From positions 562,501-626,500 of the forward strand of contig CM069770.1 in NCBI GenBank assembly GCA_036169595.1: a stretch of DNA of 64,000 bases. The letters are read 5' to 3'. Source of the DNA: Dictyostelium firmibasis (Eukaryota > Evosea > Eumycetozoa > Dictyosteliales > Dictyosteliaceae). Every line of letters starts with the position of its first letter. Within the stretch, counting starts at the first letter, position 1. Below the pieces are notes generated by a model. That model saw only the letters and a program-made list of their open reading frames with translations. It did not search any database and was not told the DNA's origin. This document shows positions 1 to 64,000 of this stretch, piece by piece. Made by a program: the position numbers and the translations under genes.

Positions 1-49
1 AAAAAAAAGGTTTTATAAATACACCAAAATAGTGTAAATAAAGGAGTGT

Positions 50-367
50 TTACCTACATTGCTTTTTAAGTTGGAATGGTAGTTTTTTACCTTTTTTTAA
101 TTCATGTTGATGTATACTCTTCAAATAAGATGGAATCCAATCTCTAAAATCATCATACTCAACTGTAAATCTTTGATTGTTATATAATTCTTTAAAATTG
201 TCAATTAATTCTTCACCACCTTTACAATACTCTAACTCTTCCATAATCCATTTTTTTATTGGACAAAATTTTTCTAATTTACTTTTTTTACCAACACATG
301 ACTCGATTTTATTTTTATTTTTTATTTTTTTATTACCATTACTGCTATTATTATCATTGTTGAACAT
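50..367 (-). CDS. FNIP-linked N-terminal ORF, copy A (probable exon 1)
   Basis: This 105-codon ORF begins MFNNDNNSS and ends LKKQCR, and it matches the ORF that precedes every FNIP gene in the window. It has an Asn/Ser-rich start, a Lys-rich stretch and then a conserved domain with the segments CPIKKWIMEELEYC, NFKELYNNQ and DDFRDWIPSYLKS. I do not recognise the domain. The stop codon overlaps a GTAGGT donor (coding strand CAAT|GTAGGTAAAC), and bases 1-49 match the start of the intron seen in the other copies. The FNIP exon of this copy should therefore lie beyond the left edge of the window. The variants SNGNKKIKNKN and KKGKKLP separate it from the other copies. The ATG was chosen because all copies share it and an AT-rich leader precedes it. 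A stand-alone small protein remains possible. Confidence 0.65.
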   Translation of the reverse strand: MFNNDNNSSNGNKKIKNKNKIESCVGKKSKLEKFCPIKKWIMEELEYCKGGEELIDNFKELYNNQRFTVEYDDFRDWIPSYLKSIHQHELKKGKKLPFQLKKQCR

Positions 368-991
368 TTTGAATAAATTATATATGTATGTATAAAAATA
401 AAATGAAATACAAAAAAAAAATTGAAAAAAAAAAATTAAAAAAAACCAAGCTTTAAAGAAAACTCAAAAAAAATCAATTTTTTAAAAGTTCGTGAAAAAA
501 AAAAAAAAATTTCACTGCACTTGTTAGTGATTTTTTTTTTCCCTAACTTTTAAAAAAAATTAACTATAAAAATTTAATATTATTTATGTAAAATTCATTT
601 TTATTTTATTTTATTTTATTTATTATTCTATTATTTTTTTTTTTTTTTCACTTTTTTTTTTCATTTTTTTTTTTTATTTTTTTTTTTCACTTTTTTTTAG
701 ATAATTTAAAATGTAGACAATATAAAAACAAAGTAAAAAGAAGCAGTATTAATAATAACAATAGCAATACTAATAATAATAATAATATTAATAATAGCAA
801 TTAATTCAAAAAAAATAAAATTTGATTTTGAAGTTTCTTAATTTTTTATTTTTCCCAGTTAGAATGATTTTTTTTAGGATTGTCTCTCTAAAATAAAAAA
901 AATTTATTTTTATTTTTGAAATATTTTAATATATTATTATTTTATTTAATTTTTAATTTTTTTTTTTTGAGATTTTATTATTATTTTCATA
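368..991. other. intergenic, 5' flank of copy A
   Basis: No gene is supported here. The first 110 bases are the conserved leader and upstream region of copy A. They include the shared motif around CCAAGCTTTAAAGAAAACTC (about 445-465), a variant of the AAGCTTG element upstream of most other copies. The rest is T-rich homopolymer DNA with short AAT repeats near 750-800. Confidence 0.6.
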
Positions 992-1288
992 TTATTGTAA
1001 ATAAAATTGAATAGCTTTATTACTTTCAATTAAAAATATTTTTTTCTTGTAATTTTTCTTGTTATTAATAAAACTATTCACTGTTTGAAATAATATTATA
1101 AATGCAATAGAACCAAAAAATGCAATAATAGCTCCAATTATTATTATTGCCAATACCCAACAATTTTTTTTAAAAAAACTTCTATCATCATAATCACTGT
1201 CACCATAAAGTTCATTGTTTTTACCATTGTTATTATAATTTTCTAATGAAAAAAAATTTAGAAAAAAGTTTTTTAGAAGCCTGAGCAC
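992..1288 (-). pseudogene. fragment of a small membrane-protein gene (repeat family R2)
   Basis: The open frame of 98 codons has no ATG near its 5' end; the first possible start is GTG. It holds one clear membrane segment (CWVLAIIIIGAIIAFFGS and following residues) and a basic tail with FQTVNSFINNKK and IESNKAIQFYLQ. The tail recurs in more broken form near 10.0-10.3 kb, 12.06-12.19 kb, 18.45-18.77 kb, 22.3-22.6 kb and 26.8-27.1 kb. The frame opens next to AG dinucleotides, so it could be a last exon, but no partner exon is evident. It could be a real small gene or, more likely, a relic of a locally multiplied gene. Confidence 0.35.
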
Positions 1289-1693
1289 TACATATTAAAT
1301 TTTAAAAAAATAAAGATACAATGGAAGATAAGATGGAGGTTATGTAAACTATATGATTTCCATCTTGTAAAAAAAAAAAAAAAAAAAAAAAAATAGAGGG
1401 GGTTGAGAAGTGTATGAAGTTATGCGAAGAGAATCAATTAAGTTTATTTTTCAAAGAAAAAAAACAAAAAAATAAAAAATAAATAAAAAGATATTTTTTT
1501 GGGAAAAAAATGAGATGGTTTGTTTTTTTTATTTTTTTTTAACTTGAAAAAACACTTTCTTGATATTTTTAACTTGAAAAAATAAAATATTAAGATTTTT
1601 TTTTAAAATTTTGTGCAACAAGCTTGTTTTTTTTTAATTTTTTTTTTATTTTTTTTTTCAATTTTTTTTTTTCATATATAAAATTTATTCAAA
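1289..1693. promoter_or_regulatory. upstream region of FNIP copy B with an orphan FNIP junction
   Basis: Bases about 1287-1325 repeat the end of the FNIP intron plus the first bases of the FNIP exon (ACATATTAAATTTT ... AAAGATACAATGGA), but the reading frame stops after eight codons. This looks like a truncated duplicate. Downstream are poly-A runs and the shared element CAACAAGCTTG followed by a T run at 1615-1640, about 60 bases before the ATG of copy B. Long T runs near a start are usual for Dictyostelium promoters. Confidence 0.45.
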
Positions 1694-2011
1694 ATGTTCA
1701 ATAATGATAATAATAGCAGTGATAGTAATAAAAAAAGAAAAAATGAAAATAAAATCGAGTCATGTGTTATTAAAAAAAGTAAATCAGAAAAATTTTGCCC
1801 AATAAAAAAATGGATTATGGAAGAGTTAGAGTATTGCAAAGGTGGTGAAGAACAAATTGACAATTTTAAAGAATTATATAACAATCAAGGATTTACAGTT
1901 GAGTATGATGATTTTAGAGATTGGATTCTATCTTATTTGAAGAGTACACATCAACATGAATTAAAAAAAGGTGAAAAACTACCATTCCAACTTAAAAAGC
2001 AATGTAGGTAA
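1694..2011 (+). CDS. FNIP-linked N-terminal ORF, copy B (probable exon 1)
   Basis: This is a 105-codon ORF of the same family as copies A, C, D and E. It has a basic stretch NKKRKNENK that could be a nuclear signal, then the conserved CPIKKWIMEELEYC...NFKELYNNQ...DDFRDWI domain. The coding sequence can leave the ORF at CAAT|GTAGGT after base 2003. A branch-like ACTAAC lies at about 2243-2248, and the first AG after it is at 2276-2277. Joining 2003 to 2278 gives CAA TAT ACG ATG, which is in frame with the FNIP ORF and would make a 762-residue protein. As a free ORF it would encode a 105-residue protein of unknown function. Confidence 0.7.
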   Translation: MFNNDNNSSDSNKKRKNENKIESCVIKKSKSEKFCPIKKWIMEELEYCKGGEEQIDNFKELYNNQGFTVEYDDFRDWILSYLKSTHQHELKKGEKLPFQLKKQCR

Positions 2012-2189
2012 ACACTCCTTTATTGACACTATTTTGGTGTATTCATAAAACCTTTTTTTTTTCAAATTTTTTATTTTTTTAATTTTTATTTTTTGCACTA
2101 TCCATGAATGCAGCAAATATAACTTGTTGTGTTTCAAAATACTCGAGTTTTTTTTCTAAAAAAAACGGGTACCTGAAATTAAAAATTAA

Positions 2190-2225
<36 letters not shown>

Positions 2226-2282
2226 AGAAAATATTTTTGAAGACTAACACCACATATTAAATTTTAAAAAAATAAAGATACG

Positions 2283-4256
2283 ATGGATGTTAAAATAAAT
2301 AATGGAGGGGATATATTTCTTTTTAGAATATGGAGAAATACTGTTTTAAAAAATATTATTTTACAACATTTTCATTTAAATAAATATTTCAAAATAAGAA
2401 TAAATAAAAAAGATCAATTATTAAATTCAAAATATAGAGATTATATAAAAAGACTAGATTACTTTTCAAATGAAGATATTTATTTAGGTGATATTCCATC
2501 AAGTGTCGAATCATTAACATTTGGTTGTTCTTTTAATCAAGTATTATCAGAAGGATTAATACCATCAAGTGTTAAATCATTAACATTTTATGATGATTTT
2601 AATCAAGTATTATCAGAAGGATCAATACCATCAAGTGTCGAATCATTAACATTTGGTAATGGTTTTAATAAAGTATTATCAGAAGGATCAATACCATCAA
2701 GTGTCGAATCATTAACATTTGGTGATAGTTTTAATCAAGTATTATCAGCAGGATCAATACCATCAAGTGTTAAATCATTAACATTTGGTTATCATTTTAA
2801 TCAAGTATTATTAGCAGAATCAATGCCATCAAGTGTTACATCATTAACATTTGGCAATAGTTTTAATCAAGAATTATCAGCAGGATCAATACCATCAAGT
2901 GTTAAATCATTAACATTTGGTTATGATTTTAATCAAGTATTATCAGAAGGATCAATACCATCAAGTGTTACATCATTAACATTTGGTGATTGTTTTAATC
3001 AAGAATTATCAGCAGGATCAATACCATCAAGTGTTGAATCATTAACATTTGGTGAAGATTTTAATCAAGTATTATCAGCAGAATCAATACCATCAAGTGT
3101 TAAATCATTAACATTTGGTAAACGTTTTAATCAAATACTATCAGCAGGATCAATACCATCAAGTGTTAAATCATTAACATTTGGTCGTAATTTTAATCAA
3201 GTATTATCAGCAGGATCAATACCATCAAGTGTTGAATCATTAACATTTGGTCGTAATTTTAATCAAGTATTATCAGCAGGATCAATACCATCAAGTGTTA
3301 AATCATTAACATTTGGTAGAGATTTTAATCAAGTATTATCAGAAGGATCAATACCATCAAGTGTCGAATCATTAACATTTGGTGATGATTTTAATCAAGT
3401 ATTATCAGAAGGATCAATACCATCAAGTGTTACATCATTAACATTTGGTTATTATTTTAATCAAGTATTATCAGAAGGATCAATACCATCAAGTGTCAAA
3501 TCATTAACATTTGGTTATTATTTAAATCAAGTATTATCATCAGGATCAATACCATCAAGTGTCGAATCATTAACATTTGGTCGTTCTTTTAATCAAGTAT
3601 TATCAGCAGGATCAATACCATCAAGTGTTAAATCATTAACATTTGGTGATTGTTTTAATCAAGTATTATCAGCAGGATCAATACCATCAAGTGTTGAAAC
3701 ATTAACATTTGGTCGTTATTTTGATCAAGTATTATCAGCAGGATTAATACCATCAAGTGTTAAATCATTAACATTTGGTTATCGTTTTAATCAAGTATTA
3801 TCAGAAGGATCAATATCATCAAGTGTTGAATCCTTAACATTTGGTTCAAGTTTTAATCAAGTATTATCAGCAGGATCGATACCATCAAGTGTTACATCAT
3901 TAACATTTGGTGAAGATTTTAATCAAGTATTATCAGCAGGATCAATACCATCAAGTGTTAAATCATTAACATTTGGTGATTATTTTAATCAAGTATTATC
4001 AGCAGGATCAATACCATCGAGTGTTGAAACATTAACATTTGGTGATTGTTTTAATCAAGTATTATCAGCAGAATCAATACCATCGAGTGTTGAATCATTA
4101 ACATTTGGTTATTGTTTTAATCAAGTAATATCAGAAGGATCAATACCATCAAGTGTTAAATCATTAACATTTGGTGAAGATTTTAATCAAGAATTATCAG
4201 CAGGATCAATACCATCAAGTGTTAAATCGCTTAATACAATTAAATGCCAAAAATAG
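2283..4256 (+). CDS. FNIP (IP22) repeat protein, copy B
   Basis: The 657-codon ORF starts with a 70-residue leader containing FLFRIWRN, the W-R-N motif common at the start of Dictyostelium FNIP proteins. From residue 71 there are 26 exact 22-residue FNIP units (IPSSVKSLTFGxxFNQVLSA and two more residues) and a short last unit ending SLNTIKCQK. The unit is 66 bases, and units are nearly identical in DNA except for codons 12-13. FNIP repeats are thought to form a leucine-rich-repeat-like solenoid used in protein binding; the partner is unknown. No signal peptide or membrane segment is visible. The ATG may not be the true start, because the upstream ORF can be spliced to it in frame. It faces copy C, which is convergent. 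Confidence 0.88.
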   Translation: MDVKINNGGDIFLFRIWRNTVLKNIILQHFHLNKYFKIRINKKDQLLNSKYRDYIKRLDYFSNEDIYLGDIPSSVESLTFGCSFNQVLSEGLIPSSVKSLTFYDDFNQVLSEGSIPSSVESLTFGNGFNKVLSEGSIPSSVESLTFGDSFNQVLSAGSIPSSVKSLTFGYHFNQVLLAESMPSSVTSLTFGNSFNQELSAGSIPSSVKSLTFGYDFNQVLSEGSIPSSVTSLTFGDCFNQELSAGSIPSSVESLTFGEDFNQVLSAESIPSSVKSLTFGKRFNQILSAGSIPSSVKSLTFGRNFNQVLSAGSIPSSVESLTFGRNFNQVLSAGSIPSSVKSLTFGRDFNQVLSEGSIPSSVESLTFGDDFNQVLSEGSIPSSVTSLTFGYYFNQVLSEGSIPSSVKSLTFGYYLNQVLSSGSIPSSVESLTFGRSFNQVLSAGSIPSSVKSLTFGDCFNQVLSAGSIPSSVETLTFGRYFDQVLSAGLIPSSVKSLTFGYRFNQVLSEGSISSSVESLTFGSSFNQVLSAGSIPSSVTSLTFGEDFNQVLSAGSIPSSVKSLTFGDYFNQVLSAGSIPSSVETLTFGDCFNQVLSAESIPSSVESLTFGYCFNQVISEGSIPSSVKSLTFGEDFNQELSAGSIPSSVKSLNTIKCQK

Positions 4257-4272
4257 AAAATTTAAACATATT

Positions 4273-4765
4273 TAGGGTGACGCAATATGAAAAATAAGGG
4301 GGTAAAAAATAATAAAAAAAATTTTTATATGAAAAAATAAAAACACTATGACGCAATTTTTTTTTTATTTTTTATTGGTGTGCATTGAAAATTGTTTGTG
4401 GTAATTTATTATTTTAAATGATTTGGTCAGGGAGTACTGTTAGTATTTGTCTTTTGCCCCACCGTTTTCATCCAAAATATGTTTAATATTAACAATAAGA
4501 ACCATTTAATCCAGATTGCCCACTCTTTTCACCATCAACGAGTCATAAACTAAAGTTGAAGGAAGAGGAACTTCTGATTTGATATGCTCGTATTCTGGTA
4601 TACTGGGTTCGAATATCAGTTGAGCAAGGGTTTTCTTTTGTTTTTTTCATCACCATTATAAGGTGAATATTTAATGATTCAGTTTTGTGAGAAAACTGTT
4701 AGTTTCTTAAAAACTGTATTTTAATAAAAACCTTTGTTTGGAAATTTCTTGGTGAAACATTAAAT
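4273..4765 (-). repeat. R1 repeat, copy 1 (diverged)
   Basis: This block of about 490 bases recurs at 9388-9920, 17818-18350 and 20153-20600, with a shorter piece at 5135-5261. One end carries AGGGTGACGCAA and a GGGGGT-containing tract, followed by a second GACGCAA about 70 bases on. This copy is the most diverged. It includes a T-rich arm and the recognisable CATCAACGAGTCATAAACTAAA core. No clear terminal inverted repeats or target duplications were found by eye. It lies directly after the stop codon of FNIP copy B. Confidence 0.7.
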
Positions 4766-5134
4766 TTTCTGCTCTATCATTAATGGTTGTGTTGTAAAAT
4801 TTGTTTGTTTGAAACTTTCCTTTAAATAAAAAAAAATTATATTTGGTATTTAAAGTATTAATTAAAAAAATAAAATTACATAATATATTTTTATAAATGT
4901 GAATGAGAAAATACATACCTCCCATTTTTCAAAATATTTAAAACCATTGAAAGTTGTGTTATAAATAAAAAAAAATTAAAAATAAATAAATTTTTATTTT
5001 TATTTATTTCATATGGTATTTGGTTTTTTTTTTTGTGTGTGGGAATGTTGAAAAAAAAAAATTGTGTGTGCAAAAAAAAAAGGTTAAAAATCTCTGAAAG
5101 CAATTATTTTTTTTTCCCTAAAAAAGAAGTAGTT
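4766..5134. other. intergenic, no gene seen
   Basis: AT-rich DNA with short open frames made of Phe/Ile/Asn/Lys codons on the minus strand. There is no similarity to the other blocks of the array, and no gene is supported. Confidence 0.5.
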
Positions 5135-5261
5135 TTTGTCTTTTGCCCCCGTTTTCATCCAAAATATGTTTAATATCAACAATAAGAACCATACAATACA
5201 GATTGTCCACTCTTTTCACCATCAACGAGTCATAAACTAAATTTGAAGGAAGAGGAACTTT
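5135..5261 (-). repeat. R1 repeat, partial copy 2
   Basis: This is a 127-base fragment of the R1 core (ATCCAAAATATGTTTAATAT to GAAGGAAGAGGAAC). It lies about 400 bases beyond R1 copy 1 in the same orientation. Confidence 0.65.
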
Positions 5262-5840
5262 TAAGAGAATTTTTTATAAATTGTGTTAATTTTTCCAAAA
5301 ATAGACTTTATTTTTATTATGAAACTAAAAAGAGTAATTTTATTTTTAAAATATAAAGTTTATTTATTAAATTTTTTATCAAATATGTAAATTTGAAAAA
5401 AAAAAAAAAAAAAAAAATTTCAACATCCATTTTTATTAAAAAATATTTTCATTGCGTTACTATACATTTTTGAAATTTTTAAAAAAAAAAATAAAATAAA
5501 ATTATGTCAAATTAAATTATACCATCTCTGGAAATTTTTGAAATTGCTAATTAAAAAATATATTAAAATTAAATTTTTAAAATATTTTAAAATTCTATAA
5601 ATTGAGAAATCTTTTTCAAAATTTAATTTTAAAATCAAAAAACACACAATAATAATATTAATAATAATAAAATTTTAAAATGTTAGAACAAGGTTCCGAA
5701 AAAGAAATCTACACGGCAAACGCAAAAAATGAAAAACTCGCGAAAAAATTTGAGTTTTTTTGGGTATCAAGGAAAAAATTCCAAAACTCTCGAAACTCCC
5801 GAAATTCAACTAAAAAAAAAAAAAAAAAAAAAAAAAGAAT
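5262..5840. other. intergenic, no gene seen
   Basis: AT-rich DNA with poly-A tracts. The short open frame from 5680 (starting MLEQGSEKE) runs into a poly-Lys tract and then the minisatellite, and has no support as a gene. The part around 5690-5810 (ACTCGCGAAAA, ACTCTCGAAACTCCCGAA) looks like the degenerate edge of the minisatellite. Confidence 0.45.
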
Positions 5841-5992
5841 TTCGCGAGTTTGGCGATTTTTCAACATTCCAATGAGTTTGGCGAGTTTGGCGAGTTTTCT
5901 ACATTCCTATGAGTTTGGCAAGTTTTCAACATTCCAATGAGTTTGACGAGTTTGGCGAGTTTTCTACATTCCTATGAGTTTGGCGAGTTTTG
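5841..5992. repeat. GAGTTTGGC minisatellite
   Basis: Irregular tandem units of the form ACATTCC(A/T)ATGAGTTTGGCGAGTTTT, about 25-37 bases each, with nested GAGTTTGGC steps. They are clearly richer in G and C than the surroundings. A short inverted piece with the same words (AACTCGCCAAACTC, ATAGGAATGTTGAAAACTCG) is at about 11996-12070. Confidence 0.7.
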
Positions 5993-6152
5993 ACAAGTAA
6001 AGTTCAATGAGAAAACTGATAGAAATTTCAATTAAAATTAATAAATGGTTTGTATGGTATTATATATAAATAATATTATATATTTAATTGATTTAAAAGT
6101 AGTGGTGATTTTAGTGTTTATTTATATTTAATTAATAAAAATTTTTTTTAAT

Positions 6153-6165
<13 letters not shown>
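5993..6165. repeat. duplicated segment, also at 12286-12455
   Basis: The stretch from AAGTAAAGTTCAATGAG through TTTATTTATATTTAATTAAT is nearly base-for-base the same as 12286-12435, in the same orientation. In both places it lies close to minisatellite-like sequence (directly after the minisatellite here, about 220 bases away in the second copy), which suggests one duplicated unit. Confidence 0.7.
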
Positions 6166-6188
<23 letters not shown>

Positions 6189-6200
6189 GCATTATTGTAA

Positions 6201-6389
6201 TAACTTTTTTTTTTTTTTCACGATTTATTTTGTGTTATTTTTTCATGTTTAAATTTTCTATTTTTGAATTTTTCTATAATAATCTTATATAATTAGAGTT
6301 GTTGTTATGATTTTAATTATAATTAAATAAAAGCTTTATATGGAAAACTTTCCGAAATAATCTTTTATTAATTCTATCATTTTCTTTAT
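6201..6389 (-). repeat. conserved FNIP 3' flank (copy C)
   Basis: The 3' flank of copy C matches the 3' flank of copy E (14712-14898) almost exactly. It marks the left end of a direct segmental duplication of about 4.5 kb. The same sequence occurs inverted after copy G (about 23850-23960). Confidence 0.7.
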
Positions 6390-8429
6390 TTATTGGCATT
6401 TAATTGTATTAAGCGATTTAACACTTGATGGTATTGATCCTGCTGATAATTCTTGATTAAAATTTGAACCAAATGTTAATGATTTAACACTTGATGGTAT
6501 TGATCCTGCTGATAATACTTGATTAAAATGATCACCAAATGTTAATGATTCAACACTTGATGGTATTGATCCTGCTAATAATACTTGATTAAAATAAAAA
6601 CCAAATGTTAATGATTTAACACTTGATGGTATTGATCCTGCTGATAATTCTTGATTAAAACATTTACCAAATGTTAATGATTTAACACTTGATGGTATTG
6701 ATCCTGCTGATAATACTTGATTAAAATGATCACCAAATGTTAATGATGTAACACTTGATGGTATTGATCCTTCTGATAATACTTGATTAAAACAATCACC
6801 AAATGTTAATGATTTAACACTTGATGGTATTGATCCTTCTGATAATACTTGATTAAAATAACCACCAAATGTTAATGATTTAACACTTGATGGTATTGAT
6901 CCTGATGATAATACTTGATTAAAATAACGACCAAATGTTAATGATGTAACACTTGATGGTATTGATCCTGCTGATAATACTTGATTAAAATCTCTACCAA
7001 ATGTTAATGATTTAACACTTGATGGTATTGAATCTGCTGATAATTCTTGAGTAAAATGATTACCAAATGTTAATGATTCGACACTTGATGGTATTGATCC
7101 TGCTGATAATACTCGATTAAAACTTAAACCAAATGTTAATGATTTAACACTTGATGGTATTGATTCTGCTGATAATACTTTATTAAAACGATAACCAAAT
7201 GTTAATGATTCAACACTCGATGGTATTGATCTTGTTGATAATACTTGATTAAAATTTGAACCAAATGTTAATGATTTAACACTTGATGGTATTGATTCTG
7301 CTGATAATTCTTGATTAAAATAATAACCAAATGTTAATGTTTCAACACTTGATGGTATTGATCCTTCTAATAATACTTGATTAAAACTTGAACCAAATGT
7401 TAATGATTTAACACTTGATGGTATTGATCCTGCTGATAATACTTGATTAAAATCATCACCAAATGTTAATGATTTAACACTTGATGGTATTGATCCTGCT
7501 GATAATACTTGATTAAAATGATAACCAAATGTTAATGATTTAACACTTGATGGTATTGAATCTGCTGATAATACTTGATTAAAATCATAACCAAATGTTA
7601 ATGATTTAACACTTGATGGTATTGATCCTGCTGATAATTCTTGATTAAACCAAATACCAAATGTTAATGATTTAACACTTGATGGTATTAATCCTGCTGA
7701 TAGTATTTGATTAAAACGTTTACCAAATGTTAATGATTTAACACTTGATGGTATTGATTCTGCTGATAATACTTGATTAAAACCATTACCAAATGTTAAT
7801 GATTTAACACTTGATGGTATTGATCCTTCTGGTAATACTTGATTAAAATCATCACCAAATGTTAATGATTTAACACTTGATGGTATTGATCCTGCTGATA
7901 GTATTTGATTAAAACGATAACCAAATGTTAATGATTCGACACTTGATGGTATTGATCCTTCTGATAATACTTGATTAAAACCATTACCAAATGTTAATGA
8001 TTCGACACTTGATGGTATTGATCCTTCTGATAATACTTGATTAAAATCACTACCAAATGTTAATAATTTAACACTTGATGGTATTGATCCTGCTGATAAT
8101 ACTTGATTAAAATCTCTACCAAATGTTAATGATTTAACACTTGATGGTATTGATCCTGCTGATAATACTTGATTAAAACTATTACCAAATGTTAATGATT
8201 CGACACTTGATGGAATATCACCTAAATAAATATCTTCATTTGAATAGTAATATAGTTCTTTTATATAATCTCTATATTTTGAATTTAATAATTGATCTTT
8301 TTTATTTATTCTTATTTGGAAATATTTATTTAAATAATAAAGTTGTTGTAAAATAATATTTTTTAAAACAATATTTCTCCATATTCTAAAAAGAAATATA
8401 TCCCCTCCATTATTTATTTTAACATCCAT
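6390..8429 (-). CDS. FNIP (IP22) repeat protein, copy C
   Basis: The 679-codon ORF is the longest FNIP ORF of the window. A 71-residue leader (FLFRIWRNIVLKNIILQQ...) is followed by 27 exact 22-residue units and the shared end SLNTIKCQ. Units differ mostly at the two residues between TFG and FNQ (for example NS, RD, SD, NG, YR, DD, KR, IW). At the 5' side, ATACA lies between an AAATAAAG acceptor and the ATG, matching the frame of a splice from the upstream ORF (exon 2 would start at 8434, and the joined protein would have 784 residues). FNIP proteins are assumed to be intracellular binding scaffolds; the function of this one is unknown. Its neighbours share near-identical flanks, so recombination within the array is likely. 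Confidence 0.88.
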   Translation of the reverse strand: MDVKINNGGDIFLFRIWRNIVLKNIILQQLYYLNKYFQIRINKKDQLLNSKYRDYIKELYYYSNEDIYLGDIPSSVESLTFGNSFNQVLSAGSIPSSVKSLTFGRDFNQVLSAGSIPSSVKLLTFGSDFNQVLSEGSIPSSVESLTFGNGFNQVLSEGSIPSSVESLTFGYRFNQILSAGSIPSSVKSLTFGDDFNQVLPEGSIPSSVKSLTFGNGFNQVLSAESIPSSVKSLTFGKRFNQILSAGLIPSSVKSLTFGIWFNQELSAGSIPSSVKSLTFGYDFNQVLSADSIPSSVKSLTFGYHFNQVLSAGSIPSSVKSLTFGDDFNQVLSAGSIPSSVKSLTFGSSFNQVLLEGSIPSSVETLTFGYYFNQELSAESIPSSVKSLTFGSNFNQVLSTRSIPSSVESLTFGYRFNKVLSAESIPSSVKSLTFGLSFNRVLSAGSIPSSVESLTFGNHFTQELSADSIPSSVKSLTFGRDFNQVLSAGSIPSSVTSLTFGRYFNQVLSSGSIPSSVKSLTFGGYFNQVLSEGSIPSSVKSLTFGDCFNQVLSEGSIPSSVTSLTFGDHFNQVLSAGSIPSSVKSLTFGKCFNQELSAGSIPSSVKSLTFGFYFNQVLLAGSIPSSVESLTFGDHFNQVLSAGSIPSSVKSLTFGSNFNQELSAGSIPSSVKSLNTIKCQ

Positions 8430-8486
8430 TGTATCTTTATTTTTTTAAATTTAATATGTGGTGTTAGTCTTCAAAAACTTTTTTCT

Positions 8487-8524
<38 letters not shown>

Positions 8525-8701
8525 TTAATATTTAATTTCAGGTGCCCGTTTTTTTAGAAAAAAAACTCGAGTATTTTGAAACACAACAAGTTATATTTGC
8601 TGCATTCACGGATAGTGCAAAAAAAAAAAATTAAAAAAATAAAAAATTTTAAAAAAAAAAGGTTTTATAAATACACCAAAATAGTGTTAATAAAGGAGTG
8701 T

Positions 8702-9019
8702 TTACCTACATTGCTTTTTAAGTTGGAATGGTAGTTTTTCACCTTTTTTTAATTCATATTGATGTATACTCTTCAAATAAGATGGAATCCAATCTCTAAA
8801 ATCATCGTACTCAACTGTAAATCTTTGATTGTTATATAATTCTTTAAAATTGTCAATTTGTTCTTCACCACCTTTGCAATACTCTAACTCTTCCATAATC
8901 CATTTTTTTATTGGACAAAATTTTTCTAATTTACTTTTTTTACCAACACATGACTCGATTTTATTTTCATTTTTTCTTTTTTTATTACTATCACTGCTAT
9001 TATTATCATTATTGAACAT
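8702..9019 (-). CDS. FNIP-linked N-terminal ORF, copy C (probable exon 1)
   Basis: A 105-codon ORF nearly identical to that of copy E. It has an acidic/Asn start, the basic NKKRKNENK and GKKSKLEK stretches, and then the conserved W-I-M-E-E-L-E-Y-C domain. The splice model is donor CAAT|GTAGGT at 8710/8709, ACTAAC branch-like motif, first AG at 8436-8435 and exon 2 from 8434, an intron of 275 bases. The leader on the coding strand has ATACATACATATATAATTTATTC before the ATG, and the shared AAGCTTG element lies at 9101-9121. Confidence 0.7.
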   Translation of the reverse strand: MFNNDNNSSDSNKKRKNENKIESCVGKKSKLEKFCPIKKWIMEELEYCKGGEEQIDNFKELYNNQRFTVEYDDFRDWIPSYLKSIHQYELKKGEKLPFQLKKQCR

Positions 9020-9047
9020 TTTGAATAAATTATATATGTATGTATAA

Positions 9048-9387
9048 AAATAAAATGAAAAACGAAAAAAAAATTTAAAAAAAAAAAAAAATTAAAAAAA
9101 AACAAGCTTGCAAGAAAACTCTAAAAAAAAATCAATTAATTCAAAAAAAATAAAATTTTCTACAACAACCCAACAAATTTTTTGAATTTTATTAAAAAAA
9201 AAATAAATATTAATTTTTTATTTTAATTAAAATAATTATAAATTAATTATTTTAATAAAAAATTATATATAAACAATCACCACCACATGTTAAAATAATA
9301 ATATAATAATAATTAAAACTTAAATAATAATTTAACTATTAAAATCACAAAAAAAATAAAAATTGGGTTTGATTCATTTAATGATAA
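9048..9387. promoter_or_regulatory. upstream region of FNIP copy C
   Basis: Contains the shared CAAGCTTGCAAGAAAACTC element (9102-9121) and AT-rich DNA nearly identical to that upstream of copy E (17481-17817). No gene is seen. Confidence 0.45.
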
Positions 9388-9920
9388 AGCAGAAAAATTT
9401 GTTTCCTCAAGAAATTTCCAAACAAAGGTTTTTATCAAAATACAGTTTATAAGAAACAAACAACTTTCTCACAAAACCAAATCATTAAATATTCACCTTA
9501 TAATGGTGATGAAAAAAAGCAAAAGAAAACCCTTGCTCAACTGATTTTCGCATTCCAGTATACCAGAATACTGGCAGATTATATAAAATCAAAAGTTCCT
9601 CTTCCTTCAAATTTAGTTTATGACTCGTTGATGGTGAAAAGAGTGGACAATCTGTATTGTATGGTTCTTATTGTTGATATAAAACATATTTTGGATGAAA
9701 CAGGTGGGACACAAGACACACTAACCAACAGTACTCCCAATTCTATCCACCTGACCAAATCATTTAAAATAAAAAATTACCACAATCAATTTTCAATACA
9801 CACCAATAAAAAATAAAAAAAAAGATTTTAAAAAAATTGTGTCGTAGTGTTTTTATTTTTTCATATAAAATTTTTTTTTATTATTTTTTTACCCCCTTAT
9901 TTTTCATTTTGCGTCACCCT
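9388..9920 (+). repeat. R1 repeat, copy 3, with an ATG-less open frame
   Basis: The best copy of R1 together with 17818-18350. A frame is open from 9388 to 9816 without an ATG in its first 80 codons. It encodes segments such as KKTLAQLIFAFQYTRILADY and KSKVPLPSNLVYDSLMVKRV and ends IHTNKK. Such a frame looks like an old last exon or an element gene fragment. I do not recognise the protein. The 3' end is marked by TTTTGCGTCACCCT. Family and origin are unknown. Confidence 0.6.
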
Positions 9921-9999
9921 AAATAAAAAAAATTAAAAAAAAATTAAAAAAAAAATAAAATAAAAAATTAAATTTCACAAATATCACCAAGAGTTTATT

Positions 10000-10345
10000 A
10001 TTTTTATTTTTGAGATATTTAAATATATTATTTTTTAATTTTTTTTTTTTTGAGATTTTATTATTATTTTCATATTTTTGTAAATATAATTGAACAGCTT
10101 TATTATTTTCTTCTAAAATTTTTTTTTTCTTGTAATTTTTTCATGTTACACTATTTTTATTAATAAAACTATTCACCATTTGAAATAATATAACATTAAT
10201 GATAATAAGATAAAGAAAAAAAAAAAAGAAAAAAAAAAAAAATATAAAATTTCTATTGTATTTCTCCAATAAATAACCGTTACTTTTTTCTCTATTCAAT
10301 AAATTATAAATGCAATAGAATTGGATGTGTGGATGTGTGATGTAC
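10000..10345 (-). pseudogene. R2 membrane-protein relic
   Basis: On the minus strand this contains the words FQMVNSFINKN and, further on, the tail resembling the open frame at 992-1288, with poly-T inserts between them. It is nearly identical to 18440-18780, as part of the C/E segmental duplication. Confidence 0.4.
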
Positions 10346-10379
10346 ATAGTTATATTTATTTTTAATAATTTTTTTATTA

Positions 10380-10680
10380 AAATAAAAAGAACATCAAAAA
10401 TTTTAAAAAAATTTTATTTTTATTTATTCACACACACCGGTTTGTCAAATAATTGTTTTTTTTTAAAAAAAATGAAAAGAAAGAATGAAACACTTGTGAA
10501 TTATAATAATGATTCACATTAAAATCAATCACACTATTTAAAAATATATCTTTAGTAATTAACTCCCATTTACAAACATATTTATAATTATAAAAATTTA
10601 AAAAGGCAAATAATTTTTTTTACCATTCTCACAAAAGTAATTGAATAAATTTTTTTTTTAATAACTTTGTTCATATTTAT
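10380..10680 (+). repeat. R3 repeat
   Basis: This block runs from AATAAAAAGAACATCAAAAA through CACACCGGTTTGTCAAATAA to TAATTGAATAAATTTT. It recurs at 13458-13800 and 18825-19145, with a short piece at 22690-22735. It holds a 16-codon open frame (MKRKNETLVNYNNDSH) that is conserved but too short to call. Confidence 0.6.
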
Positions 10681-11256
10681 TTATTGAATTAATGATTCGA
10701 CACTTGATGGTATTAACCCTGCTGATAGTACTTTATTAAAACAAATACCAAATGTTAATGATTTAACACTTGATGGTATTGATCCTGCTGATAATTCTTG
10801 ATTAAAATAATCACCAAATGTTAATGATTTAACACTTGATGGTATTGATCCTGATGATAATACTTGATTAAAACCATTACCAAATTTTAATGATTCAACA
10901 CTTGATGGTATTGATTCTGCTGATAATACTTGATTAAAATCTCTACCAAATGTTAATGATTTAACACTTGATGGTATTAATCCTGCTGATAATACTTGAT
11001 TAAAACTTCTACCAAATGTTAATGATTCGACACTTGATGGAATATCACCTAAATAAATATCTTCATTTGAATAGTAATATAGTTCTTTTATATAATCTCT
11101 ATATTTTGAATTTAATAATTGATCTTTTTTATTTATTCTTATTTGGAAATATTTATTTAAATAATAAAGTTGTTGTAAAATAATATTTTTTAAAACAGTA
11201 TTTCTCCATATTCTAAAAAGAAATATATCCCCTCCATTATTTATTTTAACATTCAT
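10681..11256 (-). CDS. FNIP (IP22) repeat protein, copy D, shortened
   Basis: The 191-codon ORF has the usual 71-residue leader (with N instead of D at residue 2), then only 5 full 22-residue units and a broken sixth ending SVESLIQ. The last codons are supplied by DNA that elsewhere belongs to R3 and its neighbour (TTCATATTTATTTATTGAAT, compare 13760 and 19130). The gene has therefore lost its 3' part through a rearrangement inside a repeat unit, and the present stop lies just past the joint. Its first five units match those of copy F almost exactly. Whether so short a solenoid is functional is unclear. Confidence 0.75.
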   Translation of the reverse strand: MNVKINNGGDIFLFRIWRNTVLKNIILQQLYYLNKYFQIRINKKDQLLNSKYRDYIKELYYYSNEDIYLGDIPSSVESLTFGRSFNQVLSAGLIPSSVKSLTFGRDFNQVLSAESIPSSVESLKFGNGFNQVLSSGSIPSSVKSLTFGDYFNQELSAGSIPSSVKSLTFGICFNKVLSAGLIPSSVESLIQ

Positions 11257-11513
11257 CGTATCTTTATTTTTTTAAAATTTAATATGTGGTGTTAGTCTTT
11301 AAAAACTTTTTTCTAAATTTTTTTTTTTTTTTTTTTTAATTTTTAATTTCAGGTACCCGTTTTTTTAGAAAAAAAACTCAAGTATTTTGAAACACAACAA
11401 GTTATATTTGCTGCATTCACGGATAGTGCAAAAAAAAAAAATATAAAAAAATAAAAAATTTGAAAAAAAAAAGGTTTTATAAATACACCAAAATAGTGTC
11501 AATAAAGGAGTGT

Positions 11514-11831
11514 TTACCTACATTGCTTTTTAAGTTGGAATGGTAGTTTTTCGCCTTTTTTTGATTCATATTGATGTATACTCTTCAAATAAGATGGAAT
11601 CCAATCTCTATAATCATCATACTCAACTGTAAATCTTTGATTGTTATATAATTCTTTAAAATTGTCAATTAGTTCTTCACCACCTTTGCAATACTCTAAC
11701 TCTTCCATAATCCATTTTTTTAATGGACAAAATTTTTCTGATTTACTTTTTTTACCAACACATGACTCGATTTTATTTTCATTTTTTCTTTTTTTATTAC
11801 TATCACTGCTATTATTATCATTATTGAACAT
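11514..11831 (-). CDS. FNIP-linked N-terminal ORF, copy D (probable exon 1)
   Basis: This is a 105-codon ORF of the family. The frame is open further upstream (to 11906), but the added residues are poly-Phe translated from T runs, so the ATG shared with the other copies (11831) is preferred. Differences from the other copies include CPLKKWIM, DDYRDWIP and ESKKGEK. The CAAT|GTAGGT donor and the ATACG joint of exon 2 are intact. Unlike the other copies it lacks the AAGCTTG element upstream; the AATTAATTCAAAA sequence follows directly. Confidence 0.68.
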   Translation of the reverse strand: MFNNDNNSSDSNKKRKNENKIESCVGKKSKSEKFCPLKKWIMEELEYCKGGEELIDNFKELYNNQRFTVEYDDYRDWIPSYLKSIHQYESKKGEKLPFQLKKQCR

Positions 11832-12473
11832 TTTGAATAAATTATATATAAAAATAAAATGAAATGCAAAAAAAAAATTAAAAAAAAAAAAATTAAAAAA
11901 AAACAATTAATTCAAAAAAAATAAAATTTGATTTTGCAGTTTCTTAATTTTTTATTTTTCCCAGTTAGAATGATTTTTTTAGGATTGTCATTGTCAAAAC
12001 TCGCTAAACTCATAGAATTGCTCAAACTCACCAAACTCATAGGAATGTTGAAAACTCGCCAAACTCGATATTATTTCAAATGATGAATAGTTTTATTAAT
12101 AAAAATCGTGTAACAAGAAAAATTACAAGAAAAAAAAATATTTTAATTGAAAGTAATAAAACTGTTCAATTTTATTTACAATAATATGAAATAATAATAA
12201 AATTTCAAAAAAAAAAAATTAAAAATAAAATAAAATAATAATTTATTAAAATATTTCAAAAATAAAAATAAAATTTTTTTATTTTAAAAGTAAAGTTCAA
12301 TGAGAAAACTGATAGAAATTTCAATTAAAATTAATAAATGGTTTGTATGGTATTATATATAAATAATATTATATATTTAATTGATTTAAAAGTAGTGGTG
12401 ATTTTAGTGTTTATTTATATTTAATTAATAAAATTTTTTTTTAATAATTTTTTTTTTTTTTTTTTTTTTTAAT
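11832..12473. other. intergenic patchwork upstream of copy D
   Basis: Holds a short inverted minisatellite piece (about 11996-12070) and an R2 relic on the plus strand at about 12075-12192 (FQMMNSFINKNRV and IESNKTVQFYLQ). It also holds the segment shared with 5993-6165 (12286-12435). No intact gene is seen. Confidence 0.55.
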
Positions 12474-12725
12474 ACGTGGTGATGTTAGATGGAATGATAA
12501 ACTGATTCATATGAATTTTTAGTGTTCTTCTTTGCAAACTTTTTGGAAAGGGGTAGATCTGCATAAAAGAAGAGGAATAAACAAAGCAAAGTGACAAAAA
12601 ATTTACTGGGTGGCGTTGTTGATTTTAGAGTCACTGGAGGTCTTAATTTGGCACCAAAGGAAAAGTAATTTTTATTATTGTAATAAGTGTGTTTCTAAAA
12701 ATAGGGTTTTCAACAATTAATTTCT
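12474..12725 (+). pseudogene. degenerate coding-like island
   Basis: This stretch is richer in G and C than its surroundings. One plus-strand frame reads RGDVRWNDKLIHMNF, LQTFWKGVDLHKRRGINKAK and IYWVALLILESLEVLIWHQR with stops between the segments. It looks like decayed coding sequence. I do not recognise the protein, and the evidence is base composition plus one mostly open frame. Confidence 0.3.
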
Positions 12726-12763
12726 AAAAAATGATTTATTTTGAATGTTGACCCATATTTCTT

Positions 12764-13457
12764 AGAGTTTTACCTAATCCGACTTTGGGATGGTCCGTGT
12801 AATTTTCAGCCATCCTCGTCCGTCCAACAATTTTATTTATTACTCCGAATTATTTTTTAAAAAAACCCATTTTTTTTTTCTATATTAATTAGTGATTTTG
12901 TTAACATCAAAATCAAATAATAATAAATTTTCAAAATATAAAAAAAAAATTATAAAATAAAAAAATTATAAATTAATATTAACAATAAAAAAAAATGTAA
13001 TATACAACAAAATTTTTATAATAAAAGTTATATTTGACAATAATTTATTTTTTATTTTTTTTTATTTTTTTTTTTTGAAAATAATAATTAATTTCTTTTT
13101 CACAACATAATTTTTAAATATTTAATGGCGCCATTGATAATATATTTTTTTTTTTATTATTATGAAAATTTTTTTTTTATTATTTATATATTTATTTATT
13201 TATTTTCTGTTAACTGTCAAAAATTATAAAAAATACAATTTGTAAATTTGTTCACCACCTAGTTGGTATGCTTTTTAATATATTTTTAAATAAAAAAATA
13301 TTATTAAAAAATTACTTCTCTTTCCTTTTGAAGGATTTAAATTTATTAGTTTTTTTTAAAATCCACCAAATCCTATAATTATAAAATGATGGATGGATCG
13401 TCCTCAATCCTAACTCCGTACTTTTTTAAAAAAAAAATCCGGATAAGGCTTTACTCT
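12764..13457. mobile_element. candidate short DNA transposon relic (terminal inverted repeats)
   Basis: The 22-base ends AGAGTTTTACCTAATCCGACTT (12764-12785) and, read inverted, the sequence at 13436-13457 agree at about 15 of 22 positions. Both are GC-rich islands in AT DNA, followed inward by related words (GGATGG, CGTCC, CTCCG). The 650 bases between have no coding capacity, as expected of a MITE-like element. The right end abuts an R3 copy that is interrupted compared with 10380 and 18825. No convincing target duplication was seen. Confidence 0.35.
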
Positions 13458-13800
13458 AATAAAAAGAACATCAAAAAATATTAAAAAATTTTATTTTTTA
13501 TTAATTCACACACCGGTTTGTGAAATAATTTTTTTTTTTTTTAAAAAAATGAATAGAAAGAATGAAACACTTGTAAATTACAATAATGATTCACATTAAA
13601 ATCAATCACACTATTTAAAAATATATCTTAGAAGTTAACTCTCATTTACAAATATGTTTATAATTATAAAAATTTATAAAGGCAAATAATTTTTTTTACA
13701 ATTCTCCCAAAAAGTAATTGAATAAATTTTTTTTTTTTTTAGTTAATTTTTTTTATTTTCTTCATATTTATTTATTGAATTAATTTTATTTTTTTTTTTT
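13458..13800 (+). repeat. R3 repeat, copy 2
   Basis: Matches 10380-10680 and 18825-19145 through CACACCGGTTTGTGAAATAA, the short MNRKNETLVNYNNDSH frame and AAAGGCAAATAATTTTTTTT. Its left end is cut by the candidate inverted-repeat element. Confidence 0.6.
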
Positions 13801-13809
13801 TGTAAAACC

Positions 13810-13811
13810 AA

Positions 13812-13874
<63 letters not shown>

Positions 13875-13876
13875 AT
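13810..13876. repeat. (AATA)n microsatellite
   Basis: About 16 tandem units of AATA without interruption, between TGTAAAACC and TATAATGTTTAACCAACC. The matching place near 19190 and 19290 has only a few units. Confidence 0.9.
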
Positions 13877-13904
13877 ATAATGTTTAACCAACCATTTAAA
13901 AATA

Positions 13905-14145
13905 ATTATAATATTATGGTGAAAAATTACCAACAACCTAGAGGGATACATTCCTTTGGTAGATGATCGTATTCGAATACGATCAAAGCCATTTCAACTT
14001 ATAATCAACATCATTATTTACATTGCAAACTGGTACATGTACAGGTAATTGAATATTAATATGTGGAGGTTGTATTGGTACATGTTATTGAACATTGGAC
14101 ATTTGTGAATTGTATCTACCTCTCCTTTTTTTTCATTTTTTTAAT
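13905..14145 (-). pseudogene. pseudogene fragment (R4 family)
   Basis: Read on the minus strand, the frame starting near 14145 contains GRYNSQMSNVQ, then HVPIQPPHINIQLPVHVPV and CNVNNDVDYKLKWL, with internal stops. It is a more decayed copy of the fragment at 19345-19550. I do not recognise the protein. Confidence 0.4.
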
Positions 14146-14711
14146 ATTTTTTTTAACAAAAACAGCGAGACCAGCGAAAATATAAATGATAAAATATGTT
14201 TTAATAATTAGTTTAAAGGGATAGGCCTATTTTTCAAAAATGACCGGCAACCTATGACCCTCTGTTTATATTTTTATAGATAATAAGAAAAAAAAAAGCA
14301 TTAGTTGTAGCTAGTTGAAAAGAAGAAATAATATCGATAGTAATAAAACTGTATCATACACTACCATTCAATTGTTTTTTTTACATATTTTCATTTTTTG
14401 TTCTTTTTATAATATCTCTAATAAATAACAAATATTTTACTTCTATTTGTATGAATTATTATTGTTATTAAACTAATGAAATTTCAGTTAAAAATGTAAA
14501 TAAAAGTTGAATAAATAAAATATTAAAAAAAAAAAAAAAATTATTTAAAAAACAAAAAAGAAAAAATCAATATTTTAAAAAAACTCTTATCACAAACAAA
14601 TTTACTTAAAATATAATTTTAATTTTTTTTTTTTTTTTTTTTTATATATAAGTTTTTTTATTAACTATTGTTATATTTTTATCATTTAATTATCATTTAA
14701 AAAAAAAAAAA
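14146..14711. repeat. R4 repeat block, copy 1
   Basis: Shared with 19551-20125 and 22745-23275. The landmarks are AAAGGGATAGGCCTATTTTT, CAACCTATGACCCTCT, GTAGCTAGTTGAAAAGAAG and ACTGTATCATACACTACC. The conserved GC-containing core (14215-14360) suggests a decayed gene or element; no open frame is convincing. Confidence 0.6.
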
Positions 14712-14898
14712 ACTTTTTTTTTTTTTTCACGATTTATTTTGTGTTATTTTTTCATGTTTAAATTTTCTATTTTTGAATTTTTCTATAATAATCTTATATA
14801 ATTAGAGTTGTTGTTATGATTTTAATTATAATTAAATAAAAGCTTTATATGGAAAACTTTCCGAAATAATCTTTTATTAATTCTATCATTTTCTTTAT

Positions 14899-16872
14899 TT
14901 ATTGGCATTTAATTGTATTAAGCGATTTAACACTTGATGGTATTGATCCTGCTGATAATTCTTGATTAAAATTTTCACCAAATGTTAATGATTTAACACT
15001 TGATGGTATTGAATCTGCTGATAATTCTTGATTAAAACAATCACCAAATGTTAATGATTCAACACTTGATGGTATTGATCCTGCTAATAATACTTGATTA
15101 AAATCTCCACCAAATGTTAATGATTTAACACTTGATGGTATTGATCCTTCTGATAATACTTGATTAAAATAATTACCAAATGTTAATGATTTAACACTTG
15201 ATGGTATTGATCCTGCTGATAATTCTTGATTAAAACAATCACCAAATGTTAATGATTCAACACTTGATGGTATTGATCCTGCTAATAATACTTGATTAAA
15301 AAAATAACCAAATGTTAATGATTTAACACTTGATGGTATTGATCCTGCTGATAATACTTGATTAAAACTATCACCAAATGTTAATGATTTAACACTTGAT
15401 GGTATTGATCCTGCTGATAATTCTTGATTAAAACAATCACTAAATGTTAATGATTCAACACTTGATGGTATTGATCCTGCTGATAATACTTGATTAAAAC
15501 TTGAACCAAATGTTAATGATGTAACACTTGATGGTATTGATCCTTCTGATAATACTTGATTAAAATCATAACCAAATGTTAATGATTTAACACTTGATGG
15601 TATTGATTCTGCTGATAATACTTGATTAAAATCTCCACCAAATGTTAATGATTCAACACTTGATGGTATTGATCCTGATGATAATACTTGATTAAAATAA
15701 CGACCAAATGTTAATGATGTAACACTTGATGGTATTAATCCTGTTGATAACTCTTGATTAAAACAATCAGCAAATATTAATGATTCAACACTTGATGGTA
15801 TTAATCCTGCTGATAATACTTGACTAAAATAATAACCAAATGTTAATGATTTAACACTTGATGGTATTGATCCTGCTGATAATACTTGATTAAAATAATA
15901 ACCAAATGTTAATGATTCGACACTTGATGGTATTGATCCTGATGATAATACTTGATTAAAATATTCACCAAATGTTAATGACTTAACACTTGATGGTATT
16001 GATCCTGCTGATAATACTTGATTAAAACTTGAACCAAATGTTAATGATTTAACACTTGATGGTATTGATCCTGCTGATAATATTTGATTAAAATAATAAC
16101 CAAATGTTAATGATTCAACACTTGATGGTATTGATCCTGCTGATAATACTTGATTAAAACAATAACCAAATGTTAATGATTTAACACTTGATGGTATTGA
16201 TCCTGCTGATAATACTTGATTAAAATCATTACCAAATGTTAATGATTTAACACTTGATGGTATTGATCCTGATGATAATACTTGATTAAAATAATAACCA
16301 AATGTTAATGATTTAACACTTGATGGTATTGATCCTGCTGATAATACTTGATTAAAATAATAACCAAATGTTAATGATTTAACACTTAATGGTATTGATC
16401 CTGCTAATAATACTTGATTAAAATCTTCACCAAATGTTAATGATTTAACACTTGATGGTATTGATTCTGCTGATAATACTTGATTAAAATAATCACCAAA
16501 TGTTAATGATTTAACACTTGATGGTATTGATCCTTCTGATAATACTTGATTAAATTCATCATAAAATGTTAATGATTTAACACTTGATGGTATTAATCCT
16601 GCTGATAATACTTGATTAAAAAAACAACCAAATGTTAATGATTCGACACTTGATGGAATATCACCTAAATAAATTTCTTCATTTGAAAAGTAATCTAGTT
16701 TTTTTATATAATCTCTATATTTTGAATTTAATAATTGTTCTTTTTTATTTATTCTTATTTGGAAATATTTATTTAAATGAAAAAGTTGTTGTAAAATAAT
16801 ATTTTTTAAAACAGTATTTCTCCATATTCTAAAAAGAAATATATCCCCTCCATTATTTATTTTAACATCCAT
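14899..16872 (-). CDS. FNIP (IP22) repeat protein, copy E
   Basis: The 657-codon ORF has a 71-residue leader (FLFRIWRNTVLKNIILQQLF), 26 exact 22-residue FNIP units and the shared end SLNTIKCQ. The two residues after TFG vary (FF, EF, YF, ED, YY, ND, YC, SS, GD and others), while the rest of the unit is nearly fixed. It resembles copy C in flanks but differs in the order of unit variants, so the units have been shuffled or converted since duplication. ATACG precedes the ATG after an AAATAAAG acceptor, in frame with the upstream ORF. The role is unknown beyond a likely binding scaffold. Confidence 0.88.
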   Translation of the reverse strand: MDVKINNGGDIFLFRIWRNTVLKNIILQQLFHLNKYFQIRINKKEQLLNSKYRDYIKKLDYFSNEEIYLGDIPSSVESLTFGCFFNQVLSAGLIPSSVKSLTFYDEFNQVLSEGSIPSSVKSLTFGDYFNQVLSAESIPSSVKSLTFGEDFNQVLLAGSIPLSVKSLTFGYYFNQVLSAGSIPSSVKSLTFGYYFNQVLSSGSIPSSVKSLTFGNDFNQVLSAGSIPSSVKSLTFGYCFNQVLSAGSIPSSVESLTFGYYFNQILSAGSIPSSVKSLTFGSSFNQVLSAGSIPSSVKSLTFGEYFNQVLSSGSIPSSVESLTFGYYFNQVLSAGSIPSSVKSLTFGYYFSQVLSAGLIPSSVESLIFADCFNQELSTGLIPSSVTSLTFGRYFNQVLSSGSIPSSVESLTFGGDFNQVLSAESIPSSVKSLTFGYDFNQVLSEGSIPSSVTSLTFGSSFNQVLSAGSIPSSVESLTFSDCFNQELSAGSIPSSVKSLTFGDSFNQVLSAGSIPSSVKSLTFGYFFNQVLLAGSIPSSVESLTFGDCFNQELSAGSIPSSVKSLTFGNYFNQVLSEGSIPSSVKSLTFGGDFNQVLLAGSIPSSVESLTFGDCFNQELSADSIPSSVKSLTFGENFNQELSAGSIPSSVKSLNTIKCQ

Positions 16873-16933
16873 CGTATCTTTATTTTTTTAAATTTAATAT
16901 GTGGGTGGTGTTAGTCTTCAAAAACTTTTTTCT

Positions 16934-16969
<36 letters not shown>

Positions 16970-17134
16970 TTAATTTTTAATTTCAGGTACCCGTTTTTAT
17001 TGAAACACAACAAGTTATATTTGCTGCATTCATCGACAATTCTCTGCAAAAAAAAAAAATTATAAAAAAAATAAAAAATTTGAAAAAAAAAAAGGTTTTA
17101 TAAATACACCAAAATAGTGTAAATAAAGGAGTGT

Positions 17135-17452
17135 TTACCTACATTGCTTTTTAAGTTGGAATGGTAGTTTTTCACCTTTTTTTAATTCATATTGATGTAT
17201 ACTCTTCAAATAAGATGGAATCCAATCTCTAAAATCATCGTACTCAACTGTAAATCTTTGATTGTTATATAATTCTTTAAAATTGTCAATTTGTTCTTCA
17301 CCACCTTTGCAATACTCTAACTCTTCCATAATCCATTTTTTTATTGGACAAAATTTTTCTAATTTACTTTTTTTGCCAACACATGACTCGATTTTATTTT
17401 CATTTTTTCTTTTTTTATTACTATCACTGCTATTATTATCATTATTGAACAT
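17135..17452 (-). CDS. FNIP-linked N-terminal ORF, copy E (probable exon 1)
   Basis: This 105-codon ORF encodes the same protein as copy C apart from silent changes. The frame is open upstream to 17545, but that part is poly-Phe from T runs, so the family ATG at 17452 is chosen. The CAAT|GTAGGT donor is intact. The intron differs from the other copies by a small change near the acceptor (GACTAACACCACCCACATAT) and by loss of the AAAAAACTCGAGTATTTTG stretch. The AAGCTTG element is at 17533-17553. Confidence 0.7.
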   Translation of the reverse strand: MFNNDNNSSDSNKKRKNENKIESCVGKKSKLEKFCPIKKWIMEELEYCKGGEEQIDNFKELYNNQRFTVEYDDFRDWIPSYLKSIHQYELKKGEKLPFQLKKQCR

Positions 17453-17480
17453 TTTGAATAAATTATATATGTATGTATAA

Positions 17481-17817
17481 AAATAAAATGAAAAACGAAA
17501 AAAAAATTTAAAAAAAAAAAAAATTAAAAAAAAACAAGCTTGCAAGAAAACTCTAAAAAAAAATCAATTAATTCAAAAAAAATAAAATTTTCTACAATAA
17601 CCCAAATTTTTTGAATTTTATTAAAAAAAAAAATAAATATTAATTTTTTATTTTAATTAAAATAATTATAAATTAATTATTTTAATAAAAAATTATATAT
17701 AAACAATCACCACCACATGTTAAAATAATAATATAATAATAATTAAAACTTAAATAATAATATAACAATTAAAATCACAAAAAAAATAAAAATTGGGTTT
17801 GGTTCATTTAATGATAA
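17481..17817. promoter_or_regulatory. upstream region of FNIP copy E
   Basis: Nearly identical to 9048-9387 upstream of copy C, including the CAAGCTTGCAAGAAAACTC element. No gene is seen. Confidence 0.45.
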
Positions 17818-18350
17818 AGCAGAAAAATTTGTTTCATCAAGAAATTTCCAAACAAAGGTTTTTATCAAAATACAGTTTATAAGAAACAAACAACTTTCTC
17901 ACAAAACCAAATCATTAAATATTCACCTTATAATGGTGATGAAAAAAAGCAAAAGAAAACCCTTGCTCAACTGATTTTCGCATTCCAGTATACCAGAATA
18001 CTGGCAGATTATATAAAATCAAAAGTTCCTCTTCCTTCAAATTTAGTTTATGACTCGTTGATGGTGAAAAGAGTGGACAATCTGTATTCTATGGTTCTTA
18101 TTGTTAATATTAAACATATTTTGGATGAAACAGGTGGGACACAAGACACACTAACCAACAGTACTCCCAATTCTATCCACCTGACCAAATCATTTAAAAT
18201 AAAAAATTACCACAATCAATTTTCAATGCACACCAATAAAAAATAAAAAAAAAGATTTTAAAAAAATTGCGTCGTAGTGTTTTTATTTTTTCATATAAAA
18301 TTTTTTTTTATTATTTTTTTACCCCCTTATTTTCCATTTTGTGTCACCCT
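17818..18350 (+). repeat. R1 repeat, copy 4
   Basis: Close to identical with 9388-9920, as part of the C/E segmental duplication. It has the same long ATG-less frame, ending MHTNKK at 18246. The right end reads GTGTCACCCT in place of GCGTCACCCT. Confidence 0.65.
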
Positions 18351-18439
18351 AAATAAAAAAAATTAAAAAAAAATTAAAAAAAAAATAAAATAAAAAATTA
18401 AATTTCACAAATATCACCAAGAGTTTATTATTTTTATTT

Positions 18440-18783
18440 TTGAGATATTTTAATATATTATTTTATTTTTTAATTTTTTTTTTTTTTGAGATTTTATTAT
18501 TATTTTCATATTTTTGTAAATATAATTGAACAGCTTTATTATTTTCTTCTAAAATTTTTTTTTTCTTGTAATTTTTTCATGTTACACTATTTTTATTAAT
18601 AAAACTATTCACCATTTGAAATAATATAACATTAATGATAATAAGATAAAGAAAAAAAAAAAAGAAAAAAAAAAAAAATATAAAATTTCTATTGTATTTC
18701 TCCAATAAATAACCGTTACTTTTTTCTCTATTCAATAAATTATAAATGCAATAGAATTGGATGTGTGGATGTGTGATGTACAT
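18440..18783 (-). pseudogene. R2 membrane-protein relic
   Basis: Nearly identical to 10000-10345. The minus-strand words FQMVNSFINKN and the poly-Phe frame are the same. It is duplicated with its block and carries no intact gene. Confidence 0.4.
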
Positions 18784-18824
18784 AGTTATATTTATTTTTA
18801 ATAATTTTTTTATTAAAATAAAAA

Positions 18825-19145
18825 GAACATCAAAAATATTAAAAAAATTTTATTTTTATTTATTCACACACACACACCGGTTTGTCAAATAATTGTTTTT
18901 TTTTTAAAAAAATGAAAAGAAAGAATGAAACACTTGTAAATTATAATAATTATTCACATTAAAATCAATCACACTATTTAAAAATATATCTTTAGTAATT
19001 AACTCCCATTTACAAACATATTTATAATTATAAAAATTTAAAAAGGCAAATAATTTTTTTTACCATTCTCACAAAAAGTAATTGAATAAATTTTTTTTTT
19101 AATTAGTTTTTTTTATTTTCTTCATATTTATATATTGAATTAATT
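18825..19145 (+). repeat. R3 repeat, copy 3
   Basis: Matches 10380-10680 and 13458-13800. Here CACACACACACACCGG is slightly expanded. This is about where the right end of the C/E duplication lies. Confidence 0.6.
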
Positions 19146-19325
19146 TTATTTTTTTATTTGGTTGGTTAAACATTATATTTATTTATTTTTTTATTCATTT
19201 ATTGGTTTTACAAATCAAAAAAATAAAAAAATAAAATTTTTACAATAAAAAAATATGAAGAAAATAAAAAAAATTAATTACAAAAAAAAAAATAAATAAA
19301 TAAAATGTTTAACCAACCAAATAAA
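19110..19325. repeat. inverted duplication (foldback)
   Basis: TTGGTTGGTTAAACAT at about 19161-19176 is repeated inverted as ATGTTTAACCAACCAA at 19306-19321. Further in, TTTTCTTCATATTT (about 19117-19130) pairs with AAATATGAAGAAAA (about 19252-19265). The related site at 13760-13890 has only one orientation, so this one arose by an inverted duplication. Confidence 0.6.
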
Positions 19326-19344
19326 AATAATCATAATATTATGG

Positions 19345-19550
19345 AGAAAAATTACCAACCTTAAAACCTGGAGGGATACATACCTTTGGTAGACGAATAC
19401 GATCAATACCATTTTAACTTAGATAATCAACATCATTATTTACATTGGAAACTGGTACATGTACAGGTAATTGAATATTAATATGTGGTAGTTGTATTGG
19501 TAAATGTGATTGAACATTGGACATTTGTAAATTGTATTTACCTCTCCTTT
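19345..19550 (-). pseudogene. pseudogene fragment (R4 family), better copy
   Basis: Read on the minus strand from about 19545, the frame gives RRGKYNLQMSNVQSHLPIQL, PHINIQLPVHVPVSNVNNDV, DYLS, one stop, then NGIDRIRLPKVCIPPGFKVG and NFSP. An ATG lies at 19524. The balanced composition, with Pro, Val and Gln, looks like true coding DNA. It is a broken host gene or element gene that I do not recognise. The copy at 13905-14145 is worse. Confidence 0.45.
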
Positions 19551-20125
19551 TTTTTCATTTTTTTAATTTTTTTTTCAACAAAAACAGCAACACCAGCGAA
19601 AATATAAATGATAATGAAATATGTTTTAATTAGTTTAAAGGGATAGGCCTATTGTTCAAAAATGACGGGCAACCTATGACCCTCTTTTTATATTTTTATA
19701 GATATTAAGAAAAAAAAAAGAAGCAGTTGTAGCTAGTTGAAAAGAAGTAATAATTTCGATAGTAAAAAACTGTATCATGCACTACCATTCAATTGTTTTT
19801 TTTACATATTTTCATTTTTTGTTCTTTTTATAATATCTCCAATAAAAATTATAACAATCTTTTACTTCTATTTGTATAAATTATTATTGTTATTAAACCA
19901 ATGAAATTTCAGTTAAAAATGTAAAAAAATAAAATATTATTAAATAAAAAAAATAAAAAATTATTTAAAAAACAAAAAAGAAAAAATCTTTTAAAAAAAC
20001 TCTTATCACAAACAAATTTACTTAAAATATATTTTAATTTTTTTTTTATTTTTTATATATAAGTTTTTTATTAACTATTGTTATATTTTTATCATTTAAT
20101 TATCACTAAAAAAAAAAAAAAACAT
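19551..20125. repeat. R4 repeat block, copy 2
   Basis: The same landmarks as 14146-14711 (GGGATAGGCCTATTGTTC, GGGCAACCTATGACCCTC, GTAGCTAGTTGAAAAGAAGT), ending in the TTTCACGATTTATTTTG stretch that also follows copy 1. No gene is supported. Confidence 0.6.
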
Positions 20126-20152
20126 TTTTTTTTTTTCACGATTTATTTTGCA

Positions 20153-20600
20153 GGGTGACACAAAATGAAAAATAAGGGGGTAAAAAAAAATAATAAAAAA
20201 AATTTTTATATGAAAAAATAAAAACACTACGACGCAATTTTTTTAAAATCTTTTTTTTTATTTTTTATTGGTGTGCATTGGAAATTGATTGTGGTAATTT
20301 TTTATTTTAAATGATTTGGTCAGGTGGATAGAATTGGGAGTACTTTTGAATTGTGTCTTGTGTCCAACCTGTTTCATCAAAAATATGTTTAATATTAACA
20401 ATAAGAACCATACAATACAGATTGTCCATTCTTTTCACCATCAACGAGTCATAAACTAAATTTGAAGGAAGAGGAACTTTTGATTTTATATAATCTGCCA
20501 GTATTCTGGTTTACTGGAATGCGAAAATCAGTTGAGCAAGGGTTTTCTTTTGCTTTTTTTCATCACCATTATAAGGTGAATATTTAATGATTTTTTTTTT
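20153..20600 (-). repeat. R1 repeat, copy 5
   Basis: In opposite orientation to copies 3 and 4. It starts AGGGTGACACAAAATGAAAA and runs to CCATTATAAGGTGAATATTT, lacking the last 100 bases. It follows directly on the R4 block. Confidence 0.65.
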
Positions 20601-20703
20601 CGATTTAAATTTTATATTTTTTCGATTAAATTATGCCGTTTCGCGTGCAGATCCATTATTTTTGCTGAACAAACCAATGCACCAAAGACACCATAAAAAT
20701 ACT

Positions 20704-21552
20704 TTATTTCGGAGGGATATTAAGCGATTTAACACTTGATGGTATTGATCCTGCTGATAAATCTTGATTAAAATATTCACCAAATGTTAATGATTCAACA
20801 CTTGATGGTATTGATCCTGCTGATAATACTTGATTAAAACTATCACCAAATGTTAATGATTTAACACTTGATGGTATTGATCCTGATGATAATACTTGAT
20901 TAAAATAATAACCAAATGTTAATGATTTAACACTTGATGGTATTGATCCTGCTGATAATTCTTGATTAAAATAAATACCAAATGCTAATGATTCGACACT
21001 TGATGGTATTGATTTTGCTGATAATACTTTATTAAAACAAATACCAAATGTTAATGATTTAACACTTGATGGTATTGATCCTGCTGATAATACTTGATTA
21101 AAATAATCACCAAATGTTAATGATTTAACACTTGATGGTATTGATCCTGATGATAATACTTGATTAAAACCATTACCAAATGTTAATGATTCAACACTTG
21201 ATGGTATTGATCCTGCTGATAATACTTGATTAAAATCTCTACCAAATGTTAATGATTTAACACTTGATGGTATTAATCCTGCTGATAATACTTGATTAAA
21301 ACTTCTACCAAATGTTAATGATTCGACACTTGATGGAATATCACCTAAATAAATATCTTCATTTGAATAGTAATATAGTTCTTTTATATAATCTCTATAT
21401 TTTGAATTTAATAATTGATCTTTTTTATTTATTCTTATTTGGAAATATTTATTTAAATAATAAAGTTGTTGTAAAATAATATTTTTTAAAACAGTATTTC
21501 TCCATATTCTAAAAAGAAATATATCCCCTCCATTATTTATTTTAACATCCAT
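20704..21552 (-). CDS. FNIP (IP22) repeat protein, copy F, shortened
   Basis: The 282-codon ORF has a 71-residue leader, 9 exact 22-residue FNIP units and a broken tenth ending SLNIPPK. The shared SLNTIKCQ tail is replaced by unrelated sequence after SLN, so the gene end was rebuilt by a rearrangement at about 20720. The first five units match copy D apart from a few changes, which shows that D and F derive from the same parent. The acceptor joint AAAG|ATACAATG is intact. A binding role is inferred from the family only. Confidence 0.8.
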   Translation of the reverse strand: MDVKINNGGDIFLFRIWRNTVLKNIILQQLYYLNKYFQIRINKKDQLLNSKYRDYIKELYYYSNEDIYLGDIPSSVESLTFGRSFNQVLSAGLIPSSVKSLTFGRDFNQVLSAGSIPSSVESLTFGNGFNQVLSSGSIPSSVKSLTFGDYFNQVLSAGSIPSSVKSLTFGICFNKVLSAKSIPSSVESLAFGIYFNQELSAGSIPSSVKSLTFGYYFNQVLSSGSIPSSVKSLTFGDSFNQVLSAGSIPSSVESLTFGEYFNQDLSAGSIPSSVKSLNIPPK

Positions 21553-21609
21553 TGTATCTTTATTTTTTTAAAATTTAATATGTGGTGTTAGTCTTTAAAA
21601 ATATTTTCT

Positions 21610-21647
<38 letters not shown>

Positions 21648-21825
21648 TTAATTTTTAATTTCAGGTACCCGTTTTTTTAGAAAAAAAACTCGAGTATTTT
21701 GAAACACAACAAGTTATATTTGCTGCATTCACGGATAGTGCAAAAAAAAAAAATATAAAAAAATAAAAAATTTGAAAAAAAAAAGGTTTTATAAATACAC
21801 CAAAATAGTGTAAATAAAGGAGTGT

Positions 21826-22107
21826 TTACCTACATTGCTTTTTAAGTTGGAATGGTAGTTTTTCACCTTTTTTTAATTCATATTGATGTGTACTCTTCAA
21901 ATAAGATGGAATCCAATCTCTAAAATCATCATACTCAACTGTAAATCTTTGATTGTTATATAATTCTTTAAAATTGTCAATTTGTTCTTCACCACCTTTG
22001 CAATACTCTAGCTTTTGCATAATCCATTCTCTTATTGGATAAAATTTTTCTGATAGTAAAAAAAGTAAATCATTACTATCACTGCTATTATTATCATTAT
22101 TGAACAT
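21826..22107 (-). CDS. FNIP-linked N-terminal ORF, copy F (probable exon 1, variant form)
   Basis: This 93-codon ORF keeps the start MFNNDNNSSDSN and the conserved domain (here YPIREWIMQKLEYCKGG...). The Lys-rich NKKRKNENKIESCVGKKSK stretch is replaced by DLLFLL. At DNA level this looks like a deletion of about 36 bases joined to an inversion of about 16 bases (GATTTACTTTTTTTAC against GTAAAAAAAGTAAATC in copy D). The frame is kept, but the basic, possibly nuclear-targeting stretch is lost. The CAAT|GTAGGT donor is intact. Confidence 0.68.
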   Translation of the reverse strand: MFNNDNNSSDSNDLLFLLSEKFYPIREWIMQKLEYCKGGEEQIDNFKELYNNQRFTVEYDDFRDWIPSYLKSTHQYELKKGEKLPFQLKKQCR

Positions 22108-23357
22108 TTTGAATAAATTATATATGTATGTATAAAAATAAAATGAAAAACAAAAAAAAAAAATAAAAAAAAAAAAAATTAAAAAAAAAACAAGCTTTCA
22201 AGAAAACTCAAAAAAAAATCAATTAATTCAAAAAAAATAAAATTGAATTTGCACTTTTCTAATATTTCATTTTTTCGAGTTGGAATGATTTTAATATATT
22301 AGTATTTTATTTTATTATTATTTTCTTCAAAATTTTTTTTTTTCTTGTAATTTTTTATTGTAATTTGAAATATAAATATTTATACATATACTAAAAATTT
22401 TTGGATAAAATTTACTCTATTTCTGAAACGATCTTTTAATATTCTAAATATTTTAACATGTTCAATAACCATTTCAACTATTACACGATTTTTATTAATA
22501 GAACTATTCACCATTTGAAATAATATAAAATTAATGATAATAAGATAAAGAAAAAAAAAAGAAAAAAAAAAAAAAGATAAAATTTTTATTATAGTCATTT
22601 TCCTCTATTCAAATAAATGTAATAGAATTGGATGTGTGTATATGTGATGTACATAGTTATATTTATTTTTTATTTTATTATTTTTTATTAAAATAAAAAG
22701 AACATCAAAAATATTAAAAAAATTTTATTTTTACAAATATATTTATAATCACTGATGATAATAAAATATGTTTTAATAATTAGTTTAAAGGGATAGGCCT
22801 ATTTTTCAAAAATGACGGGCAACCTATGACCCTCTGTTTATATTTTTATTGAAATTAAGAAAAAAAAAGAAGCAGTTGTAGCTAGTTGAAAAGAAGTAAT
22901 AATATCAATAGTAATAAAACTGTATCATACACTACCATTCAATTGTTTTTTTTACATTATTTCGTTTTTTGTTCTTTTTATAATATCTCCAATAAATAAC
23001 AAATCTTTTACTTCTATTTGTATAAATTATTATTGTTATTAATCCAATGACATTTCAGTTAAAAATGTAAATAAATAAAATTTTATTAAAAAAAAAAAAA
23101 AATTATTTAAAAAACAAAAAAGAAAAAATTAATATTTCAAAAAAACTCTTATTACAAACAAATTTACTTAAAATATATTTTAATTTTTTTTTTTTTTTTT
23201 ATATATAAGTTTTTTATTAACTATTGTTATATTTTTATCATTTAAAAAAAAAAAAAAACATTTTTTTTTTTTTCACGATTTATTTTGTGTTATTTTTTCA
23301 TTGATTAATCAAATCTAATTTCGAAAAAAATAAAATAAAAAAAAAAAAAAAAATTTT
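22108..23357. other. intergenic patchwork upstream of copy F
   Basis: Contains the CAAGCTTTCAAGAAAACTC element (22190-22209) and an R2 relic on the minus strand (about 22310-22620; MVNSSINKNRV and a membrane-like tract). A piece of R3 (22690-22735) and an R4 copy (about 22745-23275) follow, then the TTTCACGATTTATTTTGTG stretch. No intact gene is seen. Confidence 0.55.
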
Positions 23358-23645
23358 GTGTATGTGAGATCTGTTTTTTCTGAACATTCATTATTATAAA
23401 TCTCCATACCTTTATTGTAATCAGCATTACCATCAATTTCAAAGGAATAGTTATTTTTGGTGCAATTTACCACAACAGTTTTACCATTTGATTCTCAACC
23501 ATGTTCACCATACTTGAATATTTCTTTGAAGCCATGTTAAATTTTTGGGAAGAAAACAATAACACTGCCGGTTTTTGTGTTGTTATCATAGTTATCGGAA
23601 ACTATTACATCTATGATTATTGAAATTCTAGATTCTTGATATACC
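23358..23645 (-). pseudogene. pseudogene of an unidentified, possibly surface protein
   Basis: One minus-strand frame reads VYQESRISIIIDVIVSDNYD, NNTKTGSVIVFFPKI, a stop, HGFKEIFKYGEHG, a stop, then ESNGKTVVVNCTKNNYSFEI and DGNADYNKGMEIYNNECSEK over about 96 codons. Composition and codon use are those of real coding DNA. The alternating hydrophobic pattern with Asn-rich turns suggests a beta-rich extracellular domain; this is an inference. No other copy exists in the window. Confidence 0.5.
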
Positions 23646-23994
23646 TAGGATTGTCATTTGATGATGATTATGTTTAGTTTGGCTGGGTGTGTGTATGTTT
23701 CTGTTAAATCAATTTTTACTTTTTTATTTGTATGATTATAAAAGATTGGAATCTTTTTATAATAGTTTTATTTTATTTTAAATAATATTAAAAAAAAAAA
23801 AAAATTATATAGAAATTTTTTTTGAAATGATATAAAGAAAATGAAAGATTATTTCGGAAAGTTTTCCATATAAAGTTTTTATTTAATTATAATTAAAATG
23901 ATAGCATCAACTCTAATTATATAAGATTATTATAGAAAAATTCAAAAATAGAAAATTTAAACATATTAAATCATTTTAAAATTTATGATAATAT
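23646..23994. other. intergenic with inverted FNIP 3' flank
   Basis: Bases about 23845-23965 carry the FNIP 3' flank of copies C and E in the opposite orientation (ATTTCGGAAAGTTTTCCATA through AATAGAAAATTTAAACAT). The first 200 bases have no recognised content. Confidence 0.5.
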
Positions 23995-25902
23995 TTATTG
24001 GCATTTAATTGTATTAAGCGATTTAACACTTGATGGTATTGATCTTGCTGATAATTCTTGATTAAAACAATGACCAAACGTTAATGATTTAACACTTGAT
24101 GGTATTGATCCTGCTGATAATTCTTGATTAAAATAAGAACCAAATGTTAATGATTTAACACTTGATGGTATTGATCCTACTGATAAATCTTGATTAAAAC
24201 GAATACCAAATGTTAATGATTCAACACTTGATGGTATTGATCCTGCTGATAATACTTGATTAAAACGATCACCAAATGTTAATGATGTAACACTTGATGG
24301 TATTGATCCTGCTGATAATACTTGATTAAAACAATGACCAAATGTTAATGATTCGACACTTGATGGTATTGATCCTGCTGATAATACTTGATTAAAATCA
24401 TAACCAAATGTTAATGATTTAACACTTGATGGTATTGATCCTGCTGATAATACTTGATTAAAACCATCACCAAATGTTAATGATTTAACACTTGATGGTA
24501 TTAATCCTGCTGATAACTCTTGATTAAAACAATCAGCAAATGTTAATGATTTAACACTTGATGGTATTGATCCTACTGATAATACTTGACTAAAATCACT
24601 ACCAAATGTTAATGATTTAACACTTGATGGTATTGATTCTGCTGATAATACTTGATTAAAATCATGACCAAATGTTAATGATTTAACACTTGATGGTATT
24701 GATTCTGCTGATAATACTTGATTAAAATAATAACCAAATGCTAATGATTTAACACTTGATGGTATTGATCCTGCTGATAGTACTTGATTAAAATCATAAC
24801 CAAATACTAATGATTTAACACTTGATGGTATTGATCCTGCTGATAATACTTGATTAAAACAAATACCAAATGTTAATGTTTCAACACTTGATGGTATTGA
24901 TCCTTCTGATAATTCTTGATTAAAACTATCGCCAAATGTTAATAATTTAACATTTGATGGTATTGATCCTGCTGATAACACTTGATTAAAATCATAACCA
25001 AATGTTAATGATTTAACACTTGATGGTATTGATCCTGCTGATAATACTTGATTAAAATTATCACCAAATGTTAATGATTTAACACTTGATGGTATTAATC
25101 CTGCTGATAATACTTGATTAAAATTATCACCAAATGTTAATGATTCAACATTTGATGGTATTGATCCTGCTGATAATACTTGATTAAAATCATCGCCAAA
25201 TGTTAATGATTCGACATTTGATGGTATTGATCCTTCTGATAATACTTGATTAAAATCTCTACCAAATGTTAATGATTTAACACTTGATGGTATTGATCCT
25301 GCTGATAATACTTGATTAAAACGAATACCAAATGTTAATGATTCAACACTTGATGGTATTGATCCTGATGATAATACTTGATTAAAATTATTACCAAATG
25401 TTAATGATTTAACACTTGATGGTATTGATCCTGCTGGTAATACTTGATTAAAACAAATACCAAATGTTAATGATTTAACACTTGATGGTATTGATCCTGC
25501 TGATAATACTTGATTAAAACCATTACCAAATGTTAATGATTTAACACTTGATGGTATTGATCTTTCTGATAATACTTGATTAAAATCATCATAAAATGTT
25601 AATGATTTAACACTTGATGGTATTAATCCTGCTGATAATACTTGATTAAAAAAACAACCAAATGTTAATGATTCGACACTCGATGGAATATCACCTAAAT
25701 AAATATCTTCATTTGAAAAGTAATATAGTTCTTTTATATAATCTCTATATTTTGAATTTAATAATTGATCTTTTTTATTTATTCTTATTTGGAAATATTT
25801 ATTTAAATGAAAAAGTTGTTGTAAAATAATATTTTTTAAAACAATATTTCTCCATATTCTAAAAAGAAATATATCCTCTCCATTATTTATTTTAACATCC
25901 AT
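23995..25902 (-). CDS. FNIP (IP22) repeat protein, copy G
   Basis: The 635-codon ORF has a 71-residue leader (MDVKINNGEDIFLFRIWRN), 25 exact 22-residue FNIP units and the shared SLNTIKCQ end. It has more off-consensus changes than the other copies (SNVE, SNVK, KLLTFG, LVFG, LAFG). The acceptor side (AAAG|ATACAATG) is intact, but the upstream exon-like ORF has a frameshift. If the two-exon model holds, the gene can only be read from this ATG or is broken. Function is unknown beyond the repeat class. Confidence 0.85.
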   Translation of the reverse strand: MDVKINNGEDIFLFRIWRNIVLKNIILQQLFHLNKYFQIRINKKDQLLNSKYRDYIKELYYFSNEDIYLGDIPSSVESLTFGCFFNQVLSAGLIPSSVKSLTFYDDFNQVLSERSIPSSVKSLTFGNGFNQVLSAGSIPSSVKSLTFGICFNQVLPAGSIPSSVKSLTFGNNFNQVLSSGSIPSSVESLTFGIRFNQVLSAGSIPSSVKSLTFGRDFNQVLSEGSIPSNVESLTFGDDFNQVLSAGSIPSNVESLTFGDNFNQVLSAGLIPSSVKSLTFGDNFNQVLSAGSIPSSVKSLTFGYDFNQVLSAGSIPSNVKLLTFGDSFNQELSEGSIPSSVETLTFGICFNQVLSAGSIPSSVKSLVFGYDFNQVLSAGSIPSSVKSLAFGYYFNQVLSAESIPSSVKSLTFGHDFNQVLSAESIPSSVKSLTFGSDFSQVLSVGSIPSSVKSLTFADCFNQELSAGLIPSSVKSLTFGDGFNQVLSAGSIPSSVKSLTFGYDFNQVLSAGSIPSSVESLTFGHCFNQVLSAGSIPSSVTSLTFGDRFNQVLSAGSIPSSVESLTFGIRFNQDLSVGSIPSSVKSLTFGSYFNQELSAGSIPSSVKSLTFGHCFNQELSARSIPSSVKSLNTIKCQ

Positions 25903-25960
25903 TGTATCTTTATTTTTTTAAAATTTAATATGTGGTGTTAGTCTTTAAAAACTTTTTTCT

Positions 25961-25997
<37 letters not shown>

Positions 25998-26174
25998 TTA
26001 ATTTTTAATTTCAGGTACCCGTTTTTTTAGAAAAAAAACTCAAGTATTTTGAAACACAACAAGTTATATTTGCTGCATTCACGGATAGTGCAAAAAAAAA
26101 AAAATTAAAAAAATAAAAAATTTGAAAAAAAAAGGTTTTATAAATACACCAAAATAGTGTAAATAAAGGAGTGT

Positions 26175-26455
26175 TTACCTACATTGCTTTTTAAGTTGGA
26201 ATGGTAGTTTTTCACCTTTTTTTAATTCATATTGATGTGTACTCTTCAAATAAGATGGAATCCAACTCTAAAATCATCATACTCAACTGTAAATCTTTGA
26301 TTGTTATATAATTCTTTAAAATTGTCAATTTGTTCTTCACCACCTTTGCAATACTCTAACTTTTGCATAATCCATTCTCTTATTGGATAAAATTTTTCTG
26401 ATAGTAAAAAAAGTAAATCATTACTATCACTGCTATTATTATCATTATTGAACAT
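26175..26455 (-). pseudogene. FNIP-linked N-terminal ORF, copy G, frameshifted
   Basis: The homologous region has 281 bases against 282 in copy F. One base is missing near 26266 (TCCAACTCTA against TCCAATCTCTA), so the protein ends early as DDFRVGFHLI after 69 codons. The rest is nearly identical to copy F, including the DLLFLL variant. The donor CAAT|GTAGGT is still present, so the break is recent, or it is a sequencing error. Confidence 0.7.
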
Positions 26456-27448
26456 TTTGAATAAATTATATATGTATGTGTAAAAATAAAATGAAATACG
26501 AAAAAAAAATTGAAAAAAAAAAAAAAATTAAAAAAAACAAGCTTACAAGAAAACTCAAAAAAAAAATCAATTAATTCAAAAAAAATAAAATTTGATTTTG
26601 CACTTTACTAATTTTTTATTTTTCCTAGTTAGAATGATTTTTTTTTCAGGATTGTCACCAAAAAAAAAAACCAGGAACTCTTAAAAAAAACTCTAAAATA
26701 AAAAAAATTAAAAAAATTAAAAAAAAAATAAAATAAAAAATTAAATTTCACAAATACCATCAAGAGTTTATTATTTTTATTTTTGAGATATTTTAATATA
26801 TTATTATTTTATTTTATTTTTAATTTATTTTTTTGAGATTTTATTATTATTTTCATATTTTTGTAAATATAATTGAACAGCTTTATATTTCTTTCTTCTA
26901 AAATTTTTTTTTTTTCTTGTATTTTTTCTTGTTACAAGATTTTGCATAAATACTATCCATTTTTTATCTTATAAAAAAAAAGATAAAGAAAAAAAAAAGA
27001 TAAAAAAAAAAAAAATAGATTAAATTACTATTGTATTTCTCCAATAAATAACCGTTCTTTTCAAATAAATTATAAATGCAAATAGAACCAAAAAGTGCAA
27101 TAATGGCTCCAATTATTATTGTTTCCAATACCCAACGATTGAACCAATCGAAAATAAAGAGTTGACTAAATGAAAAAAATTTCAGTTGAAGATGTAAATA
27201 AAAGTTATTTAAATTTTATAAAAAATAAAAATAAAAAATTATTTAAAAAAAAAAATAATATTTAAAAAAAAACTGTCATCATAAACAAATTTTTTAATAA
27301 AATATTAAAAAAAATAAAAAAGTGTGGGAATTTTTAAAAATCAAGATTTCAAAAAAAAAAAAAAAAGCTTCACATAAAATTTTTTTTTTTAAATTTTTTA
27401 AATCTTTTTTTTATTGAAAAAATTATCATCAAAAAAAAAAAAATAAAG
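26456..27448. other. intergenic, end of the FNIP array
   Basis: Holds the CAAGCTTACAAGAAAACTC element of copy G (26537-26555) and an R2 relic on the minus strand (about 26770-27140; the words for AIMAPIIIVSNTQR and a tail like that at 992-1288). AT-rich DNA follows, which should contain the promoter of the B-box gene. The array-type repeats stop here. Confidence 0.5.
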
Positions 27449-27460
27449 ATGATATCATTA

Positions 27461-27516
<56 letters not shown>

Positions 27517-27979
27517 TGAAAACATTATAAAATGTACAATACATGAAAAAAAAAAATTAATGTTTTTATGTTTGCAATGTGAATTAATGCCATGTTGTCC
27601 AGAATGTATATCAAATAATAATCTACATCATGGACATAAATGCAATGAAATTGAATCATCAACAACTGAAGTACTTTCATTAATGAATAAGTTTAAAGAT
27701 GATATTTATCCAAAAATAATTGAAAGAATAAAAATGGATCAAATTTTACTAAAGACATCAAATGATAAATTCAAGGAAATTAAATTACAAGGTATCATTA
27801 ATATAGATTCAGTAAATAAAGAATTCGAAAAAATTCATAAATTAATTTCAATCACTCAATTAAATATTGAAAACCAATTAATAACAAAACTTGAAAAAAA
27901 TGAATTACTAAATACAACAATATCTTCTTCTATAGAAAATGATCATAAAATACTTTCTTCTATAATTAATAGTATTAAC

Positions 27980-28044
<65 letters not shown>

Positions 28045-28444
28045 TAATAATAATGATAATGATAATAATGATAATAGTAATAAAAATAATGACATCCTTG
28101 ATAATAATAATGATAATGATAATAATAATAATAGTAATAAAAATAATGACATCCTTGATAAATTAAAAGAGATTATTAAAAATGGTATTGATGAAGAAAA
28201 CCATTCAGATTCCAATAAGATTGAATTAATTAAAAAATATCAACAATCATTATTAACATTAAAAAATAATCTCAATGTGGAAAATCAAAATGCATTAAAT
28301 AATTATGATAATCCAATCATTAAATTCAATGATTTTATAAAAGATGGTTTACAATCAATTTATTATTTTGAATATATTCAAAATATAATTATTAATAATA
28401 ATAAAAATAATCATAGTCGTAATAATTTTCCTTTTAAAAAATAA
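27449..28444 (+). CDS. B-box zinc finger and coiled-coil protein
   Basis: The 331-residue protein has no intron. Residues 5-22 are an 18-Asn run. Residues 29-63 form a B-box zinc finger with C29, H32, C41, C44, C49/C50, C53, H60 and H63 (CTIHEKK, FLCLQCE, CCPECI, HHGHKC). Residues about 70-175 are predicted coiled coil. A second long Asn run follows, then two tandem copies of a 17-residue Asn/Asp block ending NSNKNNDILD, and a Lys/Leu-rich tail. B-box proteins of this type are common in Dictyostelium, often with longer C-terminal domains, so this one is short. B-boxes bind proteins, in TRIM proteins near ubiquitin ligase activity, but no RING is present here. The Asn runs are encoded mainly by AAT repeats. 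Confidence 0.85.
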
Positions 28445-28624
28445 GGATGTGGTAAAAATAGATATCAATGACAAAAGTAAACAATAAATATATAAAAAAA
28501 AAAAATATAAAAAAAATAGTAATAATAAATAAAATAATAAAAAAGGTTTCCAAAAAATAAGAATACAAAATTACACATTGATTTTAAATTTTTTAATTAT
28601 ATTTATTTAAGGTCGTATATTTCT

Positions 28625-29650
28625 TTAAGAAAGTTCATTTAATGATATGCCATTTGGTGATTGATAACTTTCAATATTATTTTGAATTCTATTTTGGTCA
28701 TTATTATTTTTATTATTATTATGATAATCCCAATAAGTTAACCAATGGGAATGAATTGATATATGATTATCATGACCAAATAATGAAGAGAAATTTAAAC
28801 GATAACAAGACAAAGCAATTATTAAACCAATTGACCAACCAGCTAAAACATTTAAAAAAGTATGATGATAATCAGCTACTCTACTAATACCAATTAAACC
28901 AGCAGAAATTAAACAACCAATAACTAATAAATAGATGAAAACATGACCTCTATTATCAAAACATTTCAATCTAGCGAATAAATATAAAGCTAAGAAACCA
29001 AAACATGTTGCAGCAATACTTGAATGACCAGATGGATAAGCAGATAGACCATCATTTACAGTGAATTCACTCTCTGTACAAATTGATTTATCATAGTATA
29101 TTGAACCGTATCCAACTGGTGGATTACCTTGTGCTATAGATTGAATTGTTGGTTTACAAAACTCCAAAAATGATGGTCTTAATCCACCTATAAAAGTTTT
29201 GAAAGATCCTGTCAATAATAATGTAATTGAAATTGATTGACAAAATCCTAATAATGAATGATGAAAATCATTTAAATCCCTTTTGATTACAATTGATATA
29301 AATAATATTATTAGAAATGGTATAACTGTAACTAATGGTATAAGCAAACCTAATGATATAATCTCTGTTAATTTTGGATATGATATTGATTCATCATTCA
29401 ATCTAAATAATCTTCCTCTAACTGGTACTTTTAAAAATAAAAAAAAACCAATCAATAATATAACTAAAACACAAAACCAATCAATTATATAAACTAATTT
29501 TTTATTTTTTTTTCTAAAATCATAATCATAAAATAATGGTTTATCAAATTGATTTTCATATAATATTTTTTTCATTTTTTTATTATTATTATTATTATTT
29601 TTATTATTATTTTTATTATTATTTTTAATTAGTAATTCACTTTTTTCCAT
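28625..29650 (-). CDS. PAP2-family lipid phosphatase (LPP-like)
   Basis: The 341-residue membrane protein is expected to dephosphorylate lipid phosphates such as phosphatidate. After an Asn/Lys-rich N-terminus there are about six hydrophobic segments. The family motifs are KTFIGGLRP (K-x6-RP, residues about 155-163), YPSGHSS (motif 2) and SRVADYHHTFLN (motif 3). Motif 3 normally reads SR-x5-H-x3-D, but here the last residue is Asn (codon AAT on the coding strand near 28856). The motif histidines and arginines are kept, so it may still be active, weakly active or a pseudo-enzyme. The tail is Asn-rich. No intron. It lies 265 bases downstream of the first acyl-CoA synthetase gene in the same direction. 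Confidence 0.88.
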   Translation of the reverse strand: MEKSELLIKNNNKNNNKNNNNNNKKMKKILYENQFDKPLFYDYDFRKKNKKLVYIIDWFCVLVILLIGFFLFLKVPVRGRLFRLNDESISYPKLTEIISLGLLIPLVTVIPFLIILFISIVIKRDLNDFHHSLLGFCQSISITLLLTGSFKTFIGGLRPSFLEFCKPTIQSIAQGNPPVGYGSIYYDKSICTESEFTVNDGLSAYPSGHSSIAATCFGFLALYLFARLKCFDNRGHVFIYLLVIGCLISAGLIGISRVADYHHTFLNVLAGWSIGLIIALSCYRLNFSSLFGHDNHISIHSHWLTYWDYHNNNKNNNDQNRIQNNIESYQSPNGISLNELS

Positions 29651-29750
29651 TTATTATTTTTAGTTAATAATATTATTATATTTTTTTATAAAAAAAAAAA
29701 AAAAAAAAAAAGTGATCTGTGTTGGATATTTTTTAAATTAATTTATTTTT

Positions 29751-29789
<39 letters not shown>

Positions 29790-29914
29790 AGTCAAAAGAC
29801 GTTTTTACCACCATAGCTTTATTTATTTTTAAATTTCAAAAGAATGAAAAAAAAAATATTAAAAAATATCAGTTTATTAATTTTTTTTTTTTTTGTTTAA
29901 AAATTTAACTTTTA

Positions 29915-32130
29915 CTATTTTGAGAAATATAAATTTTTAATTTTTAAAAATAGATCAATATCACCAATATCATTTGGTATTTGATAATTTGGTTCATTTA
30001 TAAATTTTGAAATGATTGATCTTGTAATTTTACCACCTTTGGATTTTGGTAATTGAGGAACAATTAAAATTTTTCTTAAAGTTACAGATGAATCAATATC
30101 TTGGGAAATTATTGAATTAATTCCAGTTTTTAATTGATTTGTATCAATTGTATAATTATCACTTTTTAAAACTAATAAACCTATTGGTATACTTTCACAC
30201 CATTCATTGTGTGAATTAGTAATACCAATTGTACAACATTCAATAACTAATGGATGTTTTAAAATTGATTTATCTATTGAATTCAATGAAATTTTATTAC
30301 CACCTATTCTAATTTGATCATCAATTCTTGATACTACAGTATAACAACCATTTTCATCTTTATAACCTAAATCACCTGAATCATAATAACCTTTAAATTT
30401 ATTGAATAATTGTTTAAATTTTTCATCATTTTTATAATATGTTGTTGTGAAACTTGGTGGCATTGGTAATTTAAATGCAATTGACCCAATTTCATTATCA
30501 CCCAATTCTTTACCATCAGGTGAAAGTATTGATGGTTTAACGAAAATTGAAGGTATACCAGATGAATTGTATGGAATGTTTTTATGACTATAACATAAAA
30601 TTAAAGTTGATCCTGTTTCAGTTTGGCCATAACCTCTTCCAGATTTAACTTTTAATTTGTCTTCTAAATATACTGATACCTCCTCTTCAATTACTTCACG
30701 ACCAATAATTATTACTCTTAAACTTGATAAATCATACTTTGAATGTATTTTCTTTGCATCAGGATCAGTTTTTATAAGGTGTCTTAAAGTTTTTGTATTT
30801 GCAATGGTTGTATTAACTTTATGTTTTTCAATTATTCTCCAATAATCATCTTCCATATGTTTTGTTTTTATAATTTCACCTTCATACATTAAAAAAGTAT
30901 GTCCAAATGATAAAAAGGCATAAAAAAAACTAATGAATGTTGTACATCCAATACCTGAATGTGAAAAAAAAGTAACTACTCTTGTGGAATTATTATTTCT
31001 TGATAAAACATTACTATAATGATATTTTAAACAAACTAAATGTGAGCCATTACTTCTTACAACTGCTTTTGAATTTCCTGTTGTACCACTTGTATACATT
31101 ATATATAATGGATGATTTGATTCGACTGGTATATAATCATAATATGGTTTTTGTTGATTTTCTTTAATTTTATTAATTTCTTCATTCCAAGATAATGAAT
31201 TTGGTATGGTTTGAATGGATTTAATAAATTTTATATCTGATTCATTCATAATATAATCATTTCTAAAATGAGTAATTACATAATTTGGTTTATAATTTGA
31301 TAATTCAATTGCTTCTTTTAAATTTTGAGTTAAATCAATAATTTCATCATTTAAAATAAAATAGTTTGAAGTTAAAACTATTTTTGGCTCAATTGTATCA
31401 ATTCTATCTACTAAACTTTTGACACTATATATATCAAATAAAAGACAATGAGTTGAACCAATACGAGCAGTTGATAACATTCCAATAATATATTCTAATG
31501 TATTTGCCATATAAATTAAAACTTTATCATCTTTACAAATATTTAAATTTAAAAGTACTCTTGAGAATTCACATACTTTTTCATAAAGTTGATAATATGT
31601 TAATTTAATTGTTTTCTTTAAATAGGAACATTCATAAATTAATGCGATTTGATCTCTTTTTAATGGATTATTAATGTGTATATCTAAAACATTATAGCAA
31701 GTATTTAATTTACCACCACTAAACCAATTTGGATTTATTTCATCGCCACTATAAACTTTATCATAAATTTGATCCCTGTCAAATTAAAAAATAAAAAAAA
31801 AAAATTAGAAAAAAAAAAAAAAAAAACAAAATAAAAATTGCATTAAAAAAAAAAAAATTAAAAAAAAAAATACCCATGCAAAACAAAATTGTTTTGCGAG
31901 TTCTTTTTTTAAAAATTATTTGAAATTGGATTAAAAAAAATTGAAAAAAGAAAAAATTTGAAAAAAAAAAAAAATTATGAAATGTTTTTTTTATAATATT
32001 TCTAACATTCAAAAAAAAAATATTACCAATGAACATATTTCTTTGCAACCTCGTCCCAAAATGCATCTGGTTCACTGTTTGCATATAATTTATCATTTTC
32101 ATAATCAAAAGGATAACTTAGTTGGTTCAT
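29915..32130 (-). CDS. acyl-CoA synthetase (AMP-binding, acetyl/propionyl-type), copy 1
   Basis: Two exons: 32130-32027 and 31775-29915, 654 residues. The intron has the donor ATTG|GTAATA and acceptor GACAG|GGATC, and the joint reads VHWDQIYDKVYSG. The N-terminus (PDAFWDEVAKKYVHW, NPNWFSGGKLNTCYN) is the ACAS-N domain of short-chain acyl-CoA synthetases. The adenylation core has YTSGTTGNSKAVVRS, GYGQTETG, YDSGDLGYKDENG and GGNKIS, and the catalytic Lys motif PKSKGGKITRS is near the end. It should activate a carboxylic acid with ATP and CoA. It diverges from PKS gene 1 across 665 bases, which suggests that it supplies a starter or extender acid. The middle (residues about 310-430) differs strongly from copy 2. 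GREVIEEE replaces the copy-2 GGELIEES. Confidence 0.88.
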
Positions 32131-32795
32131 TTCTATTTCTCTGAAAGTTTTAAAAAAAAAGTTTGTATGTTTAATTTTAAAAAAAAGTTAATTTTATAAA
32201 TAATGACAATAAAAAAAAAAGTATGTGTGTATAATTTTAAAAAAAAATTAATTTTATAAATAATGACAATAAAAAAAAAAAGTATGTATGTATAATTTTA
32301 TAAAAAAAAAAAAAAAAAAAAAAAAAATAAATACTTTTTTTTTATTGTCATTATTTATAATATTAATTTTATTATTATTACATATAAACCATCTTTAATT
32401 TTTATAATTTTTTTTTTTTATTTTTTTAACCCCCCCTCATATGTAATTTTTAGAAACGCAAGAAACTTATATTTATCTCAAAAATTTAAGCACAATAATC
32501 AAAAAATATAGACCTTCTTCATTTTTTAAAAAATTAAATATAGAAATCCTTGACAGCAAAGGCATTATTCAAAAATTGATTTTTTTTTAAAAAACTCAGA
32601 ATAATTTTTGAAATTATAGAAAATATAGTTACCCATAGTAAAACTACAAATAATTAATAATGTAAGTTATTTTTATTTTTTTATTTATATAATATATATA
32701 TTTTTTTTTTGATATAAATAATTAAATTAAAAAAAAAAAAAAAACAAAAATTTAATCTTTAAATAATAAAAATTAACAAACATTTACAATAAAAA
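32131..32795. promoter_or_regulatory. divergent promoter region between synthetase 1 and PKS 1
   Basis: Contains two to three tandem copies of a unit of about 60 bases (GTATGT, ATAATTTTA, TAAATAATGACAATAAAAAA) at about 32162-32300. An inverted copy follows at about 32330-32375 (ATACTTTTTTTTTATTGTCA), so a foldback of about 40 bases per arm can form. Both genes start from this gap, so shared regulation is plausible. No specific factor site is recognised. Confidence 0.5.
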
Positions 32796-35700
32796 ATGGA
32801 TATGAAATTAAATGAAATAGAAAATGGTGGTGTTGCAATTGTTGGTATTGGATTTAGAATTCCATCAGGTAATAATGATAAGTCAATTAGTTCACCTGAT
32901 GATTTGTTCAACAATTTAAAAAATGGTTTTGATGGTGTTAGCGAAACAAGTGAAAGATGGAGTGATAATTATCATAAATTAGGTGAAATTACAAGTCCAA
33001 ATGCTGGTTTATTACCATTTAACGAATGGAAATCATTCGATCCTTTATTTTTTGGTATTAATCCATCTGAAGCACCCTCAATTGATCCACAACAAAGACT
33101 ACTATTAAAGTGTACTTGGGAAGCATTAGAAGATGCATCAATTGATCCAATTTCAGTTCGTGGTACAAATACTTCAGTTTTCATTGGTTCTTCAACTATT
33201 GATTATTTACATGTGAATATACATCCAGATTCAATAATAAAAAATGCAATTGGACATTCAACAAGTACCTTACCAAATAGAATTTCATACTGTTTTGATT
33301 TTCATGGTCCTTCATTAGCAGTTGATACTGCATGTTCTTCATCTATGAATGCAGTTATACTAGGTTTCAAATCAATTTTGAATGGTACTTCAAATATGTC
33401 AATTTGTGGTGGCGTGAACTTTGTTATTGGTATGTATTAAAGTTAAATGTACATTAAAATACTCTTTTATCTTTTTTTATTAATAATATATCTTTATTTT
33501 TATTATAATTAAGATGTCGATAATATTAAAGGATTTTCAAATTTAAATATGTTGAGTAAAACACATGGTAAATGCAAAGCATTCGATGAAAGTGGTGATG
33601 GATTTACTCGTGGTGAATGTGCTGCTGTTGTTATCCTAAAGAATCTTGAAGATGCAATTAATGATGGCAATAATATTTATTGTGTAATTAATGGTATGAG
33701 TTCAAATATCGATGGTAATGGTATTAGTGATAAACTCAACTTTTATTCACCATCAAAACAATCACAAGTTAATAATATAAAATCAGCATTCAAATCAACA
33801 AATGGTAAACTTTCACCAAATGATATTCAATATGTTGAAGCCCACGGTACAGGTACAAAAACAGGTGATCCAATTGAAACTGAAGCGATTTCAATGGCAT
33901 TTAATCAAAGAGATAAATCGACACCAATATTAATTGGATCAATTAAAAGTAACATAGGTCATTGTGAAGCTGCATCAGGTGTTGCATCATTAATTAAATG
34001 TTGTTTAATGTTTAAAAATCAATGTTTTTTACCAAACATTCATTTTAATAAACCCAATCCATCAATCAAATTTGAAGAATGGAATTTAAGAGTTGTAACT
34101 GAACCAACTCCTTTCCCAAACAATTGTGAACGATCAGTGTCAATGATGATTAATAACTTTGGTGTTACTGGCACAAATTGTTGTTTAATAATATCTCAAT
34201 TCAACAATTCTCACATTGGATTTAATGAAAAACACAACAGTAAAAACATTTTGATTCCATTCTCAGCAAATTCACCAAAATCATTGGAACTATATCAATT
34301 ACAAATTAAAGGTCATATAAAAAATGAAGTTAATTTTATTGATTTTGCAAAAAATCAAATTTATTCAAAATCAAATATTCTTTATCAAAGATCTGTAGTA
34401 ATCTCAAGTAGTTCAAATGAATTTATTGAAAAACTTTCAAATAAAAATAAAATTCAAACCAAAAGTTCAATCACTTCAAATATGTCTTTTAAAAGAAAGA
34501 ATCCAACAACTGTTTTTGTTTTTTCAGGTCAAGGATCACAATATCCAAAAATGGGTTTCGAATTATATAATAATGAACCAATTTTTAAACAATCAATGGA
34601 TTTAATTGATAAAAAACTATCAAGTTACTATGGATACTCGGTATTAGAAAAATTAAGGTCAATTAATGAAGATGATAATAAATCAATTCATGATCCAACA
34701 ATAGCACAACCTGCAATGTGTATGTTTTCAATATCACTATTTGAATTATATAAACATTGGGGTGTAAATGCATCTTTTATAATTGGTCATAGTCTTGGTG
34801 AAATTCCAACATCATATTGTTCTGGTATGATCGATTTAGATACATTATGTTACACAGTTTATCATAGATCAATTGCACAATCAAAAACACATGGCAACGG
34901 TAGAATGTTATCAATTAATATCAGTGACAAAGAATTTATATCATTATATTCTCAAAAGTATCCACAAATTGAAATAGCATGTTATAACTCGTCTGAATCC
35001 ATTGTTGTTGCAGGTAATGAATCAATTTTAAATGAAATTTCAAAAGAATTAAAATATAAAGGTATTTTCACAGCAATGTTAGGTTCATTATCATCATTCC
35101 ACACAAGTAGTCAAGAAATTACAAAAGAAACTATTATGAACTTAACAATTAATAATAAAATACCAAAGATACCAACATTTTCAACAGTTACAACAAATTT
35201 ATTCGATGAATCAACACCATTCAACTCTCAATATGTCTATGACAATATAATTAACCCTGTTAAATTTACACAAACAATTTCAAACCTATATAAACATATT
35301 GAAACAAATCAAATTGAAAATGATATTGTATTCATTGAAATCGCACCACATCCCACATTATCATTTTATTTAAAACAATTAATACCATCAAATTTAAATG
35401 AATCAGTATCAATTTATTCATCACTTCATAAGAAAAAGAATGATGTTCAAGAATTCCAACAAACAATTTCAAATTTATATTGTCAAAACGGGTATAATAT
35501 TAATTTTAAATGTCAATTTAATTTAAAGAAATTAATTAAAAAAATCCAATTACCACTTTATCAATGGGATGAGGATATTTATTTCTCAGAATTGGGTGTA
35601 TATGAAAATCATAGAATTGAAGGTCCACCAATTGATCATCTTGGTTTATCAAACTCATATAATTCACCAAACAATCAAACATATAAAACATTTATTGATA

Positions 35701-38700
35701 TTAAGAATAAACCATTCCAATATTTAAAAGGTCATATGGTTAAAGGTAAATACTACTTTCCAGGTTGTGGTTATATTGATAATATTATCAAAATTTATAA
35801 AAATCAAGATTTTATAATTAGCTTTATCGAATTTAAAACACCATTAATTTTAATTGAAGGTATCAATCAATGTTTACAAACAAACATTTATCAAACTGGT
35901 AAAACAGAGTTTCGTGCACAATTTCATTTTAAAGATCAAAAATCAAAAGAATGGGTTCAATCATCAAGTGCCAATTTCCAATTATTTAATCATGGTAATG
36001 ATATACCATCAAAGTATAATATTCAAGAAATCATTAAAACAAAATGTAATTTAACAAAACTATCAAAGAATGAACTTTATACACACATTAAATCAAAAAC
36101 AGGATTAAATTACACAGGTGTTTTTCAAGGTGTAAAAGAATGTTATTTAGGTAATGATTGTTCATTGTCGGTTGTATCGATCGAATCACAAACAAATTCA
36201 TTTTTCAACATACCAATTTTAGATACAGTTTTCCATGGTAACATCGCATCGGTTAATGATCAATGTCAAATTGTATTCGATAAAGTTCACGGATTTAAAT
36301 ATTATTCATCAAATATTCCAACTGATATTAATGAATATAAAGAAAAATCCATTTATGTTTATTCAGAATTAAGATCAAAGACAGGTGATTCATTCTCTGC
36401 ATCATATATTGTAATGTTATCTGATGGTACAGTTTTATATGAAATTGATGAAGCATTCAGTAAATCATTAATACCAATCAAAGATTCATTAAAAGTAGAA
36501 TACCCAAATAATGAATTGTATTCAGTTTGTTTACAACCTAAAGACTCACCAATAACATCTCCATCAATAATTAAATCAATCATTTATGAAAATGATTACT
36601 TTAAAAAAGATAATGAACCACCAATTCCAAAAGATTTTTACAAATATATTTCAACATTATTCTATAATAATATTATTAAAAGATCTTTTGAAGGTATTAA
36701 TATCGATTTAATTAATTCATCAAGTATTGAAGAAATTATTTCAAATTATTGCAAAGTATCAAAACATCAAAGATTATTTAAATTTGTTTTTGAAACAATA
36801 AAAGAGAATGGCACTCTTGAGAATTTAGAAGAAAAAGATGAATCATATTTCCAATTTAATGATATTTTAAATAAATCGGCGAGAGTAATTTCAAAATTAT
36901 TATTCCCATTAGAAGAGGATTTATCAAATAATGAAGATACACCTCAATCATTGTTTGAAAATGGATTAATGGATAAATTATATAAATGTAGCTATTTAAA
37001 AAAGAAAAATCAAATGATTGCTCAAGTTATCAAACATTCAATCAACGAGATTGTAAATCAAAATATTATTATTAGAATTTTAGAATTTGGAGGTGGTGTT
37101 GCATCATTATCAGTGGAAGTAATTAAAGAAATAGTTACATTACTTCAAGAATGTCCAAATTATCAAGTTGAAATTGAATATACATGGAGTGATATTTCAC
37201 CTGCATTCATACCTGATGCAAAGAATAAAATTAATAAAATCATTAATGAAGCTGGTATTACAAATGGATTGAATGTTATTTATCGTTCATTAACAATTGA
37301 TGAATCATTGGTGGAATTTCAATCAATAAAACCATCATATTATGATTTTATTATCATGTCAAATGTACTTCATGTTGTTAAAGATATCAAACAAGCAGTA
37401 AATCAAATGTACCAATTACTAATACCAAATGGACAATTATTATTTGTTGAGCCACCTTATAAATCTACCATTAGCGATAGTTTAGTGGGTGCATTTGATC
37501 AATGGTGGGCATTCATTGATACTGATATTAGAAAAGATCATTGTTGTTTGCCTCAAGATGGTTGGTATAAGTTATTAAATGGTTCAAATTTCAAAAATAT
37601 TGTAATGTCAGAAGAGAGTACATTTAGTGGTTCTGTTATCCAAGCTCAAAAACCACCAATTTCATTATCTTTATACTCTCAACCAAAATATGAAAATATA
37701 GTTATTTATGGTAATAATTCTTGTTTTATCAATAACATTAAATCATTTTCAACTTATAATAATCTTATTCAAATAGAAACCGTTCAAGAATTTAATCAAT
37801 TAGTTGACGAATCAAATATTACAAATAATTCAATAATTTATTTTATTAAAACAATTGATCAATTATCATTAGATAACTTCAAACAAATTACACTTGAATA
37901 CATTGAAATTAATCAAAAATTATTACAAATTAATAGTTTTTGTAAACATGTTTTGGTTATTTATGATTCAAGAATAAATAATTATTTAGCATCATCAGTT
38001 GTTGGTGCTGTAAGATATTTCGATGAATTCCAACAATTAAATTTAAATACATTAGATTTTGATAAAGATTCAACTCGTAATTATTTAAATTCAAATAATA
38101 ACAAAATGTCTCAATTCATTGATATATTAATAGATTCAAAAACAAACATTCATAAAGAAATGATAATAATAAATAACAAAGTTTATTATGAAATTATTCA
38201 AAAACAAAAGAATCTTAAACTAAAATATAAATCAGAATCATTTGAAGATCTAAATAATATGATTTGTACATTATCACCAAATTTAGAGTATGAATTACAA
38301 CCAAAAACAATTTTATTAGGTAAAAATGAAGTTGAAGTTAAAACAATGGCAACTGGTATAAATTATAAAGATTATTTAATCTATAATGGTTTAGAAAGCG
38401 GTAGTATTGTTGAAGGTTTACCACAATTTGGATATGAATTTTCAGGTATAATAACAAGAATTGGAGACAATGTTAAAGATTATAAGATTGGTGATAATGT
38501 ATTTGGAATTTCAAAATCTTGTACATCATCGGTTGTAGTTACAAATTCTGAAAAGATTCAATTAAAACCATCAAATATAACTCATGTTGAAGCAGCATCA
38601 ATTTCGATCGATTATTTAACATCATTTATTAGTTTATTTAGTGTTGGTGGTTTAAGTATTGAAGATAATGAATCTGTGTTAATACATTCAGCAACAAGTG

Positions 38701-40421
38701 GTGTTGGGCTATCAACATTAGAAATATTAAAATGGAAAGGTTTTAAATCAAATTTATTCGTAACTGTAGATTCTGATGAAAAGAATCAATATCTCTTGGA
38801 TAATTATGGTGATTATATTACAGGAATTTATTCAACCGCAGATAAAAGCTTTGTGAATCAAATTCAAAACAAATTAATAGATTTAGGATCAGATGATAAT
38901 GGTGTAGATATAATTCTAAATACATTACCAAGTGACTATATGGATGCAAATTTTGAAATTCTTAGTATTAATGGTAGAATTGTTGATTTATCTAGTGATC
39001 ATTTAAATCAAAATGAATATTTAAAGAATATCAATTTCACATTAAATCGTGGTTATCATAATTTTGATTTAATGTCTCAAAAGGATTTTAAAATTCAAAG
39101 ATCATTATTAACACTTTCGAATGCAATTAAAAATGAAGAATTAAAACTACAACCAATTACTCAATTTTCAAACTCTGAAATTATTGACGCAATTGATATC
39201 ATAAATGATTCAAATCATATTGGTAAAGTTGTTGTAAAACATGATCATGACATTTATGATGAAATTTATAAAAACAATTCATTTGAAAATGATTTTTCAA
39301 TTTTAAAATCAAATTATCAAATCAATTCAAGTAATTTAGGTAAAAATATATTAATTACAGGTCAATCAGGTATTATTTTAGAAATCTTAAAATGGATGAT
39401 TAAATATTCAATGATTAATACAATTGATAATATAATTATCCTTTCAAAATCATCATTAAAATGGGAATTAGAATTATTAATTAATAAAACAAAACAATCA
39501 AAAAATAATATTAAATTCCATTTTAAGAGTTGTGATGTTGGTGATAGTGAACAAGTCAATAATGCAATCAATGAAATTATTAATGAAAATAAAGAAATTA
39601 ATAATATTGATTCAATATTCCATTTTGCATTTACACAAGTTGCATGTAAAGTTGAAGAAATCAGTATGAAACATTTAGATATTTCACATGGTGCAAAAAC
39701 AATGGGTACAATTAATTTACATAACCAATCAATTAAAAGAAATTGGAAATTAATTAATTTTGTTATTTCTTCATCAATTGCATCTCTTTTCGGTTCAACA
39801 GATCAATGTTCTTATTCTTGTGCAAATGCAGTATTAGATTCATTATCAAGATATAGAGAATCAATTGGATTACCATCAACATCAATTAATCTTGGTGCAA
39901 TTCAATCAACTGGTTTCGTTTCAAAGAATGAATCAATTTCTGTAATGTTAGATGGCACAGGTTTCCTTCCAACACCAATAAATCAAGTTTTAGGTCTTCT
40001 TGATTTACAAATTCAAAATCATGGTAAATTTACAAATTCAATTGTTTCAAAATTCAATCCCCACAATTTTGCAAATAATGAACAATCTTCACTTTTATTA
40101 AAACTTGATTACATTTCTAATTTATATTCAAATGGTAAAACTCAAACAAAAGAGAGACCTGGAGAAAAAAACATTGATGTATTATTCACTCAAAAAATAA
40201 CAGATTTATTCTCAATTGATGATTCAAAAATTAATAAAGATATTAGACTAATTGATTATGGTGCAGATTCATTAGTTATTGTTCAATTAAAAAACTGGAT
40301 TGATCAAGAAATTGGTTCAAATTTAATTACTATCCAACAGCTACAAAATAATACTATCAACACCTCAGTTAAAATAATTTCTAATTTTTTTTTAAAAAAA
40401 ATTGAAAACAAAAACAACTAA
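32796..40421 (+). CDS. highly reducing type I polyketide synthase 1
   Basis: Two exons, 32796-33429 and 33514-40421 (donor TTG|GTATGT, acceptor AATTAAG), 2,513 residues. Domains by motif: KS with C180 (DTACSSS), H322 (EAHGTGT) and H361 (KSNIGHCEA); AT with S638 (GHSLGE) and FH near 741 (a malonyl-type hint); DH with H952 (HMVKGKYYFP) and LDTVFH near 1115; C-methyltransferase (ILEFGGGVASL, about 1399); ER (GYEFSG, HSATSGVG at 1936); KR (TGQSG at 2160, Tyr about 2312); ACP with S2464 (GADSL). There is no thioesterase or chalcone-synthase-like end, so release needs another factor. It builds a reduced, possibly methylated chain from malonyl-CoA in an iterative way. Almost identical to PKS 2 over long tracts. 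The product is unknown. Confidence 0.93.
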
Positions 40422-40572
40422 ATGCTCTATAAAAAATAATAAAATTATTTTCAAAATAAATGTACTTTAAAAAAAAAAATTGAATAAAAAAATAATAAAA
40501 TTATTTACAATAAAAAAAAAAAAATTACTTTAAAAATGGGTTTTTTATTTTATTTAATTTTCATTGGTATAT

Positions 40573-42705
40573 CTAGTAAATTTTTGGGTCAATTTCAAAC
40601 AATGAATTTTTAATTTCATAAAGTAATTCAAGTTTACCAAAATTACTAGGGATTTGATAGTTTGGATCATTTAAAAAACTTGTGATAATTGGTCTTGCGA
40701 TTTTAGTATTTGATCTTGGGAAAGTGGATTTTATAACAATTTTTCTTAAAATAAAAGATGAATTAATATCATTTGAAATTATTGAATTAATTTCAATTAA
40801 TAATTGATTTGTATCAATATTATTTTTTAACATCAATAAACCAACTAGAAAATTATCATTGTTTGAATCCTTGATACCAATTGCACAACATTCAATAACT
40901 AATGGATGTTTTAAAATTGATTTATCTATTGAATTCAACGAAATTTTATTTCCACCTATTTGAATTTGTTCATCAAATCTTGATACTATAGTATAACAAC
41001 CATTTTCATCTTTATAACCTAAATCACCTGAATCATAATAACCTTTAAATTTATTGAATAATTGTTTAAATTTTTCATCATTTTTATAAAATGTTGTTGT
41101 GAAACTTGGTGGCATTGGTAATTTAAATGCAATTGACCCAATTTCATTATCACCCAATTCTTTACCATCAGGTGAAAGTATTGATGGTTTAACAAAAATT
41201 GAAGGCACTCCACATGAATTGTATGGAATGTTTTTATGACTATAACATAAAATTAAAGTTGATCCTGTTTCAGTTTGGCCATACCCTCTTTTAGTTGGTA
41301 GTTTTAATTTATCTTTTATATATTGAGAAATGGATTCTTCAATTAATTCCCCACCAAGACATATTACTTTTAAACTTGATAAATCATATTTTGAACGTAG
41401 TTCAATGGCCTCTGGATCGAATTTCAATAAGTATCTAAATGTTTTTGGCATTGAATATGCCATATTAACTTTATGTTTTTCAACAGATTCCCAATAATTT
41501 TCATCGTTTGGTTTAGATTCTACAATTCCACTTTCAACAATAACTACTTTATGTCCAAATGATAATAACCCATAAAAGAAACCAAGGAAAGTTAAGCACC
41601 CAATAGGAAGATAAGATTGAAATGTTAAAGCTATAGTATTTATTAAGACACCACTATAATGATATTTTAAACAAACTAAATGTGAGCCATTACTTCTTAC
41701 AACTGCTTTTGAATTTCCTGTTGTACCACTTGTATACATTATATATAATGGATGATTTGATTCGACTGGTATATAATCATAATATGGTTTTTGTTGATTT
41801 TCTTTAATTTTATTAATTTCTTCATTCCAAGATAATGAATTTGGTATGGTTTGAATGGATTTAATAAATTTTATATCTGATTCATTCATAATATAATCAT
41901 TTCTAAAATGAGTAATTACATAATTTGGTTTATAATTTGATAATTCAATTGCTTCTTTTAAATTTTGAGTTAAATCAATAATTTCATCATTTAAAATAAA
42001 ATAGTTTGAAGTTAAAACTATTTTTGGCTCAATTGTATTAATTCTATCTACTAAACTTTTGACACTATATATATCAAATAAAAGACAATGAGTTGAACCA
42101 ATACGAGCAGTTGATAACATTCCAATAATATATTCTAATGTATTTGCCATATAAATTAAAACTTTATCATCTTTACAAATATTTAAATTTAAAAGTACTC
42201 TTGAGAATTCACATACTTTTTCATAAAGTTGACAATATGTTAATTTAATTGTTTTCTTTAAATAAGAACATTCATAAATTAATGCGATTTGATCTCTTTT
42301 TAATGGATTATTAATGTGTATATCTAAAACATTATAGCAAGTATTTAATTTACCACCACTAAACCAATTTGGATTTATTTCATCGCCACTATAAACTTTA
42401 TCATAAATTTTATCCCTTTTATAATTAAAAAAAAAATTAAAAAAAAATTAGACCCTGGTAAAACCCATTTTTTTTTATCTTTCACAAAAAAAATTTTATA
42501 AAAAAAAAAAAATTTTATAAAAAAAAAAATTTATAAAAAAAAAAAAAAATAAACATATAAAAAAAAATTTTACAAAATTCATTATTATTTATATTTACCA
42601 AAGAACATATTTCTTTGCAACCTCGTCCCAAAATGCATCTGGTTCACTGTTTGCATATAATTTATCATTTTCATAATCAAAAGGGTCACTTAGTTTATTA
42701 CTCAT
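40573..42705 (-). CDS. acyl-CoA synthetase (AMP-binding, acetyl/propionyl-type), copy 2
   Basis: Two exons: 42705-42599 and 42415-40573, 649 residues. The intron has the donor CTTTG|GTAAAT and acceptor ATAAAAG|GGATAAA, and the joint reads YVLWDKIYDKVYSG. Domains are as in copy 1: ACAS-N, TSGTTGNSK, GYGQTETG, YDSGDLGYKDENG, GGNKIS. The end motif is RSNTKIARP, one residue shorter around the catalytic Lys than in copy 1. Residues up to about 310 and the GQTETG-to-GGNKIS part are nearly identical to copy 1, but the middle and the last 80 residues differ. It is divergent from PKS gene 2, repeating the layout of module 1. Its 3' end lies only 151 bases from the end of PKS 1, which it faces. Confidence 0.88.
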
Positions 42706-42862
42706 TTTTACATATATAAAAAATAAATAAAAAAAAAATAAAAAAAATAAGTAATAAACTTTTTTAATTTTTTTTCTTTATTTTTTAAATAAAAAAAAAA
42801 ATCATTATTAAAAACCACATTTTTTGTTTTTGAACTAGTGAATAGTTTATTAGTAGTAAGTG

Positions 42863-42908
<46 letters not shown>

Positions 42909-43767
42909 AAAATACACACCAAGTAGCATCCGAGGTAATTTATGACTATATATATATATATATTATGAATATCATTTTTTAATTATTAAACTTTTTTTTT
43001 CAAATGGTGATGCTTAATTTATATTAAACTCCCCTTCAACACTATTTAAAAAAAAAAAAAAAAAAGTTTAATAATTAAAAAATGATATTCATATATATAA
43101 TCATAAATTACCTATTTTTGGTGATGTAAAAATTAAAATATAAATTATAAACAACACGAATCCACTCAACATTATTTTTTACTTTTTTAAAGAAAAAGAA
43201 GAGTAGGTATTTTAAATGACAATAAAATGGAGTTAAAAATTTTTGGGATGAATAAAAAAAAAAAAAAATAAAAAAAAATAAAAATGTGGTGAAAACACTT
43301 ACTAACTGTTAATTCATATAAAAAGTGGTTATCTCAATGTACATATATAGATAAAATTTATTTTATTATTATTATAATTATATGTTTCTTTTATTATTTT
43401 GTAGTAATTTAACAACAAGCTTAAAAAGTTAGATTACTTTTATTTATATGACTATAATTCTTGTCATATCAGGTGATCGACTATCTCTTTAAAAAAAAAA
43501 AAAAACCACCAAAATTGTTATTTTTAAAATGGTAATTAATCAAACACTATAATACACACAAATTATTCATATTTCATTTTTTATTAATTTTTATTATATT
43601 ATTTATTATTTATTATTATTATTAAAAATTTGAAAATATAAATAATCTATATATTTTTTAAAGATATATTAAAAATATTTAAAATAAAAAGCACCGTAAA
43701 AAAAAAAAAAAAAAAAAAAAAAATCAATAATAAAATATATCAATAATAAAAAAAAACTATTTTTAAA
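42706..43767. promoter_or_regulatory. divergent promoter region between synthetase 2 and PKS 2
   Basis: A gap of 1,062 bases with a strong foldback. The arm 42936-43000 (TAATTTATGACTATATATAT through TTTTTTAATTATTAAACTTT) pairs with 43057-43110 (AAGTTTAATAATTAAAAAAT through TATAATCATAAATTA) around a loop of about 55 bases. A poly-A tract of about 38 bases lies at 42868-42906. No gene is seen. Confidence 0.5.
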
Positions 43768-46700
43768 ATGGACATGAAAATAAATGAAATAGAAAATGGT
43801 GGTGTTGCAATTGTTGGTATTGGATTTAGAATTCCATCCGGTAATAATAATAAGTCGATAAACTCTCCTAATGATTTATTTGAAAATTTAAAAAATGGTT
43901 TGGATGGTGTTATTAAAACAAGTGAAAGATGGAGTGATAATTATCATAAATTAGGTGAAATTACAAGTCCAAATGCTGGTTTATTACCATTTAACGAATG
44001 GAAATCATTCGATCCTTTATTTTTTGGTATTAATCCATCTGAAGCACCTTTAATTGACCCACAACAAAGACTACTATTAAAGTGTACTTGGGAAGCATTA
44101 GAGGATGCATCAATTGATCCAATTTCAGTTCGTGGTACAAATACTTCAGTTTTCATTGGTTCTTCAACTATTGATTATTTACATGCAAATAAACATGAAG
44201 ATTTTATAGTAAAAAATTCTGTTGGATTTTCACCAAGTACCTTACCAAATAGAATTTCATACTGTTTTGATTTTCATGGTCCTTCACTATTAATTGATAC
44301 TGCATGTTCCTCATCTATGAACTGTGTTATTCAAGGTTACCAAACAATTTTGAGTGGTGCTTCAAATATGTCAATTTGTGGTGGTGTAAATTTTATTTTA
44401 GGTATGCATATATTGGGAAAAAAATAAATAAATAAATAAATCGTAATACTAAAGTTTTTATTCATTAATTTATTTATTTAGATGTTGAATCAATTAAAGG
44501 ATTTTCAAATTTAAATATGTTAAGTAAAACACATGGTAAATGCAAAGCATTCGATGAAAGTGGTGATGGATTTACTCGTGGTGAATGTGCTGCTGTTGTT
44601 ATCCTAAAGAATCTTGAAGATGCAATTAATGATGGCAATAATATTTATTGTGTAATTAATGGTATGAGTTCAAATATCGATGGTAATGGTATTAGTGATA
44701 AACTCAACTTTTATTCACCATCAAAACAATCACAAGTTAATAATATAAAATCAGCATTCAAATCAACAAATGGTAAACTTTCACCAAATGATATTCAATA
44801 TGTTGAAGCCCACGGTACAGGTACAAAAACAGGTGATCCAATTGAAACTGAAGCAATTTCAATGGCATTTAATCAAAGAGATAAATCGACACCAATATTA
44901 ATTGGATCAATTAAAAGTAATATAGGTCATTGTGAAGCTGCATCAGGTGTTGCATCATTAATTAAATGTTGTTTAATGTTTAAAAATCAATGTTTTTTAC
45001 CAAACATTCATTTTAACAAACCCAATCCATCAATCAAATTTGAAGAATGGAATTTAAAAGTCGTAACTGAACCAACTCCTTTCCCAAACAATTATGAAAG
45101 ATTAGTATCAATGATGATTAATAACTTTGGTGTTACTGGTTCAAATTGTTGTTTGTTATTATCTGATTTCAAAAATCAAGATTATGAATACACATTTAAT
45201 TCTGAAAATAATAAAAAAAGAAATATATTAATTCCATTCTCAGCAAATTCACCAAAATCATTAGAACAATATCAATCACAAATTAAAAATCTTACAAATA
45301 GCGAATCCAGTTTTATTGATTTTGCAAAAAATCAAATTTATTCAAAATCAAATATTCTTTATCAAAGATCTGTAGTAATCTCAAGTAGTTCAAATGAATT
45401 TATTGAAAAACTTTCAAATAAAAATAAAATTCAAACTAAAAGCTCAATCACTTCAAATATGTCTTTTAAAAGAAAGAATCCAACAACTGTTTTTGTTTTT
45501 TCAGGTCAAGGATCACAATATCCAAAAATGGGTTTCGAATTATATAATAATGAACCAATTTTTAAACAATCAATGGATTTAATTGATAAAAAACTATCAA
45601 GTTACTATGGATACTCGGTATTAGAAAAATTAAGGTCAATTAATGAAGATGATAATAAATCAATTCATGATCCAACAATAGCACAACCTGCAATGTGTAT
45701 GTTTTCAATATCACTATTTGAATTATATAAACATTGGGGTGTAAATGCATCTTTTATAATTGGTCATAGTCTTGGTGAAATTCCAACATCATATTGTTCT
45801 GGTATGATCGATTTAGATACATTATGTTACACAGTTTATCATAGATCAATTGCACAATCAAAAACACATGGCAACGGTAGAATGTTATCAATTAATATCA
45901 GTGACAAAGAATTTATATCATTATATTCTCAAAAGTATCCACAAATTGAAATAGCATGTTATAACTCGTCTGAATCCATTGTTGTTGCAGGTAATGAATC
46001 AATTTTAAATGAAATTTCAAAAGAATTAAAATATAAAGGTATTTTCACAGCAATGTTAGGTTCATTATCATCATTCCACACAAGTAGTCAAGAAATTACA
46101 AAAGATAATATTATGAACTTAACAATTAATAATAAAATACCGAAGATACCAACATTTTCAACAGTTACAACAAATTTATTCGATGAATCAACACCATTCA
46201 ACTCTCAATATGTCTATGACAATATTATTAACCCTGTTAAATTTACACAAACAATTTCAAACCTATATAAACATATTGAAACAAATCAAATTGAAAATGA
46301 TATTGTATTCATTGAAATCGCACCGCACCCCACATTATCATTTTATTTAAAACAATTAATACCATCAAATTTAAATGAATCAGTATCAATTTATTCATCA
46401 CTTCATAAGAAAAAGAATGATGTTCAAGAATTTCAACAAACAATTTCAAATTTATATTGTCAAAACGGGTATAATATTAATTTTAAATGTCAATTTAATT
46501 TAAAGAAATTAATTCAAAAAATCCAATTACCACTTTATCAATGGGATGATGGAATTTATTTTAGACAAATTGATTCTCATGAAAATCATAGAATTGAAGG
46601 TCCACCAATTGATCATCTTGGTTTATCGAATTCATATAATTCTCCTTTTAATAAATCATTCAAAACATTTATTGATTTACAGAACAAACCATTCCAATAT

Positions 46701-49700
46701 TTAAAAGGTCATATGGTTAAAGGTAAATACTACTTTCCAGGTTGTGGTTATATTGACAATATTATCAAACTTTATAAAAATCAAGATTTTATAATTAGCT
46801 TTATCGAATTTAAAACACCATTAATTTTAATTGAAGGTATCAATCAATGTTTACAAACAAACATTTATCAAACTGGTAAAACAGAGTATCGTGCACAATT
46901 TCATTTTAAAGATCAAAAATCAAAAGAATGGGTTCAATCATCAAGTGCCAATTTCCAATTATTTAATCATGGTAATGATATACCATCAAAGTATAATATT
47001 CAAGAAATCATTAAAACAAAATGTAATTTAACAAAACTATCAAAGAATGAACTTTATACACACATTAAATCAAAAACAGGATTAAATTACACAGGTGTTT
47101 TTCAAGGTGTAAAAGAATGTTATTTAGGTGATGATTGTGCAATATCGGTTGTATCAACAGAATCACAAACAAATTCATTCTTCAATGCTGCAATTTTAGA
47201 TACAGTTTTTCATGGTAATATTGCACTACTTAGTGAACAATCACAAATCGTATTTGAAAAAGTATTAGGATTTAAATATTATTCATCAAATATCCCATCT
47301 AATATTAATGAATTTAAAGAAAAATTCATTTATGTATTTTCAAAATTAAATTCAAAGATTGGTGATTCATTCTCTGCATCATTTGTTGTAATGTTATCTG
47401 ATGGTACAGTTTTATATGAAATTGATGAAGCCTATGGTAAATCATTAATACCAGTCAAAGATTTATTAAAAGTAGAATATCCAAATAATGATTTATATTC
47501 AGTTTATTTACAACCTAAAGACTCGACAATACCATTACCTTTAGTATTTAAACCAATTGTTTATGAAAATGATATATTTAAAAGTAGTGAATCACCAAAT
47601 GAAAATCTATTCAAATATATTTCAACAATATTCTATAATAATATTATTAAAAGAATTCCAGAGATTAATTTTAATATTATTGACAAACTTAATATTGAAG
47701 AAATTATTTCAAATTATTGCAAAGTATCAAAACATGAAAGATTATTTAAATTTGTTTTTGAAACAATAAAAGAGAATGGTATTTTTGAAAGTTTAGAAGA
47801 AAATTATGATGAATCATATTTTAAATTTAGTGATTCATTAGTCAAGTCTTCAAGAGTAATTGCGAAATTATTATTCCCATTAGAAGAAGATTTATCAAAT
47901 AATGAAGATACACCTCAATCATTTTTTGAAAATGGTTTTATTAATAAATTATATGGCCTTGAATATTTAAAGAAAAAAAATCAAATGATTGCTCGAGTTA
48001 TCAAACATTCAATCAACGAGATTGTAAATCAAAATATTATTATTAGAATTTTAGAATTTGGAGGTGGTGTTGCATCATTATCAGTAGAAGTAATTAAAGA
48101 TATCGTTACACTACTACATGAATGTCCAAATTATCAAGTTGAAATTGAATATACATGGAGTGATATTTCACCTGCATTCATACCCGATGCAAAGAATAAA
48201 ATTAATAAAATCATTAATGAAGCTGGTATTACAAATGGATTGAATGTTATTTATCGTCCATTAACAATTGATGAATCGTTAATTGATACACAATCAATAA
48301 AACCATCATATTATGATTTTATTATCATGTCAAATGTACTTCATGTTGTTAAAGATATCAAACAAGCAGTAAATCAAATGTATCAATTATTAACTCCAAA
48401 TGGTCAATTATTATTTGTTGAACCACCTTATAAATCAACTCTTTGTGATAGTTTAGTTGGTGCATTTGATCAATGGTGGGCATTCACTGATACTGATATT
48501 AGAAAAGATCATTGTTGTTTGTCTCAAGATGGTTGGTATAAATTATTAAATGGTTCAAATTTCAAAAATATTGTAATGTCAGAAGAGAGTACATTTAGTG
48601 GTTCTGTTATCCAAGCTCAAAAACCACCAATTTCATTATCTTTATACTCTCAACCAAAATATGAAAATATAGTTATTTATGGTAATAATTCTTGTTTTAT
48701 CAATAACATTAAATCATTTTCAACTTTTAATAATCTTATTCAAATTGAAACCGTTCAAGAATTTAATCGATTAGTCGATGAATCAAATATTACAAATAAT
48801 TCAATAATTTATTTTATTAAAACAATTGATCAATTATCATTAGATAACTTCAAACAAATTACACTTGAATACATTGAAATCAATCAAAAATTATTACAAA
48901 TTAATAGTTTTTGTAAACATGTTTTAATTGTATCTGACTCAAGAATTAATAATTATTTAGCATCATCAGTTGTTGGTGCTGCAAGATATTTCGATGAATT
49001 CCAACAATTAAATTTAAATACACTAGATTTTGATAAAGATTCAACTCGTAATTATTTAAATTCAAATAATAACAAAATGTCTCAATTCATTGATATATTA
49101 ATAGATTCAAAAACAAACATTCATAAAGAAATGATAATAATTAATAACAAAGTTTATTATGAAATTATTCAAAAACAAAAGAATCTTAAATTAAAATATA
49201 AATCAGAATCATTTGAAGATCTAAATAATATGATTTGTACACTATCACCAAATTTAGAGTATGAATTACAACCAAAAACAATTTTATTAGGTAAAAATGA
49301 AGTTGAAGTTAAAACAATGGCAACTGGTATAAATTATAAAGATTATTTAATCTATAATGGTTTAGAAAGCGGTAGTATTGTTGAAGGTTTACCACAATTT
49401 GGATATGAATTTTCAGGTATAATAACAAGAATTGGAGACAATGTTAAAGATTATAAGATTGGTGATAATGTATTTGGTATTTCAAAATCTTGTACATCAT
49501 CGGTTGTAGTTACAAATTCTGAAAAGATTCAATTAAAACCATCAAATATAACTCATGTTGAAGCAGCATCAATTCCAATTGATTATTTAACATCATTTAT
49601 AAGTTTATTTAGTGTTGGTGGTTTAAGTATTGAAGATAATGAATCTGTGTTAATACATTCAGCAACAAGTGGTGTTGGGCTATCAACATTAGAAATATTA

Positions 49701-51392
49701 AAATGGAAAGGTTTTAAATCAAATTTATTCGTAACTGTAGATTCTGATGAAAAGAAACAATATCTTAGTGATAACTATGGTCAATTTATCACTGGTATTT
49801 ATTCAACTACAGATAAAAACTATACTAATCAAATTAAATGTCAATTAATGAAATTAGGATCAGATGATAATGGAGTCGATTTAATATTAAATACATTACC
49901 AAGTGACTATATGGATGCAAATTTTGAAATTCTTAGTATTAATGGTAGAATTGTTGATTTATCTAGTGATCATTTAAATCAAAATGAATATTTAAAGAAT
50001 ATCAATTTCACATTAAATCGTGGTTATCATAATTTTGATTTAATGTCTCAAAAGGATTCTAAAATTCAAAGATCATTATTAACACTTTCAAATGCAATTA
50101 AAAATGAAGAATTAAAACTACAACCAATTACTCAATTTTCAAACTCTGAAATTATTGATGCAATTGATATCATAAATGATTCAAATCATATTGGTAAAGT
50201 TGTTGTAAAACATGATCATGACATTTATGATGAAATTTATAAAAACAATTCATTTGAAAATGATTTTTCAATTTTAAAATCAAATTATCAAATCAATTCA
50301 AGTAATTTAGGTAAAAATATATTAATTACAGGTCAATCAGGTATTATTTTAGAAATCTTAAAATGGATGATTAAATATTCAACGATTAATACAATTGATA
50401 ATATAATTATCCTTTCAAAATCATCATTAAAATGGGAATTAGAACTATTAATTAATAAAACAAAACAATCAAAAAATAATATTAAATTCCATTTTAAGAG
50501 TGTTGATGTTGGTGATAGTGAACAAGTCGATAATGCAATCAATGAAATCATAAATGAAAATAAAGAAATTAAAAACATTGATTCAATATTCCATTTTGCA
50601 TTTACACAAGTTGCATGTAAAGTTGAAGAAATCACTATGAAACATTTAGATATTTCACATGGTGCAAAAACAATGGGTACAATTAATTTACATAACCAAT
50701 CAATTAAAAGAAATTGGAAATTAATTAATTTTGTTATTTCTTCATCAATTGCATCTCTTTTCGGTTCAACAGATCAATGTTCTTATTTATGTGCGAATAT
50801 AGTTTTAGATTCATTATCAAGATATAGAGAATCAATTGGATTACCATCAACATCAATTAATCTTGGTGCAATTCAATCAACTGGTTTCGTTTCAAAGAAT
50901 GAATCAATTTCTGTAATGTTAGATGGCACAGGTTTCCTTCCAACACCAATAAATCAAGTTTTAGGTCTTCTTGATTTACAAATTCAAAATCATGGTAAAT
51001 TTACAAATTCAATTGTTTCAAAATTCAACCCAGTTAACTTTTCAAATAATGAACAATCTTCACTTTTATTAAAACTTGATTACTTTTCTAATATTTATAC
51101 AAATGGTTCAACCAAAACTAAAGAGAGATCAGGAATTATCAATGTTGATGAATTATTCATTAAAAAGATTTCAGATTTATTCTCAATTGATGATTCAAAA
51201 ATTAATAAAGATATTAGACTAATTGATTATGGTGCAGATTCATTAGTTATTGTTCAATTAAAAAATTGGGTCGATAAAGAAATTGGTTCAAATTTAATTA
51301 CAATTCAACAGCTACAAAATAATACTATTAATATTTCAATTAAAATAATTTCCAATTATTTGGAAAAACTAAATAAAAAAATAATTGTCTAA
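43768..51392 (+). CDS. highly reducing type I polyketide synthase 2
   Basis: Two exons, 43768-44401 and 44482-51392 (donor TTTTAG|GTATGC, acceptor TTTAG|ATG), 2,514 residues. The exon-1 length of 634 bases and the intron place equal those of PKS 1. The domain order is the same, KS-AT-DH-MT-ER-KR-ACP, with the same active sites (C180, GHSLGE near 640, HMVKG, LEFGGG, HSATSGVG, TGQSG, GADSL). It differs from PKS 1 in restricted tracts: end of exon 1, KS-AT linker, start and end of DH, MT, one ER loop (NYGQFITGIYSTTDKNYTNQ) and the C-terminus. In the KS-AT linker and near SDSRINNYL it is closer to PKS 3. It likely makes the same or a closely related product as PKS 1. Confidence 0.93.
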
Positions 51393-51633
51393 AAGTTTAT
51401 AAAAAAAAAAAATCAATTGTTAAAATTAAATTTATGGTTATTATGTTTAGGTTATTAAAAAAAATTAATAAATTAAAAAAATTAGTATCGATTTGATGAT
51501 TAATGTATTTACATATAATTAATATTACATTTAATGAAATATTTTTGAATTTTATTTTTAATTATATTTTAAAAAAAAAAAAAAAAAAAAAAATTATTAA
51601 AAACAAACCAATAAAAAAAAACAAGCAAGATAT

Positions 51634-51675
<42 letters not shown>

Positions 51676-52095
51676 AAATAATATCATAATGGTTCAATTC
51701 TCAGTTGAGCTATAGTTTAAAATATTTCTGAATTAAATAAGGTTACTATATATTATATAAATTATAAAACCGAGATACGGAAAAATAAAAAAAAATTAAA
51801 AAAAATTAATAAATCTAAATCAAAAAAATATATAGAGATGTTCCTAAAAAAATCTTCATGAATAGACACATATAACAAAAACTTGAATTTTTTTTTGTGT
51901 GTCTGAAAAAATTATTGTCTTTTTTTTTTTTTTTTTATTTTTTTTTTTTAAAAAGCATTTTTGAAACTAATTTAAATTATCAAAAATGTTTAAATTAATT
52001 CATTAATTTTACCCATGACTTTTAAAGAAAATCTTTAATTTTAAACATGTGTCATGACCAGAATTTATAATTTTATTTATGTCAATATAAAAAAG

Positions 52096-52141
<46 letters not shown>

Positions 52142-52404
52142 TTTTTTTCCTTTCCGAAAAATTATAGTAGATTATTTTATTTGTTAATTTTTTGGATTTT
52201 TTCCCTTAGTTTATTAATTACGGTATTTAAGAATTATATTAATATATTAATTTATTTTTTCGATATAATTTTTTTTTTTTTTTTTTTTTTTTAAATCCTT
52301 AAAATATATAAATTAAATTAATAATAATTGAAAACAAATAAAAAAAACTATTTTAAAAAAAAAAAAGAAAAAAAACAAAAATTCTTTATTTATTAATTTA
52401 CAAA
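51393..52404. other. intergenic between PKS 2 and PKS 3
   Basis: A gap of 1,012 bases, mostly A and T runs, including T tracts at about 51636-51670 and an A tract at about 52108-52139. It holds the terminator of PKS 2 and the promoter of PKS 3. There is no trace of a synthetase gene. Confidence 0.55.
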
Positions 52405-55400
52405 ATGGATCAAAAAGATTTGGGCTCAAATGAGCAAGAAAAAAAAGAAATAGCAATTGTTGGTATTGGATTTAGAATTCCATCGGGTAATAATGAAAAT
52501 TGTTTAAGTTTACCTGATGATTTTTTTAATAATATAAAGAATGGTTTTGATGGTGTTATTAAAACAAGTGAAAGATGGAGTGATAATTATCATAAATTAG
52601 GTGAAATTACAAGTCCAAATGCTGGTTTATTACCATTTAATGAATTGAAATCATTCGATCCTTTATTTTTTGGTATTAATCCATCTGAAGCACCTTTAAT
52701 TGATCCACAACAAAGATTACTATTAAAGTGTACTTGGGAAGCATTAGAAGATGCATCAATTGATCCAATTTCAGTTCGTGGTACAAATACTTCAGTTTTC
52801 ATTGGAGCATCAACCATTGATTATATGCATATTAATAAACATAATGATACAACATTCAAGAATATTATAGCACAATCAACAAGTGCCATTGCAAATAGAA
52901 TTTCTTACTGTTTTGATTTTCATGGCCCTTCACTTTTAATTGATACTGCATGTTCCTCATCTTTGAATTCCGTAGTACAAGGTTATCAGTCTATTATGAA
53001 TGGTATTTCAAATATGTCAATTTGTGGTGGTGTTAATTTAATAATGGGTATGTATTAATTTTTTACTTATTAAATATAAACACAAATATTAATTAAATAC
53101 TCTATTTATTATAGATGTTGATATTATTAAAGGATATTCATTCTTAAATATGTTAAGTAAAACACACGGTAAATGCAAAACATTCGATGAAAGTGGTGAT
53201 GGATTTACTCGTGGTGAATGTGCAGGTGTTGTTATCCTAAAGAATCTTGAAGATGCAATTAATGATGGTAATAATATTTATTGTGTAATTAATGGTATGA
53301 GTTCAAATATCGATGGTAATGGTAATATAGATAAATCTAATTTTTATTCACCATCAAAACAATCACAAGTTAATAATATAAAATCAGCATTCAAATCAAC
53401 AAATGGTAAACTTTCACCAAATGATATTCAATATGTTGAAGCCCACGGTACAGGTACAAAAACAGGTGATCCAATTGAAACTGAAGCAATTTCAGTGGCA
53501 TTTAATCAAAGAGATAAATCAACACCAATATTAATTGGATCAATTAAAAGTAATATAGGTCATTGTGAAGCTGCATCAGGTGTTGCATCATTAATTAAAT
53601 GTTGTTTAATGTTTAAAAATCAATGTTTTTTACCAAACATTCATTTTAACAAACCCAATCCATCAATCAAATTTGAAGAATGGAATTTAAAAGTCGTAAC
53701 TGAACCAACTCCTTTCCCTAACAATTATGAAAGATTAGTATCAATGATGATTAATAACTTTGGTGTTACTGGTTCAAATTGTTGTTTATTATTATCTGAT
53801 TTTAAAAATGCTATAAAATCCAAAAGAATAGAATCTAAAAGTGATAATAAAAATATTATAATACCATTCTCAGCAAATTCACAAAAATCATTAGAACAAT
53901 ATCAATCACAAATTAACAACATTTTTAACAACCAAGTTAGTTTTATTGATTTTGCAAAAAATCAAATTTATTCAAAATCAAATATTCTTTATCAAAGATC
54001 TGTAGTAATCTCAAGTAGTTCAAATGAATTTATTGAAAAACTTTCAAATAAAAATAAAATCCAAACCAAAAGCTCAATCACTTCGAATATGTCTTTTAAA
54101 AGAAAGAATCCAACAACTGTTTTTGTTTTTTCAGGTCAAGGATCACAATATCCAAAAATGGGTTTAGAATTATATAATAATGAACCAATTTTTAAACAAT
54201 CAATGGATTTACTAGATAAAAAATTATTAAAATATTATGGATACTCGGTATTAGAAAAATTTAGATCTATTAATGAAGATGATATTATATCTATCCATGA
54301 TCCAATAAACGCACAACCTGCATTATGTATGTTTTCAATATCACTATTTGAATTATACAAGTATTGGGGTGTAAATGCATCTTTTATAATTGGTCATAGT
54401 CTAGGTGAAATTTCAGCTTCATATTGTTCTGGAATGATCGATTTAGATACATTATGTTACACAGTTTATCATAGATCTATTGCACAATCAAAAACAAATG
54501 GAAAAGGTAAAATGTTATCAATTAATATCAGTGACAAAGAATTTAAATCGGCATATTCTCAAAAGTATCCACAAATTGAAATAGCATGTTATAATTCGTC
54601 TGAATCAATTGTTGTTGCAGGTAATGAATCAATTTTAAATGAAATTTCAAAAGAATTAAAAGATAAAGGTATTTTCACAGCAATGTTAGGTTCATTATCA
54701 TCATTCCACACAAGTAGTCAAGAAATTACAAAAGAAACTATTATGAACTTAACAATTAATAATAAAATACCGAAGATACCAACATTTTCAACAGTTACAA
54801 CAAATTTATTCGATGAATCAACACCATTCAACTCTCAATATGTCTATGACAATATTATTAACCCTGTTAAATTTACACAAACAATTTCAAACCTATATAA
54901 ACATATTGAAACAAATCAAATTGAAAATGATATTGTATTCATTGAAATCGCACCACATCCCACATTATCATTTTATTTAAAACAATTAATACCATCAAAT
55001 TTAAATGAATCAGTATCAATTTATTCATCACTTCATAAGAAAAAGAATGATGTTCAAGAATTCCAACAAACAATTTCAAATTTATATTGCCAAAACGGGT
55101 ATAATATTAATTTTAAATGTCAATTTAATAATAATAAATCTTTTCAAAAAATCCAATTACCACTTTATCATTGGGATGAGGATATTTATTTCTCAGAAGA
55201 AGGAGCACATGAAAGACACAGAATTGAAGGTCCACCAATTGATCATCTTGGTTTATCTAATTCAAGTTATTCACCAAACTATCAAACATATAAAACATTT
55301 ATTGATATTGAGAATAAACCATTCCAATATTTAAAAGGTCATATGGTTAAAGGTAAATACTACTTTCCAGGTTGTGGTTATATTGACAATATTATCAAAC

Positions 55401-58400
55401 TTTATAAAAATCAAGATTTTATAATTAGCTTTATCGAATTTAAAACACCATTAATTTTAATTGAAGGTATCAATCAATGTTTACAAACAAACATTTATCA
55501 AACTGGTAAAACAGAGTTTCGTGCACAATTTCATTTTAAAGATCAAAAATCGGATGAATGGGTTCAATCATCAAGTGCCAATTTCCAATTATTTAATCAC
55601 GACAATGATATACCATCAAAATGTAATATTCAAGAAATCATTAAAACAAAATGTAATTTAACAAAACTTTCAAAGAATGAAGTTTATACACACATTAAAT
55701 CAAAAACAGGATTAAACTACACAGGTATTTTTCAAGGTATAAAGGAATGTTATTTAGGTGATGATTGTTCATTGTCGGTAGTATCGATCGAATCACAAAC
55801 AAATTCATTTTTCAACATTCAAATTCTTGATGCATGTTTACATGGAATGATTGTTTTAATAGATGATCAATGTCAAATTGTATTTGATAAAGCAATTGGA
55901 CTCAAGTATTGTGCCTCTGGTTTACCTTTTGAAATCAATGAATATTTAGAAGATTTTATTTATGTATTTTCAAAATTAAATTCAAAAATTAATGATTCAT
56001 ACTCTGCCTCAATATGTGTAATGTTATCTGATGGTACAATATTATATGAAATTGATGAAGTTATTTGTAAATCTTTAACTCCAACCAAATATTCTCTCAA
56101 AGTTGAAAACCCAAATGAAGAATTATACTCCTTACACCTTCAATCAAAAGATTCACAAATACCAACTCCTTCATCTTTTAAAAAATTTTATGAAAAAAAT
56201 TTTTATTATTCAAATATAGGACCATTTGTTCCAGAAGATCTTTTTATATATATTTCAACATTACTCTATAATAATATTATAAAAAGATGTAAAAGTATCA
56301 ATTATGATATCATCAAAAACAATAGCATTGATGAAATCATTTCAAATTATTATAAAGTATCAAAACATGAAAGATTATTTAAATTTGTTTTTGAAACTAT
56401 AAAAGAAAATGGTTTAATTGAAAATTTAAAAGAAAGAGATGAATCTTATTTTGAATTCAATAGTGCATTAATTAAATCTTCAAGAGTAATTGCCAAATTA
56501 TTATTTCCATTAGAAGAAGATTTTATAAACAACGATGATACACCTCAATCTTTATTCAACAATGGTTTAATGGACAGAATTTATGGAAGTGGATATTTAA
56601 AGAAAAAAAATCAAATTATTTCCAAGTTTATCAAACATTCAATCAATGAGATAGTTTATAAAAATTTTATTATTAGAATTTTAGAATTTGGAGGTGGTGT
56701 TGCATCATTATCAGTAGAAGTAATTAAAGAAATTGTTTCACTACTACGAAATTGTCCAAATTATCAAGTTGAAATTGAATATACATGGAGTGATATTTCT
56801 CCTGCATTCATACCTGATGCAAAGAATAAAATTAATAAAATCATTAATGAAGCTGGTATTACAAATGGATTGAATGTTATTTATCGTTCATTAACAATTG
56901 ACGAACCATTAGTGGATATACAATCATTAAAGCCATCACACTATGATTTTATTATCATGTCCGATGTACTTCATGTTGTTAAAGATATCAAACAAGCAGT
57001 AAATCAAATGTATCAATTATTATCTCCAAATGGTCAATTATTATTTCTTGAAATACCTTATAAATCAATTCTCAATGATACTCTTTTTGGATCATTTGAT
57101 CAATGGTGGGCATTCAATGATTTAGAAATCAGAAAAGATAGATGCGGGATCTCCCAAGAAGGATGGCATAAATTATTAAGTTCATACAATTTTAAAGATA
57201 TTGTAATGTCAGGTGAAAACATTTTTTCAGGACCCTTTATTCAAGCTCAAAAACCACCAATTTTATCATCTATACACTATCAACATGATTATGAGAATGT
57301 TATTATATATGGTAATAATTCTTTTTTTGTTGATAATATTAAAAATTCTGAAAGCAAAAGTAACATTTTACAAATTGAATCAATTCAAGAATTTTATCAA
57401 TTAATTAAAAGATCTAATATCACAAATAATTCAATAATTTATTTTATTAAAACAATTGATCAATTATCATTAGATAACTTCAAACAAATTACACTTGAAT
57501 ACATTGAAATCAATCAAAAATTATTACAAATTAATAGTTCATGTAAACATGTATTAATTGTATCTGACTCAAGAATTAATAATTATTTAGCATCATCAGT
57601 TGTTGGTGCTGCAAGATATTTCGATGAATTCCAACAATTAAATTTAAATACACTAGATTTTGATAAAGATTCAACTCGTAATTATTTAAATTCAAATAAT
57701 AACAAAATGTCTCAATTCATTGATATATTAATAGATTCAAAAACAAACATTCATAAAGAAATGATAATAATAAATAACAAGGTTTATTATGAAATTATTC
57801 AAAAACAAAAGAATCTCAAATTAAAATATAAATCAGAATCATTTGTAGAACAAAAAAATTTGATCTGTACATTATCACCAAATTTAGAATATCAACTTCA
57901 ATCAAAAACAATTTTATTAGAAAAAAATGAAGTTGAAGTTAAAACAATGGCAACTGGTATAAATTATAAAGATTATTTGACCTATAGTAATTTAAAAAGT
58001 GGTGAAAACATTGTAGCTTCAACACAATTTGGATATGAATTTTCAGGTATAATAACAAGAATTGGAGAAAATGTTAGAGATTATAAGATTGGTGATAATG
58101 TATTTGGAATTTCAAATTCATCGACTTCATCGCATATTGTTACCAATTACAAGACAATTGAATTGAAACCTTCAAACATAACTCATTTTGAAGCAGCATC
58201 AATTCCCGTTGTTTATTTAACATCAATCATTAGTTTATTTAATGTTGGTGGTTTAAGTATTGAAGATAATGAATCAGTATTAATCCACACAGGAACTGGT
58301 GGTGTTGGATTATCAACATTAGAAATTTTAAAATGGAAAGGTTTTAAATCAAATTTATTCGTAACTGTTGGGTCTGATGAGAAAAAGCAATATCTCATTG

Positions 58401-60016
58401 ATAATTATGGTGATTTTATTACTGGAATTTATTCATCTACTGATAATAGCTATGTTAATGAAATAAAAAAAAAATTATTAGGATTAGGTTCAAAAAAAAG
58501 TGGAGTTGATATAATTTTAAATACATTGGCAAGTGACTACATTGATTCAAATTTCAATCTATTATCAAAGAATGGCAGGATTATAGATCTTACATCAAAT
58601 CATTTAAATGAAAATGAATTTTTAAAGAATATCAATTTTAAATTTAATCGTAGTTATCATAATTTTGAATTAACCTCTATCAAAAAAAATAAAATCAAAA
58701 GATGTCTACAAACAATTTCAAATGCAATTAAAAACAAAGAACTAAAAACATTACCAATAAATGTATTTTCAAATTCCGATATTAAAAATTCAATTGAATT
58801 AATTAGTGAAAGAAAAAATATAGGTAAAATTGTTGTAGAGCATGATCATAAAATTTATGATGAAATTAAAAACAATTTAATTGAAAATGATTTTTCAATT
58901 TTAAAATCAAATTATCAAATCAATTCAAGTAATTTAGGTAAAAATATATTAGTTACAGGTCAATCAGGTATTATTTTAGAAACCTTAAAATGGATGATTA
59001 AATATTCAATGATTAATACAATTGATAATATAATTATACTTTCAAAATCATCATTAAAATGGGAATTAGAACTATTAATTAATAAAACAAAACAATCAAA
59101 AAATAATATTAAATTCCATTTTAAGAGTGTTGATGTTGGTGATAGTGAACAAGTCGATAATGCAATCAATGAAATTATAAATGAAAATAAAGAAATTAAT
59201 AACATTGATTCAATATTCCATTTCGCATTTACACAAATTACATGTAAAGTTGAAGAAATCAGTATGAAACATTTAGATATTTCACATGGTGCAAAAACAA
59301 TGGGTGCAATTAATTTACATAATCAATCAATTAAAAGAAATTGGAAATTAATTAATTTTGTATTATCCTCATCTTTACTATCAGTACTAGGTTCAACAGG
59401 TCAATGTACCTATATTAGCTCCTGTGCATTTTTAGATTCATTTTCTAGATATAGAGAATCTCTTGGGTTGAAAACATCGTCAATTAACCTTGGATCAATA
59501 GAATCAACAGGTTTCGTTTCAAAGAATGAATCAGTTTCTGCATTTTTAGATGGTGGAGGTTTCGTTTCTACACCAATGAGTAAAGTTTTAGGATATTTAG
59601 ATCTACAAATTCAAAATCCAGGTAAATTTACCAACTCTGCTCTTTCAAAATTCAATCCATTAAATTTCAATAATAATGTACAAAAATCATTACTATTAAA
59701 ACTAGAATACCTTTTTAACTTATATAGTAATAATGAATATAAAAAATTAAAAGAGAACTTTGGTGGTATAAACATTGACAATCTTTTCATTAAAAAAGTT
59801 GCAGATTTATTCTCAATTGATGATTTAAAAATTAATAAAGATATTAGATTAAATGATTATGGTGCAGATTCTTTTATAATTGTACAATTAAAAAATTGGG
59901 TCGATAAAGAAATTGGTTCAAATTTAATTACATTTAAGCAACTACAAAACAATTCAATCATTAATTCAATTAAAATTATAATTTCAGCTATGAAAACAAC
60001 TAAAAAACAAGATTAA
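52405..60016 (+). CDS. highly reducing type I polyketide synthase 3
   Basis: Two exons, 52405-53047 and 53115-60016 (donor ATGG|GTATGT, acceptor TATAG|ATG), 2,514 residues. It starts MDQKDLGSNEQEKKE, unlike PKS 1 and 2. All seven domains and active residues are kept: DTACSSS, EAHGTGT, KSNIGHCEA, GHSLGE, HMVKGKYYFP, LEFGGG, HTGTGGVG, TGQSG, GADSF. The ER nucleotide loop (TGTGGVG) is closer to the usual form than in PKS 1 and 2. It is diverged in the AT middle, the second DH half to MT, the ER and the C-terminus, but near-identical to the others elsewhere, which points to conversion. It has no adjacent synthetase, so it may use an activated acid made by the other modules or free acyl-CoA. Confidence 0.92.
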
Positions 60017-60236
60017 ACCATTACAAATAATGATAATTCAATAAACAACGTTTAATTTAAACTTTTCCTATATATCATAAATATTTAAATCACTGATAAA
60101 ACGAATATAAATCATATTAATTTTTAATAAAATAATAGAAATGATTGAAAAAAAAAATAATAAATTCAATTAAATATTATAATTTTATAAGGTTGTATAT
60201 ATAAATAAATTTTATTTTTAATTTTTTTTTTTCATT

Positions 60237-61250
60237 TTAACCTCTTGAAATATCTCTACCAAAAATACTACTCTTTAACCAATCAAAAGAGACTAAAGCA
60301 CGATTTCTAAAACTTAAAAGTTTGGTGAAATATACACTTCTCCAAAGGTAATAAGTGATATAACCTTCAGAGACAGTTGTTGAATGATCACCCTTAAATT
60401 CGGCAACAGCTTGATGATCACCTACGTAAGCTAAAGTACCCATATGTTTATATCTGAATAATGGTTTCTCTTTGACAGCTTCTTCAAAGCTTTTATTAGA
60501 GCCAGTGATTGAATTGAAGAGGTTTGCCTTTTCTTGTTGTTGTTTCTCTTTTTGTTGTTCTTTATGGGCTTCTGGATTCTCTCTCTTTTTAATGAGATCA
60601 TTATTCATTTCATCTGCTAATTGATTGAATAATCTACCCAAGTAACGACCTTGTTGAGAGGCAACTTGAGCAGTTTGAGCCAAAGGTTTCAATGGATTAA
60701 TTGATGCATCACCAATTGACCAAATTCCATCAGCACCTGCAACTCTGAAATAATCATCGACTACTAAACCTCTTCTATTGTTTTGAACATCACTACCAAT
60801 TGATTGCATAATTTGAGTGGTAATCTTTCTTGGTGTATTGCCAGTTGCCCATACTAATAAACCATATGGATGTACCGATTCCTCTTTGGTCGAAGTATTC
60901 TTTACAGTAATCTCTTTCTCTCTAACACCAACAACTGCTGTTTTTGTCCAAATCTTTGTATTATTTGAACTTTGAAGACGTTTTTCAACATGATCAATAA
61001 TCTTCTTATCGAAAATTGTTAAAATATGTGGAAGTGCTTCAACTAATGTAACATTAATTCTCTTTGCTAATGGATATGTTTTTAATAAATCTGATTGAAG
61101 GAAATCATTTAATTCTGCTGTAAATTCAACTCCAGATGGACCTAAAATATTGAAAAAAAATAAAAAAAATAAAAAAAAATTCAAAAATTAAAAATTTAAT
61201 AAAAAAAAAAAAAAAGATCTGGTCAGTGATGTGGATTTTTAATTAAATTT

Positions 61251-61286
<36 letters not shown>

Positions 61287-62304
61287 TAAAAATAGAAATA
61301 ACTTACCACCACCAACAACAACGAAATTTAATAAACGATCAATTTCTTTTTCAGGTTGACCAGGATAAGAAGCTGTTTCAAGGCAATCGAGAATTTTATC
61401 TCTAATATTACGAGTATCATTAATTTCTTTTAAGAAACAAGCATTCTCTTTTACACCTGGAATACCAAAGGTTTGATTGTCGGCACCTACACCAACGATT
61501 AAATGATCATACTCTAATTCGAATTCTGAAACTTCACCTTTTACAGCGCTATTATCGAAACATTTAACCTTTTTTGATACTGGATCAACTGATAAACATT
61601 CTGCTTCATAAAATGTTGCGTCATCGGCATCTGCTCTCTTGCAATACTTTCTAATTGGTTCCATAATGGATCTAACTTCAACTGTACCTGTTGTTCCACC
61701 AACTAATAATGGTGTAAATAAAAAGTAATTTCTTTTATTTTATTTTTTTTTTTTTTTTTTCAAAATAAATTAGTTAAAAATAAATATTTAAAAAATATAT
61801 ATATTTAATTTTAAAATTGAAATAATAAATTACATACCTTGGTGAAATGATTGTAACATCAAATAAGTCAGTGTGTAATTTTCTTAAGAAACATAATGAA
61901 CCCCAACCAGTACCAAGAATGACAATCTTTGGTCTTTTCTTTCTTTCACTCTCTGGTAATCTAGTTCTAAATTTATCTGTGAATGAATCGAAATCATCAT
62001 TAACTATCATATCAATTACCCAAAAACCACCTAAACCTGCTGCTACTAATCCACCAAAAAATCCTAATTCTTTAATTAACTTTTTTGGTTGTTGTTCTTT
62101 TTGGTGTTGTTGTTGTTGTTGTTGTTGTTGTTGGTTTTGTTCATTGCTATTATTACTATTATTATTGTTATTTTCAGTTGATGTTGAAAAACTTTGTATT
62201 AATTGTGATTTATTATTTCTATTATTACATGAAACAATACGATTTGTTGTTACTGTTTTAATTAATTGATTTTTATTAACTTTTGAAAATGCTCTTGAAA
62301 TCAT
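60237..62304 (-). CDS. type II (alternative) NADH dehydrogenase, mitochondrial
   Basis: Three exons: 62304-61838, 61731-61307 and 61141-60237, 598 residues. The joints CCAAG|GTATGT...AAAAG|AAATTAC and GGTG|GTAAGT...TTTTAG|GTCC restore SPRNYFLFTPLLVGG and VVVGGGPSGVEF. A Ser/Arg/Asn-rich mitochondrial presequence is followed by Asn and Gln runs and a hydrophobic segment (FFGGLVAAGLGGFWVIDMIV). Two dinucleotide folds follow, GTGWGS for FAD and VVGGGPSG for NADH, then the C-terminal LAYVGDHQAV and the membrane-binding end (WRSVYFTKLL, SSIFGRDIS). It moves electrons from NADH to ubiquinone without pumping protons. Whether it faces the matrix or the intermembrane space cannot be told; no EF-hand is obvious. 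Convergent with PKS 3. Confidence 0.92.
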
Positions 62305-63159
62305 TTTTTTTTTTTTTTTTTTTTTTTAAATAAAAATTTGATTTGTTATTTTGAATATTTTAGTTTACAAAAAAAAATAATAAATAAAAATTATAAATAA
62401 AAGTTATTTTTTTTTTATTTTTTTTTTTTTTTGTATTATATATAATTAGTGTTGTGAAGTGAGAAAAAAAAATGAACAAAAAAAAAAAAAAAAAAAATTC
62501 AAAAAAAAATATTAAAATAAAGAACCACACAAAAAAAAACAACTAAATTATGCATAGGTTTTGCCCCGACCTGTTTTTACGTATTTGCCATACAACGAGA
62601 TTTTTTTTTTTTTTTTTTTTTTTTCATTTCCGAAATAAATGGCTTGTGATCGCCTGGTCGAAAATGAAAAAAAAAAAAAAAAAAAAACGATTTCGCTCAT
62701 TAAAAAAAATATTGAAAAAATTTGCATAGGTTTGGCCAAAGAAACGAAAAAATTAAAATAGATTCACAATTATTTATTTATTTTTTCTGTTTTTTATTTT
62801 CTAGTTAACTAAATATAAATAAAAAAAAAATAAAAAAAAGTTGTAATAATAATAGCTTTTATTGAGGAAAATATAAATATTATTCGAAAAAAAAATTATA
62901 AAAAAAAAATTTTATTTTTTTAATAGAAAAAACTTAATTTGTAACATAATAAAGTATCCACTTTTGTAAAATTCTTTCATTCATAAATAAAAATAAATAA
63001 ATAAATAAAAAATAATGGTTCAAATAAAAAACTAAATTCTTTAAATTTTTTTTTTTTTTTTTTTTTTTATATTTTTTTTTTTTAGTTTTTTTTTGTTTTT
63101 TTTGTTTTTTTTTTTTTATTTTTTTATTTTTTTTTTTATTTTGAAGTAATTGTAACATC
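62305..63159. promoter_or_regulatory. divergent promoter region of the NADH dehydrogenase gene and the 63160 gene
   Basis: Contains TGCATAGGTTTTGCCC (62551) and a near-repeat TGCATAGGTTTGGCC (62723). Between them is a foldback whose arms are about 62594-62634 (ACGAGA, T run, CATTTCCGA) and 62658-62693 (TCGAAAATG, A run, CGATTTCG). The GC-richer loop reads GGCTTGTGATCGCCTGG. The rest is A and T runs. No gene is supported. Confidence 0.5.
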
Positions 63160-63681
63160 ATGCTCAAGTTGTATAGTACTACTAAAATATTAAGTGGTTT
63201 AAGTGGTAGAATCATTTCTACTACCTTTAACACATCATCATCTATCATAAAAAGAGATTTTTCGATCTTATCAAGAACATCAATCATTAATAATGGAAAC
63301 ATTCCAAAAAGAATGATGATGATTAAAATTGAAGGAACAGAAAACGTTAAAAAAGAATTAACAAAAGAAGAGAAAGAAAAGATTAAAGAGAAAAAGAAAC
63401 AAGAACAAATTGAAAGAAATGCATTAAAAAAAGAGAATCGTGAAGCAATGATTGAAAGATCAAAACAACTTAAAAAGGATAAAGAGGAGAAAGGTACCCA
63501 ATCAAATGAAAAGAAATCTAAAAAATCTAAAGGAAACAATAATGATTATGATGATGATGATGAAGGAGAGTTTATTGATTATGCTGAAGGTGATGGCGAA
63601 TCATTCATACAAAAAAAAGAAAAAGTAAAAGTGAAACCAAATAAAAAGAAACCAAACAATGATAAAGGTTTTCGTAGATAA
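63160..63681 (+). CDS. small basic protein with a mitochondria-like N-terminus
   Basis: The 173-residue protein has no intron. Residues 1-50 (MLKLYSTTKILSGLSGRIIS and following) are rich in Ser, Thr, Arg and Lys and lack acidic residues, as in a mitochondrial presequence. Residues about 62-112 are highly charged and probably helical or coiled coil (TKEEKEKIKEKKKQEQIERN), followed by a Lys/Ser stretch, an Asp run (NDYDDDDEGEF) and a basic tail ending NDKGFRR. No known domain is recognised; a mitochondrial matrix or ribosome-related role is only a guess. It is divergent from the NADH dehydrogenase gene, 855 bases away. Confidence 0.75.
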   Translation: MLKLYSTTKILSGLSGRIISTTFNTSSSIIKRDFSILSRTSIINNGNIPKRMMMIKIEGTENVKKELTKEEKEKIKEKKKQEQIERNALKKENREAMIERSKQLKKDKEEKGTQSNEKKSKKSKGNNNDYDDDDEGEFIDYAEGDGESFIQKKEKVKVKPNKKKPNNDKGFRR

Positions 63682-64000
63682 TTATATAATGTAAATTTAA
63701 AAATAAAAAAAAAAAAAAAAGAAAAAAACCAAGAAAAACCAAGAAAAAAGAAATTATGCAAATGGGATTGGTGACAAATTAAGTTTTTTTTTTTTTTATT
63801 TATATTTTTTTATATTTTTATTGTAAAATATTTCTCCAAAAAAAAAAAAAAATAAAAATAAAAATATCTGGGTTGGTGTATTTTGTGGGGGTTTTTTTTT
63901 TTTTTTTATTAAAAATAAAATTTTTTGATATAAAAATCATAGCATCTTTGGGAGGGGGGGAGTTAATCATAATTTTTATTTAAAAAAAATATATATATTT
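63682..64000. other. 3' flank, no gene seen
   Basis: Poly-A and poly-T tracts with a small GC-richer piece (TGGGTTGGTGTATTTTGTGG, near 63870-63890) and GGGAGGGGGGGAG near 63950. Nothing coding is supported. Confidence 0.45.

Follow-up and report, generated by a model that had tools for sequence, protein, structure and literature searches.

The array of FNIP repeat genes in the window (the whole stretch of Dictyostelium firmibasis DNA analysed here, 64,000 nucleotides, C6:562501-626500) raises the question of where these genes begin. In copy A, for instance, a small open reading frame (ORF) at 1694-2011 stands before an FNIP ORF at 2283-4256, both as placed in the initial annotation, which read such pairs as the two exons of a single gene. 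Our analysis suggests that this reading is very probably correct: an intron running from T|GTAGGT to AAATAAAG would be removed, and the product would be an amino-terminal extension fused to an FNIP protein. This correction of the gene structure is probably sound and not a surprise; the deposited annotation already has one clear example (copy C).

Six complete pairs lie in the window (copies A to F), with exon 1 starting at 1694, 9019, 11831, 17452, 22107 and 26455, respectively. Copy A is on the plus strand and comprises exon 1, coding for an extension and ending in CAAT, at 1694..2003 (ORF and junction check), an inferred intron of 274 nucleotides (GTAGGT...CTAAC...AAATAAAG, the junction being as in the deposited copy C product) at 2004..2277, and exon 2, with the FNIP amino-terminal segment and the FNIP/FGxxFN repeats, at 2278..4256 (Pfam and joined frame). 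The other copies are on the minus strand. In copies B, D and E the joined frame places exon 1 at 8710..9019, 17143..17452 and 21834..22107, inferred introns of 275, 265 and 276 nucleotides at 8435..8709, 16878..17142 and 21558..21833, and FNIP exons, also recognized as ORFs, at 6390..8434, 14899..16877 and 20704..21557. In copy C, exon 1 (11522..11831), which codes for the first part of the deposited protein RB653_009869, and exon 2 with a short FNIP array (10681..11261) are defined by protein identity, and the 260-nucleotide intron between them (11262..11521) is implied by that protein. Alignment shows the basic stretch KKRK...KKSK of exon 1 swapped in frame for DLLFLL in copy E, a replacement also found in copy F. 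Exon 1 of copy F (26183..26455, by alignment) has a one-base deletion that shifts the frame, and its FNIP part (ORF at 23995..25907) is open from an ATG at 25902. A seventh small ORF (367-50) runs past the window edge; it belongs to a further copy (L015) with exon 1 at 58..367 on the minus strand and most of the intron and the FNIP part to the left of the window, and, followed further, it has an open exon 1 together with the leader of the other copies.

Copies A to E, five of the six complete pairs, are joined in frame and without internal stops via T|GTAGGT...CTAAC...AAATAAAG|, giving products of 762, 784, 296, 762 and 375 amino acids with the junction peptide LKKQYTM(D/N)VK. The initial claim that joining is always in frame holds for the junction in all six window copies, that of copy F being seen by eye, but not for the full joined frame of copy F, which is lost because of the deletion inside its exon 1. 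The splice signals that had been described are all there. In copies A to E the inferred introns have GT-AG ends, with AAG as the acceptor, and a branch-site motif with no other AG between it and the acceptor: CTAAC lies 33-37 nucleotides before the acceptor end, and the first AG downstream of it sits within AAATAAAG. The TAA stop of the small ORF occupies intron positions 6-8, so that donor and stop codon overlap. WCTAAY is given in PMC2483917 as the commonest two-fold degenerate branch-site motif in D. discoideum (31.89% of 17,300 introns).

Two deposited D. firmibasis proteins bear directly on this structure. RB653_009869 (P0002) matches in every residue the product of copy C when spliced by the rule initially proposed, and it is the one protein returned by a search with the joined query (96% identical over the whole 172-residue region). 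A search with the small ORF only returned RB653_009938 (P0001; 90 amino acids), which is identical to exon 1 of the paralogue L033 (C6:768344), 195 kb away. Its last residues are KKQ, which places its end two codons short of the genomic stop and at the same donor as in the window copies; in L033, T|GTAGGT is the only GT donor at which an exon would end with KKQ. The identity of RB653_009869 with spliced copy C and the shared donor of RB653_009938 make the two-exon structure very likely. The 90-residue protein may be a 3'-partial model, and the fusion in RB653_009869 could in principle be the choice of a gene predictor. The annotation is described in PMC11193728 as a MAKER annotation with the D. 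discoideum proteome and STAR-mapped, Trinity-assembled mRNA-seq, followed by manual checking, and 9,934 of the 10,564 coding genes are given there as passing the authors' expression cut-off. As our searches gave no exon 1 relatives outside D. firmibasis, both models are unlikely to stem from D. discoideum homology alone, and transcript evidence is thus likely to lie behind them. No fused proteins of the other window copies were returned by the joined-query search (lengths of 264-840 amino acids); repeat masking of near-identical repeats or multi-mapping reads could account for so few deposited proteins. In the open-licence literature we found no paper treating both FNIP and D. firmibasis, and the matches listed there for 'RB653' looked unrelated by title.

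In the genome as a whole (31,455,843 bases in 12 contigs), the pieces matching exon 1 number at least 31 at the protein level and at least 35 at the DNA level, 30 and 33 of which, respectively, are on C6; the FNIP amino terminus has 85 matches. An exon 1 start together with the donor CAATGTAGGTA occurs in 21 of the 60 FNIP loci that were examined with 1,600 bases upstream, and the exon 1 frame is kept in 20 of these 21. The sequence CAATGTAGGTAAACACT has 21 exact occurrences, all on C6, and three further sites with one or two mismatches (six sites within two mismatches for its reversed control). Among the 46 closest copies (L009-L053 and L056), exon 1 is intact in 19, damaged in seven (L013, L018, L024, L026, L030, L031 and L037) and absent from 20, in the sense that the 1,600 bases upstream contain none in matching orientation; L054, L055 and L057-L068, in which the FNIP start is truncated or the leader does not align, were not counted.

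The copies that lack exon 1 remove two arguments for splicing and leave another. The initial annotation had held that the five bases before the FNIP ATG have no reason to keep phase if non-coding, and had pointed to the shared acceptor. However, AAAG followed by five nucleotides and ATG is found in 19 of 19 intact copies, seven of seven damaged copies and 19 of 20 copies without exon 1, those on chromosome 1 included. Acceptor and phase thus belong to a family-wide FNIP leader and provide no argument for splicing. AAATAAAGATACRATGGA occurs 50 times with at most one mismatch, chromosome 1 copies being among these, compared with once for the reversed control; with AAATAAAGATACRATG common to paralogues without exon 1, conservation of phase and acceptor was rejected as splicing evidence. 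In addition, because the copies are paralogues, the in-frame junction is one inherited event with a chance of about 1 in 3, not (1/3)^6. The branch-like motif CTAAY appears to go with exon 1: between -45 and -26 it is present in 18 of 19 intact and all seven damaged copies and in none of the 20 copies without exon 1, one of which (L039) has CTAAT at -47, just outside this range. The two-exon structure is supported by this distribution (25 of 26 copies with an intact or damaged exon 1, near -39, versus 0 of 20, which is not a count of independent events since the copies are related) and by the exon 1 indels, seven of eight of which keep the frame.

These indels come from the 21 loci in which both the start of exon 1 and the donor are present. 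Seven of the eight events are multiples of three when the 36-nucleotide replacement in copies E and F is treated as one event, and six of nine if the aligner's two gaps there (25 and 11 nucleotides) are counted apart; 19 of the loci were chosen for an open frame, which introduces some bias, and L013, with a frameshift, and L037, with a 126-nucleotide in-frame deletion, were added regardless. The substitutions are neutral in pattern, with 19 synonymous among 90 variants in exon 1 (18.4 expected), eight among 47 in the FNIP amino terminus (8.7 expected) and Nei-Gojobori pN/pS values of 0.69 and 1.22, respectively. The substitutions in intact copies reveal no amino-acid constraint on exon 1, in a test that does not discriminate, as the clearly coding FNIP amino terminus is also without a synonymous excess. 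Nonsense variants number three in the true frame of exon 1 versus 7.6 expected (P 0.04, for 19 copies that had been picked for an open frame), and eight in each of the two wrong frames versus 5.1 and 6.0 expected; the three 'stop' variants were judged against the consensus codon and are probably aligned multi-base differences. The neutral pattern suggests that exon 1, if translated, is under no more than weak or recent constraint, or else diversifies.

A reading that is compatible with two-exon genes, and to which we give somewhat less than an even chance, is that many copies are decaying, unexpressed duplicates and that splicing is relevant only in a few expressed copies. The neutral substitutions in exon 1 and in the FNIP amino terminus fit such decay, as do the frameshift in copy F, the truncated copies and the return of just two deposited proteins, although repeat masking and multi-mapping reads could explain the latter, and the frame is kept in 20 of 21 exon 1 copies, together with long FNIP frames. 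The FNIP frames are open in all seven damaged copies (285-660 amino acids) and in 19 of the 20 copies without exon 1, which indicates that exon 1 may not be indispensable; in six of the damaged copies, where the exon 1 start survives, three to five other GT-AG joins to the same acceptor would be in frame. A tree of the FNIP amino terminus (47 rows, 21 of 42 inner branches open) is too weak to separate a single gain of exon 1 from frequent loss. At least one loss is likely, since L021, which lacks exon 1, is a well-supported sister of L020, which has it.

The donor was compared with those of five introns in other genes of the window, worked out by protein continuity; the genes themselves we take, from sequence features, to be polyketide-synthase-like and NADH-dehydrogenase-like. 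Three tandem genes at 32796-60016, polyketide-synthase-like by such features, each have an intron of 67-84 nucleotides just after a GGVN motif, and these introns are among the controls. The five control donors (TTG|GTATGT, TAG|GTATGC, TGG|GTATGT, AAG|GTATGT and GTG|GTAAGT) all have G at -1 and A or T at +4, and T|GTAGGT has T and G, respectively. The acceptors are AAG in two of the five and TAG in three, and CTAAY is found in only one control intron, 42 nucleotides before an A-rich AAG acceptor. The FNIP acceptor is therefore ordinary and the donor is unusual at -1 and +4; a neighbouring donor four bases on, AG|GTAAAC, would put the FNIP part out of frame. The inferred introns are also long (260-276 nucleotides) and have an AT content of 80.0-81.5%, compared with a median of 103 nucleotides and 89% AT for D. 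discoideum introns (PMC2483917, Table 2) and 94 and 90% AT in two other introns of the window. Against the five window introns and D. discoideum, then, the T|GTAGGT introns are not typical of the genus in donor, length or composition. This weakens the intron reading without excluding an intron, as these features are typical, not obligatory, and a long, GC-rich intron would fit a former intergenic stretch that was recruited as an intron.

The region around the donor stands out in another way. The segment from the last 40 nucleotides of exon 1 to intron position +50 (8660-8750 in the window, and its equivalents) is the most conserved part of exon 1 and the gap, with a diversity of 0.00-0.04 over about 80-90 bp, although parts of the FNIP amino terminus are lower still. 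In the 19 intact copies, 21 nucleotides of the intron are invariant, more than a donor requires. Gene conversion is a possible cause of this strong conservation.

For the two-exon genes, the following course of expression may be envisaged. Transcription would start in T-rich sequence ahead of the small ORF, and a spliceosomal intron of about 260-276 nucleotides would be removed, from T|GTAGGT, which overlaps the apparent stop of the small ORF, to AAATAAAG|ATAC. The motifs suggest CTAAC as the branch site, and the junction itself is implied by the deposited protein. The predicted product has about 90-103 residues of extension, then Y-T, the FNIP amino-terminal segment and the FGxxFN leucine-rich repeats, Y-T being encoded by what is probably the 5' leader of the sister genes. 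The extension appears to have been amplified within one D. firmibasis subfamily on chromosome 6, and the other FNIP paralogues, which share the leader, probably start at the FNIP ATG. The repeat array may bind partner proteins, and the basic, lineage-specific extension might conceivably modify targeting or the choice of partner. As for origin, a chimeric gene may have arisen in situ, which we suggest tentatively and consider possible at best. In this scenario an FNIP gene came to have a small-protein gene as its upstream neighbour, splicing bypassed the stop codon of the latter and made two codons of the FNIP 5' leader coding, and amplification produced some 20 copies of the fusion on a single chromosome, alternative acceptors still being able to give the small protein alone.

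Such alternative acceptors form a reading of their own, in which splicing to an AG further upstream creates T|AA or T|AG, so that translation ends directly after KKQ and the small protein is made alone, and the AAATAAAG acceptor gives the fusion. RB653_009938 does end at KKQ, as acceptors at -81, -79 and -73 in L033 would give, and one upstream AG gives an immediate stop in each of the four other copies tested (L010, L011, L017 and L036). However, such sites can occur by chance in A-rich DNA, they precede CTAAC, and RB653_009938 may simply be 3'-partial, so that we regard this reading as rather unlikely. In our view it is improbable that the small-protein gene and the FNIP gene are separate neighbours, the latter with its own promoter in the gap and the deposited fusion a prediction artefact: the gap has TATAAAACC followed by T-runs, conserved in the copies with exon 1, which we take to resemble a Dictyostelium core promoter, the leader before the ATG is shared by FNIP copies that lack exon 1, 19 of 20 of which have long open frames, a piece from the middle of the gap lies ahead of the FNIP ATG in L043, where there is no small ORF, and amino-acid constraint on exon 1 is not detectable, but the deposited copy C product is fused, the L033 protein ends at an internal donor and not at the genomic stop, and CTAAY in branch position is present with exon 1 and absent without it, a point weakened by the relatedness of the copies.

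The two-exon reading gives the FNIP protein an extension of a kind that our searches do not recognize. The alignment used (A2) has 16 members, namely P0001 and 15 of the 19 intact copies (exon ORFs), with L010, L012, L014 and L033 omitted as near-duplicates. In these 16 members no Pfam or NCBIfam family scores above its cut-off for exon 1; the lowest E-value is 0.0012 for DUF7834, in one member (19.2 bits versus a cut-off of 27). DUF7834 gave no matches in the genome and likewise none in 14 control genomes, which therefore does not demonstrate the absence of this family. Exon 1 matches only unnamed families in PHROGs (E 0.0058 or worse), has nothing better than E 0.33 among PDB sequences and has no match in the plasmid collection. 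The initial annotation had suggested searching the extension for other fusions; protein searches gave the deposited copy C fusion and RB653_009938, with no relatives outside D. firmibasis among proteins of up to 184 or of 264-840 amino acids, one of these searches scoring only the 7,987 candidates that shared most words. AlphaFold predicts three to four helices for exon 1 with low confidence (mean pLDDT 59 modelled alone; about 31-50 per block within the whole P0002 model). The stretch KKRK...KKSK we take to resemble a bipartite nuclear signal. The extension is a new architecture in the collections searched, as had been proposed. The word 'domain' goes further than the evidence, since neither a confident fold nor amino-acid constraint is established, and we classify the extension as a lineage-specific variant of the known FNIP repeat family.

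The FNIP part is well recognized. Exon 2 of copy A has 18 FNIP stretches (Pfam PF05725, E 1.5e-254), and PF05725 scores 822.5 bits in copy A and 233.4 bits in copy C, against a cut-off of 21 for FNIP repeats. Foldseek with the whole P0002 model, in which the repeats mostly have a pLDDT of 80-96, finds 6nyr (two chains) and 7zal at E 9e-10 to 5.4e-5. The FNIP part is thus modelled as an FGxxFN leucine-rich repeat like CroV588. For an F-box at the FNIP amino terminus there is no Pfam match at E <= 1; the model has one long helix at residues 113-141 (pLDDT 61-82).

The D. firmibasis copies can be compared with known FNIP proteins. They share their repeats with the PF05725 and CroV588 proteins, the copy C product model matching 6nyr_A (CroV588) at E 9e-10, but add about 103 amino-terminal residues of no known family, probably joined by splicing. 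Fusions reported in PMC9525666 include an F-box-FNIP protein in Megavirus baoshan and a kinase-linked FNIP protein in Polysphondylium pallidum. These likewise combine an FNIP array with another unit in one protein, whereas the D. firmibasis unit is neither F-box nor kinase by Pfam and is limited, as far as found, to one species. FNIP-type leucine-rich repeats are also listed among the substrate-receptor-like domains of Dictyostelium Skp1 interactors (PMC9485057); the D. firmibasis copies have such arrays too, but no F-box recognised by Pfam.

For this large family of dictyostelid repeat proteins, which seems thinly annotated in D. firmibasis, our analysis corrects the gene structure. With about 20 closely related copies and 20 paralogues that lack exon 1, the gain, variation and loss of a coding exon can be observed. 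FNIP protein functions are described as little known in PMC9525666, and a lineage-specific extension with a basic stretch that is missing from some copies offers a handle on their localisation.

Several individual loci show other arrangements. L054 (contig C5) has a damaged exon 1 and CTAAC; it was considered as a processed, intron-free copy and rejected as such, since the exon 1 match stops at base 144 and CTAAC remains, which indicates a deletion and not a splice junction. In L028 (C6:493013), the T-rich and CATTTCATTTTAT sequence that normally stands before exon 1 directly precedes the FNIP leader (by eye), a natural promoter fusion, as if exon 1 and the intron had been deleted. Upstream of the FNIP ATG, L043 (C6:1330091) has 41 bp from the middle of the intron and an FNIP coding fragment (by eye), and it has lost the acceptor AG (AAATAAAA), which fits the lack of an exon 1 that would require one. 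L040 and L042, both counted as without exon 1, have ATGTTC a short way before the FNIP ATG; a 41-residue frame in L042, which opens with MFNEFYGKSTFKIFCPNS, faintly resembles a shortened exon 1 (a weak 28-nucleotide match, E 0.006). Upstream of L034 (C6:367528), a fragment of exon 1 measuring 130 bp is found on the opposite strand (C6:367029-367158), showing that fragments of the unit have been inverted, and at C6:760881-761129 a donor-side exon 1 fragment with the intron start has no FNIP amino-terminus match nearby.

Within the window, a complete FNIP leader (AAATAAAGATACAATGGA) followed by an eight-codon ORF and a stop lies at 1308-1347, just upstream of copy A, and is a relic start without an FNIP array. 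A dispersed repeat flanks FNIP copies at 4430-4680, 9360-9930, 17780-18380 and 20160-20600 (by eye); where it lies upstream of other copies it contains a short frame, MVKRVDNL..., and it possibly represents the remains of a mobile element that helped to spread them.
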